Of a DNA stretch of 64,000 nt, positions 1-64,000 are shown one piece after another. Origin of the DNA: Acidobacteriota bacterium (GTDB taxonomy: Bacteria; Acidobacteriota; Aminicenantia; Aminicenantales; Saccharicenantaceae). Under the pieces are notes generated by a model. It had not been told where the DNA came from. It saw nothing but the letters and a program-made list of their open reading frames with translations, and searched no databases. Made by a program: the position numbers and the translations under genes. The first letter of the stretch is position 1, and every line of letters begins with the position of its first letter. The stretch spans positions 126,528-190,527 of the forward strand of contig JAKLEN010000004.1 in NCBI GenBank assembly GCA_022711665.1, in the 5' to 3' direction.

Positions 1-821
1 CGGGCGTTGAACTTGCCCCCGACCGGGATGCTGCGGGTGATGTCGGAGGCGTAGCCGCTGGGCGCCTCGGCGCCGCAGTCGCAGACCAGCATCCGGCCCC
101 GGGCCAGGACATTGTCGTGGGAGTGCATGTGGAAGATCTGCCCGTTGACGGTGACGATGGGCGGGAAGGCCAGGTGGCAGCCGTAGGCCAGGGCGATGCC
201 CTCCATGGCCCCCGAGACCTGGTACTCGTAGCGCCCGGGCCGGGCCAGCTTCATGGCCGCCAGGTACATCTCGCGGCTGACGGCCACGGCCGCCTCTATA
301 TCGCCGATCTCTTCCCTGGACTTGATTAGGCGCTGATCGACCGAGGCCTTGATGAGCGCGGCCGAGGCCCTGGCTTTGAGGTCCGGCACGGGGATGCCGA
401 GGAGGCCGCTCAGGGCGATCTTGGCCTCGGCCCGGTAAGGCGGCAGGAAATGGACGGTCCGGCCCGCGGCCAGGGCCCGGCGCACGTCCTCCTCGAAAGC
501 GGCCCGGGGCCTGGTCCGGCGGACGCCGGCCTCGAGGGCCCGGTCCTTGATCTTGGGCAGCTCGCCTTCCCAGATGATGTCTTCGATGCCGATATCCGTG
601 CCGTAGATGGTGTCCGCGCCCTCGTCGGCGTCGATTATGGCCGCCAGGCCAGGCGAAGCCAGGCCGAAGTAGTACAGGAAAGAGCTGTCCTGGCGGTAGC
701 GGTAGGTGTTGGCCGGGTAGTTCATCGGAGCTTCCTCGTTGGCCAGGAAGATCATCAGGCCCGAGCCGACAGTTCTTTTCAGGAGCTTCCGCCGTTCGAT
801 GTAGGTCGCGGCTTTGAACAT
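1..821 (-). CDS. pepP: Xaa-Pro aminopeptidase (aminopeptidase P, M24B), C-terminus cut by window edge
   Basis: This enzyme removes an N-terminal residue that precedes proline and is cytoplasmic. About 273 codons are visible and the gene runs off the left edge. The N-terminal half (about residues 1-160) looks like the aminopeptidase P N domain, with the typical run around YRQDSSFLYYFGL. The creatinase-like catalytic fold begins near residue 165. Two of the five expected metal ligands are visible, Asp248 in VCDCGAE and Asp260 in SDITRSIP; the remaining His and Glu ligands lie beyond the edge. The start at 821 has an excellent GAGGAGGA ribosome site 4-5 bases upstream. A TTGACG-17-TAGAAT promoter (851-879) drives it divergently from the PurF-like gene. 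Family assignment is confident; substrate range is unknown. Confidence 0.9.
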   Translation of the reverse strand, partial: MFKAATYIERRKLLKRTVGSGLMIFLANEEAPMNYPANTYRYRQDSSFLYYFGLASPGLAAIIDADEGADTIYGTDIGIEDIIWEGELPKIKDRALEAGVRRTRPRAAFEEDVRRALAAGRTVHFLPPYRAEAKIALSGLLGIPVPDLKARASAALIKASVDQRLIKSREEIGDIEAAVAVSREMYLAAMKLARPGRYEYQVSGAMEGIALAYGCHLAFPPIVTVNGQIFHMHSHDNVLARGRMLVCDCGAEAPSGYASDITRSIPVGGKFNA

Positions 822-850
822 GTCGTCCTCCTCGGATGGTCTCTGACGGG

Positions 851-879
851 ATTCTATCCCCGGCCGGGTACTTCGTCAA
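851..879 (-). promoter_or_regulatory. sigma70-type promoter for pepP
   Basis: On the minus strand a -35 TTGACG (874-879) and a -10 TAGAAT (851-856) are separated by exactly 17 bases and sit about 30 bases before the pepP start. Its -35 lies only five bases from the -35 of the divergent promoter at 885-913, so the two polymerases would compete for one short region. Confidence 0.65.
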
Positions 880-884
880 TTTTA

Positions 885-913
885 TTGAAGAACCGCCGGG
901 CCGATGCTATTAT
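885..913 (+). promoter_or_regulatory. sigma70-type promoter for the PurF-like gene
   Basis: A -35 TTGAAG (885-890) and a -10 TATTAT (908-913) with a 17-base spacer predict a start of transcription near 920. That leaves a leader of about 20 nt before the ATG at 941, carrying the GGAGG ribosome site. Confidence 0.6.
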
Positions 914-940
914 GCCCCAGGACCCGGACAGGAGGATGCC

Positions 941-2347
941 ATGGGCGGATTATTCGGAGTCGTCGGCGTCAACGACGTCGTCGAGGATCTTTTCTACGGC
1001 ACGGATTACCATTCCCATTTGGGGACCAAGCGCGGCGGGCTGGCCGCCGGCAACGGCGCCAGCATCGTCCGCTACATCCACAACATCGAGAACGCCCAGT
1101 TCCGGTCCAAGTTCGGCGAGGACGTCGGCAAGCTCCACGGCAACCGCGGCATCGGCGTCATCAGCGATTACGAGGACCAGCCGCTCCTGATCCGGTCGCA
1201 TCTCGGGAACTACGCCATCGCCACGGTCGGGGTCATCAAGAACATCGACGACCTCGTCGCCCGGGCCTTCCGGGGCAAGTGCCTGCACTTCTCCGAGATG
1301 CGCGGCGGCGAGATCAACCCGACCGAGCTCGTGGCGGCCATGATCAACCGCGAGGATACGTTCGAGGACGGCATCCGGGCCGTCTGGGAGTTCATCCGCG
1401 GCTCCTCGTCCCTCCTGATCCTGACCGACGGGGCCATCCTGGCCGCCCGCGACAAGCTCGGCCGGACGCCCCTGATCCTGGGGAAAAAGCCCGGCTCGTT
1501 CGCCGTGTCCATGGAGACCTGCGCCTTCCCCAACCTGGATTACGAGATCGACCGTTGCCTCGGGCCGGGCGAGATCGTCAGGATCACCGCCGATGGCGTC
1601 GAGACGCTCATGCCGGCCCGGGACAAGCTCCAGATCTGCTCGTTCCTCTGGGTCTACTACGGCTATCCGGCTTCGAGCTACGAAGGCATCAACGTCGAGA
1701 CAGTCCGCAACCGCTGCGGCGCGTATCTGGCCAGGAACGACGACGTCAAGATCGACCTGGTGGCCGGCATCCCGGATTCGGGCATCGGCCACGGCCTGGG
1801 CTACGCGGCCGAGGCCGGCATCCCCTTCCGGCGGCCCTTCGTCAAGTACACGCCGACCTGGGCCCGCAGCTTCATGCCCCAGCACCAGGACATCCGCGAC
1901 CAGGTGGCCCGGATGAAGCTCATTCCCATCCACGAGATCATCCGTGGGCACAAGCTCCTGTTCTGCGAGGATTCGATCGTCCGCGGCACCCAGCTCAAGG
2001 ACACCATCCAGCGCCTCTACGCCTCCGGGGCCGTCGAGGTCCACATGCGTCCGGCCTGTCCGCCCCTGGCCTACGGCTGCAAATACCTCAACTTCTCCCG
2101 GTCGCGCACCGAGCTCGATCTCGCCGCCCGCAAAGCCGTCGCCGCGCTCGAGGGGCCGGAGCTCAAGGATCTCAGGGACTACACCCGGGCCGACTCCGAC
2201 CGGTACCGGGCGATGGTCGACTGGATCGCCCGGACCCTGAGCCTGACCACGCTCCGCTACCAGCGGCTCGAGGACCTGGTCTCGGCCATCGGCCTGCCCA
2301 AGAGCAAGCTCTGCACGTACTGCTGGGACGGCGTCGCGGTCGAATGA
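941..2347 (+). CDS. PurF-like phosphoribosyltransferase with degenerate glutaminase domain
   Basis: The 468-residue protein is colinear with amidophosphoribosyltransferase, the first enzyme of purine synthesis. The PRPP loop EDSIVRGTQ (343-351) is intact. Four cysteines at 233, 380, 458 and 461 match in position and spacing the Fe-S ligands of the Bacillus-type enzyme. The N-terminal class II amidotransferase domain is different: the chain starts MGGLFGV where active PurF has a catalytic Cys after processing, and the usual HNG oxyanion motif reads TVG around residue 95. It therefore probably cannot hydrolyse glutamine. The start at 941 is chosen because GGAGG lies five bases upstream and the protein aligns from there; an upstream in-frame ATG at 836 would precede the promoter. 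It could use free ammonia or have moved to another role. I infer a paralogue rather than the housekeeping PurF. Confidence 0.85.
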   Translation: MGGLFGVVGVNDVVEDLFYGTDYHSHLGTKRGGLAAGNGASIVRYIHNIENAQFRSKFGEDVGKLHGNRGIGVISDYEDQPLLIRSHLGNYAIATVGVIKNIDDLVARAFRGKCLHFSEMRGGEINPTELVAAMINREDTFEDGIRAVWEFIRGSSSLLILTDGAILAARDKLGRTPLILGKKPGSFAVSMETCAFPNLDYEIDRCLGPGEIVRITADGVETLMPARDKLQICSFLWVYYGYPASSYEGINVETVRNRCGAYLARNDDVKIDLVAGIPDSGIGHGLGYAAEAGIPFRRPFVKYTPTWARSFMPQHQDIRDQVARMKLIPIHEIIRGHKLLFCEDSIVRGTQLKDTIQRLYASGAVEVHMRPACPPLAYGCKYLNFSRSRTELDLAARKAVAALEGPELKDLRDYTRADSDRYRAMVDWIARTLSLTTLRYQRLEDLVSAIGLPKSKLCTYCWDGVAVE

Positions 2348-2356
2348 GCACGCGGC

Positions 2357-3052
2357 TCAGTTGACGACAGTCAGGATGCGCGTCCAGCGGGCCTTCGGGA
2401 CGAAACTCAGGAATTTCTTCAGCCGGTCGCGGACGCCCGTCTTCAGATAGGCGCCGCGCTCGGCGTCATAGGAAAAATAGATGACCCAAGGCTTGCCTTT
2501 GATATTGGCCAGGGGCACGAATCCCCAAGCCCGGCTGTCCAGCGAATCATCCCGGTTGTCCCCCATGACGAAGAGGCTCCCCGGCGGGACGGTGATGGGC
2601 CCGAAATTATCGCCGACGGCTGTGCCGTAGTCATAGACTTCGTCCTTCGACCGGGCCTCATCGTTCTTGTGGATCTTGTAGGGCTCGTCCACCTCCCGGT
2701 CGTTGACATAGAGCCGCCTGGTCCTGATCTCGACCTTGTCGCCCTCGAGGCCGATGACCCGCTTGACAAAGTCCTTGGTCAGGTCTCCCGGCCACTTGAA
2801 AACGACAATATCCTTTCTTCGAATCGCCTTGTTCGGCAGAAAAAGGCCCTCGAAAAACGAAGCTGGCTTGGCATAGGCCATTTTGTTGACCAGGAGGAAA
2901 TCACCGACCAGGAGCTTTGGGATCATCGAGCCGGTCGGAATCTGGAAGGCTTGGACGACGAACGTCATGACGAAGAAAACGAAGACGGCCGTCTCGGCGA
3001 TGAGCTCGAAGTATTCCCGGAACAGGCCCTTGTCTTTCTTTTTCATGTCCAT
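2357..3052 (-). CDS. lepB: signal peptidase I
   Basis: A 231-residue membrane-bound serine protease that cleaves Sec/Tat signal peptides on the outer face of the inner membrane. A short charged N-terminus is followed by one membrane segment (about residues 13-36). The nucleophile Ser lies in PTGSMIPKLLVGD, the general-base Lys in DFVKRVIG, and the box E motif MGDNRDDSLDSRAWG is present. The reading frame is open up to 3214, but that extension runs into the upstream tRNA gene and precedes the promoter at 3090-3118. The ATG at 3052, with AAGAAAG upstream, is therefore preferred; ATG at 3046 is the alternative. The gene ends 10 bp from the convergent PurF-like gene. Confidence 0.93.
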   Translation of the reverse strand: MDMKKKDKGLFREYFELIAETAVFVFFVMTFVVQAFQIPTGSMIPKLLVGDFLLVNKMAYAKPASFFEGLFLPNKAIRRKDIVVFKWPGDLTKDFVKRVIGLEGDKVEIRTRRLYVNDREVDEPYKIHKNDEARSKDEVYDYGTAVGDNFGPITVPPGSLFVMGDNRDDSLDSRAWGFVPLANIKGKPWVIYFSYDAERGAYLKTGVRDRLKKFLSFVPKARWTRILTVVN

Positions 3053-3089
3053 GTGCCGCTTTCTTGGAAACATGACGACAGGCGGCTTC

Positions 3090-3118
3090 AATATAGCCGA
3101 TCGAAAATAGAATCTCAA
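3090..3118 (-). promoter_or_regulatory. promoter for lepB
   Basis: A minus-strand -35 TTGAGA (3113-3118), 17-base spacer and -10 TATATT (3090-3095) predict transcription from about 3083, giving a 30-nt leader to the ATG at 3052. A GC hairpin (arms GACGAGGC and GCCTCGTC) lies between this promoter and the tRNA and may limit read-through from the tRNA. Confidence 0.6.
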
Positions 3119-3187
3119 TCGTTCCTTGACCGAAAGCGGACGACGAGGCCGGAGCCTCGTCCTTATGGGGGAATCAAAGATTTCGGT

Positions 3188-3264
<77 letters not shown>

Positions 3265-3275
3265 ATACGGGCATC

Positions 3276-3303
3276 ATTATAACAAAATCGCCGGGCTTGT
3301 CAA
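3276..3303 (-). promoter_or_regulatory. promoter for tRNA-fMet
   Basis: A consensus TTGACA (3298-3303), 16-base spacer and consensus TATAAT (3276-3281) on the minus strand. The predicted start is about five bases before the mature tRNA 5' end. It is back-to-back with the ychF promoter at 3310-3338. Confidence 0.8.
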
Positions 3304-3309
3304 CGCTTC

Positions 3310-3338
3310 TTGAAGGCCGTCAACCGATAGGCTATAAT
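3310..3338 (+). promoter_or_regulatory. promoter for ychF
   Basis: TTGAAG (3310-3315), a 17-base spacer and TATAAT (3333-3338) predict a start near 3345 and a leader of about 40 nt to the TTG start codon of ychF. Confidence 0.75.
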
Positions 3339-3384
3339 ATTTTCTCTTTTTCTTCGCCCGGTCATCCCCCGAAGGAAGATTAGA

Positions 3385-4467
3385 TTGAAGATCTGCATCG
3401 TCGGTTTGCCGCAGTCGGGCAAGAGCGCGCTCTTCTCCGCCCTGACGGGCGGCTCCGTGGAGACCGCCGCGGCCAAGGGCGCCGATCCCGTGGCCGTGGT
3501 CAAGGTCCCCGATCCGCGGCTGGAGAAGCTGGCCGCCATCTTCGAGCCCAAGAAGAAGACCGCCGCGTCCGTCGAATTCACCGAGCTCCAGGGAATCTCC
3601 GGCGGCGACCCGAAACAGGCCTCTTTCAGCGAGCAGTTCCTGGGCAAGCTCCGGACGGCCGACGCCCTCCTGGCCGTCGTCCGCTCGTTCCGCGATCCGG
3701 CCGTGGCCCACCCGCTCGACTCGATAAACGCCCGTCGCGACCTTTCCGTCCTGGAGACGGAGTTCCTGCTGAGCGACCTGGCCATCGTCGAGAACCGGAT
3801 CGAGCGCCTGCGTAAGCAGGTGGCCGCCAAGAAGAGCGACCACGACGTCCGCGAGCTGGCCGCCCTCGAGAAGTGCAAGCCCGCCCTGGAAGCCGAAACG
3901 CCCCTGCGCGAGATCGATCTCACCGACGACGAGGAAGGCCTTCTGCGGGGCTTCCGCTTCCTGACCGGGAAGCCGCTCATCATCGTCGTTAACCTGGACG
4001 AGGAGGAGATCCGCCGCGAGGCCGAGGTCCTGGCCGCCTTCGCCGATCGGGCCTCCCGCCCCGGCACGGCGGCCGTCGGGTTCTCGGCCCGGCTCGAAAG
4101 CGAGATCCGCCAGCTCCCCGACCAGGACGCCGCCGGCTTCCGATCGGATTTCGGCATCGGCGGCTCGCCCCTGGACCGCCTGATCGCCACGGCCTACCGC
4201 ATGATGGGCCTGATCTCCTTCTTCACGGTCGGCGGCGACGAGGTCAAGGCCTGGACGATCCGCGAGGGAACGGCGGCCGCCCGTGCCGCCGGCGTCATCC
4301 ACTCCGACATCGAGCGGGGCTTTATCCGGGCCGAAGTCGTTTCCTACGAACGGTTCATCACCCGGGGCGATATCGCCGGCTGCCGGACCGACGGCTCCCT
4401 GCGCCTCGAAGGCAAGAGCTATCCCGTCCGGGACGGCGACATCATCAATTTCCGTTTCGCAGTTTGA
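3385..4467 (+). CDS. ychF: YchF/OLA1-type P-loop ATPase (Obg-related)
   Basis: A 360-residue soluble nucleotide hydrolase of the Obg-HflX superfamily that associates with ribosomes. The P-loop GLPQSGKSA is at residues 8-16. In place of the GTP-specifying NKxD motif it has VNLDEEE, like the NVDE of ATP-preferring YchF. A TGS domain occupies about the last 85 residues (FFTVGGDEVKAWTIREG... to RDGDIINFRF). The start is TTG at 3385, with GGAAG about 8 bases upstream and the conserved KICIVGLP strand immediately after. It is monocistronic by context: its own promoter lies upstream and the nuo promoter downstream. The overall similarity to E. coli YchF is moderate, so a lineage-specific branch is possible. 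Confidence 0.85.
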   Translation: MKICIVGLPQSGKSALFSALTGGSVETAAAKGADPVAVVKVPDPRLEKLAAIFEPKKKTAASVEFTELQGISGGDPKQASFSEQFLGKLRTADALLAVVRSFRDPAVAHPLDSINARRDLSVLETEFLLSDLAIVENRIERLRKQVAAKKSDHDVRELAALEKCKPALEAETPLREIDLTDDEEGLLRGFRFLTGKPLIIVVNLDEEEIRREAEVLAAFADRASRPGTAAVGFSARLESEIRQLPDQDAAGFRSDFGIGGSPLDRLIATAYRMMGLISFFTVGGDEVKAWTIREGTAAARAAGVIHSDIERGFIRAEVVSYERFITRGDIAGCRTDGSLRLEGKSYPVRDGDIINFRFAV

Positions 4468-4504
4468 GCGGCCCCCCCCCCGGATGCCCTATCCCCTTTC
4501 CGGC

Positions 4505-4533
4505 TTGACTTTGGCCGGCCGGCAAAGTAAATA
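4505..4533 (+). promoter_or_regulatory. nuoJKLMN promoter with an overlapping palindrome
   Basis: TTGACT (4505-4510), a 17-base spacer and TAAATA (4528-4533) lie about 20 bases before nuoJ. The spacer is filled by a symmetrical sequence at 4508-4528: ACTTTG and CAAAGT arms around a GGCCGGCC core. A dimeric repressor binding there would block polymerase. A C10 run at 4472-4481 follows ychF. The promoter is seen directly; the operator is inferred. Confidence 0.55.
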
Positions 4534-4552
4534 GAGGCGGAAACGAAATCCC

Positions 4553-5053
4553 ATGACCCTGGCCGTGTTCGTCGTCCTGTCCGCAGTCTGCGTGGCCGCC
4601 GTTGCGGCCATGATCCTGTCCAGGAACCCGGCCGATAACGCCCTGTTCCTGGTGGTCGCCTTCGCCGCGCTGGGCGGCTTGTTCGGTCTCCTCGATTCGC
4701 CTTTCGCGGCCGTGGCCCAGGTCCTGGTTTATGCCGGGGCGATCATGGTCCTGTTCCTGTTCGCCGTCATGATGTTCGACCTTCGCCGGCTGGAGCCCCG
4801 GTCCCGAAAGCGGGTACGCCTCGGCCTCGCGTCGGCCCTGGCCGCGCTGCTGCTGGCCGAGCTGGCCCTGGCCGGGATCCGGATCTCGGGCCTGGCCGGG
4901 CCGGCCTGGCGTTCGGCCGAGGCCCGCGACATGGCCCGCCTCGGCCGGCTGCTCTTCACGGACTATCTCTACCCTCTCGAGATCTCGGCCCTGTTGCTCA
5001 TGGCGGCCATCGCGGGGGCCCTGGCCTTGGCCGGCCGGAAGGACGCCGGATGA
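4553..5053 (+). CDS. nuoJ: NADH-quinone oxidoreductase subunit J
   Basis: This 166-residue inner-membrane subunit lies in the proximal proton-pumping region of respiratory complex I. Five hydrophobic segments are visible; the third (FAAVAQVLVYAGAIMVLFLF) is the characteristic NuoJ/ND6 helix. It is the first gene of a compact operon and its stop overlaps the nuoK start by four bases (ATGA). No nuoA-I gene lies upstream: the preceding gene is ychF. Confidence 0.93.
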   Translation: MTLAVFVVLSAVCVAAVAAMILSRNPADNALFLVVAFAALGGLFGLLDSPFAAVAQVLVYAGAIMVLFLFAVMMFDLRRLEPRSRKRVRLGLASALAALLLAELALAGIRISGLAGPAWRSAEARDMARLGRLLFTDYLYPLEISALLLMAAIAGALALAGRKDAG

Positions 5054-5352
5054 TCCCGCCCCTGGCCTTCTTCGTCCTGGCGGCCGTCCTCTTCGTCCTG
5101 GGCGTCGTCGCCTTCTTTGTCAAGAAAGACCTGCTGACCCAGTTCATGGCCGTCGAGGTCATGCTCAACGCAGGCAACCTGGCCTTCCTGGCCTTGACCG
5201 CGGGCCCGGGCCGGGCCAATGCCCAGGCGATCGTGCTCTTCGTCATCGCCGTGGCCGCGGCCGAGGCCGTCGTCGGGCTGTCCGTCATCGTCCTGGTCTT
5301 CCGACGGCGGAAGTCTATCCGGACCGACGAGCTCAGGGACCTCAAGGGCTGA
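5050..5352 (+). CDS. nuoK: NADH-quinone oxidoreductase subunit K
   Basis: A 100-residue protein with three membrane helices, the normal size for NuoK/ND4L. The second helix carries the conserved acidic residue in FMAVEVMLNAGNLAFL and the third has another in AVAAAEAVVGL; both are part of the proton path. It overlaps nuoJ by 4 nt, and nuoL starts one base after its stop codon, so translation is probably coupled. Confidence 0.95.
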   Translation: MIPPLAFFVLAAVLFVLGVVAFFVKKDLLTQFMAVEVMLNAGNLAFLALTAGPGRANAQAIVLFVIAVAAAEAVVGLSVIVLVFRRRKSIRTDELRDLKG

Positions 5353-5353
5353 C

Positions 5354-7243
5354 ATGGACCGGCTCTTTTGGCTCGTGCCTCTCGTTCCCGGGGCCAGCGC
5401 CCTCCTCCTGATGCTCTTCGGCCGCCGCTACTCCCGCCGGGCCGCGGCCTGGCAGGCCTGCGGCGCGGTCCTGGTTTCCTTCGTCCTGGCCGCGGCCGCG
5501 TTCGCCCGGCTGGCCGGAGGCCAGGCGGCCCTGGAGAAGGTCCTCCCGGTCTGGATCTCGGCCGGCTCCTTCGAGGCCTCGTTCTCCCTCGCCTTCGACC
5601 GGCTGGCCGCGGTCATGGCCCTGGTCGTCACCGGCGTCGGCTCCCTCGTCCACGTTTATTCGACCTCTTACATGGCCGATGACAAGGCGCCCACCCGCTA
5701 CTTCGCCTTCCTGAACCTCTTCACGTTCTTTATGCTGGTCCTGGTCCTGGCCTCGGACATCGTCCTGATGTTCGTCGGCTGGGAGGGCGTCGGTCTCTGC
5801 TCCTATCTGCTCATCGGGTTCTGGTTCGACCGCCCGGCGGCGGCCAGGGCCGGCCTGAAGGCCTTCGTCGTCAACCGCGTCGGCGACGCGGCTTTCCTGG
5901 TCGGCCTGCTCGTCCTGCTGACCCAGGTTGGCAGTTCCTCTTTTGCGGCCATCAACGGCGCGGCCCGCGACGGACGGCTCTCGGCCGGCCTGGCCACGCT
6001 GGCCGCGATCCTCCTCTTTGCCGGGGCCACGGGGAAGTCGGCCCAGATCCCGCTCCATGTCTGGCTGCCGGACGCCATGGAAGGTCCGACCCCGGTCTCG
6101 GCCCTCATCCACGCCGCGACCATGGTCACGGCCGGCGTCTACCTGGTCTGCCGCCTGAACGGGCTCTTCGCCGCCTCGCCCGCGGCCTCCGCCGTCGTCG
6201 CCTGGGTCGGCGCGGTCACGGCCGCGGCCGCGGCCGCCCTGGCCCTCGTTCAGAACGACATCAAGCGGGTCCTGGCCTATTCGACCATCTCGCAGATCGG
6301 CTACATGTTCATCGGCTGCGGCGTCGGGGCCACGGCCGCCGGCCTGTTCCACCTGACGACGCATGCTTTCTTCAAGAGCCTGCTGTTCCTGGCCGCGGGC
6401 AGCGTCATCCACGCCCTCGGCGGCGAGCAGGACATGCGGCGCATGGGCGGCCTGCGGCGGCGCCTGCCGCTGACCTTCCCCGCCTTCCTGGTCGGCGCCC
6501 TGGCCATTTCGGGAGTGCCTTTTCTCTCCGGGTTCTTCTCCAAGGACGCCATCCTGACGAGCGCCTTCGCCGGCGGACATTACGTCATTTACGGCCTCGG
6601 CCTGGCCGCCGCCGTGCTTACCGCTTTCTATATGTTCCGGCTGGTCTACCTGACCTTTTACGGCCCGGCCCGGATGGAGCCGGAGGCCGGACTCCACATT
6701 CACGAATCCCCCAGGGCCATGACCGTGCCCCTGATCATCCTGGCGGTCCTGGCCGCCGTCTCGGGCCTGGTCGGGCTCCGGGTCCTGCCGGGCGAGCCGG
6801 CCGACCTGTTCGGCCGCTTCCTCGAACAGGTCCTGCCCCGGACCGGCCGCTATCCGGCGCCGCCGACCGAGATCGCCCTGATCCTGGCGGCGACCGCGTC
6901 GGCCCTCCTCGGCATCGGCCTGGCTTTCCTCTTCTACCGCAGGTCGCCGGGGCTGCCGGCCCGCCTGGCCGGCCGTTTCCCCGGGGCCTATCGCCTCCTC
7001 GTCAACGGGTATTACGTCGACGCGGCCTATGACGCGGTCGTGGTCCGGCCTCTCGTCAAGGGCGCCGGCTGGACCTACAGGAATCTCGACCTGCGGCTGA
7101 TCGACGGCGCGCTCAACGGCTCGGCCGCCGGCGCGGACCTGGCCGGCCGGGGGCTGAGCGCGGTCCAGAGCGGCCTTGTCCGGGACTACGCCCTGGCTTT
7201 CCTGCTGGGGACCGTCATCTTCCTGGGGGTCGTGCTGCTATGA
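5354..7243 (+). CDS. nuoL: NADH-quinone oxidoreductase subunit L
   Basis: The distal antiporter-like subunit of complex I, 629 residues with about 15-16 membrane segments. The N-terminal signature (MFVGWEGVGLCSYLLIGFWF) and the antiporter core (GKSAQIPLHVWLPDAMEGPT followed by VSALIHAATMV) carry the Glu, Lys and His residues of the proton channel. The C-terminal lateral-helix region runs from about residue 480. The ATG at 5354 is chosen because it directly follows nuoK; an in-frame upstream start at 5219 lies inside nuoK. The stop overlaps nuoM by four bases. Confidence 0.95.
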   Translation: MDRLFWLVPLVPGASALLLMLFGRRYSRRAAAWQACGAVLVSFVLAAAAFARLAGGQAALEKVLPVWISAGSFEASFSLAFDRLAAVMALVVTGVGSLVHVYSTSYMADDKAPTRYFAFLNLFTFFMLVLVLASDIVLMFVGWEGVGLCSYLLIGFWFDRPAAARAGLKAFVVNRVGDAAFLVGLLVLLTQVGSSSFAAINGAARDGRLSAGLATLAAILLFAGATGKSAQIPLHVWLPDAMEGPTPVSALIHAATMVTAGVYLVCRLNGLFAASPAASAVVAWVGAVTAAAAAALALVQNDIKRVLAYSTISQIGYMFIGCGVGATAAGLFHLTTHAFFKSLLFLAAGSVIHALGGEQDMRRMGGLRRRLPLTFPAFLVGALAISGVPFLSGFFSKDAILTSAFAGGHYVIYGLGLAAAVLTAFYMFRLVYLTFYGPARMEPEAGLHIHESPRAMTVPLIILAVLAAVSGLVGLRVLPGEPADLFGRFLEQVLPRTGRYPAPPTEIALILAATASALLGIGLAFLFYRRSPGLPARLAGRFPGAYRLLVNGYYVDAAYDAVVVRPLVKGAGWTYRNLDLRLIDGALNGSAAGADLAGRGLSAVQSGLVRDYALAFLLGTVIFLGVVLL

Positions 7244-8811
7244 ACGGCCTGCTGCCCGGCGTCCCCCTCGTCACCCTGATAACTTTCCTGCCCCTGGCCG
7301 GGGCCCTGGCCCTGCTTTTCGTCAAGCCGGGCTCGGACAGGGCCTTGCGCCTCCTGGCCTTGGCCGTATCGTTCGCGACCCTGGCTCTGTCCCTGGGCCT
7401 GTTCCTCGGCTTCGACGGCGCCTCCGGGCTGCCCGAATTCGTCGAACGGGCCTCCTGGCTCGGCCGGGGCCTCGACTACCATGTCGGCGTCGACGGGCTC
7501 AGCCTGTCCCTTGTCCTCCTGGCCGCTCTCCTGACGCCGATCGCGCTCCTGTCCTCCTGGCGGTCGGTGGACCGCCGGGTCAAGGAGTTCTCGGCCTTCA
7601 TGCTCCTCCTCGAGACGGGCATGATCGGCGTTTTCGTCTCCCTGAACCTGTTCCTCTTCTATGTCTTCTGGGAGGCCATGCTCATCCCGATGTACTTCCT
7701 TATCGGCATCTGGGGCGGCCGCCGGCGCGCCTACGCGACGATGAAGTTCGTCCTCTTCACCATGTCCGGAAGCCTGCTCATGCTCGTCGGGATCTTCGCC
7801 ATCCAGGCCGCCAATTTCCGGGCGACGGGCGCCTACTCCCTGACGATCGCCGATCTGGCCGCCGCGCCCTTCGCGCCGGGGCTTCAGACCTGGCTCTTCC
7901 TGGCCTTCGGTCTGGCTTTCGCCGTCAAGGTCCCTCTCTTCCCGCTCCATACCTGGCTTCCCGACGCCCACGTCGAGGCGCCCACGGCGGCCTCCGTTCT
8001 CCTGGCCGCGGTGCTCCTCAAGATGGGCGCCTACGGCTTCGTCCGGCTGGGCCTGCCGCTCTTTCCCCAGGCGGCCGCCGCTTTCGCCCCGGCGCTTTCG
8101 GTCCTGGCCGTCATCGGCGTCGTCTACGGCGGTCTGATGGCCCTGGTCCAGAAGGACATGAAATCCCTGGTGGCCTATTCCAGCGTCAGCCATATGGGCC
8201 TGATCATGCTGGCCGTTTTCTCGCTCAATTTCGAGGCCACAGAAGGCGCCCTCTTTCAGATGATCAACCACGGGCTGAGCACGGGCGCCCTCTTCCTCTG
8301 TGTCGGCATCCTTTACGAACGGACCGGCACCCGGGTGATCGCGGACCACGGCGGCGCGGCGGCCCGCATGCCGATCTTCGCCGGCCTCTTCCTGGCCTCC
8401 ATGCTCTCTTCGGCCGGCCTGCCCGGCCTCAACGGCTTCGCCGGGGAGATCCTCTGCTTCTTCGGCATCTTCCGGACGAGCAGGGTCATGGCCGTCCTCG
8501 GCGTCTCGACCGTCATCCTTTCGGCCGTCTACCTTCTCGGGCTCTACCGGCGGGTCATGCACGGCCCGCTCAAGGCTCCCGGGGACCGGCGGCTCTGCGA
8601 CCTCGACCGGCGCGAGCTGGCCATGCTCGTTCCGATCGTCGTGCTCATGGTCTTTCTCGGGCTCTTCCCGGGAACGGTCCTGCGGAAGATGGACGCTTCC
8701 GTTTCGCGTTATCTCGATTCCCTCAGGAAACAGGCCCCTGTGGCCCTGACCTCGAGAGCTCCGGCGCGGCCGCCGCTCTGGTCGGCGCGGCCCGCGGAGC
8801 CGGAGCGCTAA
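7240..8811 (+). CDS. nuoM: NADH-quinone oxidoreductase subunit M
   Basis: A 523-residue antiporter-like subunit of complex I. The hallmark segments are the helix with the essential Glu in FYVFWEAMLIPMYFLIGIWG and the VKVPLFPLHTWLPDAHVEAP region with the channel Lys. The length is normal. It overlaps nuoL by 4 nt and is followed one base later by nuoN. The C-terminal 25 residues after the last helix are Ala/Pro/Arg-rich and not family-typical. Confidence 0.95.
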   Translation: MNGLLPGVPLVTLITFLPLAGALALLFVKPGSDRALRLLALAVSFATLALSLGLFLGFDGASGLPEFVERASWLGRGLDYHVGVDGLSLSLVLLAALLTPIALLSSWRSVDRRVKEFSAFMLLLETGMIGVFVSLNLFLFYVFWEAMLIPMYFLIGIWGGRRRAYATMKFVLFTMSGSLLMLVGIFAIQAANFRATGAYSLTIADLAAAPFAPGLQTWLFLAFGLAFAVKVPLFPLHTWLPDAHVEAPTAASVLLAAVLLKMGAYGFVRLGLPLFPQAAAAFAPALSVLAVIGVVYGGLMALVQKDMKSLVAYSSVSHMGLIMLAVFSLNFEATEGALFQMINHGLSTGALFLCVGILYERTGTRVIADHGGAAARMPIFAGLFLASMLSSAGLPGLNGFAGEILCFFGIFRTSRVMAVLGVSTVILSAVYLLGLYRRVMHGPLKAPGDRRLCDLDRRELAMLVPIVVLMVFLGLFPGTVLRKMDASVSRYLDSLRKQAPVALTSRAPARPPLWSARPAEPER

Positions 8812-8812
8812 G

Positions 8813-10243
8813 ATGTCCTTCCTGGCCCTAGCCCCTATCCTGGCTGTCGTCGCCGGCGCTCTTATCTCCCTGCTCCTGGAAGCGTTTCTGGGGCGGAAGG
8901 GCCACGAGCTTTCGGCCACGGCGGCCGTCGTATCCCTACTTGCGGCCGGGTATTTCATCGTCCGCTCCTGGAACCTCGAGCTCGGCTATTTCGCGGCCCG
9001 GCTGTCCCTCGATCCCCTGGCCCTCCTGCTAATGGCCGTTTTCGTCGTCCTCGGCGCTTTCGTCATCCTCATGAGCCTGGCTTACGCTTCGCGCCGGGAC
9101 ATCGCTCTGGGCCAGCTCTGCGGCCTGCTGCTCATCGCCCTGGCCGGACTAATGATCATGGTCTCGTCGACGGACTGGCTGGTCGTCTTCCTCGGTCTCG
9201 AGGTCCTCTCGGTCGCTTCATATGCCCTGACGGGATTGCGGCGGAGCGACCCGGCCTCGTCCGAGGCGGCGGCCAAATACTTCCTCATGGGCAGCTTCGC
9301 CGGCGCTTTCTTCGTCTTCGGCCTGGCCATCCTCTTCGGGACATCGGGTTCGATGTCCCTGGCGTCCGGCCTGTCCGGAGGCGGCGTCCCGTCCGCCCTG
9401 CCGGCCGGCCCGGCCGTCGGCCTGGGCCTGATCGTCGCCGCCCTGTTCTTCAAGATCGCCGTCGCGCCCTTCCACATGTGGGCCCCGGACGTCTACGAAG
9501 GCGCGCCGACGCCCGTCGCCGCCTTCCTGACCATCGCCCCCAAGGCCGCCGGCCTGGTTGTCCTCCTCCGCGTGCTCGCTCCCGTGCTGGGCCGCGGCGG
9601 GACCGCCGCCGCGGTCTTCGGCCCGGTCGTGAGCGCGGCCGCGGTCCTGACCATGTTCGCCGGGAACCTGGCCGCGCTCCGTCAGTCGAGCGTCAAACGG
9701 CTTCTGGCCTACTCGGCCATCGCCCACTCCGGCTACCTGCTCGTCGCCGTCGCGGCCGGGGACGGCCCGGGACTCGTCTTCTATCTCATCGCCTACCTGT
9801 TCATGAACGCCGGAGCGTTCGCCGTGCTGACGGCCCTGGAGGGGGACGACGGCGGGACCGCAACCCTGGACGGCCTGGCCGGCCTGGGACGGCGGCATCC
9901 CGCCCTGGCGGCTTGCCTGGCCGTTTTCCTTCTCTCGCTGGCCGGCTTCCCCCCGACGGCCGGATTCCTGGCCAAGTTCTACGTCTTCAGCGGCGCCGTG
10001 GCCAAAGGACACGTGGTCCTGGTTGTCGCGGCCGTCCTGGCCAGCCTCGTTTCCGTGGCCTATTACCTGAAGGTCATCATGGTTATGTACATGAAGGACG
10101 CGGCGGCCGATCTGACGATCGGGCGCGACGAGCCGGCCCTCTGGCTGGTCGTCTTCCTCTGCGTCTTCGGGGTAGTTCAACTGGGCCTGTGGCCGGGGAA
10201 TCTCCTGACCCTGATCCGCCAGGGTTCGAGCGGGCTGTTCTAG
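8813..10243 (+). CDS. nuoN: NADH-quinone oxidoreductase subunit N
   Basis: The third antiporter-like membrane subunit of complex I, 476 residues with about 14 helices. The core reads FFKIAVAPFHMWAPDVYEGAPTPV with the channel Lys, followed by the KRLLAYSAIAHSGYLL segment typical of NuoN. It is the last gene of nuoJKLMN and ends 19 bp from a convergent gene, with no obvious hairpin terminator between them. The soluble and quinone-module subunits (A-I) must be encoded elsewhere, or the complex is a reduced version. Confidence 0.94.
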   Translation: MSFLALAPILAVVAGALISLLLEAFLGRKGHELSATAAVVSLLAAGYFIVRSWNLELGYFAARLSLDPLALLLMAVFVVLGAFVILMSLAYASRRDIALGQLCGLLLIALAGLMIMVSSTDWLVVFLGLEVLSVASYALTGLRRSDPASSEAAAKYFLMGSFAGAFFVFGLAILFGTSGSMSLASGLSGGGVPSALPAGPAVGLGLIVAALFFKIAVAPFHMWAPDVYEGAPTPVAAFLTIAPKAAGLVVLLRVLAPVLGRGGTAAAVFGPVVSAAAVLTMFAGNLAALRQSSVKRLLAYSAIAHSGYLLVAVAAGDGPGLVFYLIAYLFMNAGAFAVLTALEGDDGGTATLDGLAGLGRRHPALAACLAVFLLSLAGFPPTAGFLAKFYVFSGAVAKGHVVLVVAAVLASLVSVAYYLKVIMVMYMKDAAADLTIGRDEPALWLVVFLCVFGVVQLGLWPGNLLTLIRQGSSGLF

Positions 10244-10262
10244 CCAGCCCCGGCAACCTCGC

Positions 10263-10859
10263 TCAGTATTCCTGCTTTTTAAGCCGTTCGTTGAGGCTGA
10301 CGGCCCTGTAGTGAACATTGACGACGTACTGGTCGCCCGTATCGTCGGTGAACCAGGTCACCCCGAAATCGACCGAGATGGCGTATTTGTCCGACGTGGC
10401 GCCGTCCACGAGCTCCCAGTCGGCCGATTCCCGGGGGTGCTCTTTTCCGTCGTTCGTCTGGATCTTGCCGGATTCGCGGCTCTTGGGCGGGCCGTACTTA
10501 TCGGTCAGGTCCTGGACGATGTTCAAGAAGGCCTCCTGCGGCGTCGCGGGCTGGCCGGAACGGGCGATGAAGTTGGCCGCGGCGCTGTAGAACGAATTGG
10601 CCAGCAAACGGAACGTCAGCTGGCAGGGCTGCCCGGCGAACGCCCCCTTGAAAACCAATGAGCCCGTTTCGGCGCCCTTGAGCTTCCTATAGCCCCGCGC
10701 CTTCATGGCCTTGGTGACCTCGCCCTGGTTCGCGCCCCAGGGGACGCCCAGGAACCCGTTCGTGACGGCGCCGGTCTGAGGAAGGCCGGGGAAGGCCCGG
10801 ACCGGCGCGAACGCCAGAACGAAGGCTAAGGTCAAGCCTAGCGTTTTGACCGTCTTCAT
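10263..10859 (-). CDS. secreted protein of unknown function
   Basis: A 198-residue protein with a clear Sec signal peptide (hydrophobic stretch about residues 7-22, cleavage near RAF). The mature part starts with a GFLGVPWG motif, which recurs in small periplasmic proteins of many bacteria with unknown roles. It has mixed alpha/beta character, no repeats, and one Cys. The second of two adjacent ATGs (10859) is chosen because it is five bases from the strong AGGAGGA; the first, at 10862, is too close. It lies 47 bp downstream of a small membrane-protein gene on the same strand, so the two may be co-transcribed. Confidence 0.7.
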   Translation of the reverse strand: MKTVKTLGLTLAFVLAFAPVRAFPGLPQTGAVTNGFLGVPWGANQGEVTKAMKARGYRKLKGAETGSLVFKGAFAGQPCQLTFRLLANSFYSAAANFIARSGQPATPQEAFLNIVQDLTDKYGPPKSRESGKIQTNDGKEHPRESADWELVDGATSDKYAISVDFGVTWFTDDTGDQYVVNVHYRAVSLNERLKKQEY

Positions 10860-10906
10860 CATGTCCTCCTCCCGCGATTCGTTCGGTCGGGCGGCTTCCC
10901 GGCCCA

Positions 10907-11152
10907 TCAGCGGATCTCCATCCCGTTGAGCCGCAGGAAAACGATGCAGCCGATGCCGTAGAGGATCCAACCGGCCAGCGAGACGACCTGACCGGCGAGG
11001 GAGCGGAAGGTCGATCCGACGAGGAAGATCAGAATGGCGAAGCCGGCGATGACGGCCCTTTCCTTGGCCGTTTCGGCGACGACGAAGGCCCAGACTCCCA
11101 AAATGACCGCGATCCCGATCCCGATGGCCTGATAAGGAATCTGGGGGATCAT
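10907..11152 (-). CDS. small membrane protein, unknown function
   Basis: An 81-residue, very hydrophobic protein with three predicted membrane helices (about residues 7-25, 30-48 and 56-75) and a short polar tail. The codon use fits the neighbourhood and the frame has no shadow gene to explain it. The ribosome site is weak (AAGG). It lies downstream of rnpB. I do not recognise a family. Confidence 0.55.
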   Translation of the reverse strand: MIPQIPYQAIGIGIAVILGVWAFVVAETAKERAVIAGFAILIFLVGSTFRSLAGQVVSLAGWILYGIGCIVFLRLNGMEIR

Positions 11153-11203
11153 GCCTTGTTTATAGCACGGAATCGCCCGCCGGGCCAGGCGCGGGAGGCC
11201 GGC

Positions 11204-11211
11204 GGAAAAAA
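11204..11211 (-). terminator. U-tract at the end of rnpB
   Basis: On the minus strand, six T residues follow the 3' arm of the 15-bp P1 helix of RNase P RNA. P1 itself is formed with the distant 5' end, so this is only a partial intrinsic terminator. A GC-rich stem in the following bases (GCCGG and CCGGC) may help. Confidence 0.4.
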
Positions 11212-11212
11212 G

Positions 11213-11600
11213 GAACGGCCGGAGCGGGACATAAGCCGGATCCTGTCCCCGCTCACGCGGGTGACGGTCATTTGTCTAGGCCCCGGGTTGCCCCGGGGCT
11301 CCAGCGGCCAACCCGCCCCCTGGGACGGGCCGTCCCAAAATGGGGCTCGTTTGGCCTTGCTCCGGATGGGGTTTGCCCTGCCCCCGGCGTCGCCGCCGGG
11401 GCGGTGAGCTCTTACCTCGCCATTTCACCCTTGCTCCCCGGAAGCCTTGCGGCCCCCGGAGGGCGGTGTGTTTTCTGTGGCACTTTCCGCCGGTCGCCCG
11501 GCGTCGCTGTTAGCGACCATCCTGCCCTTCGGAGTCCGGACTTTCCTCCCCTTCCCCCTCACGGGAGGAAGAGGCGACCGTCTCGCCCGCTCCGGCCGTT
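11213..11600 (-). ncRNA. rnpB: RNase P RNA (bacterial type A)
   Basis: The RNA subunit of ribonuclease P, which matures tRNA 5' ends. The universal 5' core (GAGGAAAGTCCGGACTCC, about 11530-11548 on the minus strand) is present. So are the internal GCAAGGGTGAAATGGCGAGG region and the 3' core ACAGGATCCGGCTTAT. The 5' (11586-11600) and 3' (11214-11228) ends are perfectly complementary over 15 bases and form P1, which fixes the boundaries. A -10-like TATAAA at 11604-11609 lies just before the 5' end. The first roughly 90 nt are also the coding 3' end of the upstream response regulator, on the same strand. Confidence 0.95.
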
Positions 11601-12964
11601 ATCTTTATACCGTATTGCTCGAGTTTTTTATAGAGGTTCGATCGCGGCGTATCGATCTCCCGGGCCGTCTGGGAGATGTTCCAGTTGTTGGCCCGGAGCT
11701 TGGCCACCAGGAAATCGCGCTCCGCCAGGTCGCGGAACTCGCGCAGCGTCTTGACCCCGGCCGCTTCGGGCAGCGCCGCCTCGGCTTTCTGCTGGAAGGC
11801 CTCGGGCAGGTCGGCCCGGCCGATGGCCTTCTTGTCGGTCATGATCATCAGCCGCTCGACGATGTTCCGTAGCTCGCGGACGTTGCCTTTCCAGGGATAG
11901 GCGGCCATGGCGTCCAGGGCCTCCGGCAGGAAGCGCCGGGGCTTGAAGTTGTTCTCCTCGGCGAACGTTCGCGAGAAGTAGTCGACGAGCAGTGGGATGT
12001 CCTCCTTGCGCTCGCGCAGCGCCGGCGAGTAGAGCGGCACCACGTTGAGCCGGAAGAACAGGTCCTCGCGGAACCGCCCCTCCTGGATCTCCTGGCGCAG
12101 GTCCTTGTTGGTGGCGGCGATGACCCGGACATCGACCTTGGATATCCGGCTGGAGCCGACCTTCTGGACCTCGCCCTCCTCGAGGACCCGGAGGACCTTG
12201 GACTGGGTCCGCAGGCTCATGTCGCCGATCTCGTCGAGGAAGATCGTGCCGCCGTCGGCCTGCTCGAACTTGCCGGTCTTCTTCTCAGTCGCCCCGGTGA
12301 AGGCCCCCTTCTCGTGGCCGAAGAGCTCCGACTCGATGAGCTCCTCGGGGATGGCGGCGCAGTTGACCTGGACGAACGGCTGCCGGGCCCGCAGGCTGTG
12401 GCCATGAACGGACCGGGCGATGAGCTCCTTGCCCGTGCCGCTTTCGCCGTGGATGAGCACCGTGGCGTTGGTCGGCGCGATCTTCAGGATCTCCTTCCAC
12501 AGGTTCTGGACGAGGGGGTGGCTGCCGACGATCTCGTAATGCTTCTCGGCTTTCTTCTTGAGGTCCTGGCATTCCCGGCTGAGGCTGGTCTGCTTGAGGG
12601 CGTTGCGGATGCTGATGAGGACCCGGTCGCGGTGGAGCGGCTTCTCCAGGAAATCGAAGGCCCCGAGCTTGGTCGCCTCGACGGCCGTCTGGATCGTGCC
12701 CTGACCCGAGATCATGATGACCTCGGGCACGAAGGGACGCTCCCGGAGCTCGGCCAGGACCTCGAGCCCGCTCTTGCCCGGCATCTTGATGTCCAGGAGG
12801 ATGAGGTCGATGCCGACCGTCTCCTGGAGCCTCTCCAGGCCGTCTTCACCGGTCGCCGCCTCGAAGAATTCGTAGCCCTCGTATTCGAGGATCATCTTCA
12901 GGGACTTGCGGATCCCCTCCTCGTCGTCGATGACCAGAATGCGGGCTTTTCTTTCTGGTTTCAT
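11510..12964 (-). CDS. sigma54-dependent response regulator, NtrC family
   Basis: A 484-residue transcriptional activator. The receiver domain (about 8-122) has the acidic pocket DDEE and phosphoacceptor Asp58. The AAA+ domain (about 145-380) has Walker A GESGTGKE at 173-180, the sigma54-contact loop GAFTGA at 220-225 and Walker B GGTIFLDEIGD. The Fis-type helix-turn-helix (about 415-453) ends at LYKKLEQYGI. The last 30 residues (455-484) are low-complexity Ser/Glu/Gly and are encoded by the 5' part of rnpB, so they are probably a by-product of the overlap. The start is ATG at 12964 after GGGGGA. No partner sensor kinase is adjacent; signal and targets are unknown. Confidence 0.93.
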   Translation of the reverse strand: MKPERKARILVIDDEEGIRKSLKMILEYEGYEFFEAATGEDGLERLQETVGIDLILLDIKMPGKSGLEVLAELRERPFVPEVIMISGQGTIQTAVEATKLGAFDFLEKPLHRDRVLISIRNALKQTSLSRECQDLKKKAEKHYEIVGSHPLVQNLWKEILKIAPTNATVLIHGESGTGKELIARSVHGHSLRARQPFVQVNCAAIPEELIESELFGHEKGAFTGATEKKTGKFEQADGGTIFLDEIGDMSLRTQSKVLRVLEEGEVQKVGSSRISKVDVRVIAATNKDLRQEIQEGRFREDLFFRLNVVPLYSPALRERKEDIPLLVDYFSRTFAEENNFKPRRFLPEALDAMAAYPWKGNVRELRNIVERLMIMTDKKAIGRADLPEAFQQKAEAALPEAAGVKTLREFRDLAERDFLVAKLRANNWNISQTAREIDTPRSNLYKKLEQYGIKITAGAGETVASSSREGEGEESPDSEGQDGR

Positions 12965-12982
12965 GGCCGTCCCCCCTGGATT

Positions 12983-13012
12983 TTAGCACACCTCCCCGCC
13001 TTATGGTAGACT
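12983..13012 (+). promoter_or_regulatory. possible promoter for the M16 peptidase pair
   Basis: TTAGCA (12983-12988), an 18-base spacer and TAGACT (13007-13012) lie about 30 bases before the ATG at 13041. Each box has four of six consensus bases, so this is weaker than the other promoters listed. Confidence 0.35.
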
Positions 13013-13040
13013 GGTGGGGGGATCGCCCGAGGGAACGGCG

Positions 13041-14405
13041 ATGGATAAAAGGCGTTGGATCCGATGGGTCGGGCCGGCGGCGCTCGCCGCCGGGCTGGGA
13101 CTGGCCGCCGCCTCCGCCGCCCGGGCGGAAGGTCCGGGCCGGTTCCTGAAGCTCGACAACGGCCTGCGGGTCTTCTTTTACGAAAAACGCGACATTCCCC
13201 TTGTCCATGTCGTCGCCGGCTTCGATGTCGGCTCCAAGGACGAGACCGACGGGACGAACGGCCTCGTCCACTTCCTCGAGCACGCCCTCCTCTTCCGCAG
13301 CGGATCGGCCCGCACCGGCGCCGAGATGCGCCGGCACGGGGCCTATTTCAACGGCCATACGGGACAGGACCTGTCGATGTTCGAGATCTCCCTGCCGTCC
13401 TCCGAGGCCGCCTTCGCCCTCGAGGCCTTGAAGGACCTCCTCTTCGGCCTGGAACTCCGCCAGGAGGAGATCGACCGCGAGAAGGAGATCATCCGGGAGG
13501 AGCTCAACCAGATGGAGGATGACCCGGAGCGGCGGTCCGTCGACCTGGTGCTCCAGGCCCTCTTCCCCGGCCATCCCTACGGCCGGTCGGTCTACGGCCG
13601 GGCCGAGGTCGTCGCCGCGGCCACGGCCGAAGACCTGCGGCTCTTCCACCGGAAGTTCTTCGTCGCCGACAACTGCGCTATGGCCGTCGTCGGCGATTTC
13701 GAGACGGCCGGGATGGAACGGCTGGTCCGGGACGTTTTCGGGCCGCTCGCCGGGACCGGGTACTCGCCGCCGCGGCTGCCGCCGGCCGGGCCCCTGAAGA
13801 AAGGCTCGTCCGCGCAGCTCGAGCGAGACGTCATCGGCGGCTACCTGACCATCGGTTTCGCCGCGCCGGACTACAACAGTACCGACCTGTGCGCCATGAA
13901 CGTCCTGGTCGAGGCCCTCGGCCGGGGGATCAATCCCCTGCTCGGCGGCTACCTGCGCGGCCAGCGCGACTCCGTCCAGTACGTGACCATGTCCTATCTG
14001 GCCTTCCGCTACGGCGGAGCGGCCCTGGTCAGCATCAAGGCCGATCCCCGGGACCTGCCGTTTGTCGAGCGCGCCGCGCAGGCGTTCCTCAAGCGGGCCG
14101 GAAGCCTGTCCTATTCGAAGAAGGATTTCGCCGATCCCGAGGCCGAGATGGCCGCCTTCGACTATCTGGAGATGGCCCGCAACCAGATCCGATTCGCCGC
14201 CGCCCGGGTCGACGAATCCGGCCTGCAACTGGCCGGCGGCCTCGTCCGGCACATGCTTCTCAATACCCGCGACTCCCCCGGCACGTACCTTGAGCGTATC
14301 GGCCGGGTCGATTCGACCGACCTGCGCCGGGCGGCCGGCCGCTATTTCGGGCGGAGCGACGCCGTCGCCGTCTCGATCGTGCCGCTCCCGGAGGTAAAAA
14401 AGTGA
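13041..14405 (+). CDS. M16 zinc peptidase, catalytic subunit (secreted)
   Basis: A 454-residue exported insulinase-family peptidase. A signal peptide covers about residues 1-29 (cleavage after ARA). The inverted zinc motif HFLEH is at 77-81, and the downstream Glu ligand lies in the EKEIIREEL segment near 150-155. The C-terminal M16C domain is typical. The ATG at 13041 is preferred over 13014 because GAGGG lies about 8 bases upstream and the signal peptide begins there. It overlaps the next gene by 4 nt (GTGA). With its partner it probably forms the two-chain clam-shell seen in bacterial M16B heterodimers, degrading peptides in the periplasm. Confidence 0.9.
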   Translation: MDKRRWIRWVGPAALAAGLGLAAASAARAEGPGRFLKLDNGLRVFFYEKRDIPLVHVVAGFDVGSKDETDGTNGLVHFLEHALLFRSGSARTGAEMRRHGAYFNGHTGQDLSMFEISLPSSEAAFALEALKDLLFGLELRQEEIDREKEIIREELNQMEDDPERRSVDLVLQALFPGHPYGRSVYGRAEVVAAATAEDLRLFHRKFFVADNCAMAVVGDFETAGMERLVRDVFGPLAGTGYSPPRLPPAGPLKKGSSAQLERDVIGGYLTIGFAAPDYNSTDLCAMNVLVEALGRGINPLLGGYLRGQRDSVQYVTMSYLAFRYGGAALVSIKADPRDLPFVERAAQAFLKRAGSLSYSKKDFADPEAEMAAFDYLEMARNQIRFAAARVDESGLQLAGGLVRHMLLNTRDSPGTYLERIGRVDSTDLRRAAGRYFGRSDAVAVSIVPLPEVKK

Positions 14406-15748
14406 GCCGGGCCTCGAAGGGCCGCGGCTCGATCTTCCGGGCCGCGGCCTGGCTGCTGGCGGCCTGCCTGTCGCCGGGACCGGCCGGCGCCGACGCCTCC
14501 GGGCCCTGGAGGAACGCGCCGGAAACGTTCGAGCTGGCCAACGGGGTCCGCTGCATCTACCAGCAGGACGCGGCCTCGCCCACGACGGCCGTCGGCCTCG
14601 TCATCGGCGGGGGCCGGGCGGCCGTTCCGGCCGGGCTCGACGGCCTGGCCGCCGTCTCGACCCGCCTGCTCCTGGAGATCCCCGACGAGCGCAAGGTCCA
14701 GGACCTCATGGCCCAGGCCACCCGGCTGAGCTTCCTTTGCCTGGAGGACTGCTCGGTCGTTTTGGTCGAATGCCTGACCGAGAACCTCGAGGCGGCCCTC
14801 AAGGTGGCCGCCAAGATCATCCTTGATCCCCTGGTCTCGGGCCTGCGGGTCGATCGGGCCCGGGAGCTCATGTTGGCCAACGGCAGGGCCGAAGAGGACG
14901 ATGCGGTCAAGGCCGGCCGCCAGGCCGCCTTCCGCGCCTTCTTCGGCCCGGGCGGCTACGGGACATCCCTCTACGGGACGAAGAGCAGCCTCGAGTCCCT
15001 CGACCGCAAGACCGTCCTGTCCTTTATCCACCGTTACCTGGTCCGCTCCAACGTCTTCTTCTGCGTCCAGTCGGACCTCGGCCGGGACGCGGTGCGCGGA
15101 CGGCTCGAGAGCGCTTTCAAGTCCTTTCCCGGCGGGGATGCCGCCGGCCTGCCGCTCCAGGACCCGGCCCTGCCCCCGGACAGGGGTATCGTCCTGGAAC
15201 GGGACGCCAAGCAGACCTATATCGGGCGGGCCTTCGCCCTGCCCCGGACTTGCCTGGGAGACATGGCCAAGGGCATCCTGCTGGAGACGCTTCTTGGCCA
15301 GGGACCGGGCTCGCGGCTCTGGCCCCTGAGGTCGGAGGAGCGGCTGGCCTACGGCGTGGACGCCGAGCTGACCTGGATGCGTAGCGGCGGCGTCCTCATC
15401 GCCCGTCTCGAAACCGGGCGCGACAAGGGCGCCCGGGCAGCCGAGGCCCTCGACCGGACGCTGGCCGGCCTGCGGGAAGCCGGCTTGGCGGACGAGGAGT
15501 TCGAGGCGGCCAAGGCTGTGACCAGGGTCTGCTTCCTCCGCGATACGGAAGCCAAGACGCCGCGGCTGCGGCGTCTGGCTCTCTTTGGCGCCCTGGGCCT
15601 GGGCCCGGAGGCGGCGGCCGACCTGCTCGAGGCTGTCAGGACGACGACCCGGGAAGAATTCCAGGCCTTCGTCCGGCAGGCTCTCGATCCGGCCAAGGCC
15701 CTGCGGATCAGCGTCGGACCGGCCCGGGCGGCCGGCCCGCAGGAGTGA
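14402..15748 (+). CDS. M16-family partner subunit lacking the zinc motif
   Basis: A 448-residue exported M16-fold protein, translated from a GTG whose first bases overlap the stop of the catalytic subunit; GGAGG lies seven bases upstream. A signal peptide spans about residues 1-30 (LLAACLSPGPAGA). At the position of HxxEH the sequence is GLAAVSTRLLL, so no zinc site exists. The C-terminal part keeps the glycine and arginine-rich R/Y-like region (GPGSRLWPLRSEERLAYGV) that positions substrate in M16B partners. It therefore likely supplies the substrate-binding half. It ends three bases before a convergent gene. Confidence 0.88.
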   Translation: MSRASKGRGSIFRAAAWLLAACLSPGPAGADASGPWRNAPETFELANGVRCIYQQDAASPTTAVGLVIGGGRAAVPAGLDGLAAVSTRLLLEIPDERKVQDLMAQATRLSFLCLEDCSVVLVECLTENLEAALKVAAKIILDPLVSGLRVDRARELMLANGRAEEDDAVKAGRQAAFRAFFGPGGYGTSLYGTKSSLESLDRKTVLSFIHRYLVRSNVFFCVQSDLGRDAVRGRLESAFKSFPGGDAAGLPLQDPALPPDRGIVLERDAKQTYIGRAFALPRTCLGDMAKGILLETLLGQGPGSRLWPLRSEERLAYGVDAELTWMRSGGVLIARLETGRDKGARAAEALDRTLAGLREAGLADEEFEAAKAVTRVCFLRDTEAKTPRLRRLALFGALGLGPEAAADLLEAVRTTTREEFQAFVRQALDPAKALRISVGPARAAGPQE

Positions 15749-15751
15749 GGC

Positions 15752-16381
15752 TCAGCGGAATTCCGCGCTGACGATGGTGATGCGGCTGGGGTACGTGATC
15801 GGGCCCAGCGGGGTCGAGACGGTCGGCTGGGCGTCCAGGGCGATCCGGGCCGGCGTCCCGTTCCTTCCGCCGATGGCCAGGGCCAGGCCGATCAGGTCCT
15901 CATAGCGCCGGTCCCCGAAGAACTCCAGCAGATCGAGAGACAGCCGCAGCGGTATGACCGATTCCTTGCCGGTCCCCGGGATCTCGATGGGCCGATCGAT
16001 GTTGCCCGTGACCGTCGGCTTGTCGTCGATGAGCAGCCGGCATTCGAGCCCGGTCAGCGTGCTGGTGGAATTGCGGCTGCCGCCGGTCCCGTCGTTGGGG
16101 TTGACGGCCAGGACATCGACCACGAACTCGACCGGGAGCGTGCGGTTCCGGTAGGCTTGCAGGGCCCTGAGCCCGTCCGCGGCGCTGAAATCGCCGATCC
16201 TGGCTTTGCCGCCGAGGTCGAGGCCCAGGAGCTTGAAGTCGTGGACGCCGCCGAGCTTGAACTGGAGTTTCTTCAATGAGGCCAGGGCCGAAGCCATGTC
16301 CGTCAGGGCGGCGCAGGACGAGAGCGTCAGGAATCCGGCCAGGACCGCCCCCGCGGCCAGGCCTTTATGTTTCCAGGTCAT
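15752..16381 (-). CDS. LEA14/WHy-like lipoprotein
   Basis: A 209-residue predicted lipoprotein: signal segment about residues 5-20 and lipobox LSSC. The remainder resembles the LEA type 2 (water-stress and hypersensitive response) beta-sandwich, with alternating strands such as LPVEFVVDVLAVNPN and KESVIPLRLSLDLLEFF. Such lipoproteins occur in diderm bacteria with no defined biochemical role. ATG at 16381 with GAGAGGAG eight bases upstream is chosen over an in-frame GTG at 16387. Upstream is the non-coding repeat block. Confidence 0.65.
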   Translation of the reverse strand: MTWKHKGLAAGAVLAGFLTLSSCAALTDMASALASLKKLQFKLGGVHDFKLLGLDLGGKARIGDFSAADGLRALQAYRNRTLPVEFVVDVLAVNPNDGTGGSRNSTSTLTGLECRLLIDDKPTVTGNIDRPIEIPGTGKESVIPLRLSLDLLEFFGDRRYEDLIGLALAIGGRNGTPARIALDAQPTVSTPLGPITYPSRITIVSAEFR

Positions 16382-16466
16382 GGGCACTACTCCTCTCCGC
16401 TTCGTTCGCCCCGGTTATAGCGCCGGAGCGGCGCGTTGTCAAACGGACCGGGATAGGGCGAAAGGT

Positions 16467-16787
16467 TCTTCTCCCGATTCCGGGAGAATCCCTCTCTTCG
16501 GCTTGGCTCAGGGTATTGCCTCTTGCTCCCCGGCCGGCGCGTAGCGGACTCTTGGGAGCGGAGGTCAGGATCACGGCCGAGCGCTCGAGGCCGGGATCCT
16601 GAGAAATATCTTAAGAAAGCGCTTCCTCCCGATATCTCCCAGAAGCATGGCTCCGAGTCGCTCCGCCATGCTTCTGATGGTCGCTTCGGCGACTCCGCTC
16701 CCTGTCGGTCTCCCTCTCCGGCAACGGGGATCATCGAGGCAACACCCATCGCCGCCGCGAGAGGGAATCCCGGAAACGGGAGAAAAG
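16467..16787 (+). repeat. dispersed structured repeat, copy A (core 16532-16719)
   Basis: This block fills the 466-bp gap between two minus-strand genes; I see no credible gene in it. The core 16532-16719 matches 33021-33203 in the same orientation at roughly nine bases in ten by eye. It contains two stem-loops. The first has 14-base arms with one mismatch (16565-16578 with 16589-16602). The second has perfect 11-base arms CAGAAGCATGG/CCATGCTTCTG (16640-16650 with 16666-16676). The outer ends of copy A are inverted repeats of each other: TTCTCCCGATTCCGGGA near 16469 and its imperfect complement near 16765-16785. CCCTCTC-CGG motifs bracket the core on both sides. No transposase is present. It could be a miniature mobile element, a REP-like sequence or a small RNA family. 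Confidence 0.75.
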
Positions 16788-16789
16788 CT

Positions 16790-16827
16790 AAAAAAAAGCC
16801 CCGGAAGGGGCGGCCCTTCCGGGGCTT
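16790..16827 (-). terminator. intrinsic terminator of the pyruvate:ferredoxin oxidoreductase gene
   Basis: On the minus strand, a strong GC stem (AGCCCCGGAAGGG pairing with CCCTTCCGGGGCT, 4-base loop) is followed by eight T residues, 20 bases after the stop codon. This is a textbook Rho-independent terminator. Confidence 0.92.
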
Positions 16828-16847
16828 GGGGGTCGTAGCGGCGGCGC

Positions 16848-20366
<3,519 letters not shown>

Positions 20367-20389
20367 GTCCAACTCCTTCGTTATGGTCG

Positions 20390-20407
20390 AACGTCGTCGG
20401 CGACGTT
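20390..20407. other. inverted repeat between recR and nifJ
   Basis: AACGTCG and CGACGTT arms around a four-base centre lie in the short gap before nifJ. There is no T-run, so it is not a terminator. It could be a small mRNA hairpin or an operator. Confidence 0.3.
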
Positions 20408-20412
20408 GCGGG

Positions 20413-21018
20413 CTATTCCTTGAGCTCCGTCCGCCCTTCCAGGGCCTTCTTGATGGTCACCTGGTCGGCGAAATCGAGGTCCGATCCGACGGGCAGGCCC
20501 ATGGCCAGGCGGGTCAGGCGGATGCCGTAGCCCTTGAGGACGCGAAGGAGGTAGAGCGCCGTGGCTTCCCCCTCCACCGTCGGATTCGTGGCGATGATGA
20601 TCTCCTTGAACGCGCCCTCCTCGATCCGCTTGGTCAGCTTGCCCAGGCGAAGCTCGTCCGGGCCGCGGCCTTTGAGCGGCGACAGGGCGCCGAGCAGGAC
20701 GTGGTAGCGCCCGGCGAAGGCCCCGGTCCGCTCGATCGAGGAGATGTTGAACGGCTCCTCGACGATGCAGAGGGCCTCGTCGGAGCGGTGGCTGTCGCTG
20801 CAGATCAGGCAGGGATCGACGTGGGTGATGTTGTTGCAGCGGCTGCAGTAGAAGATCCGGCGCTTGGCCTCGCGGATGGCCTCGGCCAGGCGGTCCGTGT
20901 CCTCGGCCGGCAGCCCCAGGAAATAGAAAGCGATCCGCTGGGCCGTCTTGGCCCCGATGCCGGGGATGTGCCGCAGTTCCTCGATGAGGTCGTGGAGCGG
21001 CTGTGCGTATTCGAACAT
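20413..21018 (-). CDS. recR: recombination mediator protein RecR
   Basis: A 201-residue protein of the RecFOR pathway that loads RecA at gaps. N-terminal helix-hairpin-helix (LRHIPGIGAKTAQRIAFYFL), C4 zinc finger (CSRCNNITHVDPCLIC, about residues 58-73), then a Toprim domain starting LCIVEEPFN and a Walker-like C-terminus. The start ATG overlaps the ybaB stop (TGATG). This is the classic dnaX-ybaB-recR order. Confidence 0.97.
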   Translation of the reverse strand: MFEYAQPLHDLIEELRHIPGIGAKTAQRIAFYFLGLPAEDTDRLAEAIREAKRRIFYCSRCNNITHVDPCLICSDSHRSDEALCIVEEPFNISSIERTGAFAGRYHVLLGALSPLKGRGPDELRLGKLTKRIEEGAFKEIIIATNPTVEGEATALYLLRVLKGYGIRLTRLAMGLPVGSDLDFADQVTIKKALEGRTELKE

Positions 21019-21329
21019 CAGCCGAGTCCCGGGATCTTCAGGCCGGCGCCGAGCCCGCCGAGCTTCTGGGCCAGGGCCTCGTCGACCTTGGCCGCCGCGT
21101 CGTTGAAGGCGGCGACGACGAGGTCCTGGAGCATCTCGACCTCGTCGCGGTTGACGACCTCGGGGTCGATGCGCAGCGAGCTGAGCCCCTTATGGCCGTC
21201 CAGGACCACCGTGACCATGCCGCCGCCGCTCGATCCCTCGACCCGGAGGGCGGCCAGCTCCTTCTGGAGCCGTTCCTGCATTTCCTGGGCCGACCTGAGC
21301 ATCTTCTGCATATCCATGATGTTCTTCAT
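21018..21329 (-). CDS. ybaB: YbaB/EbfC nucleoid-associated protein
   Basis: A 103-residue small dimeric DNA-binding protein, with a helical N-terminus rich in Met and Gln (MDMQKMLRSAQEMQERLQKEL) and a central beta sheet (GGGMVTVVLDGHKGLSSLRIDPEVV). The start overlaps the dnaX stop (ATGA) with GAGAAGGA upstream. Its position between dnaX and recR is conserved across bacteria. Confidence 0.95.
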   Translation of the reverse strand: MKNIMDMQKMLRSAQEMQERLQKELAALRVEGSSGGGMVTVVLDGHKGLSSLRIDPEVVNRDEVEMLQDLVVAAFNDAAAKVDEALAQKLGGLGAGLKIPGLG

Positions 21330-23005
21330 GAGTCCTTCTCCGTCGGCCCGCGGCCCTTGGCTGCTCCGTCCCTTCCGGCCGGAACCTGGTCGGCCGACAG
21401 GACCTGGGCCTTGAACGTGTTCATGAAGAACTGGACGGCCGGATCCTTCATGGCCGATTCGAGCTCGCGGCCGGGCCGCAGCGGCCCGCCGCCGCTGGCG
21501 TTCTCCTCGGCGAAGCGCACCTTGATCTCGCGTCCCAGGACATCGGAGGCGGCCCGCTCGACGGCCCGCATGTCCTTGTCCTGGAGGCTGGTGACGAAGA
21601 AGCCCCGGCCGCTGGCGAACGAGACCTCGATGGCGTTGTCCTTGATCATGACCGACGAGTACTGTCCCAGCATGGCCGCCAGGGGCGCCCGGTCCACGGC
21701 CAGGTTCTCCAACACGCGGGCGAAGACGTCCTTCGGGGCCGGGGCCTCCGGCTTGGCGGGCGCCGGCCGGGCCGGGGGCGCGGCGGGACCGGCCGCGGGA
21801 GAGGGACCGGCCTGGCGCTCCGGCCCGGCGGTCCGGGCCGCCGGCACGGCCGGTGCTCCCTTGAGCGCCTCGACGTCCCGAATGAGGTCCTGGAGGGGCA
21901 CGATCTTGCGGAAGTGGCAGAGCTTGACGAAAAAGGCCTCGAAGTATATCCGCGGCGCGGCCGAGTACTTAAGCCCCGGCTCCGCCTGCTGCAGGGCCAG
22001 GAGGCAGCGGAGCAGGTCCTCGGGGCCGGCCTTGGCCGCCTCGGTCCGCAGGGCGGCCAGCCCTTCGGGGCTGACGGCCAGGAAATCCTCCGGCTTCTCG
22101 ACCGAGCGGACCAGGAGCAGGGCCCGGAAGTGCTCGACGAGCTTGCCGAAAACGAAGCGGAGATCGTAGCCGGCGGTGACGACGCCCTCGACGAGGCCGA
22201 AGACAGCTTCCGGCGTTCCGTCCAGGACGGCCGTCGAGAAGCGCATGAGGACGTCCTGGCCGATAGTCCCGAGGATGGTCTTGAGGTCCTCGTCGCCGAT
22301 GTTCTCGCCGCTGAAGGCCACGGCCTGGTCGAGCAGGCTCTGGGCGTCCCGCATGCTGCCGTCGGCGGCCTCGGCGATGAGGGCCAGGCCGGACGGCGTG
22401 ATGGTGATGCCTTCCTTCTTGGCGATCTCCATGAGGTGGTTGATGATGTCCTTGCGGGAGATCTTGCGGAACTCGAAGTGCTGGCAGCGCGAGACGATGG
22501 TCGCCGGAACCTTGTTGAATTCGGTCGTGGCGAAGATGAAGACGGTGTTCGGCGGCGGCTCCTCGAGCGTCTTCAGCAGGGCGTTGAAGGCGTGCGTGGA
22601 GAGCATGTGGACTTCGTCGATGATCAGGACCTTGGTCCGGGTGAATGCCGGCTTGTACTTGACCATCTCCCGGATGGGCTCGATGTCGTCCACTTGGCGG
22701 TTTGAGGCCCCGTCGATCTCGATGACGTCGATGGCGCTCCCCTCGTGGATGGCCTTGCAGAACTGGCAGGGGCGCTCCCGGTCCGGGCAAGGGTGGGGCG
22801 TCGGGCCGTCGGCGCAGTTCAGGGCCTTGGCCAGGATCCGGGCGACGGTGGTCTTGCCCGTGCCCCGAACGCCCGAAAAGAGGTAGGCCTGGGCGATGCG
22901 GCCGGAGGAGATGGCGTTTTGGATAGTCCGAACGACGGACAGCTGCCCGACGACTTCCTCGAATTTCCAGGGGCGGTACTTCCGCGCGAATATCTCGTAG
23001 GACAT
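21326..23005 (-). CDS. dnaX: DNA polymerase III gamma/tau subunit
   Basis: The clamp-loader ATPase, 559 residues. Walker A GVRGTGKTT is at about 45-53. A zinc module of four cysteines (CADGPTPHPCPDRERPCQFC) follows at about 64-83, then the DEVHMLS Walker B and the SRC sensor 1. Domain III ends near residue 360. The C-terminal part is a Pro/Ala-rich linker and a tau-like tail, shorter than the 640-residue E. coli tau. I do not see the A-A-A slippery heptamer that makes gamma in E. coli, so a single product is likely. The promoter is at 23069-23096. Confidence 0.96.
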   Translation of the reverse strand: MSYEIFARKYRPWKFEEVVGQLSVVRTIQNAISSGRIAQAYLFSGVRGTGKTTVARILAKALNCADGPTPHPCPDRERPCQFCKAIHEGSAIDVIEIDGASNRQVDDIEPIREMVKYKPAFTRTKVLIIDEVHMLSTHAFNALLKTLEEPPPNTVFIFATTEFNKVPATIVSRCQHFEFRKISRKDIINHLMEIAKKEGITITPSGLALIAEAADGSMRDAQSLLDQAVAFSGENIGDEDLKTILGTIGQDVLMRFSTAVLDGTPEAVFGLVEGVVTAGYDLRFVFGKLVEHFRALLLVRSVEKPEDFLAVSPEGLAALRTEAAKAGPEDLLRCLLALQQAEPGLKYSAAPRIYFEAFFVKLCHFRKIVPLQDLIRDVEALKGAPAVPAARTAGPERQAGPSPAAGPAAPPARPAPAKPEAPAPKDVFARVLENLAVDRAPLAAMLGQYSSVMIKDNAIEVSFASGRGFFVTSLQDKDMRAVERAASDVLGREIKVRFAEENASGGGPLRPGRELESAMKDPAVQFFMNTFKAQVLSADQVPAGRDGAAKGRGPTEKDS

Positions 23006-23068
23006 GGGTTTCCGCCGTCCGCGGACGGGAGGGGAAAACTCTTTGTTCTCCCCTAAAAAGTAAAGATT

Positions 23069-23096
23069 ATCTTAGCACAAATCGGTCAAATAGCAA
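23069..23096 (-). promoter_or_regulatory. promoter for the dnaX-ybaB-recR(-nifJ) operon
   Basis: On the minus strand TTGCTA (23091-23096), 16 bases, TAAGAT (23069-23074). The leader to dnaX is about 60 nt. This A/T-rich block also contains the -10 of the divergent transporter gene. Confidence 0.5.
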
Positions 23097-23105
23097 GGAA
23101 AGGAT

Positions 23106-23111
23106 TATAAT
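23106..23111 (+). promoter_or_regulatory. -10 box placed for leaderless transcription of the EamA gene
   Basis: A consensus TATAAT ends six bases before the GTG start at 23118, so transcription would begin at or next to the start codon. No good -35 box and no spaced ribosome site for this GTG are seen. Confidence 0.4.
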
Positions 23112-23117
23112 GACGCC

Positions 23118-23978
23118 GTGCCGCCGCGTCGACGCAGCCTCGCCGAGATCCACCTGGCCGTTCTCCTTTTCGGCTTCGCCGGCCTGTTCGGCAAATGGCT
23201 GGTCCTGCCGCCCGTGGTCATCGTCCTGGGCCGGGTCCTGTTCGCCTGCCTGGCCCTGGCCGCGGTCATGGCCGTTATGCGGGTGTCCTTTCGGACCGCG
23301 CCGGGGCGCGATCTGGTCCTGCTGGCCGTCTGCGGCCTGGTTCTGGCCGCCCACTGGACGATGTTCTTCAAGTCCGTCCAGGTCTCCTCGGTTGCCGTCG
23401 GGCTGCTGGCCTATTCGAGCTTCCCGGTCTTCACGGCCTTCCTGGAGCCGCTGCTGGCGCGCGAGCGGTGGGAGCCGGAGAGCCTGCTCCTGGCGCTCAT
23501 CTGCCTGGCCGGCATCGCCCTGATCGTGCCCCGCTTCGACGTCTCGGACGCGGTCGTCCAGGGCGTCCTCTGGGGCTTGGGGGCGGGATTGTCCTTCTCC
23601 GTCCTGTCGGTCCTGGACCGCGGCCTGGCGTCCCGGCATGCCAGCCTGCGGGTGGCCTTCGTTCAGGATCTCGTGGCCGGACTGGTTTTGGCGCCGGCCG
23701 CCCTGCGGGCCGGGCTCCCCCGCTCGGGACGCGACTGGGCCCTCATCGCCGTCCTGGGGATCGTCTGCACGGCGGCGGCGCACACCCTGTTCATCGGCGG
23801 CTTGAAGGGCGTCGGGGCCAGGACGGCCAGCGTCCTGAGCTCCCTCGAGCCCGTCTACGGGATACTCCTAGCCCTGGCCTTCCTGGGCGAGCGTCCCTCC
23901 CCGAGAACGATCATGGGAGGGGCGATCGTGCTGGCGGCCGCCCTGGCCGCGACGGCGCGGGCCGGGCGACGGGCCTAG
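23118..23978 (+). CDS. EamA/DMT-family transporter
   Basis: A 286-residue inner-membrane protein with ten predicted helices arranged as two EamA repeats (about residues 10-138 and 150-282). Repeat-typical sequences such as GLLAYSSFPVFTAFLEPLL and ASVLSSLEPVYGILLALAFLGE are visible. Members export amino acids, metabolites or drugs; the substrate here is not deducible. The start is GTG at 23118, with a possible leaderless transcript. The last four bases overlap the end of the convergent DUF6600 gene. Confidence 0.9.
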   Translation: MPPRRRSLAEIHLAVLLFGFAGLFGKWLVLPPVVIVLGRVLFACLALAAVMAVMRVSFRTAPGRDLVLLAVCGLVLAAHWTMFFKSVQVSSVAVGLLAYSSFPVFTAFLEPLLARERWEPESLLLALICLAGIALIVPRFDVSDAVVQGVLWGLGAGLSFSVLSVLDRGLASRHASLRVAFVQDLVAGLVLAPAALRAGLPRSGRDWALIAVLGIVCTAAAHTLFIGGLKGVGARTASVLSSLEPVYGILLALAFLGERPSPRTIMGGAIVLAAALAATARAGRRA

Positions 23979-25168
23979 CTCTTGTCGGGTTCCGTTTTAG
24001 TCTTGCGGCGGACCGGCGCCTTGCGGACCTTCGTTTCCTCGGTCTTCTGCCGCTTCTCCAGCTCGGCCTTCTCCTGCTCGTGGCGCTTCTTCAGCTCGGA
24101 GACCCGGCCGGAGGCCTGATCCTCGACCTTCCGTTTTTCCACGGGGGTCTGGACCTTGGCCCGCTCGTCCTCGGCCTGGCGCTGGACCTCCTTGATCTCG
24201 GCCTCCTGGCTGTCATTCAGGAGCTGCCGTTCGTTCTGATGGTCCTGGCGCAGGATCTCGTCTTCGCGCCGGGGCGTCCGCTGGTAGATGCGTCCGCCGG
24301 TCTCCCCGCTAAGCTCCCTTTCCGCTTTGGCCTGGTCGATGACGCGCTTCGGCCGGGCCGTCTCGTTGCGCCGGACGACGGGCTTGGAGACGACCAGGTC
24401 CTGGCCCTCCTCCCGGGCCAGTCCGGGACGGCTCGAATCCTTGAGCGTTAAGCGGTCGATCGTCCGGTTCGTCTGCCGGCGGACCAGGTCGACGTCGACG
24501 CCGTCATCGACGATCCGCCGGTCGCGCTCATGGATGTTGACGTCGAAGCGGGTCCTGTCGACGAGAGTCGAGTTGCGCTCGACCGGCAGGACCCAGCGGT
24601 CGATCGTCCGGTCGAGGAAGTCGCGTCCGCGGACGAAGTTCCAGTGCCGGCCCGGGATGTCCCATTGACGCCGGCCGAAACCCCGCCCGGGAACGAAATC
24701 GGCCCCCGGAGGCAGAGGCGCCCAGCCGATATGGGAGTCGCCCCAGCGCCAGGCCACCCAGGCCGGGCCCCAGACGATGTCCGGCACCCAGAACCATCCC
24801 AGGCTCCGGTCCCAGCCCCAGCGGCCGTAGTGGAAGGCGATCCAGCCCCACCGTTCGATGGAGACCCAGGTCCAGCCGCAGTCGGTCCAGGCCCAATGGC
24901 CCCGGGTATAGGGCCGCCAGTTGTAGCCGACATGGCCGGGGATCCAGACGTAGCCGTAGGGGCGCAACGAGACCCAGATGCCGTAGGGCTGGAGCTCGTC
25001 ATAGAAATAGGCGCTGTCGAGATCGTCGTAGCGGCCGTAATCGTCGTAGTAGGTGTCGTCGGACGGGCCGGCATAGTTCCCCGCGTCGTAAGGCATGTAG
25101 CTGATGCAGGATGTCGCGGCGGCCGCGGCCAAGGCGGCGACTAGCAGCAGGCCGATCTTCTTTTTCAT
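23975..25168 (-). CDS. Trp/Tyr-rich lipoprotein with DUF6600-like domain and charged coiled-coil tail
   Basis: A 397-residue predicted lipoprotein (signal about residues 4-20, lipobox ATSC). Residues about 55-170 are very rich in Trp, Tyr and Gly with a recurring YGIWVSLRPYGYVWIP/HWAWTDCGWTWV pattern, matching DUF6600-type envelope proteins. The C-terminal third is a highly charged Glu/Lys/Arg/Gln coiled coil with a basic end (RRKTKTEPDKS). Start at 25168: GGAGG is six bases upstream and the signal peptide starts there. The role is unknown; a cell-wall or outer-membrane tether is a guess from composition. Confidence 0.7.
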   Translation of the reverse strand: MKKKIGLLLVAALAAAAATSCISYMPYDAGNYAGPSDDTYYDDYGRYDDLDSAYFYDELQPYGIWVSLRPYGYVWIPGHVGYNWRPYTRGHWAWTDCGWTWVSIERWGWIAFHYGRWGWDRSLGWFWVPDIVWGPAWVAWRWGDSHIGWAPLPPGADFVPGRGFGRRQWDIPGRHWNFVRGRDFLDRTIDRWVLPVERNSTLVDRTRFDVNIHERDRRIVDDGVDVDLVRRQTNRTIDRLTLKDSSRPGLAREEGQDLVVSKPVVRRNETARPKRVIDQAKAERELSGETGGRIYQRTPRREDEILRQDHQNERQLLNDSQEAEIKEVQRQAEDERAKVQTPVEKRKVEDQASGRVSELKKRHEQEKAELEKRQKTEETKVRKAPVRRKTKTEPDKS

Positions 25169-25290
25169 CTTCGTCCTCCCTGACCTGTAGAATGCAAGGA
25201 ATATGCCAGGCACGCCAACAGCCTTGCCGGAGGACATCCCGGACTCCGGCCGTCCGCAAAAGCGGACAGCGGCCCCGGACAGCCCTGCGA

Positions 25291-26496
<1,206 letters not shown>

Positions 26497-26526
26497 TTCC
26501 TGGCTCCTTTTGCGCCGGCGTTCAAG

Positions 26527-26618
<92 letters not shown>

Positions 26619-26651
26619 GCGACCCCGGCGCCCGATGGCTCCGGAGACGCA

Positions 26652-26680
26652 AACTTACCAGAAAAGCGCGGCCCGGTCAA
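26652..26680 (-). promoter_or_regulatory. promoter for tRNA-Ser(GGA)
   Basis: Minus strand: TTGACC (26675-26680), 17-base spacer, TAAGTT (26652-26657), with a start about 27-30 bases before the tRNA. It lies just after the stop of hom on the same strand. Confidence 0.6.
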
Positions 26681-26692
26681 CGCGGCCGGCGC

Positions 26693-27727
26693 CTAGAACG
26701 GCGGCCGGAAGATGTTGATGAGGTCCTTGAGAAGGGCGGCCGCGGCGCCGCGGGGATTGGATCGGCCGCCGGTCAGGGTCACGGAGCCCATGGAGTCCGT
26801 CAGGAAGGTGATGCCCTTTTCGGTGCCGTTGACGTGGGCCAGCGGATGGGAAGCCTCGATGAGAGACGGGCGGACATCGAGGCTCCAGCGTCCGCCCTGG
26901 CGGCCCGGCGCGGCGGTGGCCAGGAGCTTGACCGAGCGGCCTTCGCGCCCGGCCGAGCGGATGAAGTCCGGCCCCAGCCCGGTGATGCCGGTCACGTGGA
27001 CATCCTTAAGGACGTAGGCCGTGTCGAGACAGGCGTTGGTGATCAGCAGGATCTTGCAGGCCGAGTCCCAGCCCCCGACGTCGTGGACGGGGTCGGCCTC
27101 GGCGATGCCGCGGTCCTGGGCTTCCTTGAGCGCCTCATCGTACGCCAGGCCCTCGCTCATCCGGGTCAGGATGAAGTTCGAGGTGCCGTTTAGGATCCCC
27201 TGGATGCCCTCGATCCGGGTCCCGGCCAGCGAGAAGATCCCGACGTCAAGGGTTGGCAAGGCGGCCGCGGCGGCCCCGCTGAACTTGAGGAAGGTGCCGT
27301 TCTCCGCCGCCGCAGCCTTGAGCTTCGGCAGGCCGACGACCAGGGCCCCCTTGCTGGCCGCGACGGCGTGCCAGCCGGCCGCCAGGGCGGCCGAGATGTA
27401 GGACAGGCCCGGCTCCCCGGTCTCGAGGTTGGAACGGGTGCATTCGACCAGCCCGCCGCCGGGATCCTGCCGGCCGATGATCTCGGTCACGGCCAGGCCC
27501 TTGTGCCAGCAGGGATTGCCGTCCGTCCAGACGTAGCCGCCTCGGGAGACCTGGCGGACATCGAGGGGACCGCCCGTATAGAAGCAGCCCTCGGTCCTGG
27601 CCACGGCCAGGACCTGGAAGCCCAGGCCGTAGCGGCGCTCGAGATCCTCCCTCTTCTCTCTTAGGAGCGAGACGAAAGCCCGGCCGACGTGCCCGAAGCC
27701 GGTGACGACAAGGGGGATCTGTCTCAT
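26693..27727 (-). CDS. hom: homoserine dehydrogenase (no ACT domain)
   Basis: A 344-residue NAD(P)-dependent enzyme that reduces aspartate semialdehyde to homoserine for threonine and methionine synthesis. Rossmann motif GFGHVG is at about 10-15; the catalytic region has GILNGTSNFILTRM and AEADPVHDVGGWD with the Lys and Asp of the active site. It ends at the catalytic domain, so the threonine-sensing ACT domain is missing, as in short archaeal-type enzymes. The ATG has no recognisable ribosome site; a 22-codon ORF ends on it with an ATGA overlap. Threonine synthase lies 3 kb away, but no aspartokinase or homoserine kinase is in the window. Confidence 0.92.
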   Translation of the reverse strand: MRQIPLVVTGFGHVGRAFVSLLREKREDLERRYGLGFQVLAVARTEGCFYTGGPLDVRQVSRGGYVWTDGNPCWHKGLAVTEIIGRQDPGGGLVECTRSNLETGEPGLSYISAALAAGWHAVAASKGALVVGLPKLKAAAAENGTFLKFSGAAAAALPTLDVGIFSLAGTRIEGIQGILNGTSNFILTRMSEGLAYDEALKEAQDRGIAEADPVHDVGGWDSACKILLITNACLDTAYVLKDVHVTGITGLGPDFIRSAGREGRSVKLLATAAPGRQGGRWSLDVRPSLIEASHPLAHVNGTEKGITFLTDSMGSVTLTGGRSNPRGAAAALLKDLINIFRPPF

Positions 27728-27792
27728 CGGGATAAGGCCCCAGGCCTCTGCGGGGATGACATCTGCGGCTCGCGCCCGGCGTTGCGCTCCAT
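27724..27792 (-). CDS. short upstream ORF coupled to hom
   Basis: 22 codons (starting MERNAGREP) with an AAAGGA site about nine bases upstream of the ATG, inside the hom leader. Its TGA overlaps the hom ATG. It has no run of Thr, Ile or Met codons, so it is not a classical attenuator peptide. Its likely role is to deliver ribosomes to the hom start, which lacks its own site. Whether it is translated is unproven. Confidence 0.35.
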   Translation of the reverse strand: MERNAGREPQMSSPQRPGALSR

Positions 27793-27864
27793 GACGGCGT
27801 CCTTTGGCCGATTCTCGGGCCCGTCGCGGCCCGAGAGACGTCCCGGCCCAGGACGGTCCTCCCT

Positions 27865-27893
27865 AGTACAAAATAAGTCGGCTGTTTTGTCAA
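27865..27893 (-). promoter_or_regulatory. promoter for hom
   Basis: Minus strand: consensus TTGACA (27888-27893), 17 bases, TGTACT (27865-27870). The leader to hom is about 130 nt and includes the short ORF at 27724-27792. An ACAAAA/TTTTGT inverted repeat overlaps the spacer. The rest of the gap up to 27930 holds nothing I recognise. Confidence 0.65.
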
Positions 27894-27930
27894 CCCCGGA
27901 CGAGCGGCGGCTCCGGGGCATGAAAGCCTG

Positions 27931-28470
27931 CTAGAGCAAAATCAGGATGATCGCCCCGGCGATGCCAGCGGCCGAAAGACAAAGGCCCCGCCGGAATCGC
28001 TTCGAGCCGGCCTCGAACATCCAAAAGGACGACAGGGCCAGAAAGGCCAGCAGGACCCCGAAAACGGCGGAAAAACGCGATTTGAAGCTGCGGCTGTTGA
28101 CCTTGTGCAGGGCGATGATCCGGTTGAGCCAGCGCGGATACTCCTGGCTGGTGTAGGAGGCTTCTCCCGTGGCCCGGTTGTATCGACCGTCTTCTCTTTG
28201 GCCGTATCGGAAGCAGAGGCTGTCGCCTTCGGTCCTCAGGACCTCGAAGTCCTTCATTCGCAGGGACGCTTCGAGCGAGGAGGCGTCAAGCCCCGGCCCG
28301 ATGTTCCGCTTTATCGGGGTTTCCCGTTTAAAGATGTTCGTGCCCCTGTAGATCAGCACGACGCCGCTCGTGCCGTAGAGCAGGCACAGGCCGATGACGA
28401 AGAACCCGATGTCACGATGGGCGGCGCGCATGAAGCAACGGAACGTCGTCCTGGTCGCCTGTCGGTCCAT
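27931..28470 (-). CDS. PepSY-type transmembrane protein
   Basis: A 179-residue membrane protein. The first helix (DIGFFVIGLCLLYGTSGVVL, about 20-40) matches the start of PepSY-associated TM proteins found in iron and respiratory contexts. A soluble loop of about 80 residues follows and contains HKVNSRSF. Two further helices (about 128-147 and 160-177) close the protein. It is shorter than classical PepSY_TM permeases and lacks their C-terminal half. The function is not known. Confidence 0.65.
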   Translation of the reverse strand: MDRQATRTTFRCFMRAAHRDIGFFVIGLCLLYGTSGVVLIYRGTNIFKRETPIKRNIGPGLDASSLEASLRMKDFEVLRTEGDSLCFRYGQREDGRYNRATGEASYTSQEYPRWLNRIIALHKVNSRSFKSRFSAVFGVLLAFLALSSFWMFEAGSKRFRRGLCLSAAGIAGAIILILL

Positions 28471-28586
28471 TCACCCCTCCCGGGCTGTCAACATCATCAC
28501 GGCCTCCCCCGGTCCGCGGAAACCCTCGACCGCCGGGGGGCGCAGCGCGCTTCGGCCGCCTCTCGGGTCCGGGCGGGAATAAAAAA

Positions 28587-28678
28587 TGGCGGAGAGGGCG
28601 GGATTCGAACCCGCGATCCCAATCGCTCGAGATAACGGTTTTCGAGACCGTCGCCTTCAACCACTCGGCCACCTCTCC
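28587..28678 (-). tRNA. tRNA-Ser (CGA)
   Basis: A 92-nt class II tRNA with encoded CCA, GGAGAGG/CCTCTCC acceptor stem, discriminator G, long variable arm and anticodon loop CTCGAAA (anticodon CGA), reading UCG. A consensus -10 TATAAT lies at 28710-28715, about 30 bases upstream; no good -35 is seen. Confidence 0.95.
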
Positions 28679-28735
28679 GCGCCGATCGGGATGGACGTGA
28701 AGACCCGGGATTATATCCGAAACGGTGGTTCTTGG

Positions 28736-29992
28736 CTAGCCCCGGGGCCCGGCGGCCGTCCGGTCGGCGAAGTAGCCGGCCCGGTGGGCGACGCGGCAAC
28801 CCGGACGCTTGACCCGGACCTCGATCTCGCGGAAACGTCCGTCGGCCCGATAGTCGTCCGGTTCGTAGTACAGGATATAGCCGTTCTCCGTCGCGGCGAA
28901 TGCAGCCTTGAAGCCGGCCGCGGCGTTGGCGGAAGAGAGGGCGACGCCGCCGCTGATCTCGGCCATCTCCCGGAAGGGGGCGAAGAACCCGGCCGAGATG
29001 TCCGCGGCGCCGCCTTTCGGGTCCGGCCGGGGGGCGGCCCCCGACCCGGCGCCGTGATCCCGGCCCGGCCCGACCTCGACGTCCAGCCCCGCCGCGTCGC
29101 GGCCCGACCGGGAGACGAAGATGAAATTCACCGTGACCGTGGCGTCGGCGAAGGCCCGCTCGATCTCGGCGGCGCCAACCGTCGGCGCGCGCCGCGCTTC
29201 CGTGGCCGCCCAGTCGGTCAGCAGGCCTTCGTTGGAATCGCCGCCGGAAGCGGCCGGCGAGGCGGCCCGAACGGTCTCCCGCTGATAGAAAAGGAAAAGG
29301 AGCTTCCGGCCATCTCTGGCCTTCAGCTCCGCCGCCAGGCGGCGCAGGGCCCGCGGATCGATCTCTCTCCGGTCCCGGATCTGCCGCTGGATCTCGGACA
29401 TCCGGGCCAGCCTTTCGGCCGGACCGGGAGACGCGTTCTCGATGTCGCGGAGGTCGCCGGCCAGCCGCCGCAGCTCCGCGCCCTCGGCAGCGAGGTCCTT
29501 TCGCACCCGGGCCTTGACCTCCCGGGCCAGGCCGGTCACGGAGCGGCGGACCGGGGCCTCCGGCTCGAGGGTGTAAGTCGCGCGGGGGGTGATGACGATC
29601 AGGGCGTCCCGCGGCCCGAGGACCCGGCCCAGGAAGTCGTCCAGGACCTCGTCGATCCGGGGATCGGGTTGGCCCAGCTGGAATTGGAGAACGAGCGTCC
29701 GGCCCGGTCCGGGCTCGGGCCAGCCGGCCTCCGCCGGCGCGGGACCCGTCCCCGCCTTCCGGACATCGGAGCCGCGGACGATATATAGGGCGGCGATCTT
29801 TTGCGGCCGGCCGTCTTCGAAGACCTCGAAGTCCTGGGGCGACAGGTCCCCGACGAAGCGGCCGTCGTCGAAGACCCGGACCGGGACCTCGACGTTGATA
29901 GTCCCGGTGGCGTGCCGAAGGTCCTGCGGCCCGGGAAAGGCCGGGGGGCGGGCGCAGAGGACAGCCAGTGTCAGGGCCGCGGTCATTTTCAT
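28736..29992 (-). CDS. secreted VWFA-related protein (Acidobacterial type)
   Basis: A 418-residue exported protein of the VWFA-related family that is expanded in Acidobacteriota. A signal peptide (about 1-20) is followed by the typical opening INVEVPVRVFDDGRFVGDLSPQDFEVFEDGRPQKI, here split over residues about 30-65. The centre has an Arg/Glu/Leu-rich helical insertion (about 140-215). The C-terminal part (EMAEISGGVAL... YILYYEPDD) resembles the family's second half. The usual metal-site motif DxSxS is not obvious, so it may not bind metal. ATG at 29992 has GGGGGA upstream. Confidence 0.72.
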   Translation of the reverse strand: MKMTAALTLAVLCARPPAFPGPQDLRHATGTINVEVPVRVFDDGRFVGDLSPQDFEVFEDGRPQKIAALYIVRGSDVRKAGTGPAPAEAGWPEPGPGRTLVLQFQLGQPDPRIDEVLDDFLGRVLGPRDALIVITPRATYTLEPEAPVRRSVTGLAREVKARVRKDLAAEGAELRRLAGDLRDIENASPGPAERLARMSEIQRQIRDRREIDPRALRRLAAELKARDGRKLLFLFYQRETVRAASPAASGGDSNEGLLTDWAATEARRAPTVGAAEIERAFADATVTVNFIFVSRSGRDAAGLDVEVGPGRDHGAGSGAAPRPDPKGGAADISAGFFAPFREMAEISGGVALSSANAAAGFKAAFAATENGYILYYEPDDYRADGRFREIEVRVKRPGCRVAHRAGYFADRTAAGPRG

Positions 29993-30062
29993 CTCATTCC
30001 CCCGCGGCCCTATGATGCGCGCTGCCGGCTTGCCTGTCAACGGAATGGGGACCGCGGACGGG

Positions 30063-30530
<468 letters not shown>

Positions 30531-30619
30531 CTACCCCGGATCCCGGCCCGGCGCAAACCGGGCCGGACCTCCCGGACCGGCTGCGGGAGGCGATGATAGG
30601 CAAGGCCCCCGTTTCGGTC

Positions 30620-30625
30620 TATAAT
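30620..30625 (+). promoter_or_regulatory. possible -10 box for thrC
   Basis: A consensus TATAAT 28 bases before the thrC ATG. A convincing -35 is not seen at 16-18 bases upstream. Confidence 0.4.
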
Positions 30626-30653
30626 CCCGCCGGCCCCCGAAAGGAGAACGATC

Positions 30654-31877
30654 ATGGACCGGTTCGAATGCCTGGCCTGCGGGCAGCTCGACACCCGCGA
30701 TTTTTATTCCCCGCTCTGCCCGGCCTGCGGCGAGCCGCTGTTCGTGGTCCCGGCTCCGCGGCCCGGCGGCCGGCGCATCCGGGAAGAGCGGGCCCTGGCC
30801 CTGGAGCGGTTCGCCGATTTCCTGCCACTCGAGCGCCTCGATCCGGCCCTGAGCCTGGGCGAGGGCTCGACGCCGCTCGTCCGCCTCGGGCGCCTGGGCC
30901 GCCGGCTCGGTCTCGACGGCCTCTTCGCCAAGAACGAAGCTCAGAACCCGACCGCGAGCTTCAAGGACCGGGGCACGGCCGTGGCCGTCCAGAAGGCCGC
31001 GGCCTTCGGCGCCGGGCGCATCGGCACGGTCTCGACCGGGAACATGGCCGCTTCGACCGCCGCCTACGGCGCCCGGGCCGGCCTGCAGACCTTCGTCCTG
31101 CTCAAGGAAGGAACCTCGCCGGCCGGCCTGCTCGGGGCCGGCGTCTATAAGCCTCACCTGGTCGCCGTGAGGGGCGATTACGGGGCCGTCTTCGAGGCCA
31201 GCCTGGCCATAGGCCGCAGGCTGGGCATCCCCTTCATGAATTCCATCGATCCCTATCGCCTCGAGGGCTACAAGCTGACCGCCTTCGAGATCTTCCTCCA
31301 GCTAGGCCGCCGGGCCCCGGACGCCGTCGTCGTTCCCCTGAGCTCGGGCGGGCACCTGCTGGGCCTGATGCGCGGCTTCGCCGATCTCGAGCGCGAGGGC
31401 CTCATCGCGACCTTCCCCCAGATCGTCGGCGTCCAGGCCGAGCCCTGCTCCCCTCTCGTCCGAGCTTTCGAGCGCGGCCTCCCCCGCTGGGAACGGATCG
31501 ACGCGGGTCCGACCAGGGCCCACGCCATCGCCAATCCCGCGCCGCCCGGCGGCAACGCCGTGCTCCGGCTCATCCGCGAGCGCGACGGCCTGTTGGCGGC
31601 CGTCTCCGACGAGGACATGTTCGAGGCCCAGGCTGAGCTGGCCGCGGGGGAAGGGCTGTTCTGCCAGCCGGAATCGGCGACGACGCTGGCGGCGGTCAAA
31701 AAACTGGCAGCAGCCGGCCGTCTCCGGCTCGGCGGCGGCGGGACCGTGCTCGTCCTGACCGGGCAGGGGCTGAAGACGATGCACTTGCTCGATCCGGCCC
31801 GCGTCGCCATCCAACGCCTGGACCTGGGCGGGCTCGAAGAGGGCCTGGCCCGGCTCTGCCGGCCTAGGGCTTCTTGA
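30654..31877 (+). CDS. thrC: threonine synthase
   Basis: A 407-residue PLP enzyme converting O-phosphohomoserine to threonine. An N-terminal zinc-ribbon-like region (CLACG about residues 6-10 and CPACG about 22-26) precedes the catalytic fold, as in many archaeal and bacterial short ThrC. The PLP Lys is in NPTASFKDRG, the phosphate loop is SSGGH, and the ligand region VSTGNMAAS is typical. AAGGAG sits eight bases before the ATG. It overlaps the convergent desulfhydrase gene by 14 nt at the 3' ends. Confidence 0.92.
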   Translation: MDRFECLACGQLDTRDFYSPLCPACGEPLFVVPAPRPGGRRIREERALALERFADFLPLERLDPALSLGEGSTPLVRLGRLGRRLGLDGLFAKNEAQNPTASFKDRGTAVAVQKAAAFGAGRIGTVSTGNMAASTAAYGARAGLQTFVLLKEGTSPAGLLGAGVYKPHLVAVRGDYGAVFEASLAIGRRLGIPFMNSIDPYRLEGYKLTAFEIFLQLGRRAPDAVVVPLSSGGHLLGLMRGFADLEREGLIATFPQIVGVQAEPCSPLVRAFERGLPRWERIDAGPTRAHAIANPAPPGGNAVLRLIRERDGLLAAVSDEDMFEAQAELAAGEGLFCQPESATTLAAVKKLAAAGRLRLGGGGTVLVLTGQGLKTMHLLDPARVAIQRLDLGGLEEGLARLCRPRAS

Positions 31878-32940
31878 CCAGGAAGTTGAAGAGCCGCTCC
31901 CGGTTCGGGAAGAGGGCCGGCGTGCCGCCGGTGTGCAGGAACAGGATCTTGTCGGTCGGCTTGAAGAACCCCGTCTTGATCAGGTCGAGCAGGCCGACCA
32001 TGGCCTTGGCCGTATAGACCGGATCGAGGACGATGCCCTCGGTCTGGAAGACGAGCCGGATGGTCTCGGCCACGGTCCTGTCGACGACGCCGTAGCCCTC
32101 GCCCAGGTACTCGTCGAAAACGACGACGTCCTCGGCCCTGATCCCCAGGCCCAGCCCAAGGGCCTCGTCGGCGGCCCGCCCGATCTCCAGAACGTCGTCG
32201 GAGAAAGGCCCCTTAGGGTCCGAAACGCTGATGCCGATGATGCGGCAGCCGGCGCTCAGGGCCTGGGCCCCGACGACCAGCCCGGCCTGCGTTCCGCCGG
32301 ATCCCGTGGCGTGGATGACGTAATCGGGCTCCAGGCCCAGGCCACGGGTCTGTTCTAGAAGCTCGGCGAAAGCGGCGACATAGCTGATGGCGCCGAGGGG
32401 CTTGTCCATGTCCCCCCGGACGAGGGAGCCGCCGACGGGCACGAGGTAAGGCCGTTGGCCCTGAGCCCTGACCTCGCGGCCGGCCTCGTCGAGGACCTCC
32501 ATGGCCTGGGCGGACTTGACGACCTTGCCCCGATCGGACTCCAGGATGCGGAGATCGGCGTCGAGCAGGACGTCGAGCAGGACGTTGCCGTCGGCGGTGG
32601 CCGCGGTCTCGGCCGGCTTGAATAGCATCAGGATTGGCTTGAGGCCGAAGCTCCGGGCCGCGGCGGCCGTCTGCATGCACCAGTTGGACTGCAGGCTCCC
32701 CCAGGTGATGACCACGTCGGCCTTCTTGACCAGCATGTCGCTGATGATGAACTCGAGCTTCCTCGACTTGTTGCCGCCGAAGGCCAGTCCGGTCAGGTCG
32801 TCGCGCTTGATGAAGATCTCCGGGCCGCCCAAGCGGGCCGAGAGACGGTCGAGCTTGCGGACGGGGGTCGGGCGGCTGATGATCTCCACCCGCGGGAACC
32901 GTTCGATGCGGTCAAGGACGTCCGGGACCTTGTACGGCAT
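31864..32940 (-). CDS. D-cysteine desulfhydrase / ACC deaminase family PLP enzyme
   Basis: A 358-residue fold type II PLP enzyme of the D-cysteine desulfhydrase/1-aminocyclopropane-1-carboxylate deaminase family. The PLP Lys is in FGGNKSRKLEF (about residue 55), followed by WGSLQSNWCMQTAAAA, the ATGSGGTQAG phosphate loop and the C-terminal LHTGGTPALF. D-cysteine desulfhydrase is the more common activity; the two cannot be separated by eye. ATG at 32940 has GGAGG six bases upstream. The frame stays open upstream through repeat copy B to 33156, but that would add 72 residues encoded by the repeat and is rejected. Confidence 0.85.
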   Translation of the reverse strand: MPYKVPDVLDRIERFPRVEIISRPTPVRKLDRLSARLGGPEIFIKRDDLTGLAFGGNKSRKLEFIISDMLVKKADVVITWGSLQSNWCMQTAAAARSFGLKPILMLFKPAETAATADGNVLLDVLLDADLRILESDRGKVVKSAQAMEVLDEAGREVRAQGQRPYLVPVGGSLVRGDMDKPLGAISYVAAFAELLEQTRGLGLEPDYVIHATGSGGTQAGLVVGAQALSAGCRIIGISVSDPKGPFSDDVLEIGRAADEALGLGLGIRAEDVVVFDEYLGEGYGVVDRTVAETIRLVFQTEGIVLDPVYTAKAMVGLLDLIKTGFFKPTDKILFLHTGGTPALFPNRERLFNFLVKKP

Positions 32941-32988
32941 GGGCCACCTCCGCCCGCTAGCGTAGCAGATAAGCCCCTCAATAAAAAG

Positions 32989-33208
32989 GCTCTTCTCCCG
33001 ATCCCGGGAACCCTCTCTCGGGCCGGCGCGTAACGGACTCTTGGGAGCGGAGGTCAGGATCACGGCCGAGCACTCGAGGCCGGGATCCTGAGAAACCTTT
33101 AGAAAGCGCTTTCTCCCGATATTTCCCAGAAGCATGGCTCCGGGTCGCTCCGCCATGCTTCTGATGGTCGCTTCGCCTACTCTGCTCCCTGCCGGTCCCT
33201 CTCTCGGG
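32989..33208 (+). repeat. dispersed structured repeat, copy B (core 33021-33203)
   Basis: This is the second copy of the element at 16532-16719, in the same orientation. It conserves both stem-loops: 33054-33067 with 33078-33091, and the perfect 11-base pair CAGAAGCATGG/CCATGCTTCTG at 33127-33137 with 33153-33163. Differences are scattered and include two 2-base indels. A perfect 12-base direct repeat CCCTCTCTCGGG (33011-33022 and 33197-33208) brackets the core. Like copy A it sits between the end of one minus-strand gene and the start of the next. The gap contains no other feature. Confidence 0.75.
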
Positions 33209-33246
33209 CTATATCTCGGGGATGTCCTCCGGCTCCCCGGCCCAGC

Positions 33247-34368
33247 TCAGCCCTCGGTCGTTCTATAGACGACGTTGCGGGCCGCCAGGTCGGCCATGAC
33301 CGCCCGGAAAACGCTTTCATCGGCGCCGAGGAGCTCGGGCGGCAGGACGCCCTTCTGCGGCACCCTGCCGGCCAGCACCAGGCGGGCCACGGCAGCGGCC
33401 GGGAAGCCGGTCGTCCGGGCCATCGAGGAGAAGCCCGTCCGGCGGTCTCGCCGGTCGAACAGGTCGTACTGGACGCGCCGGGGGCTGTCCCCGGCCAGGC
33501 CCTCGACGACGATGCGCATGACGGTGAACTCGTCATCCTTCTCATGCAGATGCCAGTGCTTGAACAGGACGGCCGACGTGACGTCGAGGGGCCGGACCTT
33601 GGCCCCTCGGACGTCGATCTCCCGGACGGCGAAGAAGCCGCTGTCCCGCAGGACCCGGATGTGCTCGACATGGCCCGGGTAACGCAGGGTCTTCTCGATC
33701 ATGTTCGGCACCTTCATCGTCGTGAGCAGGGACCTCAGTCCGTCGGAGTTGAAGGCCTCGAGCGTGCCGATCTCCGGGAAATCCATGTGCTCGACGTCCG
33801 AAAGGGCGGGCTTGACGACGAGATGGCCGTTCTCGACGTAGCGGGCCGGCCGGGTGTACTCCTCGATGACGTCGGCCGGAGAGAACGGGGCTTTGTACTC
33901 GAACGGGAACTCGCGGCGGAAAGGCAGGCCGCCGACGTAGCAGGCGAACCGCCGGACCGTCATGCGGGCGGCCTCGTGGCCGAGGATCATATTGTCCATC
34001 CCCGGGGCGACGCCGCAGTCTACGACGGCCGTGACCCCGGCCCCCCGGGCGGCATCATCCAGGGCCAGGGCGTCCTCCGGAAAGAACGAGATGTCCACGG
34101 CGTTCTTGCCCGCGGCGATCGTCTCGCGCAGCGTGGCGAAGCCCAGGGAACCGGGGACCGCCCCGACGACGAGGTCGGCGTCCTCGATGACGCTCCGCAC
34201 GGCGGCCGCCGACGCCAGGTCGGCCTGGACAGGCTTGACGGCCGTGCCCTCGAGCCTGGCCAGGTTGGCCCGGCTGACGTCGACGGACTCGACGCGGTAC
34301 TCGGCGGCGAGATCGAGGGCGATGACGCGGCCGACCATCCCGGCTCCCAGAACAACGACCTTTTTCAT
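33247..34368 (-). CDS. saccharopine dehydrogenase-family oxidoreductase
   Basis: A 373-residue NAD(P)-dependent enzyme with Rossmann motif VVLGAGMVG at the N-terminus and the saccharopine-dehydrogenase C-terminal domain (VDCGVAPGMDNMILG... to GFPAAAVARLVL). Relatives include lysine 6-dehydrogenase, saccharopine dehydrogenase and carboxynorspermidine synthase; the single-domain length and the CGVAPGM motif best fit the lysine 6-dehydrogenase-like branch, but the substrate is not certain. ATG at 34368 has AAGGAG five bases upstream. Promoter at 34395-34423. Confidence 0.8.
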   Translation of the reverse strand: MKKVVVLGAGMVGRVIALDLAAEYRVESVDVSRANLARLEGTAVKPVQADLASAAAVRSVIEDADLVVGAVPGSLGFATLRETIAAGKNAVDISFFPEDALALDDAARGAGVTAVVDCGVAPGMDNMILGHEAARMTVRRFACYVGGLPFRREFPFEYKAPFSPADVIEEYTRPARYVENGHLVVKPALSDVEHMDFPEIGTLEAFNSDGLRSLLTTMKVPNMIEKTLRYPGHVEHIRVLRDSGFFAVREIDVRGAKVRPLDVTSAVLFKHWHLHEKDDEFTVMRIVVEGLAGDSPRRVQYDLFDRRDRRTGFSSMARTTGFPAAAVARLVLAGRVPQKGVLPPELLGADESVFRAVMADLAARNVVYRTTEG

Positions 34369-34394
34369 GATGTCTCCTTTGCGGCGGAATAGCA

Positions 34395-34423
34395 TTTATA
34401 GCCCAGGCCGGGCCGATTTTCAA
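34395..34423 (-). promoter_or_regulatory. promoter for the saccharopine dehydrogenase-like gene
   Basis: Minus strand: TTGAAA (34418-34423), 17-base spacer, TATAAA (34395-34400), about 25 bases before the start codon. Confidence 0.65.
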
Positions 34424-34454
34424 CCCGGGCCGGGCCGGGCTGCCAGCCGGCCGC

Positions 34455-34483
34455 TTTACAAGAACGGGGTCGGACGCTATCAT
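34455..34483 (+). promoter_or_regulatory. promoter for the outer-membrane barrel gene
   Basis: TTTACA (34455-34460), 17-base spacer, TATCAT (34478-34483), with about 20 nt of leader before the ATG at 34511. It is divergent from the promoter at 34395-34423. Confidence 0.65.
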
Positions 34484-34510
34484 ACACGCCTCAGCAGGAT
34501 TGTTTAGGCC

Positions 34511-35617
34511 ATGAAACGAACCGGGCTCTTGGCGCTGGCTTCCTTTATCTTCGGGGCCGGACTCTGCCTTCCGCCTGCGGCCGCGCAGGACGGGGCGGCG
34601 TCCGAGGAGACGAGTTACAAGGCCAAGCTCGTCGGCCTGCCGTTCGTGTATTACTCGCCGGAGACCACGCTGGCCTTCGGGGCCGGCGGCGTCATGACCT
34701 TCCGGGTCGGCGCCAACAAGGCCAGGACCCGGACGTCGAGCATCTGGGCCTACGCCTCGTACAACCTGGAAAAGCAGTTCAATGTCCTGATCAAGCCCGA
34801 GATCTACCTCCAGGGCAACGATTTCTCGCTTTCCGGCAGCCTGCGCTTCGAACGGGCCCCGCAGAGGTTCTACGGCCTGGGCGACGACACGGCCTCGATC
34901 GACCAGGAGTCCTTCACGCCCCGGACGATCGCGGCGGAGATAGGGATCAAACGGCGCCTTGTCGCCGGCCTTTTCGCCGGCCTGCGGTTCAATTTCGAGA
35001 ACACGACGATGGAAAAGGTCGAGGCCGGCGGCCTGCTCGCCCCGGGGACGATCCCGGGCAGCCACGGCGGCCTGCTGGCCGGGTTCGGCGGCAGCCTGGA
35101 TTGGGATACCCGGGACGCCTCGATGTTCCCCCGCCGCGGCGCCTATCTCCAGTTCACGGCCGACGTCTACAACGCCGTGGCCGGCAGCGAGTTCTCCTTC
35201 AATCGCTTCAACCTCAACCTGCGCAAGTATCTGCCGCTCGGCCCCGACCAGGTCCTGGCCCTGCAGGCCTACGCCCTGACGACGGGCGGCGATGTGCCGT
35301 TCTACAAGCTGGCCTTGGTAGGCGGCGACACGCTGCTGCGGGGATACTACAAGGGCCGCTTCCGGGACAAGTCACTGGCGCTCGTCCAAGCCGAATACCG
35401 GGCCCTCATCTCGGACCGCATCGGGGTGGTGGGCTTCGCCGGCGCGGCCCAGGTCTTCGCGGGCCTGGACCACTTCGGCTCCGGGAGCGTCAAGCTCTCG
35501 GCCGGCACGGGGGTGCGCTACGTCATCAGCAAGCGCGACGGCACGACCGTGCGCCTGGATATGGCCTGGGGCGACCGGAGCTTCGGCTTCTACATCACCG
35601 CCCAGGAAGCGTTCTGA
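34511..35617 (+). CDS. BamA/TamA-family outer-membrane beta-barrel protein
   Basis: A 368-residue exported protein with a signal peptide (about 1-25, cleavage after AAAQ) followed almost at once by the barrel, without POTRA domains. Alternating amphipathic strands run through the chain. The Omp85-type region includes the LVGGDTLLRGYYKGRFRD stretch, which corresponds to the (V/I)RG(Y/F) motif of the L6 loop. The last residue is Phe, the outer-membrane insertion signal. Short Omp85-like barrels of this kind have been called surface antigen D15 family; cargo or function is unknown. The ribosome site is weak. Confidence 0.82.
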   Translation: MKRTGLLALASFIFGAGLCLPPAAAQDGAASEETSYKAKLVGLPFVYYSPETTLAFGAGGVMTFRVGANKARTRTSSIWAYASYNLEKQFNVLIKPEIYLQGNDFSLSGSLRFERAPQRFYGLGDDTASIDQESFTPRTIAAEIGIKRRLVAGLFAGLRFNFENTTMEKVEAGGLLAPGTIPGSHGGLLAGFGGSLDWDTRDASMFPRRGAYLQFTADVYNAVAGSEFSFNRFNLNLRKYLPLGPDQVLALQAYALTTGGDVPFYKLALVGGDTLLRGYYKGRFRDKSLALVQAEYRALISDRIGVVGFAGAAQVFAGLDHFGSGSVKLSAGTGVRYVISKRDGTTVRLDMAWGDRSFGFYITAQEAF

Positions 35618-35653
35618 CCGCCGCGGGACGCCGCGCCCGCCGGTCCCTCTCCC

Positions 35654-36052
35654 CTATTTCAACTCAGAGGTGCAGTGCGGGCAACGCACGGCCTTGAGCG
35701 GGACGGCCGTGGCGCAGTAGGGGCAGTCCTTGGTCGTCGGTGCCGGGGCCGGGGCCTCGGCCTTCTTCTGCAGCCGGTTCATGGCCCGGATGATGAGGAA
35801 CAGGCAGAAGGCCACGATGACGAAGGTGATGATCGTGTTGATGAACCTGCCGTAGTTCAGGGTGACCGAATCCGACAGGGCCACGCTCAACTGGGAGAAA
35901 TCGACCCGCCCCAGGAGCAGGCCGATCGGCGGCATGAGCACGTCGTTGACCAGAGAGGAGACGATCCCCCCGAATGCGCCGCCGAGGATGATGCCCACGG
36001 CCATGTCCAGGACGGAGCCGCGCATGGCGAATTCCTTGAATTCTTTGAACAT
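35654..36052 (-). CDS. mscL: large-conductance mechanosensitive channel with C-terminal zinc ribbon
   Basis: A 132-residue inner-membrane channel that opens on hypo-osmotic shock. The N-terminal amphipathic helix and [33 protein letters not shown] form TM1, and residues about 65-88 form TM2. After a charged segment the last 25 residues carry CPYC...CPHC, a zinc-ribbon-like appendix absent from E. coli MscL but known in some lineages. AAGGAGG precedes the ATG. Promoter at 36081-36110. Confidence 0.94.
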
Positions 36053-36080
36053 CCGGACCTCCTTTCGAGACTCCCGCTTC

Positions 36081-36110
36081 CTTATAAGGGGAATGAGGGG
36101 CCGGAGTCAA
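36081..36110 (-). promoter_or_regulatory. promoter for mscL
   Basis: Minus strand: TTGACT (36105-36110), 18-base spacer, TATAAG (36081-36086). The -35 overlaps the stop codon of the upstream GH127 gene. Confidence 0.55.
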
Positions 36111-38125
36111 TCCCTGACGACGGGGAAGACGGAGATCCGCAGGCGGGCGCAGCCCAGGGGGATAAGATCGACCTCCTCGACCGGCCCCTCGCCTGCGGCC
36201 GGGCTGGGGGGCACCGGGCCGGCCATGCGGCCCTCGGCCTGCCAGGCCGGCACGCGCCGGGCCCGGGCCCGCAGGACGACCGGCGCCCCTTCGGGCGTGA
36301 ACGGCTGGAAGGCCGGCGCGGTCCGGGAGGCCATCCGGACGACCGAGGCCGGATCGGATTCGTCGAGGACCAGGCCGTAGTTCCAGGGCGTCGTCGGCAG
36401 GAGCTCGAGGGCCGGCCATTCCTCGGTGCCGCCGTACTTGCGCCACTCCTCCCCGATGCGAAGGGCGAACCATAGCGGGCCGCGACGCACCGAAGCCGCG
36501 CCCCGGAGCGTCGGCCAGGAGACGACCTCGATGGCCGGCGCGAACTCGACCCGGACCTGGTCGCCGTGCCGCCAGGTCCGGCGCAGAACGGCGTAGCCGC
36601 CGCCCTTGAAATCGCCGTCGACGGCCGCGCCGTTGATCCGGATACGGACGCCTCCGGCCCAGCCGGGCAGCCTGAGGTAGAGGGGGAACGTTGCCGGCCG
36701 GTCGCAGGAGACCGTCAGCCGAACCTGGTCCTCGAAGGGATAAGCCGTGTCCTCGGTCAGGATCACCTCCGCCCCCTCGGCCACCTTGGCCCGGACCTCG
36801 GACGGCGCGTAGATGACCGCCGCCAGGCCGTTGTCGGCCGTGGCCAGCCACAGGCTTTCGGCGAAATAGGGCCAGCCGAAGGCGACGTTGTGCTGGCAGC
36901 AGCGATAGCTCCAGGGATCGAAGGAGACCAGGGTGCCGCCGTTCTGGAAATCATGCTCGCCGCTGCTGTCGCAGGAGATGAGGTTGGCGGCCGTGAGGTA
37001 ATGGAGCCCCTTGAGATCGGGCGTCATCGAGGCCGGCAGGGAATTGAAGGCCACGTCTTCGGCCCGGTCGGCCCAGACGGTGTCGCCGGTGATCCGCAGC
37101 AGGGACTCGAAGCTGGCCAGGAATTCGACCATGGTGCAGGTCTCGGCGCCCTGGCGCGGGTCGGCCTTGCCCGGCCGGATGTTCTCGTCCGCCCCAAAAA
37201 GACCGCCGGGCTGGCGGCCGTAGGCGGCCATGACCTGGCGGTAGTTGCGCTCTACAGCCTCGAGCAGGCCCCGGTCGCCGGACTGCTGGAAATAGACCGC
37301 CGGGTAGCGGAAGCCCATGGCGATGTTGACGCCGTGGTAGAAAGAGCTCTCGGTCCAGTCCCGGTCCCGGTCCGGAGTGAGGATGGGCGAGGCCCAGTCG
37401 GCCGTCCGGGCAAAGAGCCGCTTGGCCAGGTCCAGGAGGAACGTCTCGCCGGTACGGTTGTAGAGCCAATAGACGCTTTCCAGGTTCTCCCCGCCTCTCA
37501 GCTTCTGCCAGCTCCCCGGCAGCAGCTCCTCGACAGGACGATGGAACTCGTACTGGAAGTAGCGGCTCATGAGCGACAGGACGCGGCGGTCGCCGGAGGC
37601 CTCGTAGTAGCTCTGCAGGGCGGACAGCATGACCATGTTCGGCCAGAGGTCGTTGGCCCCGCGGTTGTCGGCCGGCCCGAAGTAGCCGTCCCGGGCCTGT
37701 GATTTGAAGGCCTGCTGCAGCCAGCGCTCGGTCTCGCGGCCCATGGCCGCGTCCCGGAGCAGGTAGCCCAGGTCGCCGTACCCTTTGAGCCAGTACGGCA
37801 TCTCCTCCCAGCCCTTCCCCTTGAGGGTCATCCAGCCGCTGTCGTCGCCGAGGAAGCGGCTGATCTCGGCCAGCCGGCCGGTGAAGCCGTCGCGCATGAG
37901 CTCGAGCTGGGCCATCAGCCAGCCCCGCGGCTGGACCGCGCCGACGGGCAGCTTGACCAGCGGGCTCGTGGCCAGGGGCGGACGGTTCGAGGGATAGTGC
38001 GCGTTGGGCGCCGCGGCCGGCGGCCGGAGCGCGACCGCGGCCTGCGTCGGAACGGCTGGCGCCGCCAGGCGGGCCTGCAGGAGGACAAGGCCCACGAGGA
38101 TGGCCGGGATGACGAAGCTTCTCAT
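36107..38125 (-). CDS. secreted GH127-family (beta-L-arabinofuranosidase-like) glycosidase
   Basis: A 672-residue exported glycoside hydrolase with a signal peptide of about 25 residues, an (alpha/alpha)6 catalytic domain and C-terminal beta-sandwich domains. The zinc-cysteine active site of the family is recognisable: Glu328 and Cys330 in AETCTM, and Cys409-Cys410 in YRCCQHN. These match the spacing of E338, C340, C417 and C418 in the characterised Bifidobacterium enzyme. GH127 and GH146 cleave beta-L-arabinofuranosides of plant glycans and glycoproteins; related families act on other sugars, so substrate remains inferred. It is not next to transporters or other arabinan enzymes. Confidence 0.85.
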   Translation of the reverse strand: MRSFVIPAILVGLVLLQARLAAPAVPTQAAVALRPPAAAPNAHYPSNRPPLATSPLVKLPVGAVQPRGWLMAQLELMRDGFTGRLAEISRFLGDDSGWMTLKGKGWEEMPYWLKGYGDLGYLLRDAAMGRETERWLQQAFKSQARDGYFGPADNRGANDLWPNMVMLSALQSYYEASGDRRVLSLMSRYFQYEFHRPVEELLPGSWQKLRGGENLESVYWLYNRTGETFLLDLAKRLFARTADWASPILTPDRDRDWTESSFYHGVNIAMGFRYPAVYFQQSGDRGLLEAVERNYRQVMAAYGRQPGGLFGADENIRPGKADPRQGAETCTMVEFLASFESLLRITGDTVWADRAEDVAFNSLPASMTPDLKGLHYLTAANLISCDSSGEHDFQNGGTLVSFDPWSYRCCQHNVAFGWPYFAESLWLATADNGLAAVIYAPSEVRAKVAEGAEVILTEDTAYPFEDQVRLTVSCDRPATFPLYLRLPGWAGGVRIRINGAAVDGDFKGGGYAVLRRTWRHGDQVRVEFAPAIEVVSWPTLRGAASVRRGPLWFALRIGEEWRKYGGTEEWPALELLPTTPWNYGLVLDESDPASVVRMASRTAPAFQPFTPEGAPVVLRARARRVPAWQAEGRMAGPVPPSPAAGEGPVEEVDLIPLGCARLRISVFPVVRD

Positions 38126-38164
38126 GGCGCCCTCCGCCGGCCCGGCGAGGGGCCCCGGAAGGCG

Positions 38165-39247
38165 TCAGCGGATCCGGGACCTGATCGTCTCGTGGGTCGT
38201 GCGCTCGTAAATATAGGGCTTGGCCGCCTCGTAGTCAATCACGCCGTCGCGGCAGAGCTTGATGAGCGACTGGTCCATCGTCTGCATGCCCTCGGAGGCC
38301 GAGGTCTGGATCGACTGGTAGATGCCTTCGACCTTGCCGGCCCGGATGTTGTTCCGGACGGCCGGGTTGGCGATCATCAGCTCGCAGGCGGCGACGCGGC
38401 CGCTGCCGTCCTGGCGCGGCAACAGGACCTGGGAGATGACGCCGACGAGCGTCGAAGCCATCTGGGTCCGGACCTGGGGCTGCTGGTCGGTCGGGAAGAC
38501 GTCGACGATGCGGCTGACGGTCTGGGCCGCGCTGGCGGTGTGGAGCGTGCCGAAGACGAGATGGCCGGTCTCGGCCGAGGTGATGGCGATGCCGATCGTC
38601 TCATAGTCGCGCATCTCGCCGATGAGGATGACGTCGGGGTCCTGGCGCAGGGCGTACTTCAGGGCGTTGCGGAACGACAGCGTGTCGCCCGTCCCGCCGA
38701 CCTCGCGCTGGGTGACATAGGACATCTTGGAGTTGTGGATATACTCGATCGGGTCCTCGATCGTTAGGATGTGGTCCCGCCGGGTCCGGTTGATCGTATC
38801 GACCAGCGCGGCCAGCGTCGTCGACTTGCCCGAGCCGGTCGGGCCGGTGACCAGGACGAGGCCGCGCTTGGCCTTGGTGAACTCGGCCGCCGCCGGCGGC
38901 AGGCCCAGGTCCTCGAGGGGCGGGATGCGGCTGGCCAGGGCCCGCACCGTGGCGGCGACGCTGCCCCGGCTGACATGGATGTTGACCCGGAAGCGGCCGA
39001 CGCCCGGGATGCCGTAGCCGAAGTCGAGCTCGTTGCGGCTGGACGGGTCGTTCTGGAAGACGTTCTGCTGGTGGGTCGTCAGGGCGGCGAAGACGAACTC
39101 CCGGATCCCCTCGGGCGTGAAGACGGGCACGTCCTCCTGGGGGATGAGCTCGCCGCGGATGCGGAGCGCGGGATGCAGGCCGGCGATCAGATGGAGGTCC
39201 GAGGCCTTGCGCTCGATCATGCGCTGGAGAAGGTCGTTAAAGGTCAT
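38165..39247 (-). CDS. pilT: type IV pilus retraction ATPase PilT
   Basis: A 360-residue hexameric ATPase that depolymerises type IV pili for twitching motility. It has an N-terminal PAS-like domain (KASDLHLIAGLHPALRIRGEL), Walker A GPTGSGKST, the Asp box LTIEDPIEYIH, Walker B PDVILIGEMRD, and the His box TGHLVFGTLHT. The C-terminal AIRNLIRE motif typical of PilT is replaced here by an ETIRSRIR ending. No pilin or other pil gene is in the window; it stands alone. Confidence 0.94.
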   Translation of the reverse strand: MTFNDLLQRMIERKASDLHLIAGLHPALRIRGELIPQEDVPVFTPEGIREFVFAALTTHQQNVFQNDPSSRNELDFGYGIPGVGRFRVNIHVSRGSVAATVRALASRIPPLEDLGLPPAAAEFTKAKRGLVLVTGPTGSGKSTTLAALVDTINRTRRDHILTIEDPIEYIHNSKMSYVTQREVGGTGDTLSFRNALKYALRQDPDVILIGEMRDYETIGIAITSAETGHLVFGTLHTASAAQTVSRIVDVFPTDQQPQVRTQMASTLVGVISQVLLPRQDGSGRVAACELMIANPAVRNNIRAGKVEGIYQSIQTSASEGMQTMDQSLIKLCRDGVIDYEAAKPYIYERTTHETIRSRIR

Positions 39248-39360
39248 GAACTCCTGCCTTTCTCTGGGAAAACCAGGATACGCGAGGCGGCCAGCAACCG
39301 CAACACCGCCGGGGATGATATCGTTTTCACCCCCGCGGGGGGGGCGGCCCCGGCCCTACC

Positions 39361-41214
39361 CTACCAGGCGATGCCGTAATCTTCGCCGTAGTCGCTGCTG
39401 CCGCCCCAGAACGTGCCGTGGACCCGGTCGAAGAGGATGGCGTTGATCGGGCCCGAAGTGCGCTTCTTCACGGCCAGGACATAGCCCATGGCCCGGAGGC
39501 GGTCCCGGACCTCGGCCGGCACGGAGTCATGGACGTCGAGCTTGCCGGGGAAGCTTTTGTGGTCGGCAAAGGAGTCGTGCATCTGGTAGCTGGTGACGTT
39601 CGGGGCTTCGCAGGCCTGCTGGACGCCCATACCGAACTCGACGATGTCCAGGAAGAACTGGAGCAGGTTCTGGTCCTGGGTGTCGCCGCCCTGGACGGCG
39701 AACGACAGGTAGGGCCGGCCGTCCTTGAGGGCCAGGCCCGGGGTCAGCGTGGCCCGCGGCCTCTTGCCGGGAACGATGACGTTGAACGGGTTCTGGCGCT
39801 CGTCGAGGACGAAGCTCTGGGCCCGCTGGCTCAGCCCGACGCCGGTCCGGCCGGCGATGACGCAGGGCAGCCAGCCGCCGCTCGGCGTCATCGAGACCAC
39901 CCAGCCTTCCTTGTCGGCGGCCTGGATGGAGGTCGTGCCGGAACGGAACAGGGCCTCGACATCGGCCGCCCCGGCCTCGTCCAGGGCGGCCGCTTGTCCC
40001 CTGCCCCAATCGAGCCAGCCTTCGAGATAACCGAGATAGGGATTGGTCTTGCCTTCGAACGGATAGGGGTCGCCCGGCCTGACGTCGGGATCGTTCCGGT
40101 CGCCGCGGATGAGCTTGACCCTCTCGCGGGCATAGGCTTTCGACAGCAGGCCGGCCAGCGGCTCCCGGGGAGGGAAGTACGGGTCGCCGTAGTAGAAGTC
40201 CCGGTCGGCGAAAGCCAGGTTCATGACCTGGCAGAGGGTGTGGATATAGGCCGCGCTGTTGAAGCCCAGGGCCTTGAGGTCGAGCGTCTCAAGCATGTTC
40301 AGCGCCTGGAGCATGACCGGGCCCTGGACCCAGCTGGTCAGCTTGAAAACCTCGATGCCCTTATAGGTGGTCGTGACCGGCTCTTCGAGCCGAACCTGCC
40401 AGCCAGCCAGGTCCTCCAGGGTTATGAGGCCGCCCTGCTCGCGCGTCCCGCGAACTAACTCGCGGGCGATATCGCCCTTATAGAAGCGGTCGTAGGCGGC
40501 GTAGATCGCCGCCTTGCGGCTCCGGCCGGCGGCCAGGGCCAGCCGCTCGGCCTCCACGAGCTTGCCGAGCGTGTCCGCCAGGTCTGGCTGGCGGAAGACT
40601 TCGCCCGCCTCGGGCGCTTCCCTCTCCCGCCCGGGATGCGGCAGCAGGACGTCCCGCGAATAAGGCCAGCCGCGCAGGCGCTCCTTGTGCTTTTCGATGG
40701 CGTCGGCGGTCTCCTTTTCGATGGGATAGCCCTCGGCCAGCCGCCTGGCCGGCGCCAGGACCTGGGCCAGGCTCATGGTCCCGAACTCGGCCAGCATGGT
40801 CAACAACCCGCCGGGCGTGCCCGGCGTCACGGCGGCAAGCGGGCCGTATTCGGGCGGATAGGCATAGCCTTTGTCCCTGTAGAATTCGGCCGTGGCCCCG
40901 GTCGGCGCGACGCCCAGGGCGTTGACCCCGATGACCTTCCCCGACTTGGGGTTGTAGATGAGGGCCTGGGTCTCGCCGCCCCAACTGAGGACATCGTACA
41001 TCGTGCAGACGGCGCCGAGCATGGCGCAGGCCGCGTCGACGGCATTGCCGCCCTGGGCGAAGATCAGGGCTCCGGCCGTGGCCCCGAGCGGTTTGCCGGT
41101 GATGGCCACCCAGTCCCGGCCGTGGAGAACGGGCTTCACGGTTCGCTGCCCGGCGGCCCCTCCGGCCGTGAGCCCGAGGCCAAGGGCGAGGACGGTCAGG
41201 GCGGACGCTCTCAT
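39361..41214 (-). CDS. gamma-glutamyltransferase family protein, secreted
   Basis: A 617-residue N-terminal-nucleophile hydrolase precursor that cleaves gamma-glutamyl compounds such as glutathione in the periplasm. Signal peptide about 1-22; the large subunit starts with the GGNAVDAACAMLGAV signature. Auto-cleavage is expected before the Thr in SGTTSIQAADKEG (classical enzymes have TTH). The small subunit keeps NVIVPGKRPRATLTPGL and FAVQGGDTQDQNLLQFFLD. ATG at 41214 has GGAGG five bases upstream; the open frame to 41583 overlaps the PAP2 gene in another frame and is rejected. It could also be a cephalosporin-acylase-like member. Confidence 0.85.
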   Translation of the reverse strand: MRASALTVLALGLGLTAGGAAGQRTVKPVLHGRDWVAITGKPLGATAGALIFAQGGNAVDAACAMLGAVCTMYDVLSWGGETQALIYNPKSGKVIGVNALGVAPTGATAEFYRDKGYAYPPEYGPLAAVTPGTPGGLLTMLAEFGTMSLAQVLAPARRLAEGYPIEKETADAIEKHKERLRGWPYSRDVLLPHPGREREAPEAGEVFRQPDLADTLGKLVEAERLALAAGRSRKAAIYAAYDRFYKGDIARELVRGTREQGGLITLEDLAGWQVRLEEPVTTTYKGIEVFKLTSWVQGPVMLQALNMLETLDLKALGFNSAAYIHTLCQVMNLAFADRDFYYGDPYFPPREPLAGLLSKAYARERVKLIRGDRNDPDVRPGDPYPFEGKTNPYLGYLEGWLDWGRGQAAALDEAGAADVEALFRSGTTSIQAADKEGWVVSMTPSGGWLPCVIAGRTGVGLSQRAQSFVLDERQNPFNVIVPGKRPRATLTPGLALKDGRPYLSFAVQGGDTQDQNLLQFFLDIVEFGMGVQQACEAPNVTSYQMHDSFADHKSFPGKLDVHDSVPAEVRDRLRAMGYVLAVKKRTSGPINAILFDRVHGTFWGGSSDYGEDYGIAW

Positions 41215-41248
41215 CGCTGCCTCCTTCTTACTTGGCCCGGCCCGCCGT

Positions 41249-42178
41249 TTACCGGCCGGGCGGGCCGGGGTCGTAGCTGAGGCCCAGGACGAAGCCCCGC
41301 CGGAAGCAGGCCAGCGTCGGGACCAGCCGCGGCCGCCGGCCGTGATTGTGGACGACCAGCCGGCCCACGAAATGGCCGACGGCTGCCCCGGCGACGACGT
41401 CCGAAAGCCAGTGCTTGTCCAGGGCCAGGCGCGACAGGCCGACCGCCGTCGCAAGTGTGTATGACAGGACCCCGACCCAGGGTTCATGACGGTACTGCAG
41501 GGAAACCACGGTGGCCAGCGCGAAGGCGGCCGCCGAATGACCGGACGGAAAGGAATCGTAGAATTCGCTCCGGCCCTTTTCAAAGCGCTTGTAGAAGCCG
41601 GCCGGACCGGCCCAATGATCGAGGCCGCCGGCGGCCAGGGGCCGCTGCCGGCCGGCGAGGCCCTTCAGGAAGGTGTCGGCCAGGAAGCTTTGGAGGATGG
41701 CGCTGGCGGCCAAGTAGCCGGTGTCGCGGGCCCGGCCGTCCTTGAACAGGAGCCCGGCGCCCAGGAACGCCCCGGCCGCGGCCAAGCCGCCCGCCCCGCC
41801 GAGATGGGTGATGACCGGAGCGGCGTCCCCGACCCAGGCATGCCGGCCGGCGTAGGATTGGATCCCGTCGCGGACGGTCCCGTCCGAGGCGACCAGGATC
41901 GTGGCCGCGACGCCCAGGACGAAGACCGGCGCCAGGTCCCTGGCCCGGAGGCGGGCCGGCGCGGACCAGATCCGGCCGGCGTCGCGAAGGAATTCCCTTC
42001 CGGCCTCCTTCGGCGTCAGCCGGTCCGTTTCCTCGCTTGAAGGACCCGGCGTTGCGGCCGGGGCCGATCCGGCCCGGGCGGCCGCCGCGCCGAAAGCCGG
42101 AAGGCCGGCCGCCGACCAGCAGGCCAGGACGAGCGCCGCCGCGGCGGCCCGCCGGCAGGTCTTCCCGACACGGCTCAT
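41249..42178 (-). CDS. PAP2-family membrane phosphatase
   Basis: A 309-residue membrane protein with all three motifs of the acid-phosphatase superfamily: KGLAGRQRP, FPSGH and SRLALDKHWLSDV. These hydrolyse lipid phosphates or undecaprenyl pyrophosphate at the periplasmic face. A signal-like first helix is followed by a Pro/Ala/Ser-rich stretch, then at least four helices. The ATG at 42178 has no ribosome site; a consensus TATAAT (42186-42191) ends seven bases before it, suggesting a leaderless mRNA. The stop is 34 bp from the ggt start, so they could share a transcript. Confidence 0.88.
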   Translation of the reverse strand: MSRVGKTCRRAAAAALVLACWSAAGLPAFGAAAARAGSAPAATPGPSSEETDRLTPKEAGREFLRDAGRIWSAPARLRARDLAPVFVLGVAATILVASDGTVRDGIQSYAGRHAWVGDAAPVITHLGGAGGLAAAGAFLGAGLLFKDGRARDTGYLAASAILQSFLADTFLKGLAGRQRPLAAGGLDHWAGPAGFYKRFEKGRSEFYDSFPSGHSAAAFALATVVSLQYRHEPWVGVLSYTLATAVGLSRLALDKHWLSDVVAGAAVGHFVGRLVVHNHGRRPRLVPTLACFRRGFVLGLSYDPGPPGR

Positions 42179-42185
42179 GGCCGCG

Positions 42186-42191
42186 ATTATA
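42186..42191 (-). promoter_or_regulatory. -10 box placed for leaderless PAP2 transcript
   Basis: Minus-strand consensus TATAAT with seven bases to the ATG at 42178. The -35 region is poor. Confidence 0.4.
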
Positions 42192-42227
42192 CATCATTTC
42201 GTTACGATTCCCGCTCCCCTTCCGCTG

Positions 42228-42236
42228 TGTTATAAT
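42228..42236 (+). promoter_or_regulatory. extended -10 promoter for the Fe-S flavoprotein operon
   Basis: TGT-TATAAT, an extended -10 element that can work without a good -35, about 50 bases before the ATG at 42288. It is divergent from the PAP2 promoter 37 bp away. Confidence 0.5.
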
Positions 42237-42287
42237 GGCGGCCTTTATGGCGCGTCTTCCAGAGGCATAAAGAGCGAGGATCGCCCA

Positions 42288-44393
42288 ATGTATCGCATCG
42301 ACCTGCACCCCATCCTGCCCATCCCGTCCAAGGCCAAGGTCCCCTTCACCTGGAAGGGCCGGACCCTCGAAGCGCTCGAGGGCGAGACCATTTCCTCGGC
42401 CCTGTTCGCGGCCGGCGTCCGCATCTTCGGCCATCACCCGAAGGACGGCGCCCCGCAGGGCATATTCTGCGCCAACGGGCAGTGCGCCCAGTGCCTGGTC
42501 CTGGCCGACGGCGTCCCAGTCAAGTCGTGCATGGAGCTTGTCCGGCCCGGCCTGCGGGTCGAGCCCGTCGAGGGCCTGCCCGAGCTGCCGCGCGGCGCGG
42601 CCGGCGCCGGCCCGGCCAGCCCGATCGAGACGCTTCGCGTGCCCGTGCTCGTCATCGGCGGCGGGCCGGCCGGGCTATCGGCCGCCATCGAGCTCGGCCG
42701 CAGGGGCATCGAGACGCTGCTCATCGACGACAAGCACCGGCCGGGCGGCAAGCTCGTCCTGCAGACCCATCGCTTCTTCGGCTCCATCGAGGCCGTCTAC
42801 GCCGGGACGCGCGGCATCGACATCGCCACGCGCCTGGAGAAAGAGGTCCGGGCTTTCCCCTCCGTCCGGATTTGGCTCCGGACGACGGCCCTGGCCGTCT
42901 ACAGCGACCGCAAGGTCGGCGTCCTGGTCGACGGGCGCCGCTACGTCCTGATCGAGCCCGAGATCCTGCTGGCGACCTCGGGAGCCCGGGAGAAGAACCT
43001 GGCCTTCCCGGGCAACACCCTGCCCGGCGTCTACGGCGCCGGCGCCTTCCAGACCCTCGTCAACCGCGACCTGGTCAAGCCGGCCGAGCGCCTGTTCATC
43101 GTCGGCGGCGGCAACGTCGGCCTCATCGCCGGGTATCACGCCCTGCAGGCCGGCATCGCCGTCGTCGGCCTGGTCGAAGCCCTGCCCGAATGCGGCGGCT
43201 ACAAGGTCCACCGGGACAAGCTGGCCCGGCTGGGGGTGCCCATCTCGACGTCGCACACAGTCGTCAGCGCCAACGGCGCGGAAGCCGTCGAATCCGTCAC
43301 GATCGCCCGCGTCGACGGGAAGTTCCGGCCGATCGGGGGAACGGAGCGCTCGTTCGCCTGCGACACGCTGCTCATCGCCGTCGGCCTCGACCCGGTCAAT
43401 GAGTTCTACGAGAAGGCCCGGGAGTTCGGCCTGCCGGCCTTCGCCGCCGGCGACGCCGAGGAGATCGCCGAGGCCTCGGCGGCCATCTTCTCGGGCAAGA
43501 TCCGCGGCCTCGAGGTGGCCCGGGCCCTCGGCCGCGACATCGGCGAGATCTCGTCCGGCTGGTACCGGACCGCCGACATCCTCAAGTCCAAGCCCGGCCC
43601 GGTCGCGGCCGAGCGGACGCCCGGCCAGGCGGCCGGGGTCTTCCCGGTCCTCCACTGCAACCAGGAGATCCCCTGCGACCCCTGCACGGCCGTCTGCCCC
43701 AACGGTCTCATCGAGATGGACGGGACCGACATCCGCCGCCTGCCGTCCTTCGCCGGCGAGAGGAACGGCAAGGGCTGCAGCGGCTGTGAGAAATGCGTGG
43801 CCATCTGCCCGGGCCTGGCCATCACCCTGGTCGACTACCGCAAGGACGCCGAGTTCCCGACGGTGGCCATCCCCTTCGAGTTCCCCCAGGAGCGGCTGAA
43901 GGCCGGCGATCGCGTCGTCGTCGAGGATACCGAGGGCCGGCCGCTGGGCCAGGTCGAGGTCGGGGCGGTCAAAGCCCTCAAGGCCAACGACCGGACGGTC
44001 ATAGTCAAGGTCCGGGCGCCGGGCGCTTACGCCAAGAGAATCGCCGGTCTACGGCTGCAACCGGAAGCGGCGGCCGAGCCCCTGGATGAGTTCGTCGAGC
44101 GGACGGCGGACGACACGATCGTCTGCCGCTGCGAGCGGGTGACGGCCGGCGAGATCCGCCGGCTCATCCGCGAGGGCGTCCGGGACATCAACGAGATCAA
44201 GACCGTGACCAGGTCCAGCATGGGCTCCTGCGGGGCCAAGACCTGCACTCCCCTCATCCATCGCCTGTTCCGCGAGGAGGGCGTGCCCGACGCCGAGGTC
44301 GTTGACCAGTCCAAACGCCCGCTCTTCATGGAGGTATCGCTGGGGACCTTCGCCGGCTTCGGCGGCAGGGAGGATGGCCATGACAAGGCCTAA
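42288..44393 (+). CDS. multi-cluster Fe-S/FAD oxidoreductase (sarcosine oxidase alpha/HcnA-HcnB-like fusion)
   Basis: A 701-residue cytoplasmic redox protein. The N-terminal ferredoxin-like domain has Cys61, 66, 69 and 81 for a [2Fe-2S] cluster. The FAD fold starts at VLVIGGGPAG (120-129) and the NAD(P)-type fold at FIVGGGNVG (270-278). Two [4Fe-4S] sites follow: Cys457, 463, 466, 470 and Cys497, 500, 503, 507. A BFD-like [2Fe-2S] domain has Cys613, 615, 648 and 653. ATG at 42288 has GAGGA seven bases upstream. It overlaps the DAO-family gene by 14 nt. Related modules act as the electron-transfer half of sarcosine oxidase, hydrogen cyanide synthase and dye-linked proline or hydroxyproline dehydrogenases. 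Here an amino-acid dehydrogenase feeding NAD or ferredoxin is the best inference; the substrate is unknown. Confidence 0.85.
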   Translation: MYRIDLHPILPIPSKAKVPFTWKGRTLEALEGETISSALFAAGVRIFGHHPKDGAPQGIFCANGQCAQCLVLADGVPVKSCMELVRPGLRVEPVEGLPELPRGAAGAGPASPIETLRVPVLVIGGGPAGLSAAIELGRRGIETLLIDDKHRPGGKLVLQTHRFFGSIEAVYAGTRGIDIATRLEKEVRAFPSVRIWLRTTALAVYSDRKVGVLVDGRRYVLIEPEILLATSGAREKNLAFPGNTLPGVYGAGAFQTLVNRDLVKPAERLFIVGGGNVGLIAGYHALQAGIAVVGLVEALPECGGYKVHRDKLARLGVPISTSHTVVSANGAEAVESVTIARVDGKFRPIGGTERSFACDTLLIAVGLDPVNEFYEKAREFGLPAFAAGDAEEIAEASAAIFSGKIRGLEVARALGRDIGEISSGWYRTADILKSKPGPVAAERTPGQAAGVFPVLHCNQEIPCDPCTAVCPNGLIEMDGTDIRRLPSFAGERNGKGCSGCEKCVAICPGLAITLVDYRKDAEFPTVAIPFEFPQERLKAGDRVVVEDTEGRPLGQVEVGAVKALKANDRTVIVKVRAPGAYAKRIAGLRLQPEAAAEPLDEFVERTADDTIVCRCERVTAGEIRRLIREGVRDINEIKTVTRSSMGSCGAKTCTPLIHRLFREEGVPDAEVVDQSKRPLFMEVSLGTFAGFGGREDGHDKA

Positions 44394-45540
44394 GGATTTC
44401 GACGTCATCGTCATCGGCGCCGGCAGCGTCGGCACCCCGACGGCCATGTCGCTGGCCGAAGACGGCCTCCGGGTCCTCGTCCTGGACCGCCTGCCGAGCG
44501 TCGGCCAGGGCTCCAACAAAAGAGCTATCGGCGGCCTCCGGGCCACCCATTCCGATCCGGCCAAGATCCGCCTCTGCCTGCGGGCCCTGGAGATCTTCGC
44601 CACCTGGCGGGACCGTTTCGGGGACGATATCGAGTGGTACAAGGGCGGCTACAGCTATGTCGCCTACCGGCCCGAGGAGGAGCGGACGCTCAAGGACCTC
44701 CTGGTCGTCCAGAAAGCCTCCGGGCTCAATATCGACTGGCTCGACGCCCCCGGGCTCCTCGAAGTCATCCCCGATCTCAAGCGCGAGGGCCTCATCGGCG
44801 GCACGTTCTCGCCCGACGACGGAAACGCCTCTCCGCTGCTGGCCGTCCACGCCTTCTATCGCCGGGCCCGGTCCCTGGGGGCTTGTTTCCGGTTCAACGA
44901 ACGGGTCACGGGCCTGGTCACCGCCGGCGGCCGGGTGGCCGGGGTCCGCACCGACCAGGGCGAGTACGGCGCGCCGGTCGTGGTCAACGCCGCCGGGGCC
45001 TGGGGGGCGGAGATCGCCGCCCTGGCCGGCATGGACCTGCCCATCCGGCCGGACTCTCACGAGGGCGCCGTGACCGAGGCCGTGGCCCGCTTCCTCGGCC
45101 CCATGGTCGTCGATATCCGGCCGGTCGCCGGCTCGGCCAACTACTACTTCTATCAGCACGCCACCGGGCAGATCATCTTCTGCATCACCCCGAGCCCGAG
45201 CATCTGGGGGACCGACATCCGCGAAACGAGCTCGTTCCTGCCGATGGTCGCCGGCCGCATGGTCGACCTCATCCCCCGCCTCCGGAACCTCCGCGTCAGG
45301 CGGACCTGGCGCGGCCTCTATCCCATGACGCCCGACGGCTTCCCCATCGTCGGCTGGTGCCGCACCCTCGAGGGTTACCTGCTGGCCGCGGGCATGTGCG
45401 GCCAGGGCTTCATGCTCGGACCCGGCGTCGGCGAGCTCGTCGCCCGCCTCGTCCGGGGAGCGACAACGGCGGACGACCGGGAGACCCTGACCTACCTCAG
45501 CCCCTACCGCGGGTTCAAAGGCCAGGAGAAGCTGGCCTAG
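44380..45540 (+). CDS. FAD-dependent DAO-family oxidoreductase (amino-acid dehydrogenase catalytic subunit)
   Basis: A 386-residue flavoprotein of the D-amino-acid oxidase/sarcosine oxidase beta/HcnC family. Rossmann motif VIVIGAGSVGTPTAMSLAE is at residues 9-27. Near residue 45 is the SNKRAIGGLRATHSD segment, where covalent or tight FAD contacts occur in relatives. The C-terminal FAD-binding strand is YLLAAGMCGQGFMLGP. The second ATG (44380) is six bases from GGGAGG and is preferred over 44374. Overlap with the Fe-S protein gene indicates a two-subunit complex. Substrate candidates are proline, hydroxyproline, sarcosine or other secondary amines; nothing in the window decides. Confidence 0.87.
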   Translation: MTRPKDFDVIVIGAGSVGTPTAMSLAEDGLRVLVLDRLPSVGQGSNKRAIGGLRATHSDPAKIRLCLRALEIFATWRDRFGDDIEWYKGGYSYVAYRPEEERTLKDLLVVQKASGLNIDWLDAPGLLEVIPDLKREGLIGGTFSPDDGNASPLLAVHAFYRRARSLGACFRFNERVTGLVTAGGRVAGVRTDQGEYGAPVVVNAAGAWGAEIAALAGMDLPIRPDSHEGAVTEAVARFLGPMVVDIRPVAGSANYYFYQHATGQIIFCITPSPSIWGTDIRETSSFLPMVAGRMVDLIPRLRNLRVRRTWRGLYPMTPDGFPIVGWCRTLEGYLLAAGMCGQGFMLGPGVGELVARLVRGATTADDRETLTYLSPYRGFKGQEKLA

Positions 45541-45590
45541 GCTTCAGCCCCTCCTCCGCTTCTCCGGGACAAGGCCGAACGGCCCTCCCG

Positions 45591-46256
45591 TCACCGGCCG
45601 AAGACAAGCCGGCCGAAGTATTCCGGACGGTGGAAATCCGGCGCCGGGGTCCCGACCGGGCTCCAGGCTCCGTAATGCGGGACCGGCGTCTCGTCGCCGC
45701 ACTTGTAAAAATTCGCCGCGGCCTGCTGTCCGGCGGCGATCTCCCGGCCGTAGAGCCTGCGGAAAAGCTCGAGCGGCACGTTGTACCAGACCGCCCAACT
45801 GCCGCCGACCCCCGGTCGATCCTCCTGGCAGCGGCCGACGGTCAGACCGGCCAGATCCCCGGTCCGGAGGGGCGTCCGGCGATCGCGATCGGGACCGAAG
45901 GCGGCCAAAAGGGCGCCCGCCGAGTTCATCTCGAAGTTGACGTAGCCGAGCTTTTTTTCGGGGCAGGCGTCGATGAAGAATTCGACGCAGCTGTCCTTGT
46001 AGACCGGGTCCTGGAACCCGGAGTACCGGACCGGGGCCGGCTTCTCCGCGACGCGGAAATGGACATATAGGAACCGGGGGGACCAGCCCAATCGGGCCTC
46101 GACCCGGGGCTCGTAGCCGTTCGCCAGCCAGAGATACCGGTCGATCCGAAGCGAGGGTAATCCATCCCAGGCGAGGCCCGCCGATCCGCCGGGTCCGGGG
46201 TCATCGACCCGCCGGACCGTATACGAGGGCCGGCCCGGGGCGCGACGATCAGTCAG
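45591..46256 (-). CDS. CBM9-like carbohydrate-binding domain protein, unusual start
   Basis: About 221 residues with the beta-sandwich pattern of carbohydrate-binding module 9: RIDRYLWLANGYEP, then SPRFLYVHFRV, then DPVYKDSCVEFFIDACP. These motifs occur in stand-alone sugar-binding proteins of many bacteria. No signal peptide is seen. The domain reads convincingly back to YTVRRVDDP near 46205, yet the frame contains no ATG or GTG there. Candidates are CTG at 46256, which overlaps the stop of the upstream DUF4342 gene by 8 nt, or TTG at 46091, which would delete the first strands. I give the CTG start as most consistent with the fold. An upstream sequencing error is another explanation. Confidence 0.55.
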   Translation of the reverse strand: MTDRRAPGRPSYTVRRVDDPGPGGSAGLAWDGLPSLRIDRYLWLANGYEPRVEARLGWSPRFLYVHFRVAEKPAPVRYSGFQDPVYKDSCVEFFIDACPEKKLGYVNFEMNSAGALLAAFGPDRDRRTPLRTGDLAGLTVGRCQEDRPGVGGSWAVWYNVPLELFRRLYGREIAAGQQAAANFYKCGDETPVPHYGAWSPVGTPAPDFHRPEYFGRLVFGR

Positions 46257-46515
46257 CGATCTTCTCGACGACGATGGTCATGTTCGAGGCCAGGGCGGCG
46301 ACGCCGCCGACGGCGGCCAGGATGGGCGCGGCCAGGGCCCCGACCACCCCGATCGTCAAGGGGATTTCCATGAACGTCTTGCCGTGCTCGTCCTTGAAAA
46401 TGATGCGCCGGACGTTCCCCTCGTGGATGATCTCCTTGACCTTGCCCAGGACCTCGTTGCCGTTGACGCGAAACTCCTCGAACCTGGTTTTGGCGTCTTT
46501 CTTTTCTTCATTCAT
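46249..46515 (-). CDS. DUF4342 domain protein
   Basis: An 88-residue protein. Residues about 10-50 carry the DUF4342 pattern (FRVNGNEVLGKVKEIIHEGNVRRIIF), and a hydrophobic glycine/alanine-rich stretch (about 53-78) may be a membrane anchor. The function is unknown in the family. ATG at 46515 has GGGAGGG five bases upstream; a longer open frame upstream reads low-complexity Arg/Gly/Pro and is rejected. It probably shares a transcript with the downstream CBM9-like gene. Confidence 0.75.
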   Translation of the reverse strand: MNEEKKDAKTRFEEFRVNGNEVLGKVKEIIHEGNVRRIIFKDEHGKTFMEIPLTIGVVGALAAPILAAVGGVAALASNMTIVVEKIAD

Positions 46516-46583
46516 TTCAGCCCTCCCTGCACCGATTATAGCAGATGCCGCGGCCGGAGGCCCCGGCCTTCTCCGGAAACACG

Positions 46584-47102
46584 CTAAACCCCGGGGAAAA
46601 GCCCCTTCAGGATATCGAGGGATTCCGGGAAAAGTCCGGCCGGGCCGACCTCTTCCCAGGCCGCCGAGACGAAGCGCCAGCCGGCCCGCGGCTCCGGCCG
46701 CACCTCCAGCCGGAAACGGTAGCAGGTCCCCGCGAACCGGACGAGCTTGCGCAGGACCTCGGCCGCGCCGTGCGAAAGGGAAACCTCGCACTCGACGGGA
46801 ACGCGGCCGTCGGCCGCGGCCGGGCCGATGCGAACGCCGAGCAGATGGACGACGATGCCCCGGTAGCGATCGAAGAAGCCGCGGAGGAGCTTGCCCGTCC
46901 GGGCGGCGTCACGTCCCTCGAAATCCTCGTACTCCGGCGCCAGGAGGCGCGTCAGGCCGGCCTCGTCCCGCTTGGCGGCCCGCTCGACGGCCTCTTCGAG
47001 CAGGCTCCGGATGCGGGCCTCGCCGGACCGGGCCCGGCAGGCCGGGGACAGGATCGCCGCGACGGCCAGGGCAACAGCCCAGGCCCGCCCCCTTCCCCTC
47101 AT
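46584..47102 (-). CDS. secreted NTF2/SnoaL-like protein
   Basis: A 172-residue exported protein with a signal segment (WAVALAVAAILSPAC, about 8-22) ending in a possible lipobox SPAC. The rest has helical LLEEAVERAAKRDEAGLTRLL followed by strands in the order of NTF2-like folds. It could bind small ligands or be a structural cap; no catalytic residues stand out. The ATG overlaps the DUF2207 stop (ATGA), so the two are translationally coupled. Confidence 0.6.
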   Translation of the reverse strand: MRGRGRAWAVALAVAAILSPACRARSGEARIRSLLEEAVERAAKRDEAGLTRLLAPEYEDFEGRDAARTGKLLRGFFDRYRGIVVHLLGVRIGPAAADGRVPVECEVSLSHGAAEVLRKLVRFAGTCYRFRLEVRPEPRAGWRFVSAAWEEVGPAGLFPESLDILKGLFPGV

Positions 47103-48970
47103 CCGGCCCCCCCGCCGCCGCCTCCTCCCCCTCCCCCGCCGCCGCCGCTGAAACCGCCGCCCCCGCCGGAGGAATAGTGGGCCGCCGACGTGCTGGCCTG
47201 GCTGATGGACGTGGCCGCGTGCTGGATGCCGGAGACCAGGCTCTCGATGCCCGCGACATCGAACGCCCCAGGCCGGCCAAGGCCGACATACCACGCCGGC
47301 GCCACGGCCCGCTCGTCCTTGAGGATCAGGGGCAGCATCTTCAGGATCTTTTTGGCCTGGCCGAAAAGGATGCCGAAGACGAGGTAATGCTCCCAGAGCT
47401 TATAGGCCTCGGGCGGGATCTCCTTGAAATCCGAGAAATCGTCGAGAAAGCGGTCGAGCCCCTTCCAGGCTTCGTTCTCCCGGGCCCAGGCCATCGTCCG
47501 CCGCTTGAGCGTCGGGATCAGGGCCAGGGCCAGGATCAGCAGGACCGGGCTGAGCGTCAGGACGGCCGCCGGCACGGTATAGATATAGAAGCGATTGCGG
47601 GCCTTGAGGCTCTCGGGCTCGAGGAAGCCGAGCGCCCGGCATTCGTTCTTGATCTCCTTGGTCCATGCCTGGTACCAGGACTGGAACTTCTGCGGATGCT
47701 TCTTCAGATAAGCCTCGAAGGCGGCGATCGTGACGGAGGACCCGGACGTCAGCCGGCCGGCCGGCTCTTCGAAGACGAAGCCCAGCAGCGATCTCTCGAA
47801 GGGACGCAACCCGGCTTCGGCCGGATCTTTTTTCAATGTCAGGACGGTCTCGACGATTTCTTTGGAGCCGAACAGGGTTTTCCTGGACGCGGGGCGATCC
47901 TCGATCTCGAGGACGCGGCGCCGGGCCAGATCGAACAGCGTGGCCGTGAAGGCCGGGGTGGTCACGCTCCGGCCCTCCCGCAGCAGCGACTGGACCACGG
48001 CCGGCGGCCTGTCGGCCGGCAGCTCGCGGACATAGTCGGGCAGGCCCTCGAAGCGATAGTCCCGGCCGACCGCCGCCCAGACCCGGTAGAAGAGCGCCAG
48101 CCAGGCCAGCGGACCGACGATCTGCCAAACGCTCCAGAAGCTCAGGAATCTCATCAGCTTGCGCCGGGCCTCGGCCCGGCGCTCGCGGCCGGCCGCCTCG
48201 TCGGCCTGGGCCCGGCGGACCCGGCTGATCGTGTCCCGGACGAAGCCGTCCTCCTCGGCCTTGATGGCCTCCAGGGACATCTTGTCGGAAGGCGCCCCGG
48301 CTACGAGACCGGCCGGCCAGACGACCCGGACCTCGAAGAACTGGCCAGCCGCCAGATCGGGGGCGGAGAAGCGGGCCGTGCGCTCGTCGACGATCTCGGC
48401 CCAGCCCGCCAGGGGGCCGTGCCCCCAGACGCGCAGGTCGTCCCGGGAGGCCAGCGGCTCCGGCAGGGTCACGGTAGCCTGGACGTTCCGGGCCGACTTC
48501 TCCCAGCCGTCGCCGACGACCTTCCAGTAGAGCTCGGTCACGTCGGGATAGCTGGTGATCCCCCCGGCGACGCGGTAATGGATATGGAACGTCCGGCGCT
48601 CGTTCCGGGCGCGGTAGGACCAGCGGGCCCGTATCTCGCCGTCCCGGAGCTCGATCCGGGTCTCGAGCGGCTGACCCCCCTCGTCCATCACGGCGAGGTC
48701 GGAGACGGCGACATCGCGGCGGGCCCCGGCGTGCTCCAGCCGCAGCGGGACGGCGATGTAGGCGTAGGTGAAGCGGCCGCGGAACTCAAAGGTCCGGAAC
48801 TCATCCACGGTGAACGAGCCGTCCCGGGCCACGGCCAGCTCCACCCGGATCTCCGGGAAATAGTAATCCTTGTCGGCCGCCGCGGCCGGCGCCAGCGTCA
48901 GAGCGGCGGCGATCGCGGCCAGGACCCGGAAGCGGCGGCGCGAAGAAAGGCGGTCCGCAGGCTTGTCCAT
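47099..48970 (-). CDS. DUF2207 membrane protein with polyglycine tail
   Basis: A 623-residue protein. Signal peptide about 1-32; the exported N-terminal domain (about 33-230) is the DUF2207 beta domain; a helix lies at about 275-295; a cytoplasmic region follows; and further helices lie at about 455-480. It ends in an almost pure Gly tail (about 20 Gly in the last 30 residues), a known oddity of this family. The function of DUF2207 is unknown. It begins on the shared TGATG of the fucosidase gene and ends on the ATGA of the NTF2-like gene. Confidence 0.85.
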   Translation of the reverse strand: MDKPADRLSSRRRFRVLAAIAAALTLAPAAAADKDYYFPEIRVELAVARDGSFTVDEFRTFEFRGRFTYAYIAVPLRLEHAGARRDVAVSDLAVMDEGGQPLETRIELRDGEIRARWSYRARNERRTFHIHYRVAGGITSYPDVTELYWKVVGDGWEKSARNVQATVTLPEPLASRDDLRVWGHGPLAGWAEIVDERTARFSAPDLAAGQFFEVRVVWPAGLVAGAPSDKMSLEAIKAEEDGFVRDTISRVRRAQADEAAGRERRAEARRKLMRFLSFWSVWQIVGPLAWLALFYRVWAAVGRDYRFEGLPDYVRELPADRPPAVVQSLLREGRSVTTPAFTATLFDLARRRVLEIEDRPASRKTLFGSKEIVETVLTLKKDPAEAGLRPFERSLLGFVFEEPAGRLTSGSSVTIAAFEAYLKKHPQKFQSWYQAWTKEIKNECRALGFLEPESLKARNRFYIYTVPAAVLTLSPVLLILALALIPTLKRRTMAWARENEAWKGLDRFLDDFSDFKEIPPEAYKLWEHYLVFGILFGQAKKILKMLPLILKDERAVAPAWYVGLGRPGAFDVAGIESLVSGIQHAATSISQASTSAAHYSSGGGGGFSGGGGGGGGGGGGGAG

Positions 48971-50247
48971 CAGGGCCTCTTCAGGAAGAGCTCGATGACC
49001 GGCACCTCGACGTCCGGCTGCCGCACCGGCAGGCGCAGCGTCAAGGCGTCGGACGGGCCGGCGTCGCGCCTCCCGGGCATGAACCCGGTTTCGCCGCCCG
49101 CGCCGACGAAGGGCAGCTCCGAGGCATCATGCAGGAGCTGGGCGTATTCGACCCGGCCGGCCAGGCCGTCGAGCGTCAGGACGCCGGGCGGCCATTCGAG
49201 GACGTGAACATAAGCGCGTCCGGCCGCCGCGTTGTAGGTCAGAAGGCCGTTCGGCGGCTTAGGAAATTCCGCCGGGGCCTGGCCGCAGCCGTGGATCGAG
49301 CGGCCGTTCAGGGACATCCACTCCCCGATCCCCCGGAGCCGGTCCATGGCCCGGTTGTCGAACAGGCCCCGGCCCGTTGGGCCGACGTTGAGCAGGAGAT
49401 TGCCGCCCTTGGAGACGGTCTCGGCCAACAGGACGATGAGCTGGCGGACCGATTTCCAGGTGGACTCGTCGCGATCGTAACCCCAGGAGCCGGAGAAGGT
49501 CTGGCAGGTCTCCCAGGGCACGGGCCGGCCGTCGAAGCGGAACCCTTCCCGGGGCATGAATTGTTCGGGCGTCCGGTAGTCCCAGCCGCCGGGAAAGTCG
49601 AGCAGGTCGAGCCGGTCGTTGACCAGGATCTCCGGCTGCAATTCGCGGATCAGGGCCAGCAGCCGCTCCGAGCGCCAGTCCTCGCGGCACTTCCCCTCCG
49701 GGCCGGGGAACGAGTAGTCTAGGAACAGCGTGTCGATCCGCCCATACTCCGTCAGCAGCTCCCGGATCTGCCCGGCCAGGTAGTCGGCGTAGCGGCCGAT
49801 GTCGCGGCCCCGGGCCCCCTCGACGAAGGCCGGGTCGTCCCGCAGCGGATGGAACCGGTCGACGGTGTATTCGGGATGGTGCCAATCGAGGAGCGAATGG
49901 TAGAAGCCGATCCGCAGCCCCTCGTCGCGCAGGGCATCGACAAGCGGCCGGATGAGGTCCCGGCCGGCCGGGCTGAGCGGGGCCTTGAAATCGGTCAGCT
50001 TCGAATCCCAGAGGCAGAAGCCGTCATGGTGCTTGGTCGTCACGACGACGTATTTCATGCCTGTCCGCCGGGCCGTCCGGGCCCACTCCCGCGGGTCGTA
50101 GAGGTCGGGATCGAAGCGGGCGAAATAGCGGGCGTAGGCCTCGTCGCTCTGGCGTTCGCGGCTGCGGACCCACTCATGGCGGGCGGGCAGGGCGTAGAGA
50201 CCCCAGTGGATGAACATCCCGAACCGGGCCTCGGTCCACCAGGTCAT
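48970..50247 (-). CDS. alpha-L-fucosidase (GH29)
   Basis: A 425-residue glycoside hydrolase. FGMFIHWGLY (9-18) and TKHHDGFCLW (71-80) are the conserved substrate-binding stretches. Asp177 in FLDYSF is at the nucleophile position. NLLLNVGPTGRG is the typical GH29 closing motif of the barrel. A short beta domain follows. There is no signal peptide, so it is probably cytoplasmic, acting on imported fucosides. ATG at 50247 has AAGGAG seven bases upstream. It is translationally coupled to the DUF2207 gene. Confidence 0.92.
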   Translation of the reverse strand: MTWWTEARFGMFIHWGLYALPARHEWVRSRERQSDEAYARYFARFDPDLYDPREWARTARRTGMKYVVVTTKHHDGFCLWDSKLTDFKAPLSPAGRDLIRPLVDALRDEGLRIGFYHSLLDWHHPEYTVDRFHPLRDDPAFVEGARGRDIGRYADYLAGQIRELLTEYGRIDTLFLDYSFPGPEGKCREDWRSERLLALIRELQPEILVNDRLDLLDFPGGWDYRTPEQFMPREGFRFDGRPVPWETCQTFSGSWGYDRDESTWKSVRQLIVLLAETVSKGGNLLLNVGPTGRGLFDNRAMDRLRGIGEWMSLNGRSIHGCGQAPAEFPKPPNGLLTYNAAAGRAYVHVLEWPPGVLTLDGLAGRVEYAQLLHDASELPFVGAGGETGFMPGRRDAGPSDALTLRLPVRQPDVEVPVIELFLKRP

Positions 50248-50318
50248 GCGGCAGCTCCTTCCGGGCTGAAGTCCTCCCTTTTTAACGTAGAGCGGGGGGA
50301 AAAGCAAGCCGCGGGGCA

Positions 50319-50681
50319 TCAGGCCGAGGATTCGCCCCGGCCGCCGAAGATATGATCCATCAGGGCGAACTCGGTGTCGGGGTCGAGTCCGACGAACTGG
50401 AGCCCGGCCTCGAAGACCTCGTCATCGTAGAGGTCGCGGATCCAGCGGACCTCGGCCACGGCCCGGACCCGCCGGTGCGAGCGGCCGAGGGTGATGTCCA
50501 GCCGGACGCGGGCCCCGACCTCGAGGCGGACCCCGGTCATGATCCGCAGGCCGCCCATGGAGATGTCCCGGGTCAGGGAATGGAAAACGACCGGGGCGCC
50601 CGGCCGGATCTCGCCCGTCATCAGCGAGAGTATGACCTTGTTCTCCTCGACCAGGCGGACGTCGCGGCGTCGTTCTTTCAT
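50319..50681 (-). CDS. PilZ domain protein
   Basis: A 120-residue single-domain cyclic-di-GMP receptor candidate. The binding motifs RRDVRL (RxxxR, residues 5-10) and DISMGG (D/NxSxxG, about 39-44) are intact. Such stand-alone PilZ proteins regulate motility, pili or exopolysaccharide; PilT lies 11 kb away but there is no direct link. Confidence 0.85.
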   Translation of the reverse strand: MKERRRDVRLVEENKVILSLMTGEIRPGAPVVFHSLTRDISMGGLRIMTGVRLEVGARVRLDITLGRSHRRVRAVAEVRWIRDLYDDEVFEAGLQFVGLDPDTEFALMDHIFGGRGESSA

Positions 50682-50799
50682 CGTGCCTCTCGCTCGTCCA
50701 TTTCCTGTGCCTGATCCTGGATCGACGCCGCTCTCCGCGCGCGGTCGTATCCGCAGGTTTCCGTATGTTTAGTCGCGCCGGCCCCGGGGAGGATGGACT

Positions 50800-50829
50800 T
50801 TGACATTTTCCCCCGCCGGGACGTAGGAT
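50800..50829 (+). promoter_or_regulatory. promoter for the acyl-CoA synthetase gene
   Basis: TTGACA (50800-50805), 18-base spacer, TAGGAT (50824-50829). The ribosome site GGAGG (50851-50855) can pair with CCTCC at 50843-50847 in a small hairpin, which may lower translation. Confidence 0.6.
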
Positions 50830-50862
50830 GGGAGCCTTGAATCCTCCCGAGGAGGTAGCCCG

Positions 50863-52782
50863 ATGGCCGAACGGACCTTGCCCGCGCTCTTCGAGGAGAG
50901 CGTCCGGATCTACCCCGCCAACGTCCTCATCTGGGAAAAAAGGGGCGGCCCTTACCGGCCGACGACCTATGCCGAAATGAGGGACCTGGCCCACGCCTTC
51001 GCCGCCGGGCTGCTGGCCCTCGGCCTGGGCCCCGGCGACCGGGCCGCGCTCGTCTCCGAGGGCCGCCGGGACTGGGTCACGGCCGAGCTCGGCATCCTGA
51101 CGGTCGGGGCCATCAATGTCCCCATCTCGATCAAGGTCGAGGAGCTGAGCGACCTCAAATTCCGGCTGGCCCATTCCGGCTGCCGCCTGGCCGTCGTCTC
51201 GGGATCCCAGCTCGAAAAGCTCCGCCGCGTCCGGGCCGATCTCCCCGACCTCGTCACCACCGTCGTCCTCGACGACGTCCCCGGGCTGGGGCCGGATGAG
51301 ATCGCCTTCGACGACGTGCTGAAGCGGGGCCGCGACCTGCTCGACAGGTCCCCGGCCTCAATCGAGGCCTCCCTGGCCCGGCTGAAAGAAGCCGACCCGG
51401 CCAATATCTGCTACACCTCCGGCACCACGGCCGACCCCAAAGGCATCATCCTGACCCACCGCAACTACACCGCCAACATCGAGCATTCGCGCTCCCTGGT
51501 GGATTGTCCGGAGCATTATGTCTCCCTCCTCATCCTTCCCTGGGACCACAGCTTCTGCCATACCTGCGGCATCTACACCATGATCAAGAGCGGCGCGGCC
51601 CTGGCCGCGGTCGAGGCCGGCCGGACCGGGCTGGAGACGCTCCGCAACATCCCCGGCAACATCCGCGAGATCCGGCCGCACTTCCTCCTGAGCGTGCCGT
51701 CGCTGGCCAAGAGCTTCCGCAAGAACATCGAGAAGGGAGTCCGCGACAAGGGCCCCAAGGTCGAAGCCCTGTTCCGGAAGGCCCTGGCCCTGGCCATTGA
51801 CTACAACGCCGAGGGCTGGAACCGGGGCCGGGGCCTGAAGAAGCTGCGCAAGCCCCTGCTGGCCCTATACGACCGGATCCTTTTCCGCAAGATCCGGGAT
51901 AATTTCGGCGGGCGCCTGGAGTTCTTTGTCGGCGGCGGGGCCCTGCTCGATATCGAGATGCAGCGCTTCTTCTACGCCCTCGGCCTGCCCATGTTCCAGG
52001 GCTACGGCCTGAGCGAGGCCTCCCCGGTCATCGCCTCCAACAGCCCCCGGGCCCACAAGCTCGGCTCCTCGGGCCGCGTCGCCCCGGGGGTCGAGCTGCG
52101 CGTCTGCGGCGAGGACGGCCGGGACCTGCCGGCCGGGCAGACAGGCGAGATCGTCATCCGGGGCGAGAACGTCATGGCCGGCTACTGGAAGAACGAGAAG
52201 GCCAGCCGCGAGGCCCTTCGCGACGGCTGGCTCTACACCGGCGACCTCGGCTACCTGGATGCCGACGGCTTCCTCTACGTCCTCGGCCGGATGAAGAGCC
52301 TGCTCATCGCCGGCGACGGCGAGAAATACAGCCCCGAGACGATCGAGGAGGCCCTGACCGAGTCCTCGCCCTACGTCGACCAGGTCATGCTCTATAACAA
52401 CCAGTCGCCCTACACCGTGGCCCTCCTGGTGCCGAACCGGGAGGCCCTGCTGCGACGGCTCCGGGAAAAGGGGCTGGGCCCGCAGACGGCCGAGGGCCAG
52501 GAAGCCGCCCTGCGGCTGCTCCAGGCGGAGATCGACGCCTATCGCGAGGGCGGCCGGTACGCCGGCCAGTTCCCGGCCCGCTGGCTGCCAGCGGCGGTGG
52601 CCGTCCTCGGCGAGGGCTTCAGCGAGCAGAACCATTTGCTCAACTCGACCATGAAGATGGTCCGGGGCAAGATCACCGAGGCCTACGCGGCGCGCATCGA
52701 GCATCTGTTCACGCCTGAGGCCAAGGACATCGTCAACGTCCAGAACCGGCGCATCATTTCCCGCCTGGGAGAGGCCGGGTGA
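50863..52782 (+). CDS. long-chain acyl-CoA synthetase (AMP-forming)
   Basis: A 639-residue adenylate-forming enzyme that activates fatty acids to acyl-CoA. The AMP/ATP signature YTSGTTADPKGIILTHRN lies at about 185-202, the GYGLSEASP motif at about 385, and the YTGDLGYLDADGFLYVLGR hinge at about 460. The C-terminal catalytic Lys is in NSTMKMVRGK. The long C-terminal insertion is like eukaryotic-type FAA/LACS and bacterial long-chain synthetases. Acyl chain length is not deducible. Confidence 0.9.
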   Translation: MAERTLPALFEESVRIYPANVLIWEKRGGPYRPTTYAEMRDLAHAFAAGLLALGLGPGDRAALVSEGRRDWVTAELGILTVGAINVPISIKVEELSDLKFRLAHSGCRLAVVSGSQLEKLRRVRADLPDLVTTVVLDDVPGLGPDEIAFDDVLKRGRDLLDRSPASIEASLARLKEADPANICYTSGTTADPKGIILTHRNYTANIEHSRSLVDCPEHYVSLLILPWDHSFCHTCGIYTMIKSGAALAAVEAGRTGLETLRNIPGNIREIRPHFLLSVPSLAKSFRKNIEKGVRDKGPKVEALFRKALALAIDYNAEGWNRGRGLKKLRKPLLALYDRILFRKIRDNFGGRLEFFVGGGALLDIEMQRFFYALGLPMFQGYGLSEASPVIASNSPRAHKLGSSGRVAPGVELRVCGEDGRDLPAGQTGEIVIRGENVMAGYWKNEKASREALRDGWLYTGDLGYLDADGFLYVLGRMKSLLIAGDGEKYSPETIEEALTESSPYVDQVMLYNNQSPYTVALLVPNREALLRRLREKGLGPQTAEGQEAALRLLQAEIDAYREGGRYAGQFPARWLPAAVAVLGEGFSEQNHLLNSTMKMVRGKITEAYAARIEHLFTPEAKDIVNVQNRRIISRLGEAG

Positions 52783-52840
52783 CCCGTTGACAGGCCGTCG
52801 ACGTTTGGGATATGAAGTGCTCTCGAACATGGGAGGTCCT

Positions 52841-54085
52841 ATGAGTGTCAAGTTCCGCCTCGGCGCCATGATGTTCCTCGAGTACGCCATCTGGGGATCC
52901 TGGGCGCCGGTCCTTTCGGCCTATCTCCAGAACAACCTCGGCTTCACCGGCGCGCAGCTGGGCATCATCTTCAGCCTCCTGCCGCTGGCCACCATCGTCT
53001 CGCCCTTCCTCGGCGGGCAGCTGGCCGACCGCTGGTTCCCAACGCAGAAGGTCATCGGCGTCCTCTCGCTCCTCGGCGGCGTCATCCTCATCCTCATCGC
53101 CAGCATCACCTCGTTCGGCGCCATGGTCTGGCTCATGCTCCTGTACTGCCTCGTCTACGCCCCGACGCTGGCCCTGACGAACTCCATCGCCATGGTCAAC
53201 CTGCGGAGCTCGGAGAAGGAATTCGGCTCCATCCGGGTCTGGGGAACGATCGGCTGGATCGCCGCCGGCTGGGCCCTGACCGGCTGGCGCTTCGCCGCCA
53301 AGTCCCCGGAGGGCATCGCCCTGAAGGGCGACGTCCTGATCCTGGCCGGGATCTTTTCCCTGGTCATGGGCGTCATTTCCTTCTTCCTTCCCCACACGCC
53401 GCCACAGAAGGGAGGTTCCAACCCCTGGGCTTTCCTCGAGGCCCTGAAGATGCTCAAGGACAGGAACTTTCTCATCTTCGCCGTCATCTCGTTCGTCGTC
53501 GCCACGGAGCTCCAGTTCTACTACGTCCTGACCTCGCCCTTCCTGACGTCCGCGGCCATCGGCGTCAGCCAGAAGTCCATCGGCGCGGTGATGACCATCG
53601 CCCAGTTCGCCGAGATCTTCGTCATGGCCTTCATGCTCTCCTGGGCCCTGAAAAAGTTCGGCATGCGCCGGACCCTGACCCTGGGCATCCTGGCCTGGCC
53701 GATCCGCTACATCATCTTCGTCATCGGCCAGCCGTCCTGGCTGGTCATCGGATCGCTGGCACTGCACGGCTTCTGCTACGTCTTCTTCTTCACGGCCGCC
53801 TACATCTACGTGGACTCGATCGCCCCGAAGGACATCCGGAACTCGGCCCAGAGCCTGATCGCGACGATCATCCTCGGCTTCGGCAACTTCGTCGGCAGCC
53901 TGTTCTGCGGCTGGATCCAGGACGTCTTCACGACGACGGCCGCGACGGCCGGGGGCGAAGCAGTCAAGGCCATCAATTGGCGCGGCGCCTTCCTCGTCCC
54001 GACGGCCCTGACCCTGCTCTGCCTAATCGTCTTCCTGGCGTTCTTCCGGGAGAAGAAGAACGCCGGCGCCCAGGCGACCGTCTGA
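52841..54085 (+). CDS. MFS nucleoside:H+ symporter family transporter
   Basis: A 414-residue inner-membrane carrier with twelve predicted helices. The first helix KFRLGAMMFLEYAIWGSWAP is characteristic of the NupG/XapB nucleoside symporters. The middle loop (about 195-215) is short. ATG at 52841 has GGGAGG four bases upstream; an earlier in-frame start at 52787 is rejected. In sugar gene clusters this family also appears next to Gfo/Idh enzymes, so a sugar or glycoside substrate is possible. Confidence 0.85.
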   Translation: MSVKFRLGAMMFLEYAIWGSWAPVLSAYLQNNLGFTGAQLGIIFSLLPLATIVSPFLGGQLADRWFPTQKVIGVLSLLGGVILILIASITSFGAMVWLMLLYCLVYAPTLALTNSIAMVNLRSSEKEFGSIRVWGTIGWIAAGWALTGWRFAAKSPEGIALKGDVLILAGIFSLVMGVISFFLPHTPPQKGGSNPWAFLEALKMLKDRNFLIFAVISFVVATELQFYYVLTSPFLTSAAIGVSQKSIGAVMTIAQFAEIFVMAFMLSWALKKFGMRRTLTLGILAWPIRYIIFVIGQPSWLVIGSLALHGFCYVFFFTAAYIYVDSIAPKDIRNSAQSLIATIILGFGNFVGSLFCGWIQDVFTTTAATAGGEAVKAINWRGAFLVPTALTLLCLIVFLAFFREKKNAGAQATV

Positions 54086-54193
54086 CCGCGACGTGAGCCC
54101 GAAGGAGAAGGCTCTCCCGCCGGCCAGCGCCCGTCAGACCAAGAATCCAGGGGACGCCCCCGGCGGCGAACCCCATCAAAGGAGGTTCATTCC

Positions 54194-55450
54194 ATGATCA
54201 AGAAACCCGCGACCCTCGGGGTCGGCATCATCGGCGGCGGCTTCATCGCCCGCTTCCACATCCGTTCCTGGACCGGCGTCCGCGACGCCGACATTTTAGG
54301 CGTCTTCGATCCTGACGCCAAGCGCGCCCGGGAGGCCTGCGACCTGGCCAGATCCCTCGGCGTCGGCCAGGCCAGGCCCTACGCCTCGATCACCGAGATG
54401 GCCGCCGATCCGCAGATCGGGGCCCTCTGGATCTGCGCCCCCAACTTCACCCGGGGCGAGGTCATGGAGGAGATAAGCCACGCCGTCCGCAGCGGCCAGG
54501 CCGAGCTCCGGGGCGTGGCCTGCGAGAAGCCGCTCGGCCGCAACGTCCGGGAAGCCCGGAAGATGCTCGAGCTGGCCGAGAAAGCCGGGCTGCTCGACGG
54601 CTACCTCGAGAACCAGGTCTTCTCCCCCGCCGTCGTGCGCGGCAAGGAGATCGTCTGGGCCCGCGGCGCGGCACTGTCCGGCCCGCCTTATCTGGCCCGG
54701 GCGGCCGAGGAGCACAGCGGGCCGCATATGCCCTGGTTCTGGGAAGGCACCCTTCAAGGCGGCGGCGTCCTCAACGACATGATGTGCCATTCGGTCGAGG
54801 AGGCCCGCTTCATGCTCACCCCGCCGGGCGCCCCCCGCGATACGCTGACCCCCGTCAGCATCACCGCCTACACCAACTGCCTCAAGTGGCAGGAGCCCAA
54901 GTATGCCGCCCGGCTGGCCAAGGCCAGCGGCGGCAAGACCGACTACCTGAAACGGCCCTCCGAGGACTTCGCCCGGTCCCTGCTCGAGTACAGGGACCGC
55001 GCGGGCCGGACCCTGGTCGTCGAGACGACCACCAGCTGGTGCTACGTCGGGGCCGGCCTGCGACTGAGCATGGAGCTCCTCGGCCCCGAATACTCCATGC
55101 AGGTCAACACCCTCGACGCCGGCCTCAAGGTCTTCTTCAGCCGCGAGGTCCGCGGCCGGGCCGGCGAGGACCTGGTCGAGAAGCAGAACGCCGAGATCGG
55201 CCTCATGCCCGTCGTGGCCGACGAAACGGGCGAATACGGCTACACCGCCGAGAACCGGCACATGGTCCGGTCGTTCCTGGCCGGCCGGCGGCCGGAAGAA
55301 AACTTCGCCGACGGCGTCGCCGTGGCCGAACTGCTCATGGCCGCCTATCGCAGCGCCGAACTCGGCAAGACCGTCCCCATCCCCTTCAAGGGCCTGGAGA
55401 GCTACGTGCCCCCGGTCGCCCGCGGGGCCTGGAACCCGAAGTCCCGGTAG
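54194..55450 (+). CDS. Gfo/Idh/MocA-family oxidoreductase
   Basis: A 418-residue NAD(P)-dependent sugar or inositol dehydrogenase. The Rossmann motif GIIGGGFIARFH starts at residue 14, the catalytic Lys motif CEKPLGRNVREA is near 115, and the C-terminal alpha/beta domain follows. GGAGG lies eight bases before the ATG. The neighbouring gene starts 15 bp downstream and encodes an isomerase-DUF1080 fusion, so the pair probably acts in one route: oxidation to a keto-sugar followed by further processing. Confidence 0.87.
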   Translation: MIKKPATLGVGIIGGGFIARFHIRSWTGVRDADILGVFDPDAKRAREACDLARSLGVGQARPYASITEMAADPQIGALWICAPNFTRGEVMEEISHAVRSGQAELRGVACEKPLGRNVREARKMLELAEKAGLLDGYLENQVFSPAVVRGKEIVWARGAALSGPPYLARAAEEHSGPHMPWFWEGTLQGGGVLNDMMCHSVEEARFMLTPPGAPRDTLTPVSITAYTNCLKWQEPKYAARLAKASGGKTDYLKRPSEDFARSLLEYRDRAGRTLVVETTTSWCYVGAGLRLSMELLGPEYSMQVNTLDAGLKVFFSREVRGRAGEDLVEKQNAEIGLMPVVADETGEYGYTAENRHMVRSFLAGRRPEENFADGVAVAELLMAAYRSAELGKTVPIPFKGLESYVPPVARGAWNPKSR

Positions 55451-55465
55451 TCCCGAGGAGGACAC

Positions 55466-56935
55466 ATGAAGAGCGTCATCTCCGCTATCGTCCTGACGGC
55501 CCTGGTTGCCGCCGCGGCCCTGCCGGCCTGCGGCGCGACGGACCAGATCCGCCATATCTCCCCCGACCTGCAGAAGGCCGTCGCGGCGACGGATTACGCC
55601 GCCGTCCGCATCAAGCCCTTCCCCTTCGCCTCGGAAGCCTGGACGTTCCGCAAGTTCACCTTCGCCGAAACGCTGAAGAAGCTCCAGGAGCTCGGCGTGG
55701 CCGCGGTCGAGGCCTTTCCCGGCCAGGCCCTGGCCGCCGAGTTCCCCGGGGCCCGGTTCGACGAGAACATGACCGGCGAGCAGATCGCTTTCGTCCAGAA
55801 AGCCCTGCAGGCCGCCGGCGTAACCCTCTACGGCTACGGCGTCTGCGACATCGGCAAGACCGAGGCCAGCATGCGCAAGGTCTTCGACTTCGCCCGGAAG
55901 ATGGGCATCCGCATCCTCGTCTGCGAGCCGGCCGACGACGACTTCACGCTGCTCGAGAAGCTGGTCAGGGAATACGACATCAAGATCGCCATCCACAACC
56001 ACCCCGCGCCGGCCAAGTACAACCTGCCGGAGACCGTCTTCGGCCACGTCGACGGCCGCGACCCGCGGATCGGCTCCTGCGCCGACAGCGGCCACTGGAT
56101 GCGGGGCCTGAACGATCCCCGCGAGGCTTTCCGGCTGCTGGCCGGGCGCATCCTCGACGTCCATCTCAAGGACCGCAGCGGTTTCGGGACGGCCAAGGGC
56201 GTCGACGACGTCGCCTGGGGCTCCGGCCGGGGGTTCATCCGGGACCTTCTGGCCGAGCTGACCCTCCAGGATTACGACGGCTACCTGACCATGGAGTACG
56301 AGAACGAATCCGAGGCCGGCGATCCCCTGCCCGCCTTCCGCAAGAGCCTGGCCTACGTCAGGAGCGTCACTTATTACGACGGCTACGCCCAGATCCTGCG
56401 TCGCGGCGGCGCCGGCTACGAGAAATACGGCTGGAACCATTACGGTCCCGGCTATTTCGAGTGCGACCCCAAGACCGGCGTCCTCAAGGGCCAGGGCGGC
56501 ATGGGCCTGCTCTGGTACGGCAAGAAGGTCCGGGATTTCGTCTTCGAGTGCGATTTCAAGTGCTCGACGCCGACGACGAACTCGGGCATCTTCCTGCGCG
56601 TCCCCGAGGTCCCGGTGAGCGACGACTACATCTACCACTCGATCGAGATCCAGATCGACGACGCCTCGACCGGCATCCATCACACCGGGGCCGCCTACGA
56701 CATCGAGGCGCCCAAGGTCCTGGCCTCCCTGCCGACGGGCGAATGGAACCACCTCCGGATCGAGTTCCGGGGGATGCGCCTCAAGGTCGATCTCAACGGC
56801 CGGAGCGTCCTGGATTGGCAGGCCCGCCCGGGCGGCAAGGTCCGCGACCTCGCGCCCGAAGGCTACATCGGGCTCCAGAACCACGACAGCCAGTCGCCGC
56901 CGTTCTTCCGGAACGTCTATCTCCGGGAGCTCTGA
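55466..56935 (+). CDS. secreted sugar-phosphate isomerase-like TIM barrel fused to a DUF1080 domain
   Basis: A 489-residue exported protein with signal and possible lipobox (LPAC, about residues 20-23). Residues about 50-300 form an AP-endonuclease-2/xylose-isomerase-like TIM barrel with metal-ligand candidates in IHNHP, CADSGHW, DVHLKDR and MEYENE. Residues about 325-489 are a DUF1080 (3-keto-glucoside hydrolase, concanavalin-like) domain, with FECDFKCSTPTTNSGIFLR and HSIEIQIDD. DUF1080 enzymes cleave 3-keto-glycosides; fused to an isomerase fold, the protein could bind and process a keto-sugar in one chain. ATG at 55466 has GAGGAGG upstream. Confidence 0.82.
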   Translation: MKSVISAIVLTALVAAAALPACGATDQIRHISPDLQKAVAATDYAAVRIKPFPFASEAWTFRKFTFAETLKKLQELGVAAVEAFPGQALAAEFPGARFDENMTGEQIAFVQKALQAAGVTLYGYGVCDIGKTEASMRKVFDFARKMGIRILVCEPADDDFTLLEKLVREYDIKIAIHNHPAPAKYNLPETVFGHVDGRDPRIGSCADSGHWMRGLNDPREAFRLLAGRILDVHLKDRSGFGTAKGVDDVAWGSGRGFIRDLLAELTLQDYDGYLTMEYENESEAGDPLPAFRKSLAYVRSVTYYDGYAQILRRGGAGYEKYGWNHYGPGYFECDPKTGVLKGQGGMGLLWYGKKVRDFVFECDFKCSTPTTNSGIFLRVPEVPVSDDYIYHSIEIQIDDASTGIHHTGAAYDIEAPKVLASLPTGEWNHLRIEFRGMRLKVDLNGRSVLDWQARPGGKVRDLAPEGYIGLQNHDSQSPPFFRNVYLREL

Positions 56936-56981
56936 CCCTTTGGCCCGGGCCGCGGGCCGGCGCACTGGATGAGGATCAAAT

Positions 56982-57025
56982 AGAACGGCCGGAGCGCCTT
57001 TGGGGGCGCTCCGACCGTTCTTTCC
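56982..57025. terminator. bidirectional intrinsic terminator
   Basis: A long hairpin with arms AGAACGG-CGGAGCGCC and GGCGCTCCG-CCGTTCT, one mismatch, sits between two convergent genes. A short T-run follows on the plus strand and an A/T-rich stretch on the other, so it can serve both. Confidence 0.8.
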
Positions 57026-57035
57026 GCTCTCTCTT

Positions 57036-60000
57036 TTAGAAGCCCGGGCTGATGCTCAGCTGGAGGTGCCAGCCGCGCACCGGCCGGTCCATGGGATAGA
57101 CGTAATTCAACCCCAGGATGAGGGCGCCGAAGAGGTTCGTCCGGACGCCGAAGCCGTAGCTCCGCAGGGGCTTGCGGTCCCCGCCGGCGAACCAGGGTTT
57201 GACCATCTTGGGATCCTCGCCGATCACGTTACCCAGATCGTCGTAGATATAGCCGCCCCACCAGTAGCTCGGGGCCGAAGCGTAGGCGATGCCCCAGTCG
57301 AAGAAGCCGAAAGCCTCGAGCGGCCAGGCGCCGTAGTAACCCTTGCCGAGGTGAAAGAGCCCCAGCAGCGGGAAGCGCAGCTCGACGTTGGCCACGATCA
57401 TCCGGCTGCCATAGAGGCGGCTGAAGTCGAAGGACTTGGTCGGGTCGGCCTCGTACTCGGAGAGCTCGGCCGTGGAGATCGAATCGTAGCCGCGGACGAG
57501 GTCCCAATACCCGAGGTACAGCGGGTAGAACCTCGTGTCCCCGGAGTCCTTGCCGTAGCGGCCGTAGTGCATCGCCCGGAAAGCCAGGGTGAACGGCCGG
57601 GCCGGCATGAGGTACTTGCGGAAGTCGGCCAGAAAGGTGGTGAAGTTCACTCCTCCGACCGCCGGCGACACCTGGAGGCCGAAGTTCTGGCCCAGGATGG
57701 GGCTGGTGGCCCCGAAGATGCCGGTATCGTAGAAGTAGCTGGCCGTCAGATAGCCGTAGCCCAGGCTCTTGGGCATGTCGTCCGGGTGCGATTTCTGGTA
57801 GTCGACGAGGTAGCCGGCGAGGTCGTAGATCCGCTCGTAGACCGAGTGATGGAAGTCCTCCAGCCTCCCGCCCGCGCTGAGCTGGAAGCGGCTGACCTGG
57901 CTGAGCGGATAGGAGCCGAAGACCGAGGCGTCGTAGTTGATCAGCCGGTAAACGTCCTCGACCTCGTGGTAGTAGCCGTCCCCGCCCTGGGTCGGATCGG
58001 CGTAATAGAAGTAGTAATAGGAATAGGGATAAACGATCCGCTGCAGCGCCGAGCCCCAGTTGAACCGGCCGCGGTTGTTGAGGTAGGCCACGACGCCGGA
58101 GGTGTCGACCATCCGCGTTCCCGTGAAGGCGGTGGTGACGACCGTGTGATAGCCCAGCATGTCGCTCCAATAGGCCGCGACGCCGCCGGCCCCGTAGGTG
58201 CCGTAGCGGTCGACGCCGATGGCGATGCTCGGCGGCATGACATAATCGAGGCTCAGCTTGGGCTTGTACGGGACAACGGCGAAGGCGGTGTCCTTGGGCA
58301 GGCCGAAGAGCGGGTTCTTGAGCAGCCCGAGCAGCGAGCCCTCGGGCTCGTTGCGCGGCGGCAGGACGGCCGGGTTGCGGTCGAACTGGGCCATGTAGGC
58401 CTGGCCGGCCAGGGCGGCCGGGTCGTCGATCTCGTAGACGGTGTAATAGCCGTCCTGGTAGCCCGAGAAGACCAGCCGTTCCCTGTCCAGGGCCAGGGTG
58501 AACGAGGGGCTGAGCTCGGTGACGCCGGCCACGCCGGTGTAGAGGTTGGTGACCTGGGTGATCTTGGCGGAGGCGATGTCGATGCGGTAGATGTCGGTCT
58601 TGCCGTTCTGGTCGGAAAGGAAATACAGGGCCTGGGAATCCGCCGTCCACCGGGGGTCGATGTTCTTGCCGGCCGGGAAGGCCAGCAGCTTCTGGACCCG
58701 GCCCGATTCGACGTCGAGCAGGGCCAGCTCGTACTTGCCGACATCGATCCAGTCGAGATTGCTGGAGAAGCGCTCGGTGACGAAGGCGATGGTCTTGCCG
58801 TCCGGGGACCAGACGGGCTGGAGGTCGCCGAAGGCGTCCCGGGTCATCTGCTTGAGCACGTTGTCCTGGAGGTCGTAGATGAAGATGTCCGAAACCCCTC
58901 CGGCCAGCCCGGAGAAGGTGATGTAGCGGCCGTCGGGCGACCAGCCCGGGCTGAGGATCTCGGCCAGCTCGCGGAAGGGGATCTCGCGCTCGATCTTGTC
59001 CTTCTTCATGTCGACGATCGTCAGGACCGGGCGGCCGTTGGCTACGCCGCCGAAAGCGAACTTGTCGCCCTGGAAGTTCCAGGCCCCGGCCGACTTGATG
59101 AACTGGATGCTCTCGAAATGGGGATCTACGGCCGTCGAGATGATCTTGCGCCGGACCTTGCCGGTCTCGGCGTCGCCCAGGTAGAGGTCGACCGAGAACA
59201 GGTCACGGCTGGACAGGAAGACGACGGACTTGCCGTCGGGGCTGATGGACGGAGCGATGTTGTAGGGATTGCTTTCGGTGCCCTTGAACAGGGGCTTGCC
59301 GACCTTGTCCGGGGCCTGCGTCTTGTCCGCCAGGGGCCCGTAGGCGGCCTGCAGGGACTTGTGCCAGTCGTCCGAGAACTGCTTGAGCTTGAGGCCGAGC
59401 ACGCTCTCCAGGATGACCTCGTAGTCGCCCGAGCGGCCGACCGATTTCATCATCTTGCCGATGACCTCGTCTCCCCAGCGGCCGGTGATGTAGGACCAGA
59501 CGGCGTGGCCCCAGCGGTAGGGGAAGAACTTGTAGGAGTTGTCGAGCTTCTTGACCGGGGGGAGCTCCTTGCGCCGGACGGCGTCGCGCATCCACATCGA
59601 CGTGTTGGGATCGACGGGGCCGATGGACAGGTACTCGGCCATGCCCTCGATGAACCAGAGCGGGATGCGCAGCGAGGCGTCGTTGCCCCGGGCCTGGTCC
59701 GAGTGGCCCTGGGCCATGATGTCGTACTGGAAGGCGTGGACGAGCTCGTGGCCGATGACGTGGTCGGTCTCGCCCAAGGTCGCCCCGTAGGGCAGGACGA
59801 TGCGGCGCTTGAACGATTCCGTGACGCCGCCGGTCCCCTCCCCCAGGATCTCGGGGATGACCGTCGTCTGCTGGAACTCGGGGCTGCTGGCGTAGAGGAC
59901 GAGCGGCTGGCGGCCCTTGAGCTCGTGGTTGAACATGCGGGACAGGCGCGAGTACCAGCGCTCGGCCATCATCCCGGCCATCTTGACCGTCGCCTCGTCC

Positions 60001-60164
60001 TGCATATAGAAATAGACGTCGAAGTGGCGGGTCTTCATGACCTTGAAGTCGAACTTCGTATACTGGACCTTGTTCCGGCCGTACCACTGGGCTTGCAGGC
60101 CGGGAACGGCCAGGACGGCGGCCAAGGTCAGGACGGCGAAGGCGGTCAAGCGGCGTTTCCGCAT
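57036..60164 (-). CDS. gluzincin-like metallopeptidase-beta-propeller-outer-membrane barrel fusion
   Basis: A 1042-residue exported protein in three parts. A signal peptide (about 1-25) precedes a peptidase-MA-like domain with zinc motif HELVH (139-143) and a downstream WFIEGMAE (170-177) that supplies the third ligand. Residues about 290-560 hold TolB/WD40-like repeats, each with an SPDGK/SPGWSPDGR pattern. The final about 400 residues are rich in Tyr, Gly and Phe with repeated strand patterns and end in Phe, as in outer-membrane beta-barrels of the BamA/surface-antigen type. ATG at 60164 has AAGGAG seven bases upstream; an alternative ATG at 60251 with its own AAAGGAG would add 29 residues before the signal. 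Similar proteins occur in Acidobacteriota and related phyla, with no known function. Confidence 0.85.
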   Translation of the reverse strand: MRKRRLTAFAVLTLAAVLAVPGLQAQWYGRNKVQYTKFDFKVMKTRHFDVYFYMQDEATVKMAGMMAERWYSRLSRMFNHELKGRQPLVLYASSPEFQQTTVIPEILGEGTGGVTESFKRRIVLPYGATLGETDHVIGHELVHAFQYDIMAQGHSDQARGNDASLRIPLWFIEGMAEYLSIGPVDPNTSMWMRDAVRRKELPPVKKLDNSYKFFPYRWGHAVWSYITGRWGDEVIGKMMKSVGRSGDYEVILESVLGLKLKQFSDDWHKSLQAAYGPLADKTQAPDKVGKPLFKGTESNPYNIAPSISPDGKSVVFLSSRDLFSVDLYLGDAETGKVRRKIISTAVDPHFESIQFIKSAGAWNFQGDKFAFGGVANGRPVLTIVDMKKDKIEREIPFRELAEILSPGWSPDGRYITFSGLAGGVSDIFIYDLQDNVLKQMTRDAFGDLQPVWSPDGKTIAFVTERFSSNLDWIDVGKYELALLDVESGRVQKLLAFPAGKNIDPRWTADSQALYFLSDQNGKTDIYRIDIASAKITQVTNLYTGVAGVTELSPSFTLALDRERLVFSGYQDGYYTVYEIDDPAALAGQAYMAQFDRNPAVLPPRNEPEGSLLGLLKNPLFGLPKDTAFAVVPYKPKLSLDYVMPPSIAIGVDRYGTYGAGGVAAYWSDMLGYHTVVTTAFTGTRMVDTSGVVAYLNNRGRFNWGSALQRIVYPYSYYYFYYADPTQGGDGYYHEVEDVYRLINYDASVFGSYPLSQVSRFQLSAGGRLEDFHHSVYERIYDLAGYLVDYQKSHPDDMPKSLGYGYLTASYFYDTGIFGATSPILGQNFGLQVSPAVGGVNFTTFLADFRKYLMPARPFTLAFRAMHYGRYGKDSGDTRFYPLYLGYWDLVRGYDSISTAELSEYEADPTKSFDFSRLYGSRMIVANVELRFPLLGLFHLGKGYYGAWPLEAFGFFDWGIAYASAPSYWWGGYIYDDLGNVIGEDPKMVKPWFAGGDRKPLRSYGFGVRTNLFGALILGLNYVYPMDRPVRGWHLQLSISPGF

Positions 60165-60252
60165 GGGGTTTCTCCTTCGTTGCTCGGTTTGACCAGGGAC
60201 GACGAGGCTCGCGGGGATGCCCTCCCGGACGGGAGGCCGTGGTACACGCATA

Positions 60253-60272
60253 GGTCGAAACTCCTTTCGACC
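60253..60272 (-). promoter_or_regulatory. hairpin holding a ribosome site in its loop
   Basis: Perfect 8-base arms GGTCGAAA and TTTCGACC with loop GGAG, so the AAAGGAG site for the alternative ATG at 60251 is folded into the stem-loop. It could control translation of a longer form of the gene. Confidence 0.4.
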
Positions 60273-60285
60273 CCTTTCCGCGGAT

Positions 60286-60314
60286 ATCTTAGCAACATTG
60301 TCGCCGCCTGTCTA
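60286..60314 (-). promoter_or_regulatory. promoter for the peptidase-propeller-barrel gene
   Basis: Minus strand: TAGACA (60309-60314), 17-base spacer, TAAGAT (60286-60291). The leader to the preferred ATG is about 115 nt and carries the hairpin at 60253-60272. Confidence 0.6.
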
Positions 60315-60389
60315 TACGATCCCTAACGAGCCGGCCCGGGAGCCCGTTGCGGAGGGCCGCGCCGCCCGTAACCCGGGGCGCCGGAAGGG

Positions 60390-60419
60390 TTGACGCGGCC
60401 GTCGGGATTCCTGTAAGAT
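60390..60419 (+). promoter_or_regulatory. promoter for the permease operon
   Basis: TTGACG (60390-60395), 18-base spacer, TAAGAT (60414-60419). The transcription start would be about six bases before the ATG at 60432, so the leader is very short or absent and no strong ribosome site is visible. Confidence 0.55.
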
Positions 60420-60431
60420 GCGGGACTGAGC

Positions 60432-61739
60432 ATGACGATACAAATCCTGATCATTCTGGCGGTCATGATCGCCGCGTACGCCGCGGCCAAAGCGGCCAAA
60501 CTCTCCGTCGAGATCGGCATCCTGGCCGCGGCCGTGGCCGGAGGGCTGGCCGGCGGGGTCCTGAAAACCCCGCCGATCGGCGAGCTCGGCCGCCACCTGG
60601 TCGAGGGCTCGATGACTTACCTCGACGTCATGCTCGTCTTCTTCACGGCCACGTTCTTCATGGCCGTGGTCAACGAGTCCGGCGGCGTCGTCTATGCCGT
60701 GCGGGCCACCCTGCGCGCCTTCGGCCGTCAGAGGCTCCTGGCCCTCCTGGCCCTGATGATCATCGTCCTCATCCCCGGCGCCCTGACCGGGGCGGGAAGC
60801 GTCTCCCTCCTCGTCGTCGGGGCCCCCGTGGCCCTGGCCCTCGGCCGCCTGGGCATCCCGCCCAAGCGCGTGGCCGCCATGCTGTTCATCTGGGCCGGTC
60901 TGAGCGCGGCGGCCCCGCCGGTCAACATCTGGGCCATGATCCTCTGCGCCGGGACGGCCATCCCCTACGTCGGCTTCGAGTTCACCCTGGGCATCCCCGT
61001 TCTCATCCTGGGCGTCATCACGATGCTCCTCCTGGGCCTGAAAAAGGACCCGGCCGCCGCAACCGGCCCGGCCGAGCTTCCCCAGGCGCCGGCCGGCATG
61101 ACCTGGTGGCGGGTTGTCGTCCCCTTCCTCGTCTTCTTCGGCCTGGTCGCGGCCTACCGCATCTGGCCCTTCGGGACGCCCATTTTCGGTCTGGCCCTCG
61201 AGTTCGCCCTTTCGGCCCTCGTTGCCATCCTGGTCAGCCCGAAGCGGATCGCCGTTGCGGCCCTGGCCGGGGATACCGCGAGAAGGCTCCTGCCGTTGCT
61301 CGCGACCACGGCGGTCGTCGGCATGCTCCAGCAGATCATGACCGCGACGGGTGTCCGCGGCCTGGTCTCTTTCGCCGTGATCTCGACGCCGCTGGTGCTC
61401 CTGTTCTTCCTCCTGCCGGTCATCATCCCCTTCTCCGAAGGGGTCCTGACCTACGGCGCGGCGGCCATCATCGGCATCCCGCTCATCTGGTTCCTGGATT
61501 CGATCGGCTTCCATGCCACGGTCGTCATCGCCGGGCTCAGCCTGCTTTGGCCCCTCGGCGACGGCCTGCCGCCGACGGCCCTTATCGGCCGGCTGAGCGT
61601 CATGGTCTCCGGATACAAGGGATCCTACAAGGAATTCCTGAAGGCTACCTGGCTGCCCTGGCTGGTCATCACGGCCGCGGCCATGGCCATGATCATCTTC
61701 AGCTCGAAGCTGGCCTTCCTGGTCAAATGGAGCATGTAG
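60432..61739 (+). CDS. DctM-like large permease (ion-transporter superfamily)
   Basis: A 435-residue inner-membrane protein with about 11-12 helices. The sequence AAPPVNIWAMILCAGTAIPYVGF resembles the conserved segment of TRAP-type DctM permeases and their relatives; LLVVGAPVALALGRLGIPPKRV is also typical. No TRAP solute-binding protein or small DctQ subunit is next to it, so it may be a stand-alone carrier of the wider family. Downstream hydrolases suggest organic acids or acyl-amino acids as substrates. Confidence 0.75.
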   Translation: MTIQILIILAVMIAAYAAAKAAKLSVEIGILAAAVAGGLAGGVLKTPPIGELGRHLVEGSMTYLDVMLVFFTATFFMAVVNESGGVVYAVRATLRAFGRQRLLALLALMIIVLIPGALTGAGSVSLLVVGAPVALALGRLGIPPKRVAAMLFIWAGLSAAAPPVNIWAMILCAGTAIPYVGFEFTLGIPVLILGVITMLLLGLKKDPAAATGPAELPQAPAGMTWWRVVVPFLVFFGLVAAYRIWPFGTPIFGLALEFALSALVAILVSPKRIAVAALAGDTARRLLPLLATTAVVGMLQQIMTATGVRGLVSFAVISTPLVLLFFLLPVIIPFSEGVLTYGAAAIIGIPLIWFLDSIGFHATVVIAGLSLLWPLGDGLPPTALIGRLSVMVSGYKGSYKEFLKATWLPWLVITAAAMAMIIFSSKLAFLVKWSM

Positions 61740-61755
61740 GAACGAGGCGCCGCCG

Positions 61756-61908
61756 ATGATCATCATGATCGCTTATTACCTCATCACGGCCGCCCTTCTC
61801 GGCCTGGTCGTCTGGAACTTCGTCCGGGAAAAGGCGCGGCGCCAGGACCTCGTCCTGTACGCGATCGTGATGATCCCCCTCATACTCCGGCTGCTGCGGT
61901 GGAAATGA
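61756..61908 (+). CDS. 50-residue membrane protein
   Basis: One or two hydrophobic helices (about residues 1-22 and 36-46) separated by a basic stretch (REKARRQ). It starts MIIMIAYYL and ends LLRWK. It starts 16 bp after the permease stop and its TGA overlaps an ATG (ATGA) of the next reading frame, so it is part of the operon. It may be an accessory subunit of the permease. No family is recognised. Confidence 0.55.
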   Translation: MIIMIAYYLITAALLGLVVWNFVREKARRQDLVLYAIVMIPLILRLLRWK

Positions 61909-61919
61909 GCGAGGACGGC

Positions 61920-63083
61920 ATGACTAAGGACGCCCGGATCAAGTCGGCTCTGGCCGCCCTGGTGGCCGGTATCGTTCTCTGGGGCGGCTTGCCCCTCCTC
62001 CGCCACCGCCGCTTCGACGTGCCCGTCGTCAAGGGACCGGGCGTCACCGCGGTCCGCCGGCTGAGCGAGTTCTCCCCCGGCCTCAAGGGCACCGCCGGCG
62101 ATACTAACGTCTACGTCCTCGAGGGCCGGGAGCCCGGCGGCCGGGCCCTGATCCTGGGCCAAACCCACTCGAACGAGCCGGAGGGCATGCTCGCGGCCGT
62201 TATTTTTATCGAGAACGCCGTGGTCGAGAAAGGCGCGCTCTACGTCATCCCCTTCTTCAACAACAGCGCCAGCCGCAACACCCGGGCCGGCGACGGCTAT
62301 CCCCTGTACTACGACGTCGCCACGGATTGGGGCGCCCAGCGCTTCCGCTTCGGCAACCGCGACGCCTCGCCGCTCGACCAGTGGCCCGATCCGGACGTCT
62401 ACATCCACTATCCCGAACGCCAGCTTCTGTCCTACATCGACATCCGCAATACCAACCGGACCTGGCCCGGCCGGGCCCGCGGAACGCTGATGGAGAGGGT
62501 GACCTTCGGGGCCATGGAGCTGATGCGCCGCGAAGGGATCGACGTGGCCGTCGACATTCACGGGGCCGAGACCATGTTCCCCGTGACCAACTGCATCGTC
62601 GCTCCCGAAAGATCGGTCAAGATCGCCAGTCTGGCCTCCCTGACCGTCAAGGCCAGGGAGGGTTTCGAGAGCCATGTCGAGCCCTCCCCGGCCGGCTTCC
62701 GCGGCCTGTCCCACCGGGAGATCGGCGATCACGGCCCGACGCTTCCCTTCCTCCTCGAGGCGCCTATCCCCTTCCTCGACCAGCCGACCGGGCCGAAGAC
62801 GGTCAAGTTCCTCCTCGACGGCCGGGACCCGTTCCTGCTGCGCCTGTCGAAAAAGAAGAAACTGTTCGTGCCCTATGACGAGAGCGGCTGGTCTCTGGAG
62901 AAAAGGGTCGGGCAGAACCTGTCCGTGACCCTGGAGATCTTCCGCCAATTCTCGAAAAAAACCGCCGACCGACCGATCGCGGTCCGCGGCGTTCCCCGCT
63001 ATGCCGATGTGCTCAAGGCCGGGGTCGGGCATTTCCTGGCCGACCCCGCCCAGGCTCCGGCCGGCGGGGTAGTCATGAATTGA
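61920..63083 (+). CDS. succinylglutamate desuccinylase/aspartoacylase-like zinc hydrolase
   Basis: A 387-residue member of the M14-related AstE/ASPA superfamily that removes an acyl group from N-acyl amino acids. Zinc ligands are recognisable in GQTHSNEPEG (His and Glu, about residue 78) and DIHGAE (His, about 219). An N-terminal signal or anchor (about 10-25) points to the periplasm. Start candidates are ATG 61905, overlapping the small upstream gene, and ATG 61920 with GAGGA five bases upstream; the latter is preferred. With the permease it may form an uptake and hydrolysis unit. Confidence 0.75.
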   Translation: MTKDARIKSALAALVAGIVLWGGLPLLRHRRFDVPVVKGPGVTAVRRLSEFSPGLKGTAGDTNVYVLEGREPGGRALILGQTHSNEPEGMLAAVIFIENAVVEKGALYVIPFFNNSASRNTRAGDGYPLYYDVATDWGAQRFRFGNRDASPLDQWPDPDVYIHYPERQLLSYIDIRNTNRTWPGRARGTLMERVTFGAMELMRREGIDVAVDIHGAETMFPVTNCIVAPERSVKIASLASLTVKAREGFESHVEPSPAGFRGLSHREIGDHGPTLPFLLEAPIPFLDQPTGPKTVKFLLDGRDPFLLRLSKKKKLFVPYDESGWSLEKRVGQNLSVTLEIFRQFSKKTADRPIAVRGVPRYADVLKAGVGHFLADPAQAPAGGVVMN

Positions 63084-63119
63084 TCGGGCCGGCCCCGCGG
63101 GCCGTCCCCGGAGGTATCC

Positions 63120-64000
63120 GTGACATTCATCAAGCGAACGCTCCCCGTTCTCCTGGCTGTTGCCGCCGTCTTCCTGGTCGCGGGCGGCCTGACACTGGAA
63201 CGCTCCCAAGCCCCCTCCTCCCCGGCGAACGCCACCGATCCGGCCGGCGAGGCCTGCACCGTCATCATGGTCGGCAAGGACGCCTCGACCGACGGCTCGG
63301 TCATGAGCACCCACGCCGCCGACTGCGGCGTCTGCGACTTCACCTGGCGCCACGTCCCGGCTGCCGACCACAAACCGGGCGAGATGAGGCGGCTCTACAA
63401 CATCGACCAGATCAGGACCTGGCCGCCGTCCCAGGGAGGCAAGTGGGCCGCGGTCCTCAAGGACCCGACCGCCGTCGAGATCCCCCAGCCGGCCCGCACC
63501 TACGCCTACCACCACTCGATCTTCGGCTACATCAACGACCAGCAGCTGGCCATCGGCGAATCGACCATCGGCAACGTCCGCAAGATCGGCAACCAGACGC
63601 CGACGCCGGCCACCAACATCAGCCAGCTGACCTTGCTGGCCATGGAGCGCTGCCGGACGGCCCGCGAGGCCATCCGGCTCATGGGCTCGCTGGCCGAGAA
63701 ATACGGCTACGGCTACCATGACGGCGGCGAGATGCTGGCCGTTTCGGATCCGCAGGAGATCTGGGTCTTCGAGATCATGCCCGTCGGCCCGCTCTGGACG
63801 CCGGCGAGCGGCAAGCCCGGCGCCGTGTGGGCGGCCCAGCGCGTCCCCGACGACCACGTCGCCGTCTGCACCAATGAATCCATCATCGGCCGGCTCGACC
63901 TCGGGAAGCCCGACGAATTCATGGCCTCGGCCAACGTCGAATCCTACGCCGTCGAGGCCGGCCTCTACGATCCCAAGTCGGGCCAGCCCTTCAGCTGGAA
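63120..64000 (+). CDS. C69-family dipeptidase, C-terminus cut by window edge
   Basis: About 293 codons of a secreted N-terminal-nucleophile dipeptidase. The signal segment (about 1-30) is followed by the mature start with catalytic Cys in EACTVIMVGKDAS (about residue 46). The family-typical MVGKDASTDGSVMSTHAADC, WRHVPA and AIGESTIGN motifs follow. It starts with GTG at 63120 after GGAGG. The usual length is about 550 residues, so nearly half is missing. It probably acts in the periplasm on peptides. Confidence 0.9.
   Translation, partial: MTFIKRTLPVLLAVAAVFLVAGGLTLERSQAPSSPANATDPAGEACTVIMVGKDASTDGSVMSTHAADCGVCDFTWRHVPAADHKPGEMRRLYNIDQIRTWPPSQGGKWAAVLKDPTAVEIPQPARTYAYHHSIFGYINDQQLAIGESTIGNVRKIGNQTPTPATNISQLTLLAMERCRTAREAIRLMGSLAEKYGYGYHDGGEMLAVSDPQEIWVFEIMPVGPLWTPASGKPGAVWAAQRVPDDHVAVCTNESIIGRLDLGKPDEFMASANVESYAVEAGLYDPKSGQPFSW

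Follow-up and report, generated by a model that had tools for sequence, protein, structure and literature searches.

Miniature transposons of bacteria are generally viewed as reduced derivatives of a single parent. Insertion sequences of the ISL3 family have ends starting with GG(C/T)TCTT and generate 8-bp A/T-rich target duplications, and the MITEs derived from them share these ends and duplications, are non-coding and are found in many copies. REPINs and BIMEs, which go together with RAYT, are dispersed intergenic units made of paired inverted hairpins, and compensatory changes have also been reported for REPIN spacers (PMC3116915). An ISL3 element with 8-bp duplications has been described (PMC12554700). 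The CIR repeats of Caulobacter and Brucella are approximately 110 bp long and intergenic, with two hairpin arms and a linker (PMC2229807). NEMIS/Correia and RUP elements are non-autonomous and foldable, with IS-like ends and many intergenic copies; the majority fold by pairing one end with the other, and the target of RUP is TA (review, PMC2229807).

The repeat family described here comes from a stretch of 64,000 nucleotides (the window) of a Candidatus Aminicenantes genome. It is like the ISL3-derived MITEs in its GG(C/T)TCTT ends, its 8-bp A/T-rich duplications, its apparently non-coding nature and its many copies. Unlike them, it carries an exchangeable and structurally constrained hairpin cassette, and no ISL3 transposase (PF01610) was found in the source genome, which is 95% complete. 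Paired inverted hairpins and dispersed intergenic copies are shared with REPINs and BIMEs, and in relatives the hairpin module lies between RAYT-associated REP ends. However, the copies in the window have ISL3-type ends and 8-bp duplications, and the hairpins of the module are 36-37 nt long, their loop being conserved and their stem free to vary. The CIR repeats have the same two-arm hairpin layout, are likewise intergenic and resemble some copies in the GANTC motif of the loop, but the module described here sits in a transposon shell. Membership of CIR was rejected because GANTC in the loop is not conserved (loop B contains GAGTC in 34 of 77 copies and GAGCC in 23). The likeness to NEMIS/Correia and RUP, as drawn from descriptions, lies in the lack of autonomy, the IS-like ends, the many intergenic copies and the foldability; the end-to-end mode of folding and the TA target of RUP are differences. 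A search of the literature for such an element in Aminicenantes, or for an ISL3 MITE of this type, returned nothing relevant.

We interpret the repeat as a non-autonomous ISL3-type miniature transposon carrying an exchangeable hairpin cassette that is shared with REPIN shells, and give this explanation as a whole a probability of roughly 0.7. What the data show directly is the repeat family with its ends and its 8-bp duplications, one site lacking the element, the constraint on structure and a second kind of shell. The shell family is ordinary; the unusual part is the structure-constrained cassette that it shares with REPINs. One such cassette is common to shells with unrelated ends in at least 12 species of an uncultured genus, and the role of hairpins in such elements, whether in mobility, host tolerance or regulation, becomes testable.

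A repeat family with two copies in the window

The window corresponds to G000:C8:126528-190527 of the source genome (G000, 3.25 Mb in 13 contigs). Two stretches match in the same orientation, 16526-16606 with 33015-33095 (81 bp at 95% identity) and 16603-16722 with 33090-33209 (120 bp at 88% identity), a similarity far beyond chance. These are the two copies, alike at about nine in ten bases, that had been proposed in a sequence-only reading of the same DNA. Both stem-loops are intact in the copies at 16.5 and 33.0 kb, and so is the perfect 11-base stem CAGAAGCATGG/CCATGCTTCTG noted in that reading, which becomes 12 bp long when the closing C-G is included. Each copy also lies, as had been claimed, between consecutive minus-strand genes. 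Copy 1 is flanked by an unnamed ORF (15755-16387, minus strand) and a PFOR gene (16851-20372, minus strand), and copy 2 by genes for a PLP-dependent enzyme (31867-32940, minus strand) and a saccharopine dehydrogenase-like protein (33250-34395, minus strand).

A genome-wide count of copies, which the sequence-only reading had put forward as a check, gave approximately 40 separate places in the source genome by nucleotide search (E down to 1e-133). This is far more than two, and a simple duplication is thereby ruled out. Several contig ends (on C2, C5, C6, C8, C9 and C12) lie within about 300 bp of the end of an element; the assembly breaks at the family, and the count is therefore a lower bound. 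Most of the aligned copies are longer than 190 bp and are bounded by GGTTCTTCTCCCGATTCCGGGAGAATCCCTCTC and its complement. The interval first reported (16532-16719) thus holds the inner module but not the whole repeat, which in copy 1 runs from 16464 to 16789.

Copy 1 is a miniature inverted-repeat element of 326 bp (16464-16789, plus strand) with paired inverted ends and an empty site in a relative. Its left terminal inverted repeat, GGTTCTTCTCCCGATTCCGGGAGAATCCCTCTC (16464-16496, plus strand), has no mismatches to a 22-base end pattern, and the right one (16757-16789, minus strand, ending in GGGAGAAAAGCT) has a degenerate tip and two mismatches. The left 8-bp flank GGGCGAAA (16456-16463) is a decayed target duplication matching the right flank at 3 of 8 positions. 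The right flank AAAAAAAA (16790-16797) is the target itself, the T8 tract of the intrinsic terminator of the PFOR gene (hairpin and T8, 16790-16827, minus strand), whose T-tract side folds at -26.3 kcal/mol, compared with -14.8 kcal/mol when shuffled. An orthologous site without the element, for which the sequence-only reading had suggested looking, was found in G009 (L226), where the DNA reads CCGAACGGCGCC AAAAAAAA GGCCCCGGAAGGAGGTCCTTCCGGGGCC and, around the tract, CGGCGCC AAAAAAAA GGCCCCGG; this empty site is an intrinsic terminator with its T-tract. The border of copy 1 coincides exactly with the A8 of the terminator tract. In a relative (G002), an element is found at the same T-tract with the module in the opposite orientation, which points either to two separate hits on the site or to an inversion of the module.

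Copy 2 (32988-33246, plus strand, the right-hand coordinate being approximate) retains the left inverted end, GGCTCTTCTCCCGATCCCGGGA at G000:C8:159515, and the module, with hairpin A at 33055-33090 and hairpin B at 33127-33163 (both plus strand). A search with the end pattern found no right-hand partner, and homology to relatives resumes near 33247-33254, to the right of the copy. The genes on either side of copy 2 are 270 bp apart in the window but 2.9 kb apart in G012 and G002, where they enclose a gene of some 930 codons that looks like one for a BNR-repeat protein (L291, L292). The simplest reading is that a deletion of approximately 2.6 kb beside copy 2 accounts for the absent gene.

The shell and its link to ISL3

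The inverted ends of the family are 33 bp long and start with GG(C/T)TCTTCTCCC. With up to three mismatches, the end pattern gave 112 + 114 matches, as opposed to 68 + 50 for a reversed control, and 51 places were perfect among the matches listed. Target duplication was assessed on the 37 delimited elements of the source genome that have both ends, compared with flanks whose partners had been shuffled. The 8-bp flanks were identical at a mean of 5.24 of 8 positions, against 2.97 after shuffling, and none of 10000 shuffles reached the observed value. Moreover, the excess is maximal at exactly 8 bp (z = 8.3), and A/T-richness is confined to those 8 positions and does not extend to neighbouring ones. 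Perfect duplications include TTACTTAA (L080) and TTTTTCTT (L031).

An ISL3 transposase in the same order (L051; NF033550, E = 1.7e-71) is directly followed by ATGGGAGAAGAACC, i.e. the inverted end GGTTCTTCTCCCATTT, which is identical to the element ends at 16 of 16 positions, a match that concerns one end of a transposon cut off by its contig. Ends of the GATCATCTCCCGATTAG type occur at L057, and L052 has perfect ends with TTTTAATT flanking on both sides. An ISL3 transposase is present in 21 of 60 relatives. Within the genus one occurs only in G006, where the end differs (GGTTCTTCAGACG). The shell therefore has the ends and the 8-bp A/T-rich duplications of ISL3 MITEs and has no autonomous partner in the same genome; the latter bears on present activity and is not a defining feature of descent. 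The descent of the shell from an ordinary kind of ISL3-type miniature transposon family, and its mobility, are well supported.

A strong hairpin stands on the T-tract side of 9 of 29 elements and on the other side of 2 of 29 (p = 0.04). With a Wilcoxon test, p is 0.09. The evidence for an insertion preference for terminators is weak but suggestive. In L023, L018 and L038, a head-to-tail pair of elements is separated by just 6-8 bp, which looks like insertion of one element into the duplicated target of its neighbour.

Structural constraint on the twin hairpin

The module reported earlier (16532-16708, plus strand; DNA fold z = -3.5) recurs in copies from the source genome and from relatives. 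It is near-palindromic, leading from hairpin A through an AAATATC...GATATTT centre to hairpin B. Hairpin A (16566-16601, plus strand; helix 1) consists of CAG, a variable stem, the loop GGCCGAGYRCTCGAGGCC, the variable stem again and CTG. The centre (16602-16639, plus strand; helix 2) is an imperfect palindrome, AAATATC ... GATATYT, with a variable middle. Hairpin B (16640-16676, plus strand; helix 3) repeats the layout of hairpin A around the loop CTCCGAGYCGCTCCG.

Covariation was assessed on 77 copies picked by sequence alone, an earlier pairing-dependent extraction being kept out. Overall, 92.5% of cells are paired, compared with 34-40% when the partners are slid, and double changes occur in 19 of 32 pairs (210 such cells, against 61 when shuffled). 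The two hairpins carry this signal: double changes are found in 7 of 12 pairs of helix 1 (92.3% of cells paired) and in 11 of 12 pairs of helix 3 (95.8%). In helix 2, 87.9% of cells are paired and covariation is almost nil. Variation in stem B is threefold that in the loop (1.0 vs 0.33 bits), with stem variants such as AAGCATGG, CACCGCTC, CAACGCCC and AAGTGCGG around a largely unchanged CTCCGAGYCGCTCCG. Across species, the CAG/CTG bases, AAATATC and the loops are conserved and the stems change. These data support a structural constraint on the module, in which pairing is kept while the sequence of the stems changes, in 12 of the 13 species of the genus.

Changes in the stems come in complementary pairs, and differences in the length of the centre from copy to copy are not confined to multiples of three; both tend to speak against coding, in line with the view taken in the sequence-only reading. 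No Rfam family matched the element at its gathering score, and none convincingly at E <= 1, and a known RNA family was ruled out on this ground. In 21 elements of the source genome, divergence from the consensus is lower in the stems than in the inverted ends (8.1% vs 14.4%, p = 2e-6), which is only suggestive of constraint beyond mobility, as the copies were found partly by their core and may be biased towards conserved stems.

An exchangeable cassette

The X-Y shells of the source genome contain the module in plus orientation (12), the module in minus orientation (9), a GGAACC hairpin (9) or none of these (2). A second kind of shell is found in G012 and other species, where AAGAAGGGGTCAAACCTAC ends enclose the module, whole or halved. 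RAYT genes in L211, L220 and L212 are likewise flanked by the GGGGTCAAACCT portion of such ends, and the L220 protein resembles a REP-associated tyrosine transposase (E = 3.5e-18, which is under the curated cut-off of the model). Junctions between REP and module number 30, in 9 of the 13 genomes of the genus, against none in the control; RAYT genes are present in 10 of the 13. An exact GGGGTCAAACCTAC junction was not found in the source genome, where the single candidate has two mismatches and is doubtful. Ends identical to the REPs that flank RAYT genes were found on copies in other species (e.g. L258), whereas the copies in the window have ISL3-type ends. The module is thus common to shells of unrelated mobilisation type, ISL3-type and REPIN.

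The REPIN family with AAGAAGGGGTCAAACCTAC ends is found beside RAYT genes of the genus and, in several species, contains whole or half twin-hairpin modules (L260 at 915-965, L251, L258, L119, L211 and L220); L260 has a REPIN without a module. In the source genome, a RAYT-like gene (L214, G000:C10:30400-32900) lies between inverted GGGACACAATACTGTGTCCC hairpins that belong to a separate REP family. A RAYT of the source genome was rejected as owner of the module hairpins, the flanking hairpin of L214 being different and the L213 locus showing none.

Mode of action and alternative explanations

An RNA made from a single transcribed strand should favour G-U. Departures inferred on the tree comprise 16 G-T and 7 A-C events in helix A, and 8 G-T and 15 A-C events in helix B, or 24 against 22 for both helices together. 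That the two helices lean in opposite directions is weakly significant (p = 0.04) and would not be expected on a simple DNA-only reading, against which it counts. With G-T and A-C equal overall and the module present either way round in its shell, we read the constraint as probably acting on DNA hairpins or on both strands. That the cassette acts at the DNA level, mainly as folded DNA, is more tentative, its chances being slightly short of even. Roles in mRNA have been proposed for such hairpins in NEMIS/Correia and REP/BIME, and the twin hairpin could be a structured RNA, produced by read-through or from its own promoter, that binds a protein, or stabilises or processes mRNA. Such an RNA would be in keeping with the compensatory changes around conserved loops, which mark a structure under selection, with the very stable folding of the complete element as RNA from either strand (z = -9.1 and -11.5) and with the intergenic places of the module beside genes; it is nevertheless unlikely, given the equality of G-T (G-U) and A-C events, the near strand-symmetry of a module found in both orientations, the position of some copies beyond terminators and the lack of an Rfam match. 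The earlier suggestion of selection on RNA or on mobility, not on coding, therefore survives in part. Mobility is borne out by the 40 or so copies, the inverted ends, the 8-bp duplications and the empty orthologous site, and conserved structure by strong compensatory change and conserved loops in the sequence-chosen copies; the balance of departures, the symmetry and the two orientations speak against selection on RNA specifically.

Pairing could also persist with no selection on it, if template switching in quasi-palindromes kept the arms identical and the copies were mobile debris. Arm-to-arm copying would indeed give what is seen in 46 double events, from Watson-Crick to Watson-Crick with few intermediates, but it leaves unexplained why the loops, CAG/CTG and AAATATC are conserved across species, and in the source genome divergence is lower in the stems than in the inverted ends, subject to a possible bias from core-based copy finding; we regard this explanation as quite improbable. 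Little credence is likewise given to a module that is itself mobilised by RAYT (HUH) as a BIME- or REPIN-like inverted hairpin pair and was inserted into ISL3-type shells. At L214 the hairpin flanking the RAYT-like gene is unrelated and L213 lacks one, an exact REP-module junction is missing from the source genome and no GTAG-type tag was seen by eye at the module ends, against which must be set the inverted hairpin pair with conserved caps, the full or half modules enclosed by REP ends that are the same as those beside RAYT genes, and the frequency of RAYT genes in the genus.

On the explanation preferred here, an ISL3-family (DDE) transposase acting in trans, no longer found in the source genome, would have recognised the GG(C/T)TCTTCTCCC ends and placed the element in 8-bp stretches of A/T, which were duplicated in the process. 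T-tracts of intrinsic terminators are among these targets. A terminator may survive insertion because the T-tract itself is duplicated, which would make it a safe harbour, where the element can insert and termination still works. The shell carries an exchangeable inner cassette, of which the reported 190 bp is one, with two divergent hairpins around AAATATC...GATATTT whose stems could take any sequence provided that pairing is kept. As a cruciform or as a pair of single-strand hairpins, the cassette may present its loops to a host or element protein, and we infer that it would help the element to persist or spread in either shell, ISL3-type or REPIN. A bolder proposal, which we think less likely than not, would make the twin hairpin a mobile cassette in its own right, with a structure recognised by the host. 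Within one genus it may have passed between two kinds of miniature transposon that are unrelated in mechanism, the DDE-type ISL3 MITEs and the HUH-type REPINs, and selection for the shape and loop of the hairpins, not for stem sequence, would have maintained it.

Distribution of the module

A covariance model of the twin hairpin (R1), the construction of which had been advised in the sequence-only reading, matches the module in 12 of the 13 genomes of the genus. Of 81 genomes of the order outside the genus, G090, which belongs to another family, is the only one with matches, two in number and weak (E = 2e-5). A scan of 84,980 species with a 35-base pattern returned only records titled Candidatus Aminicenantes or Acidobacteria MAGs. 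Within G003, the module is found in a third kind of surrounding (L129, L139 and L150), with CGTCTCCGTCCGCTGCGGTGATTCTTAACGCC sequences common to the copies.
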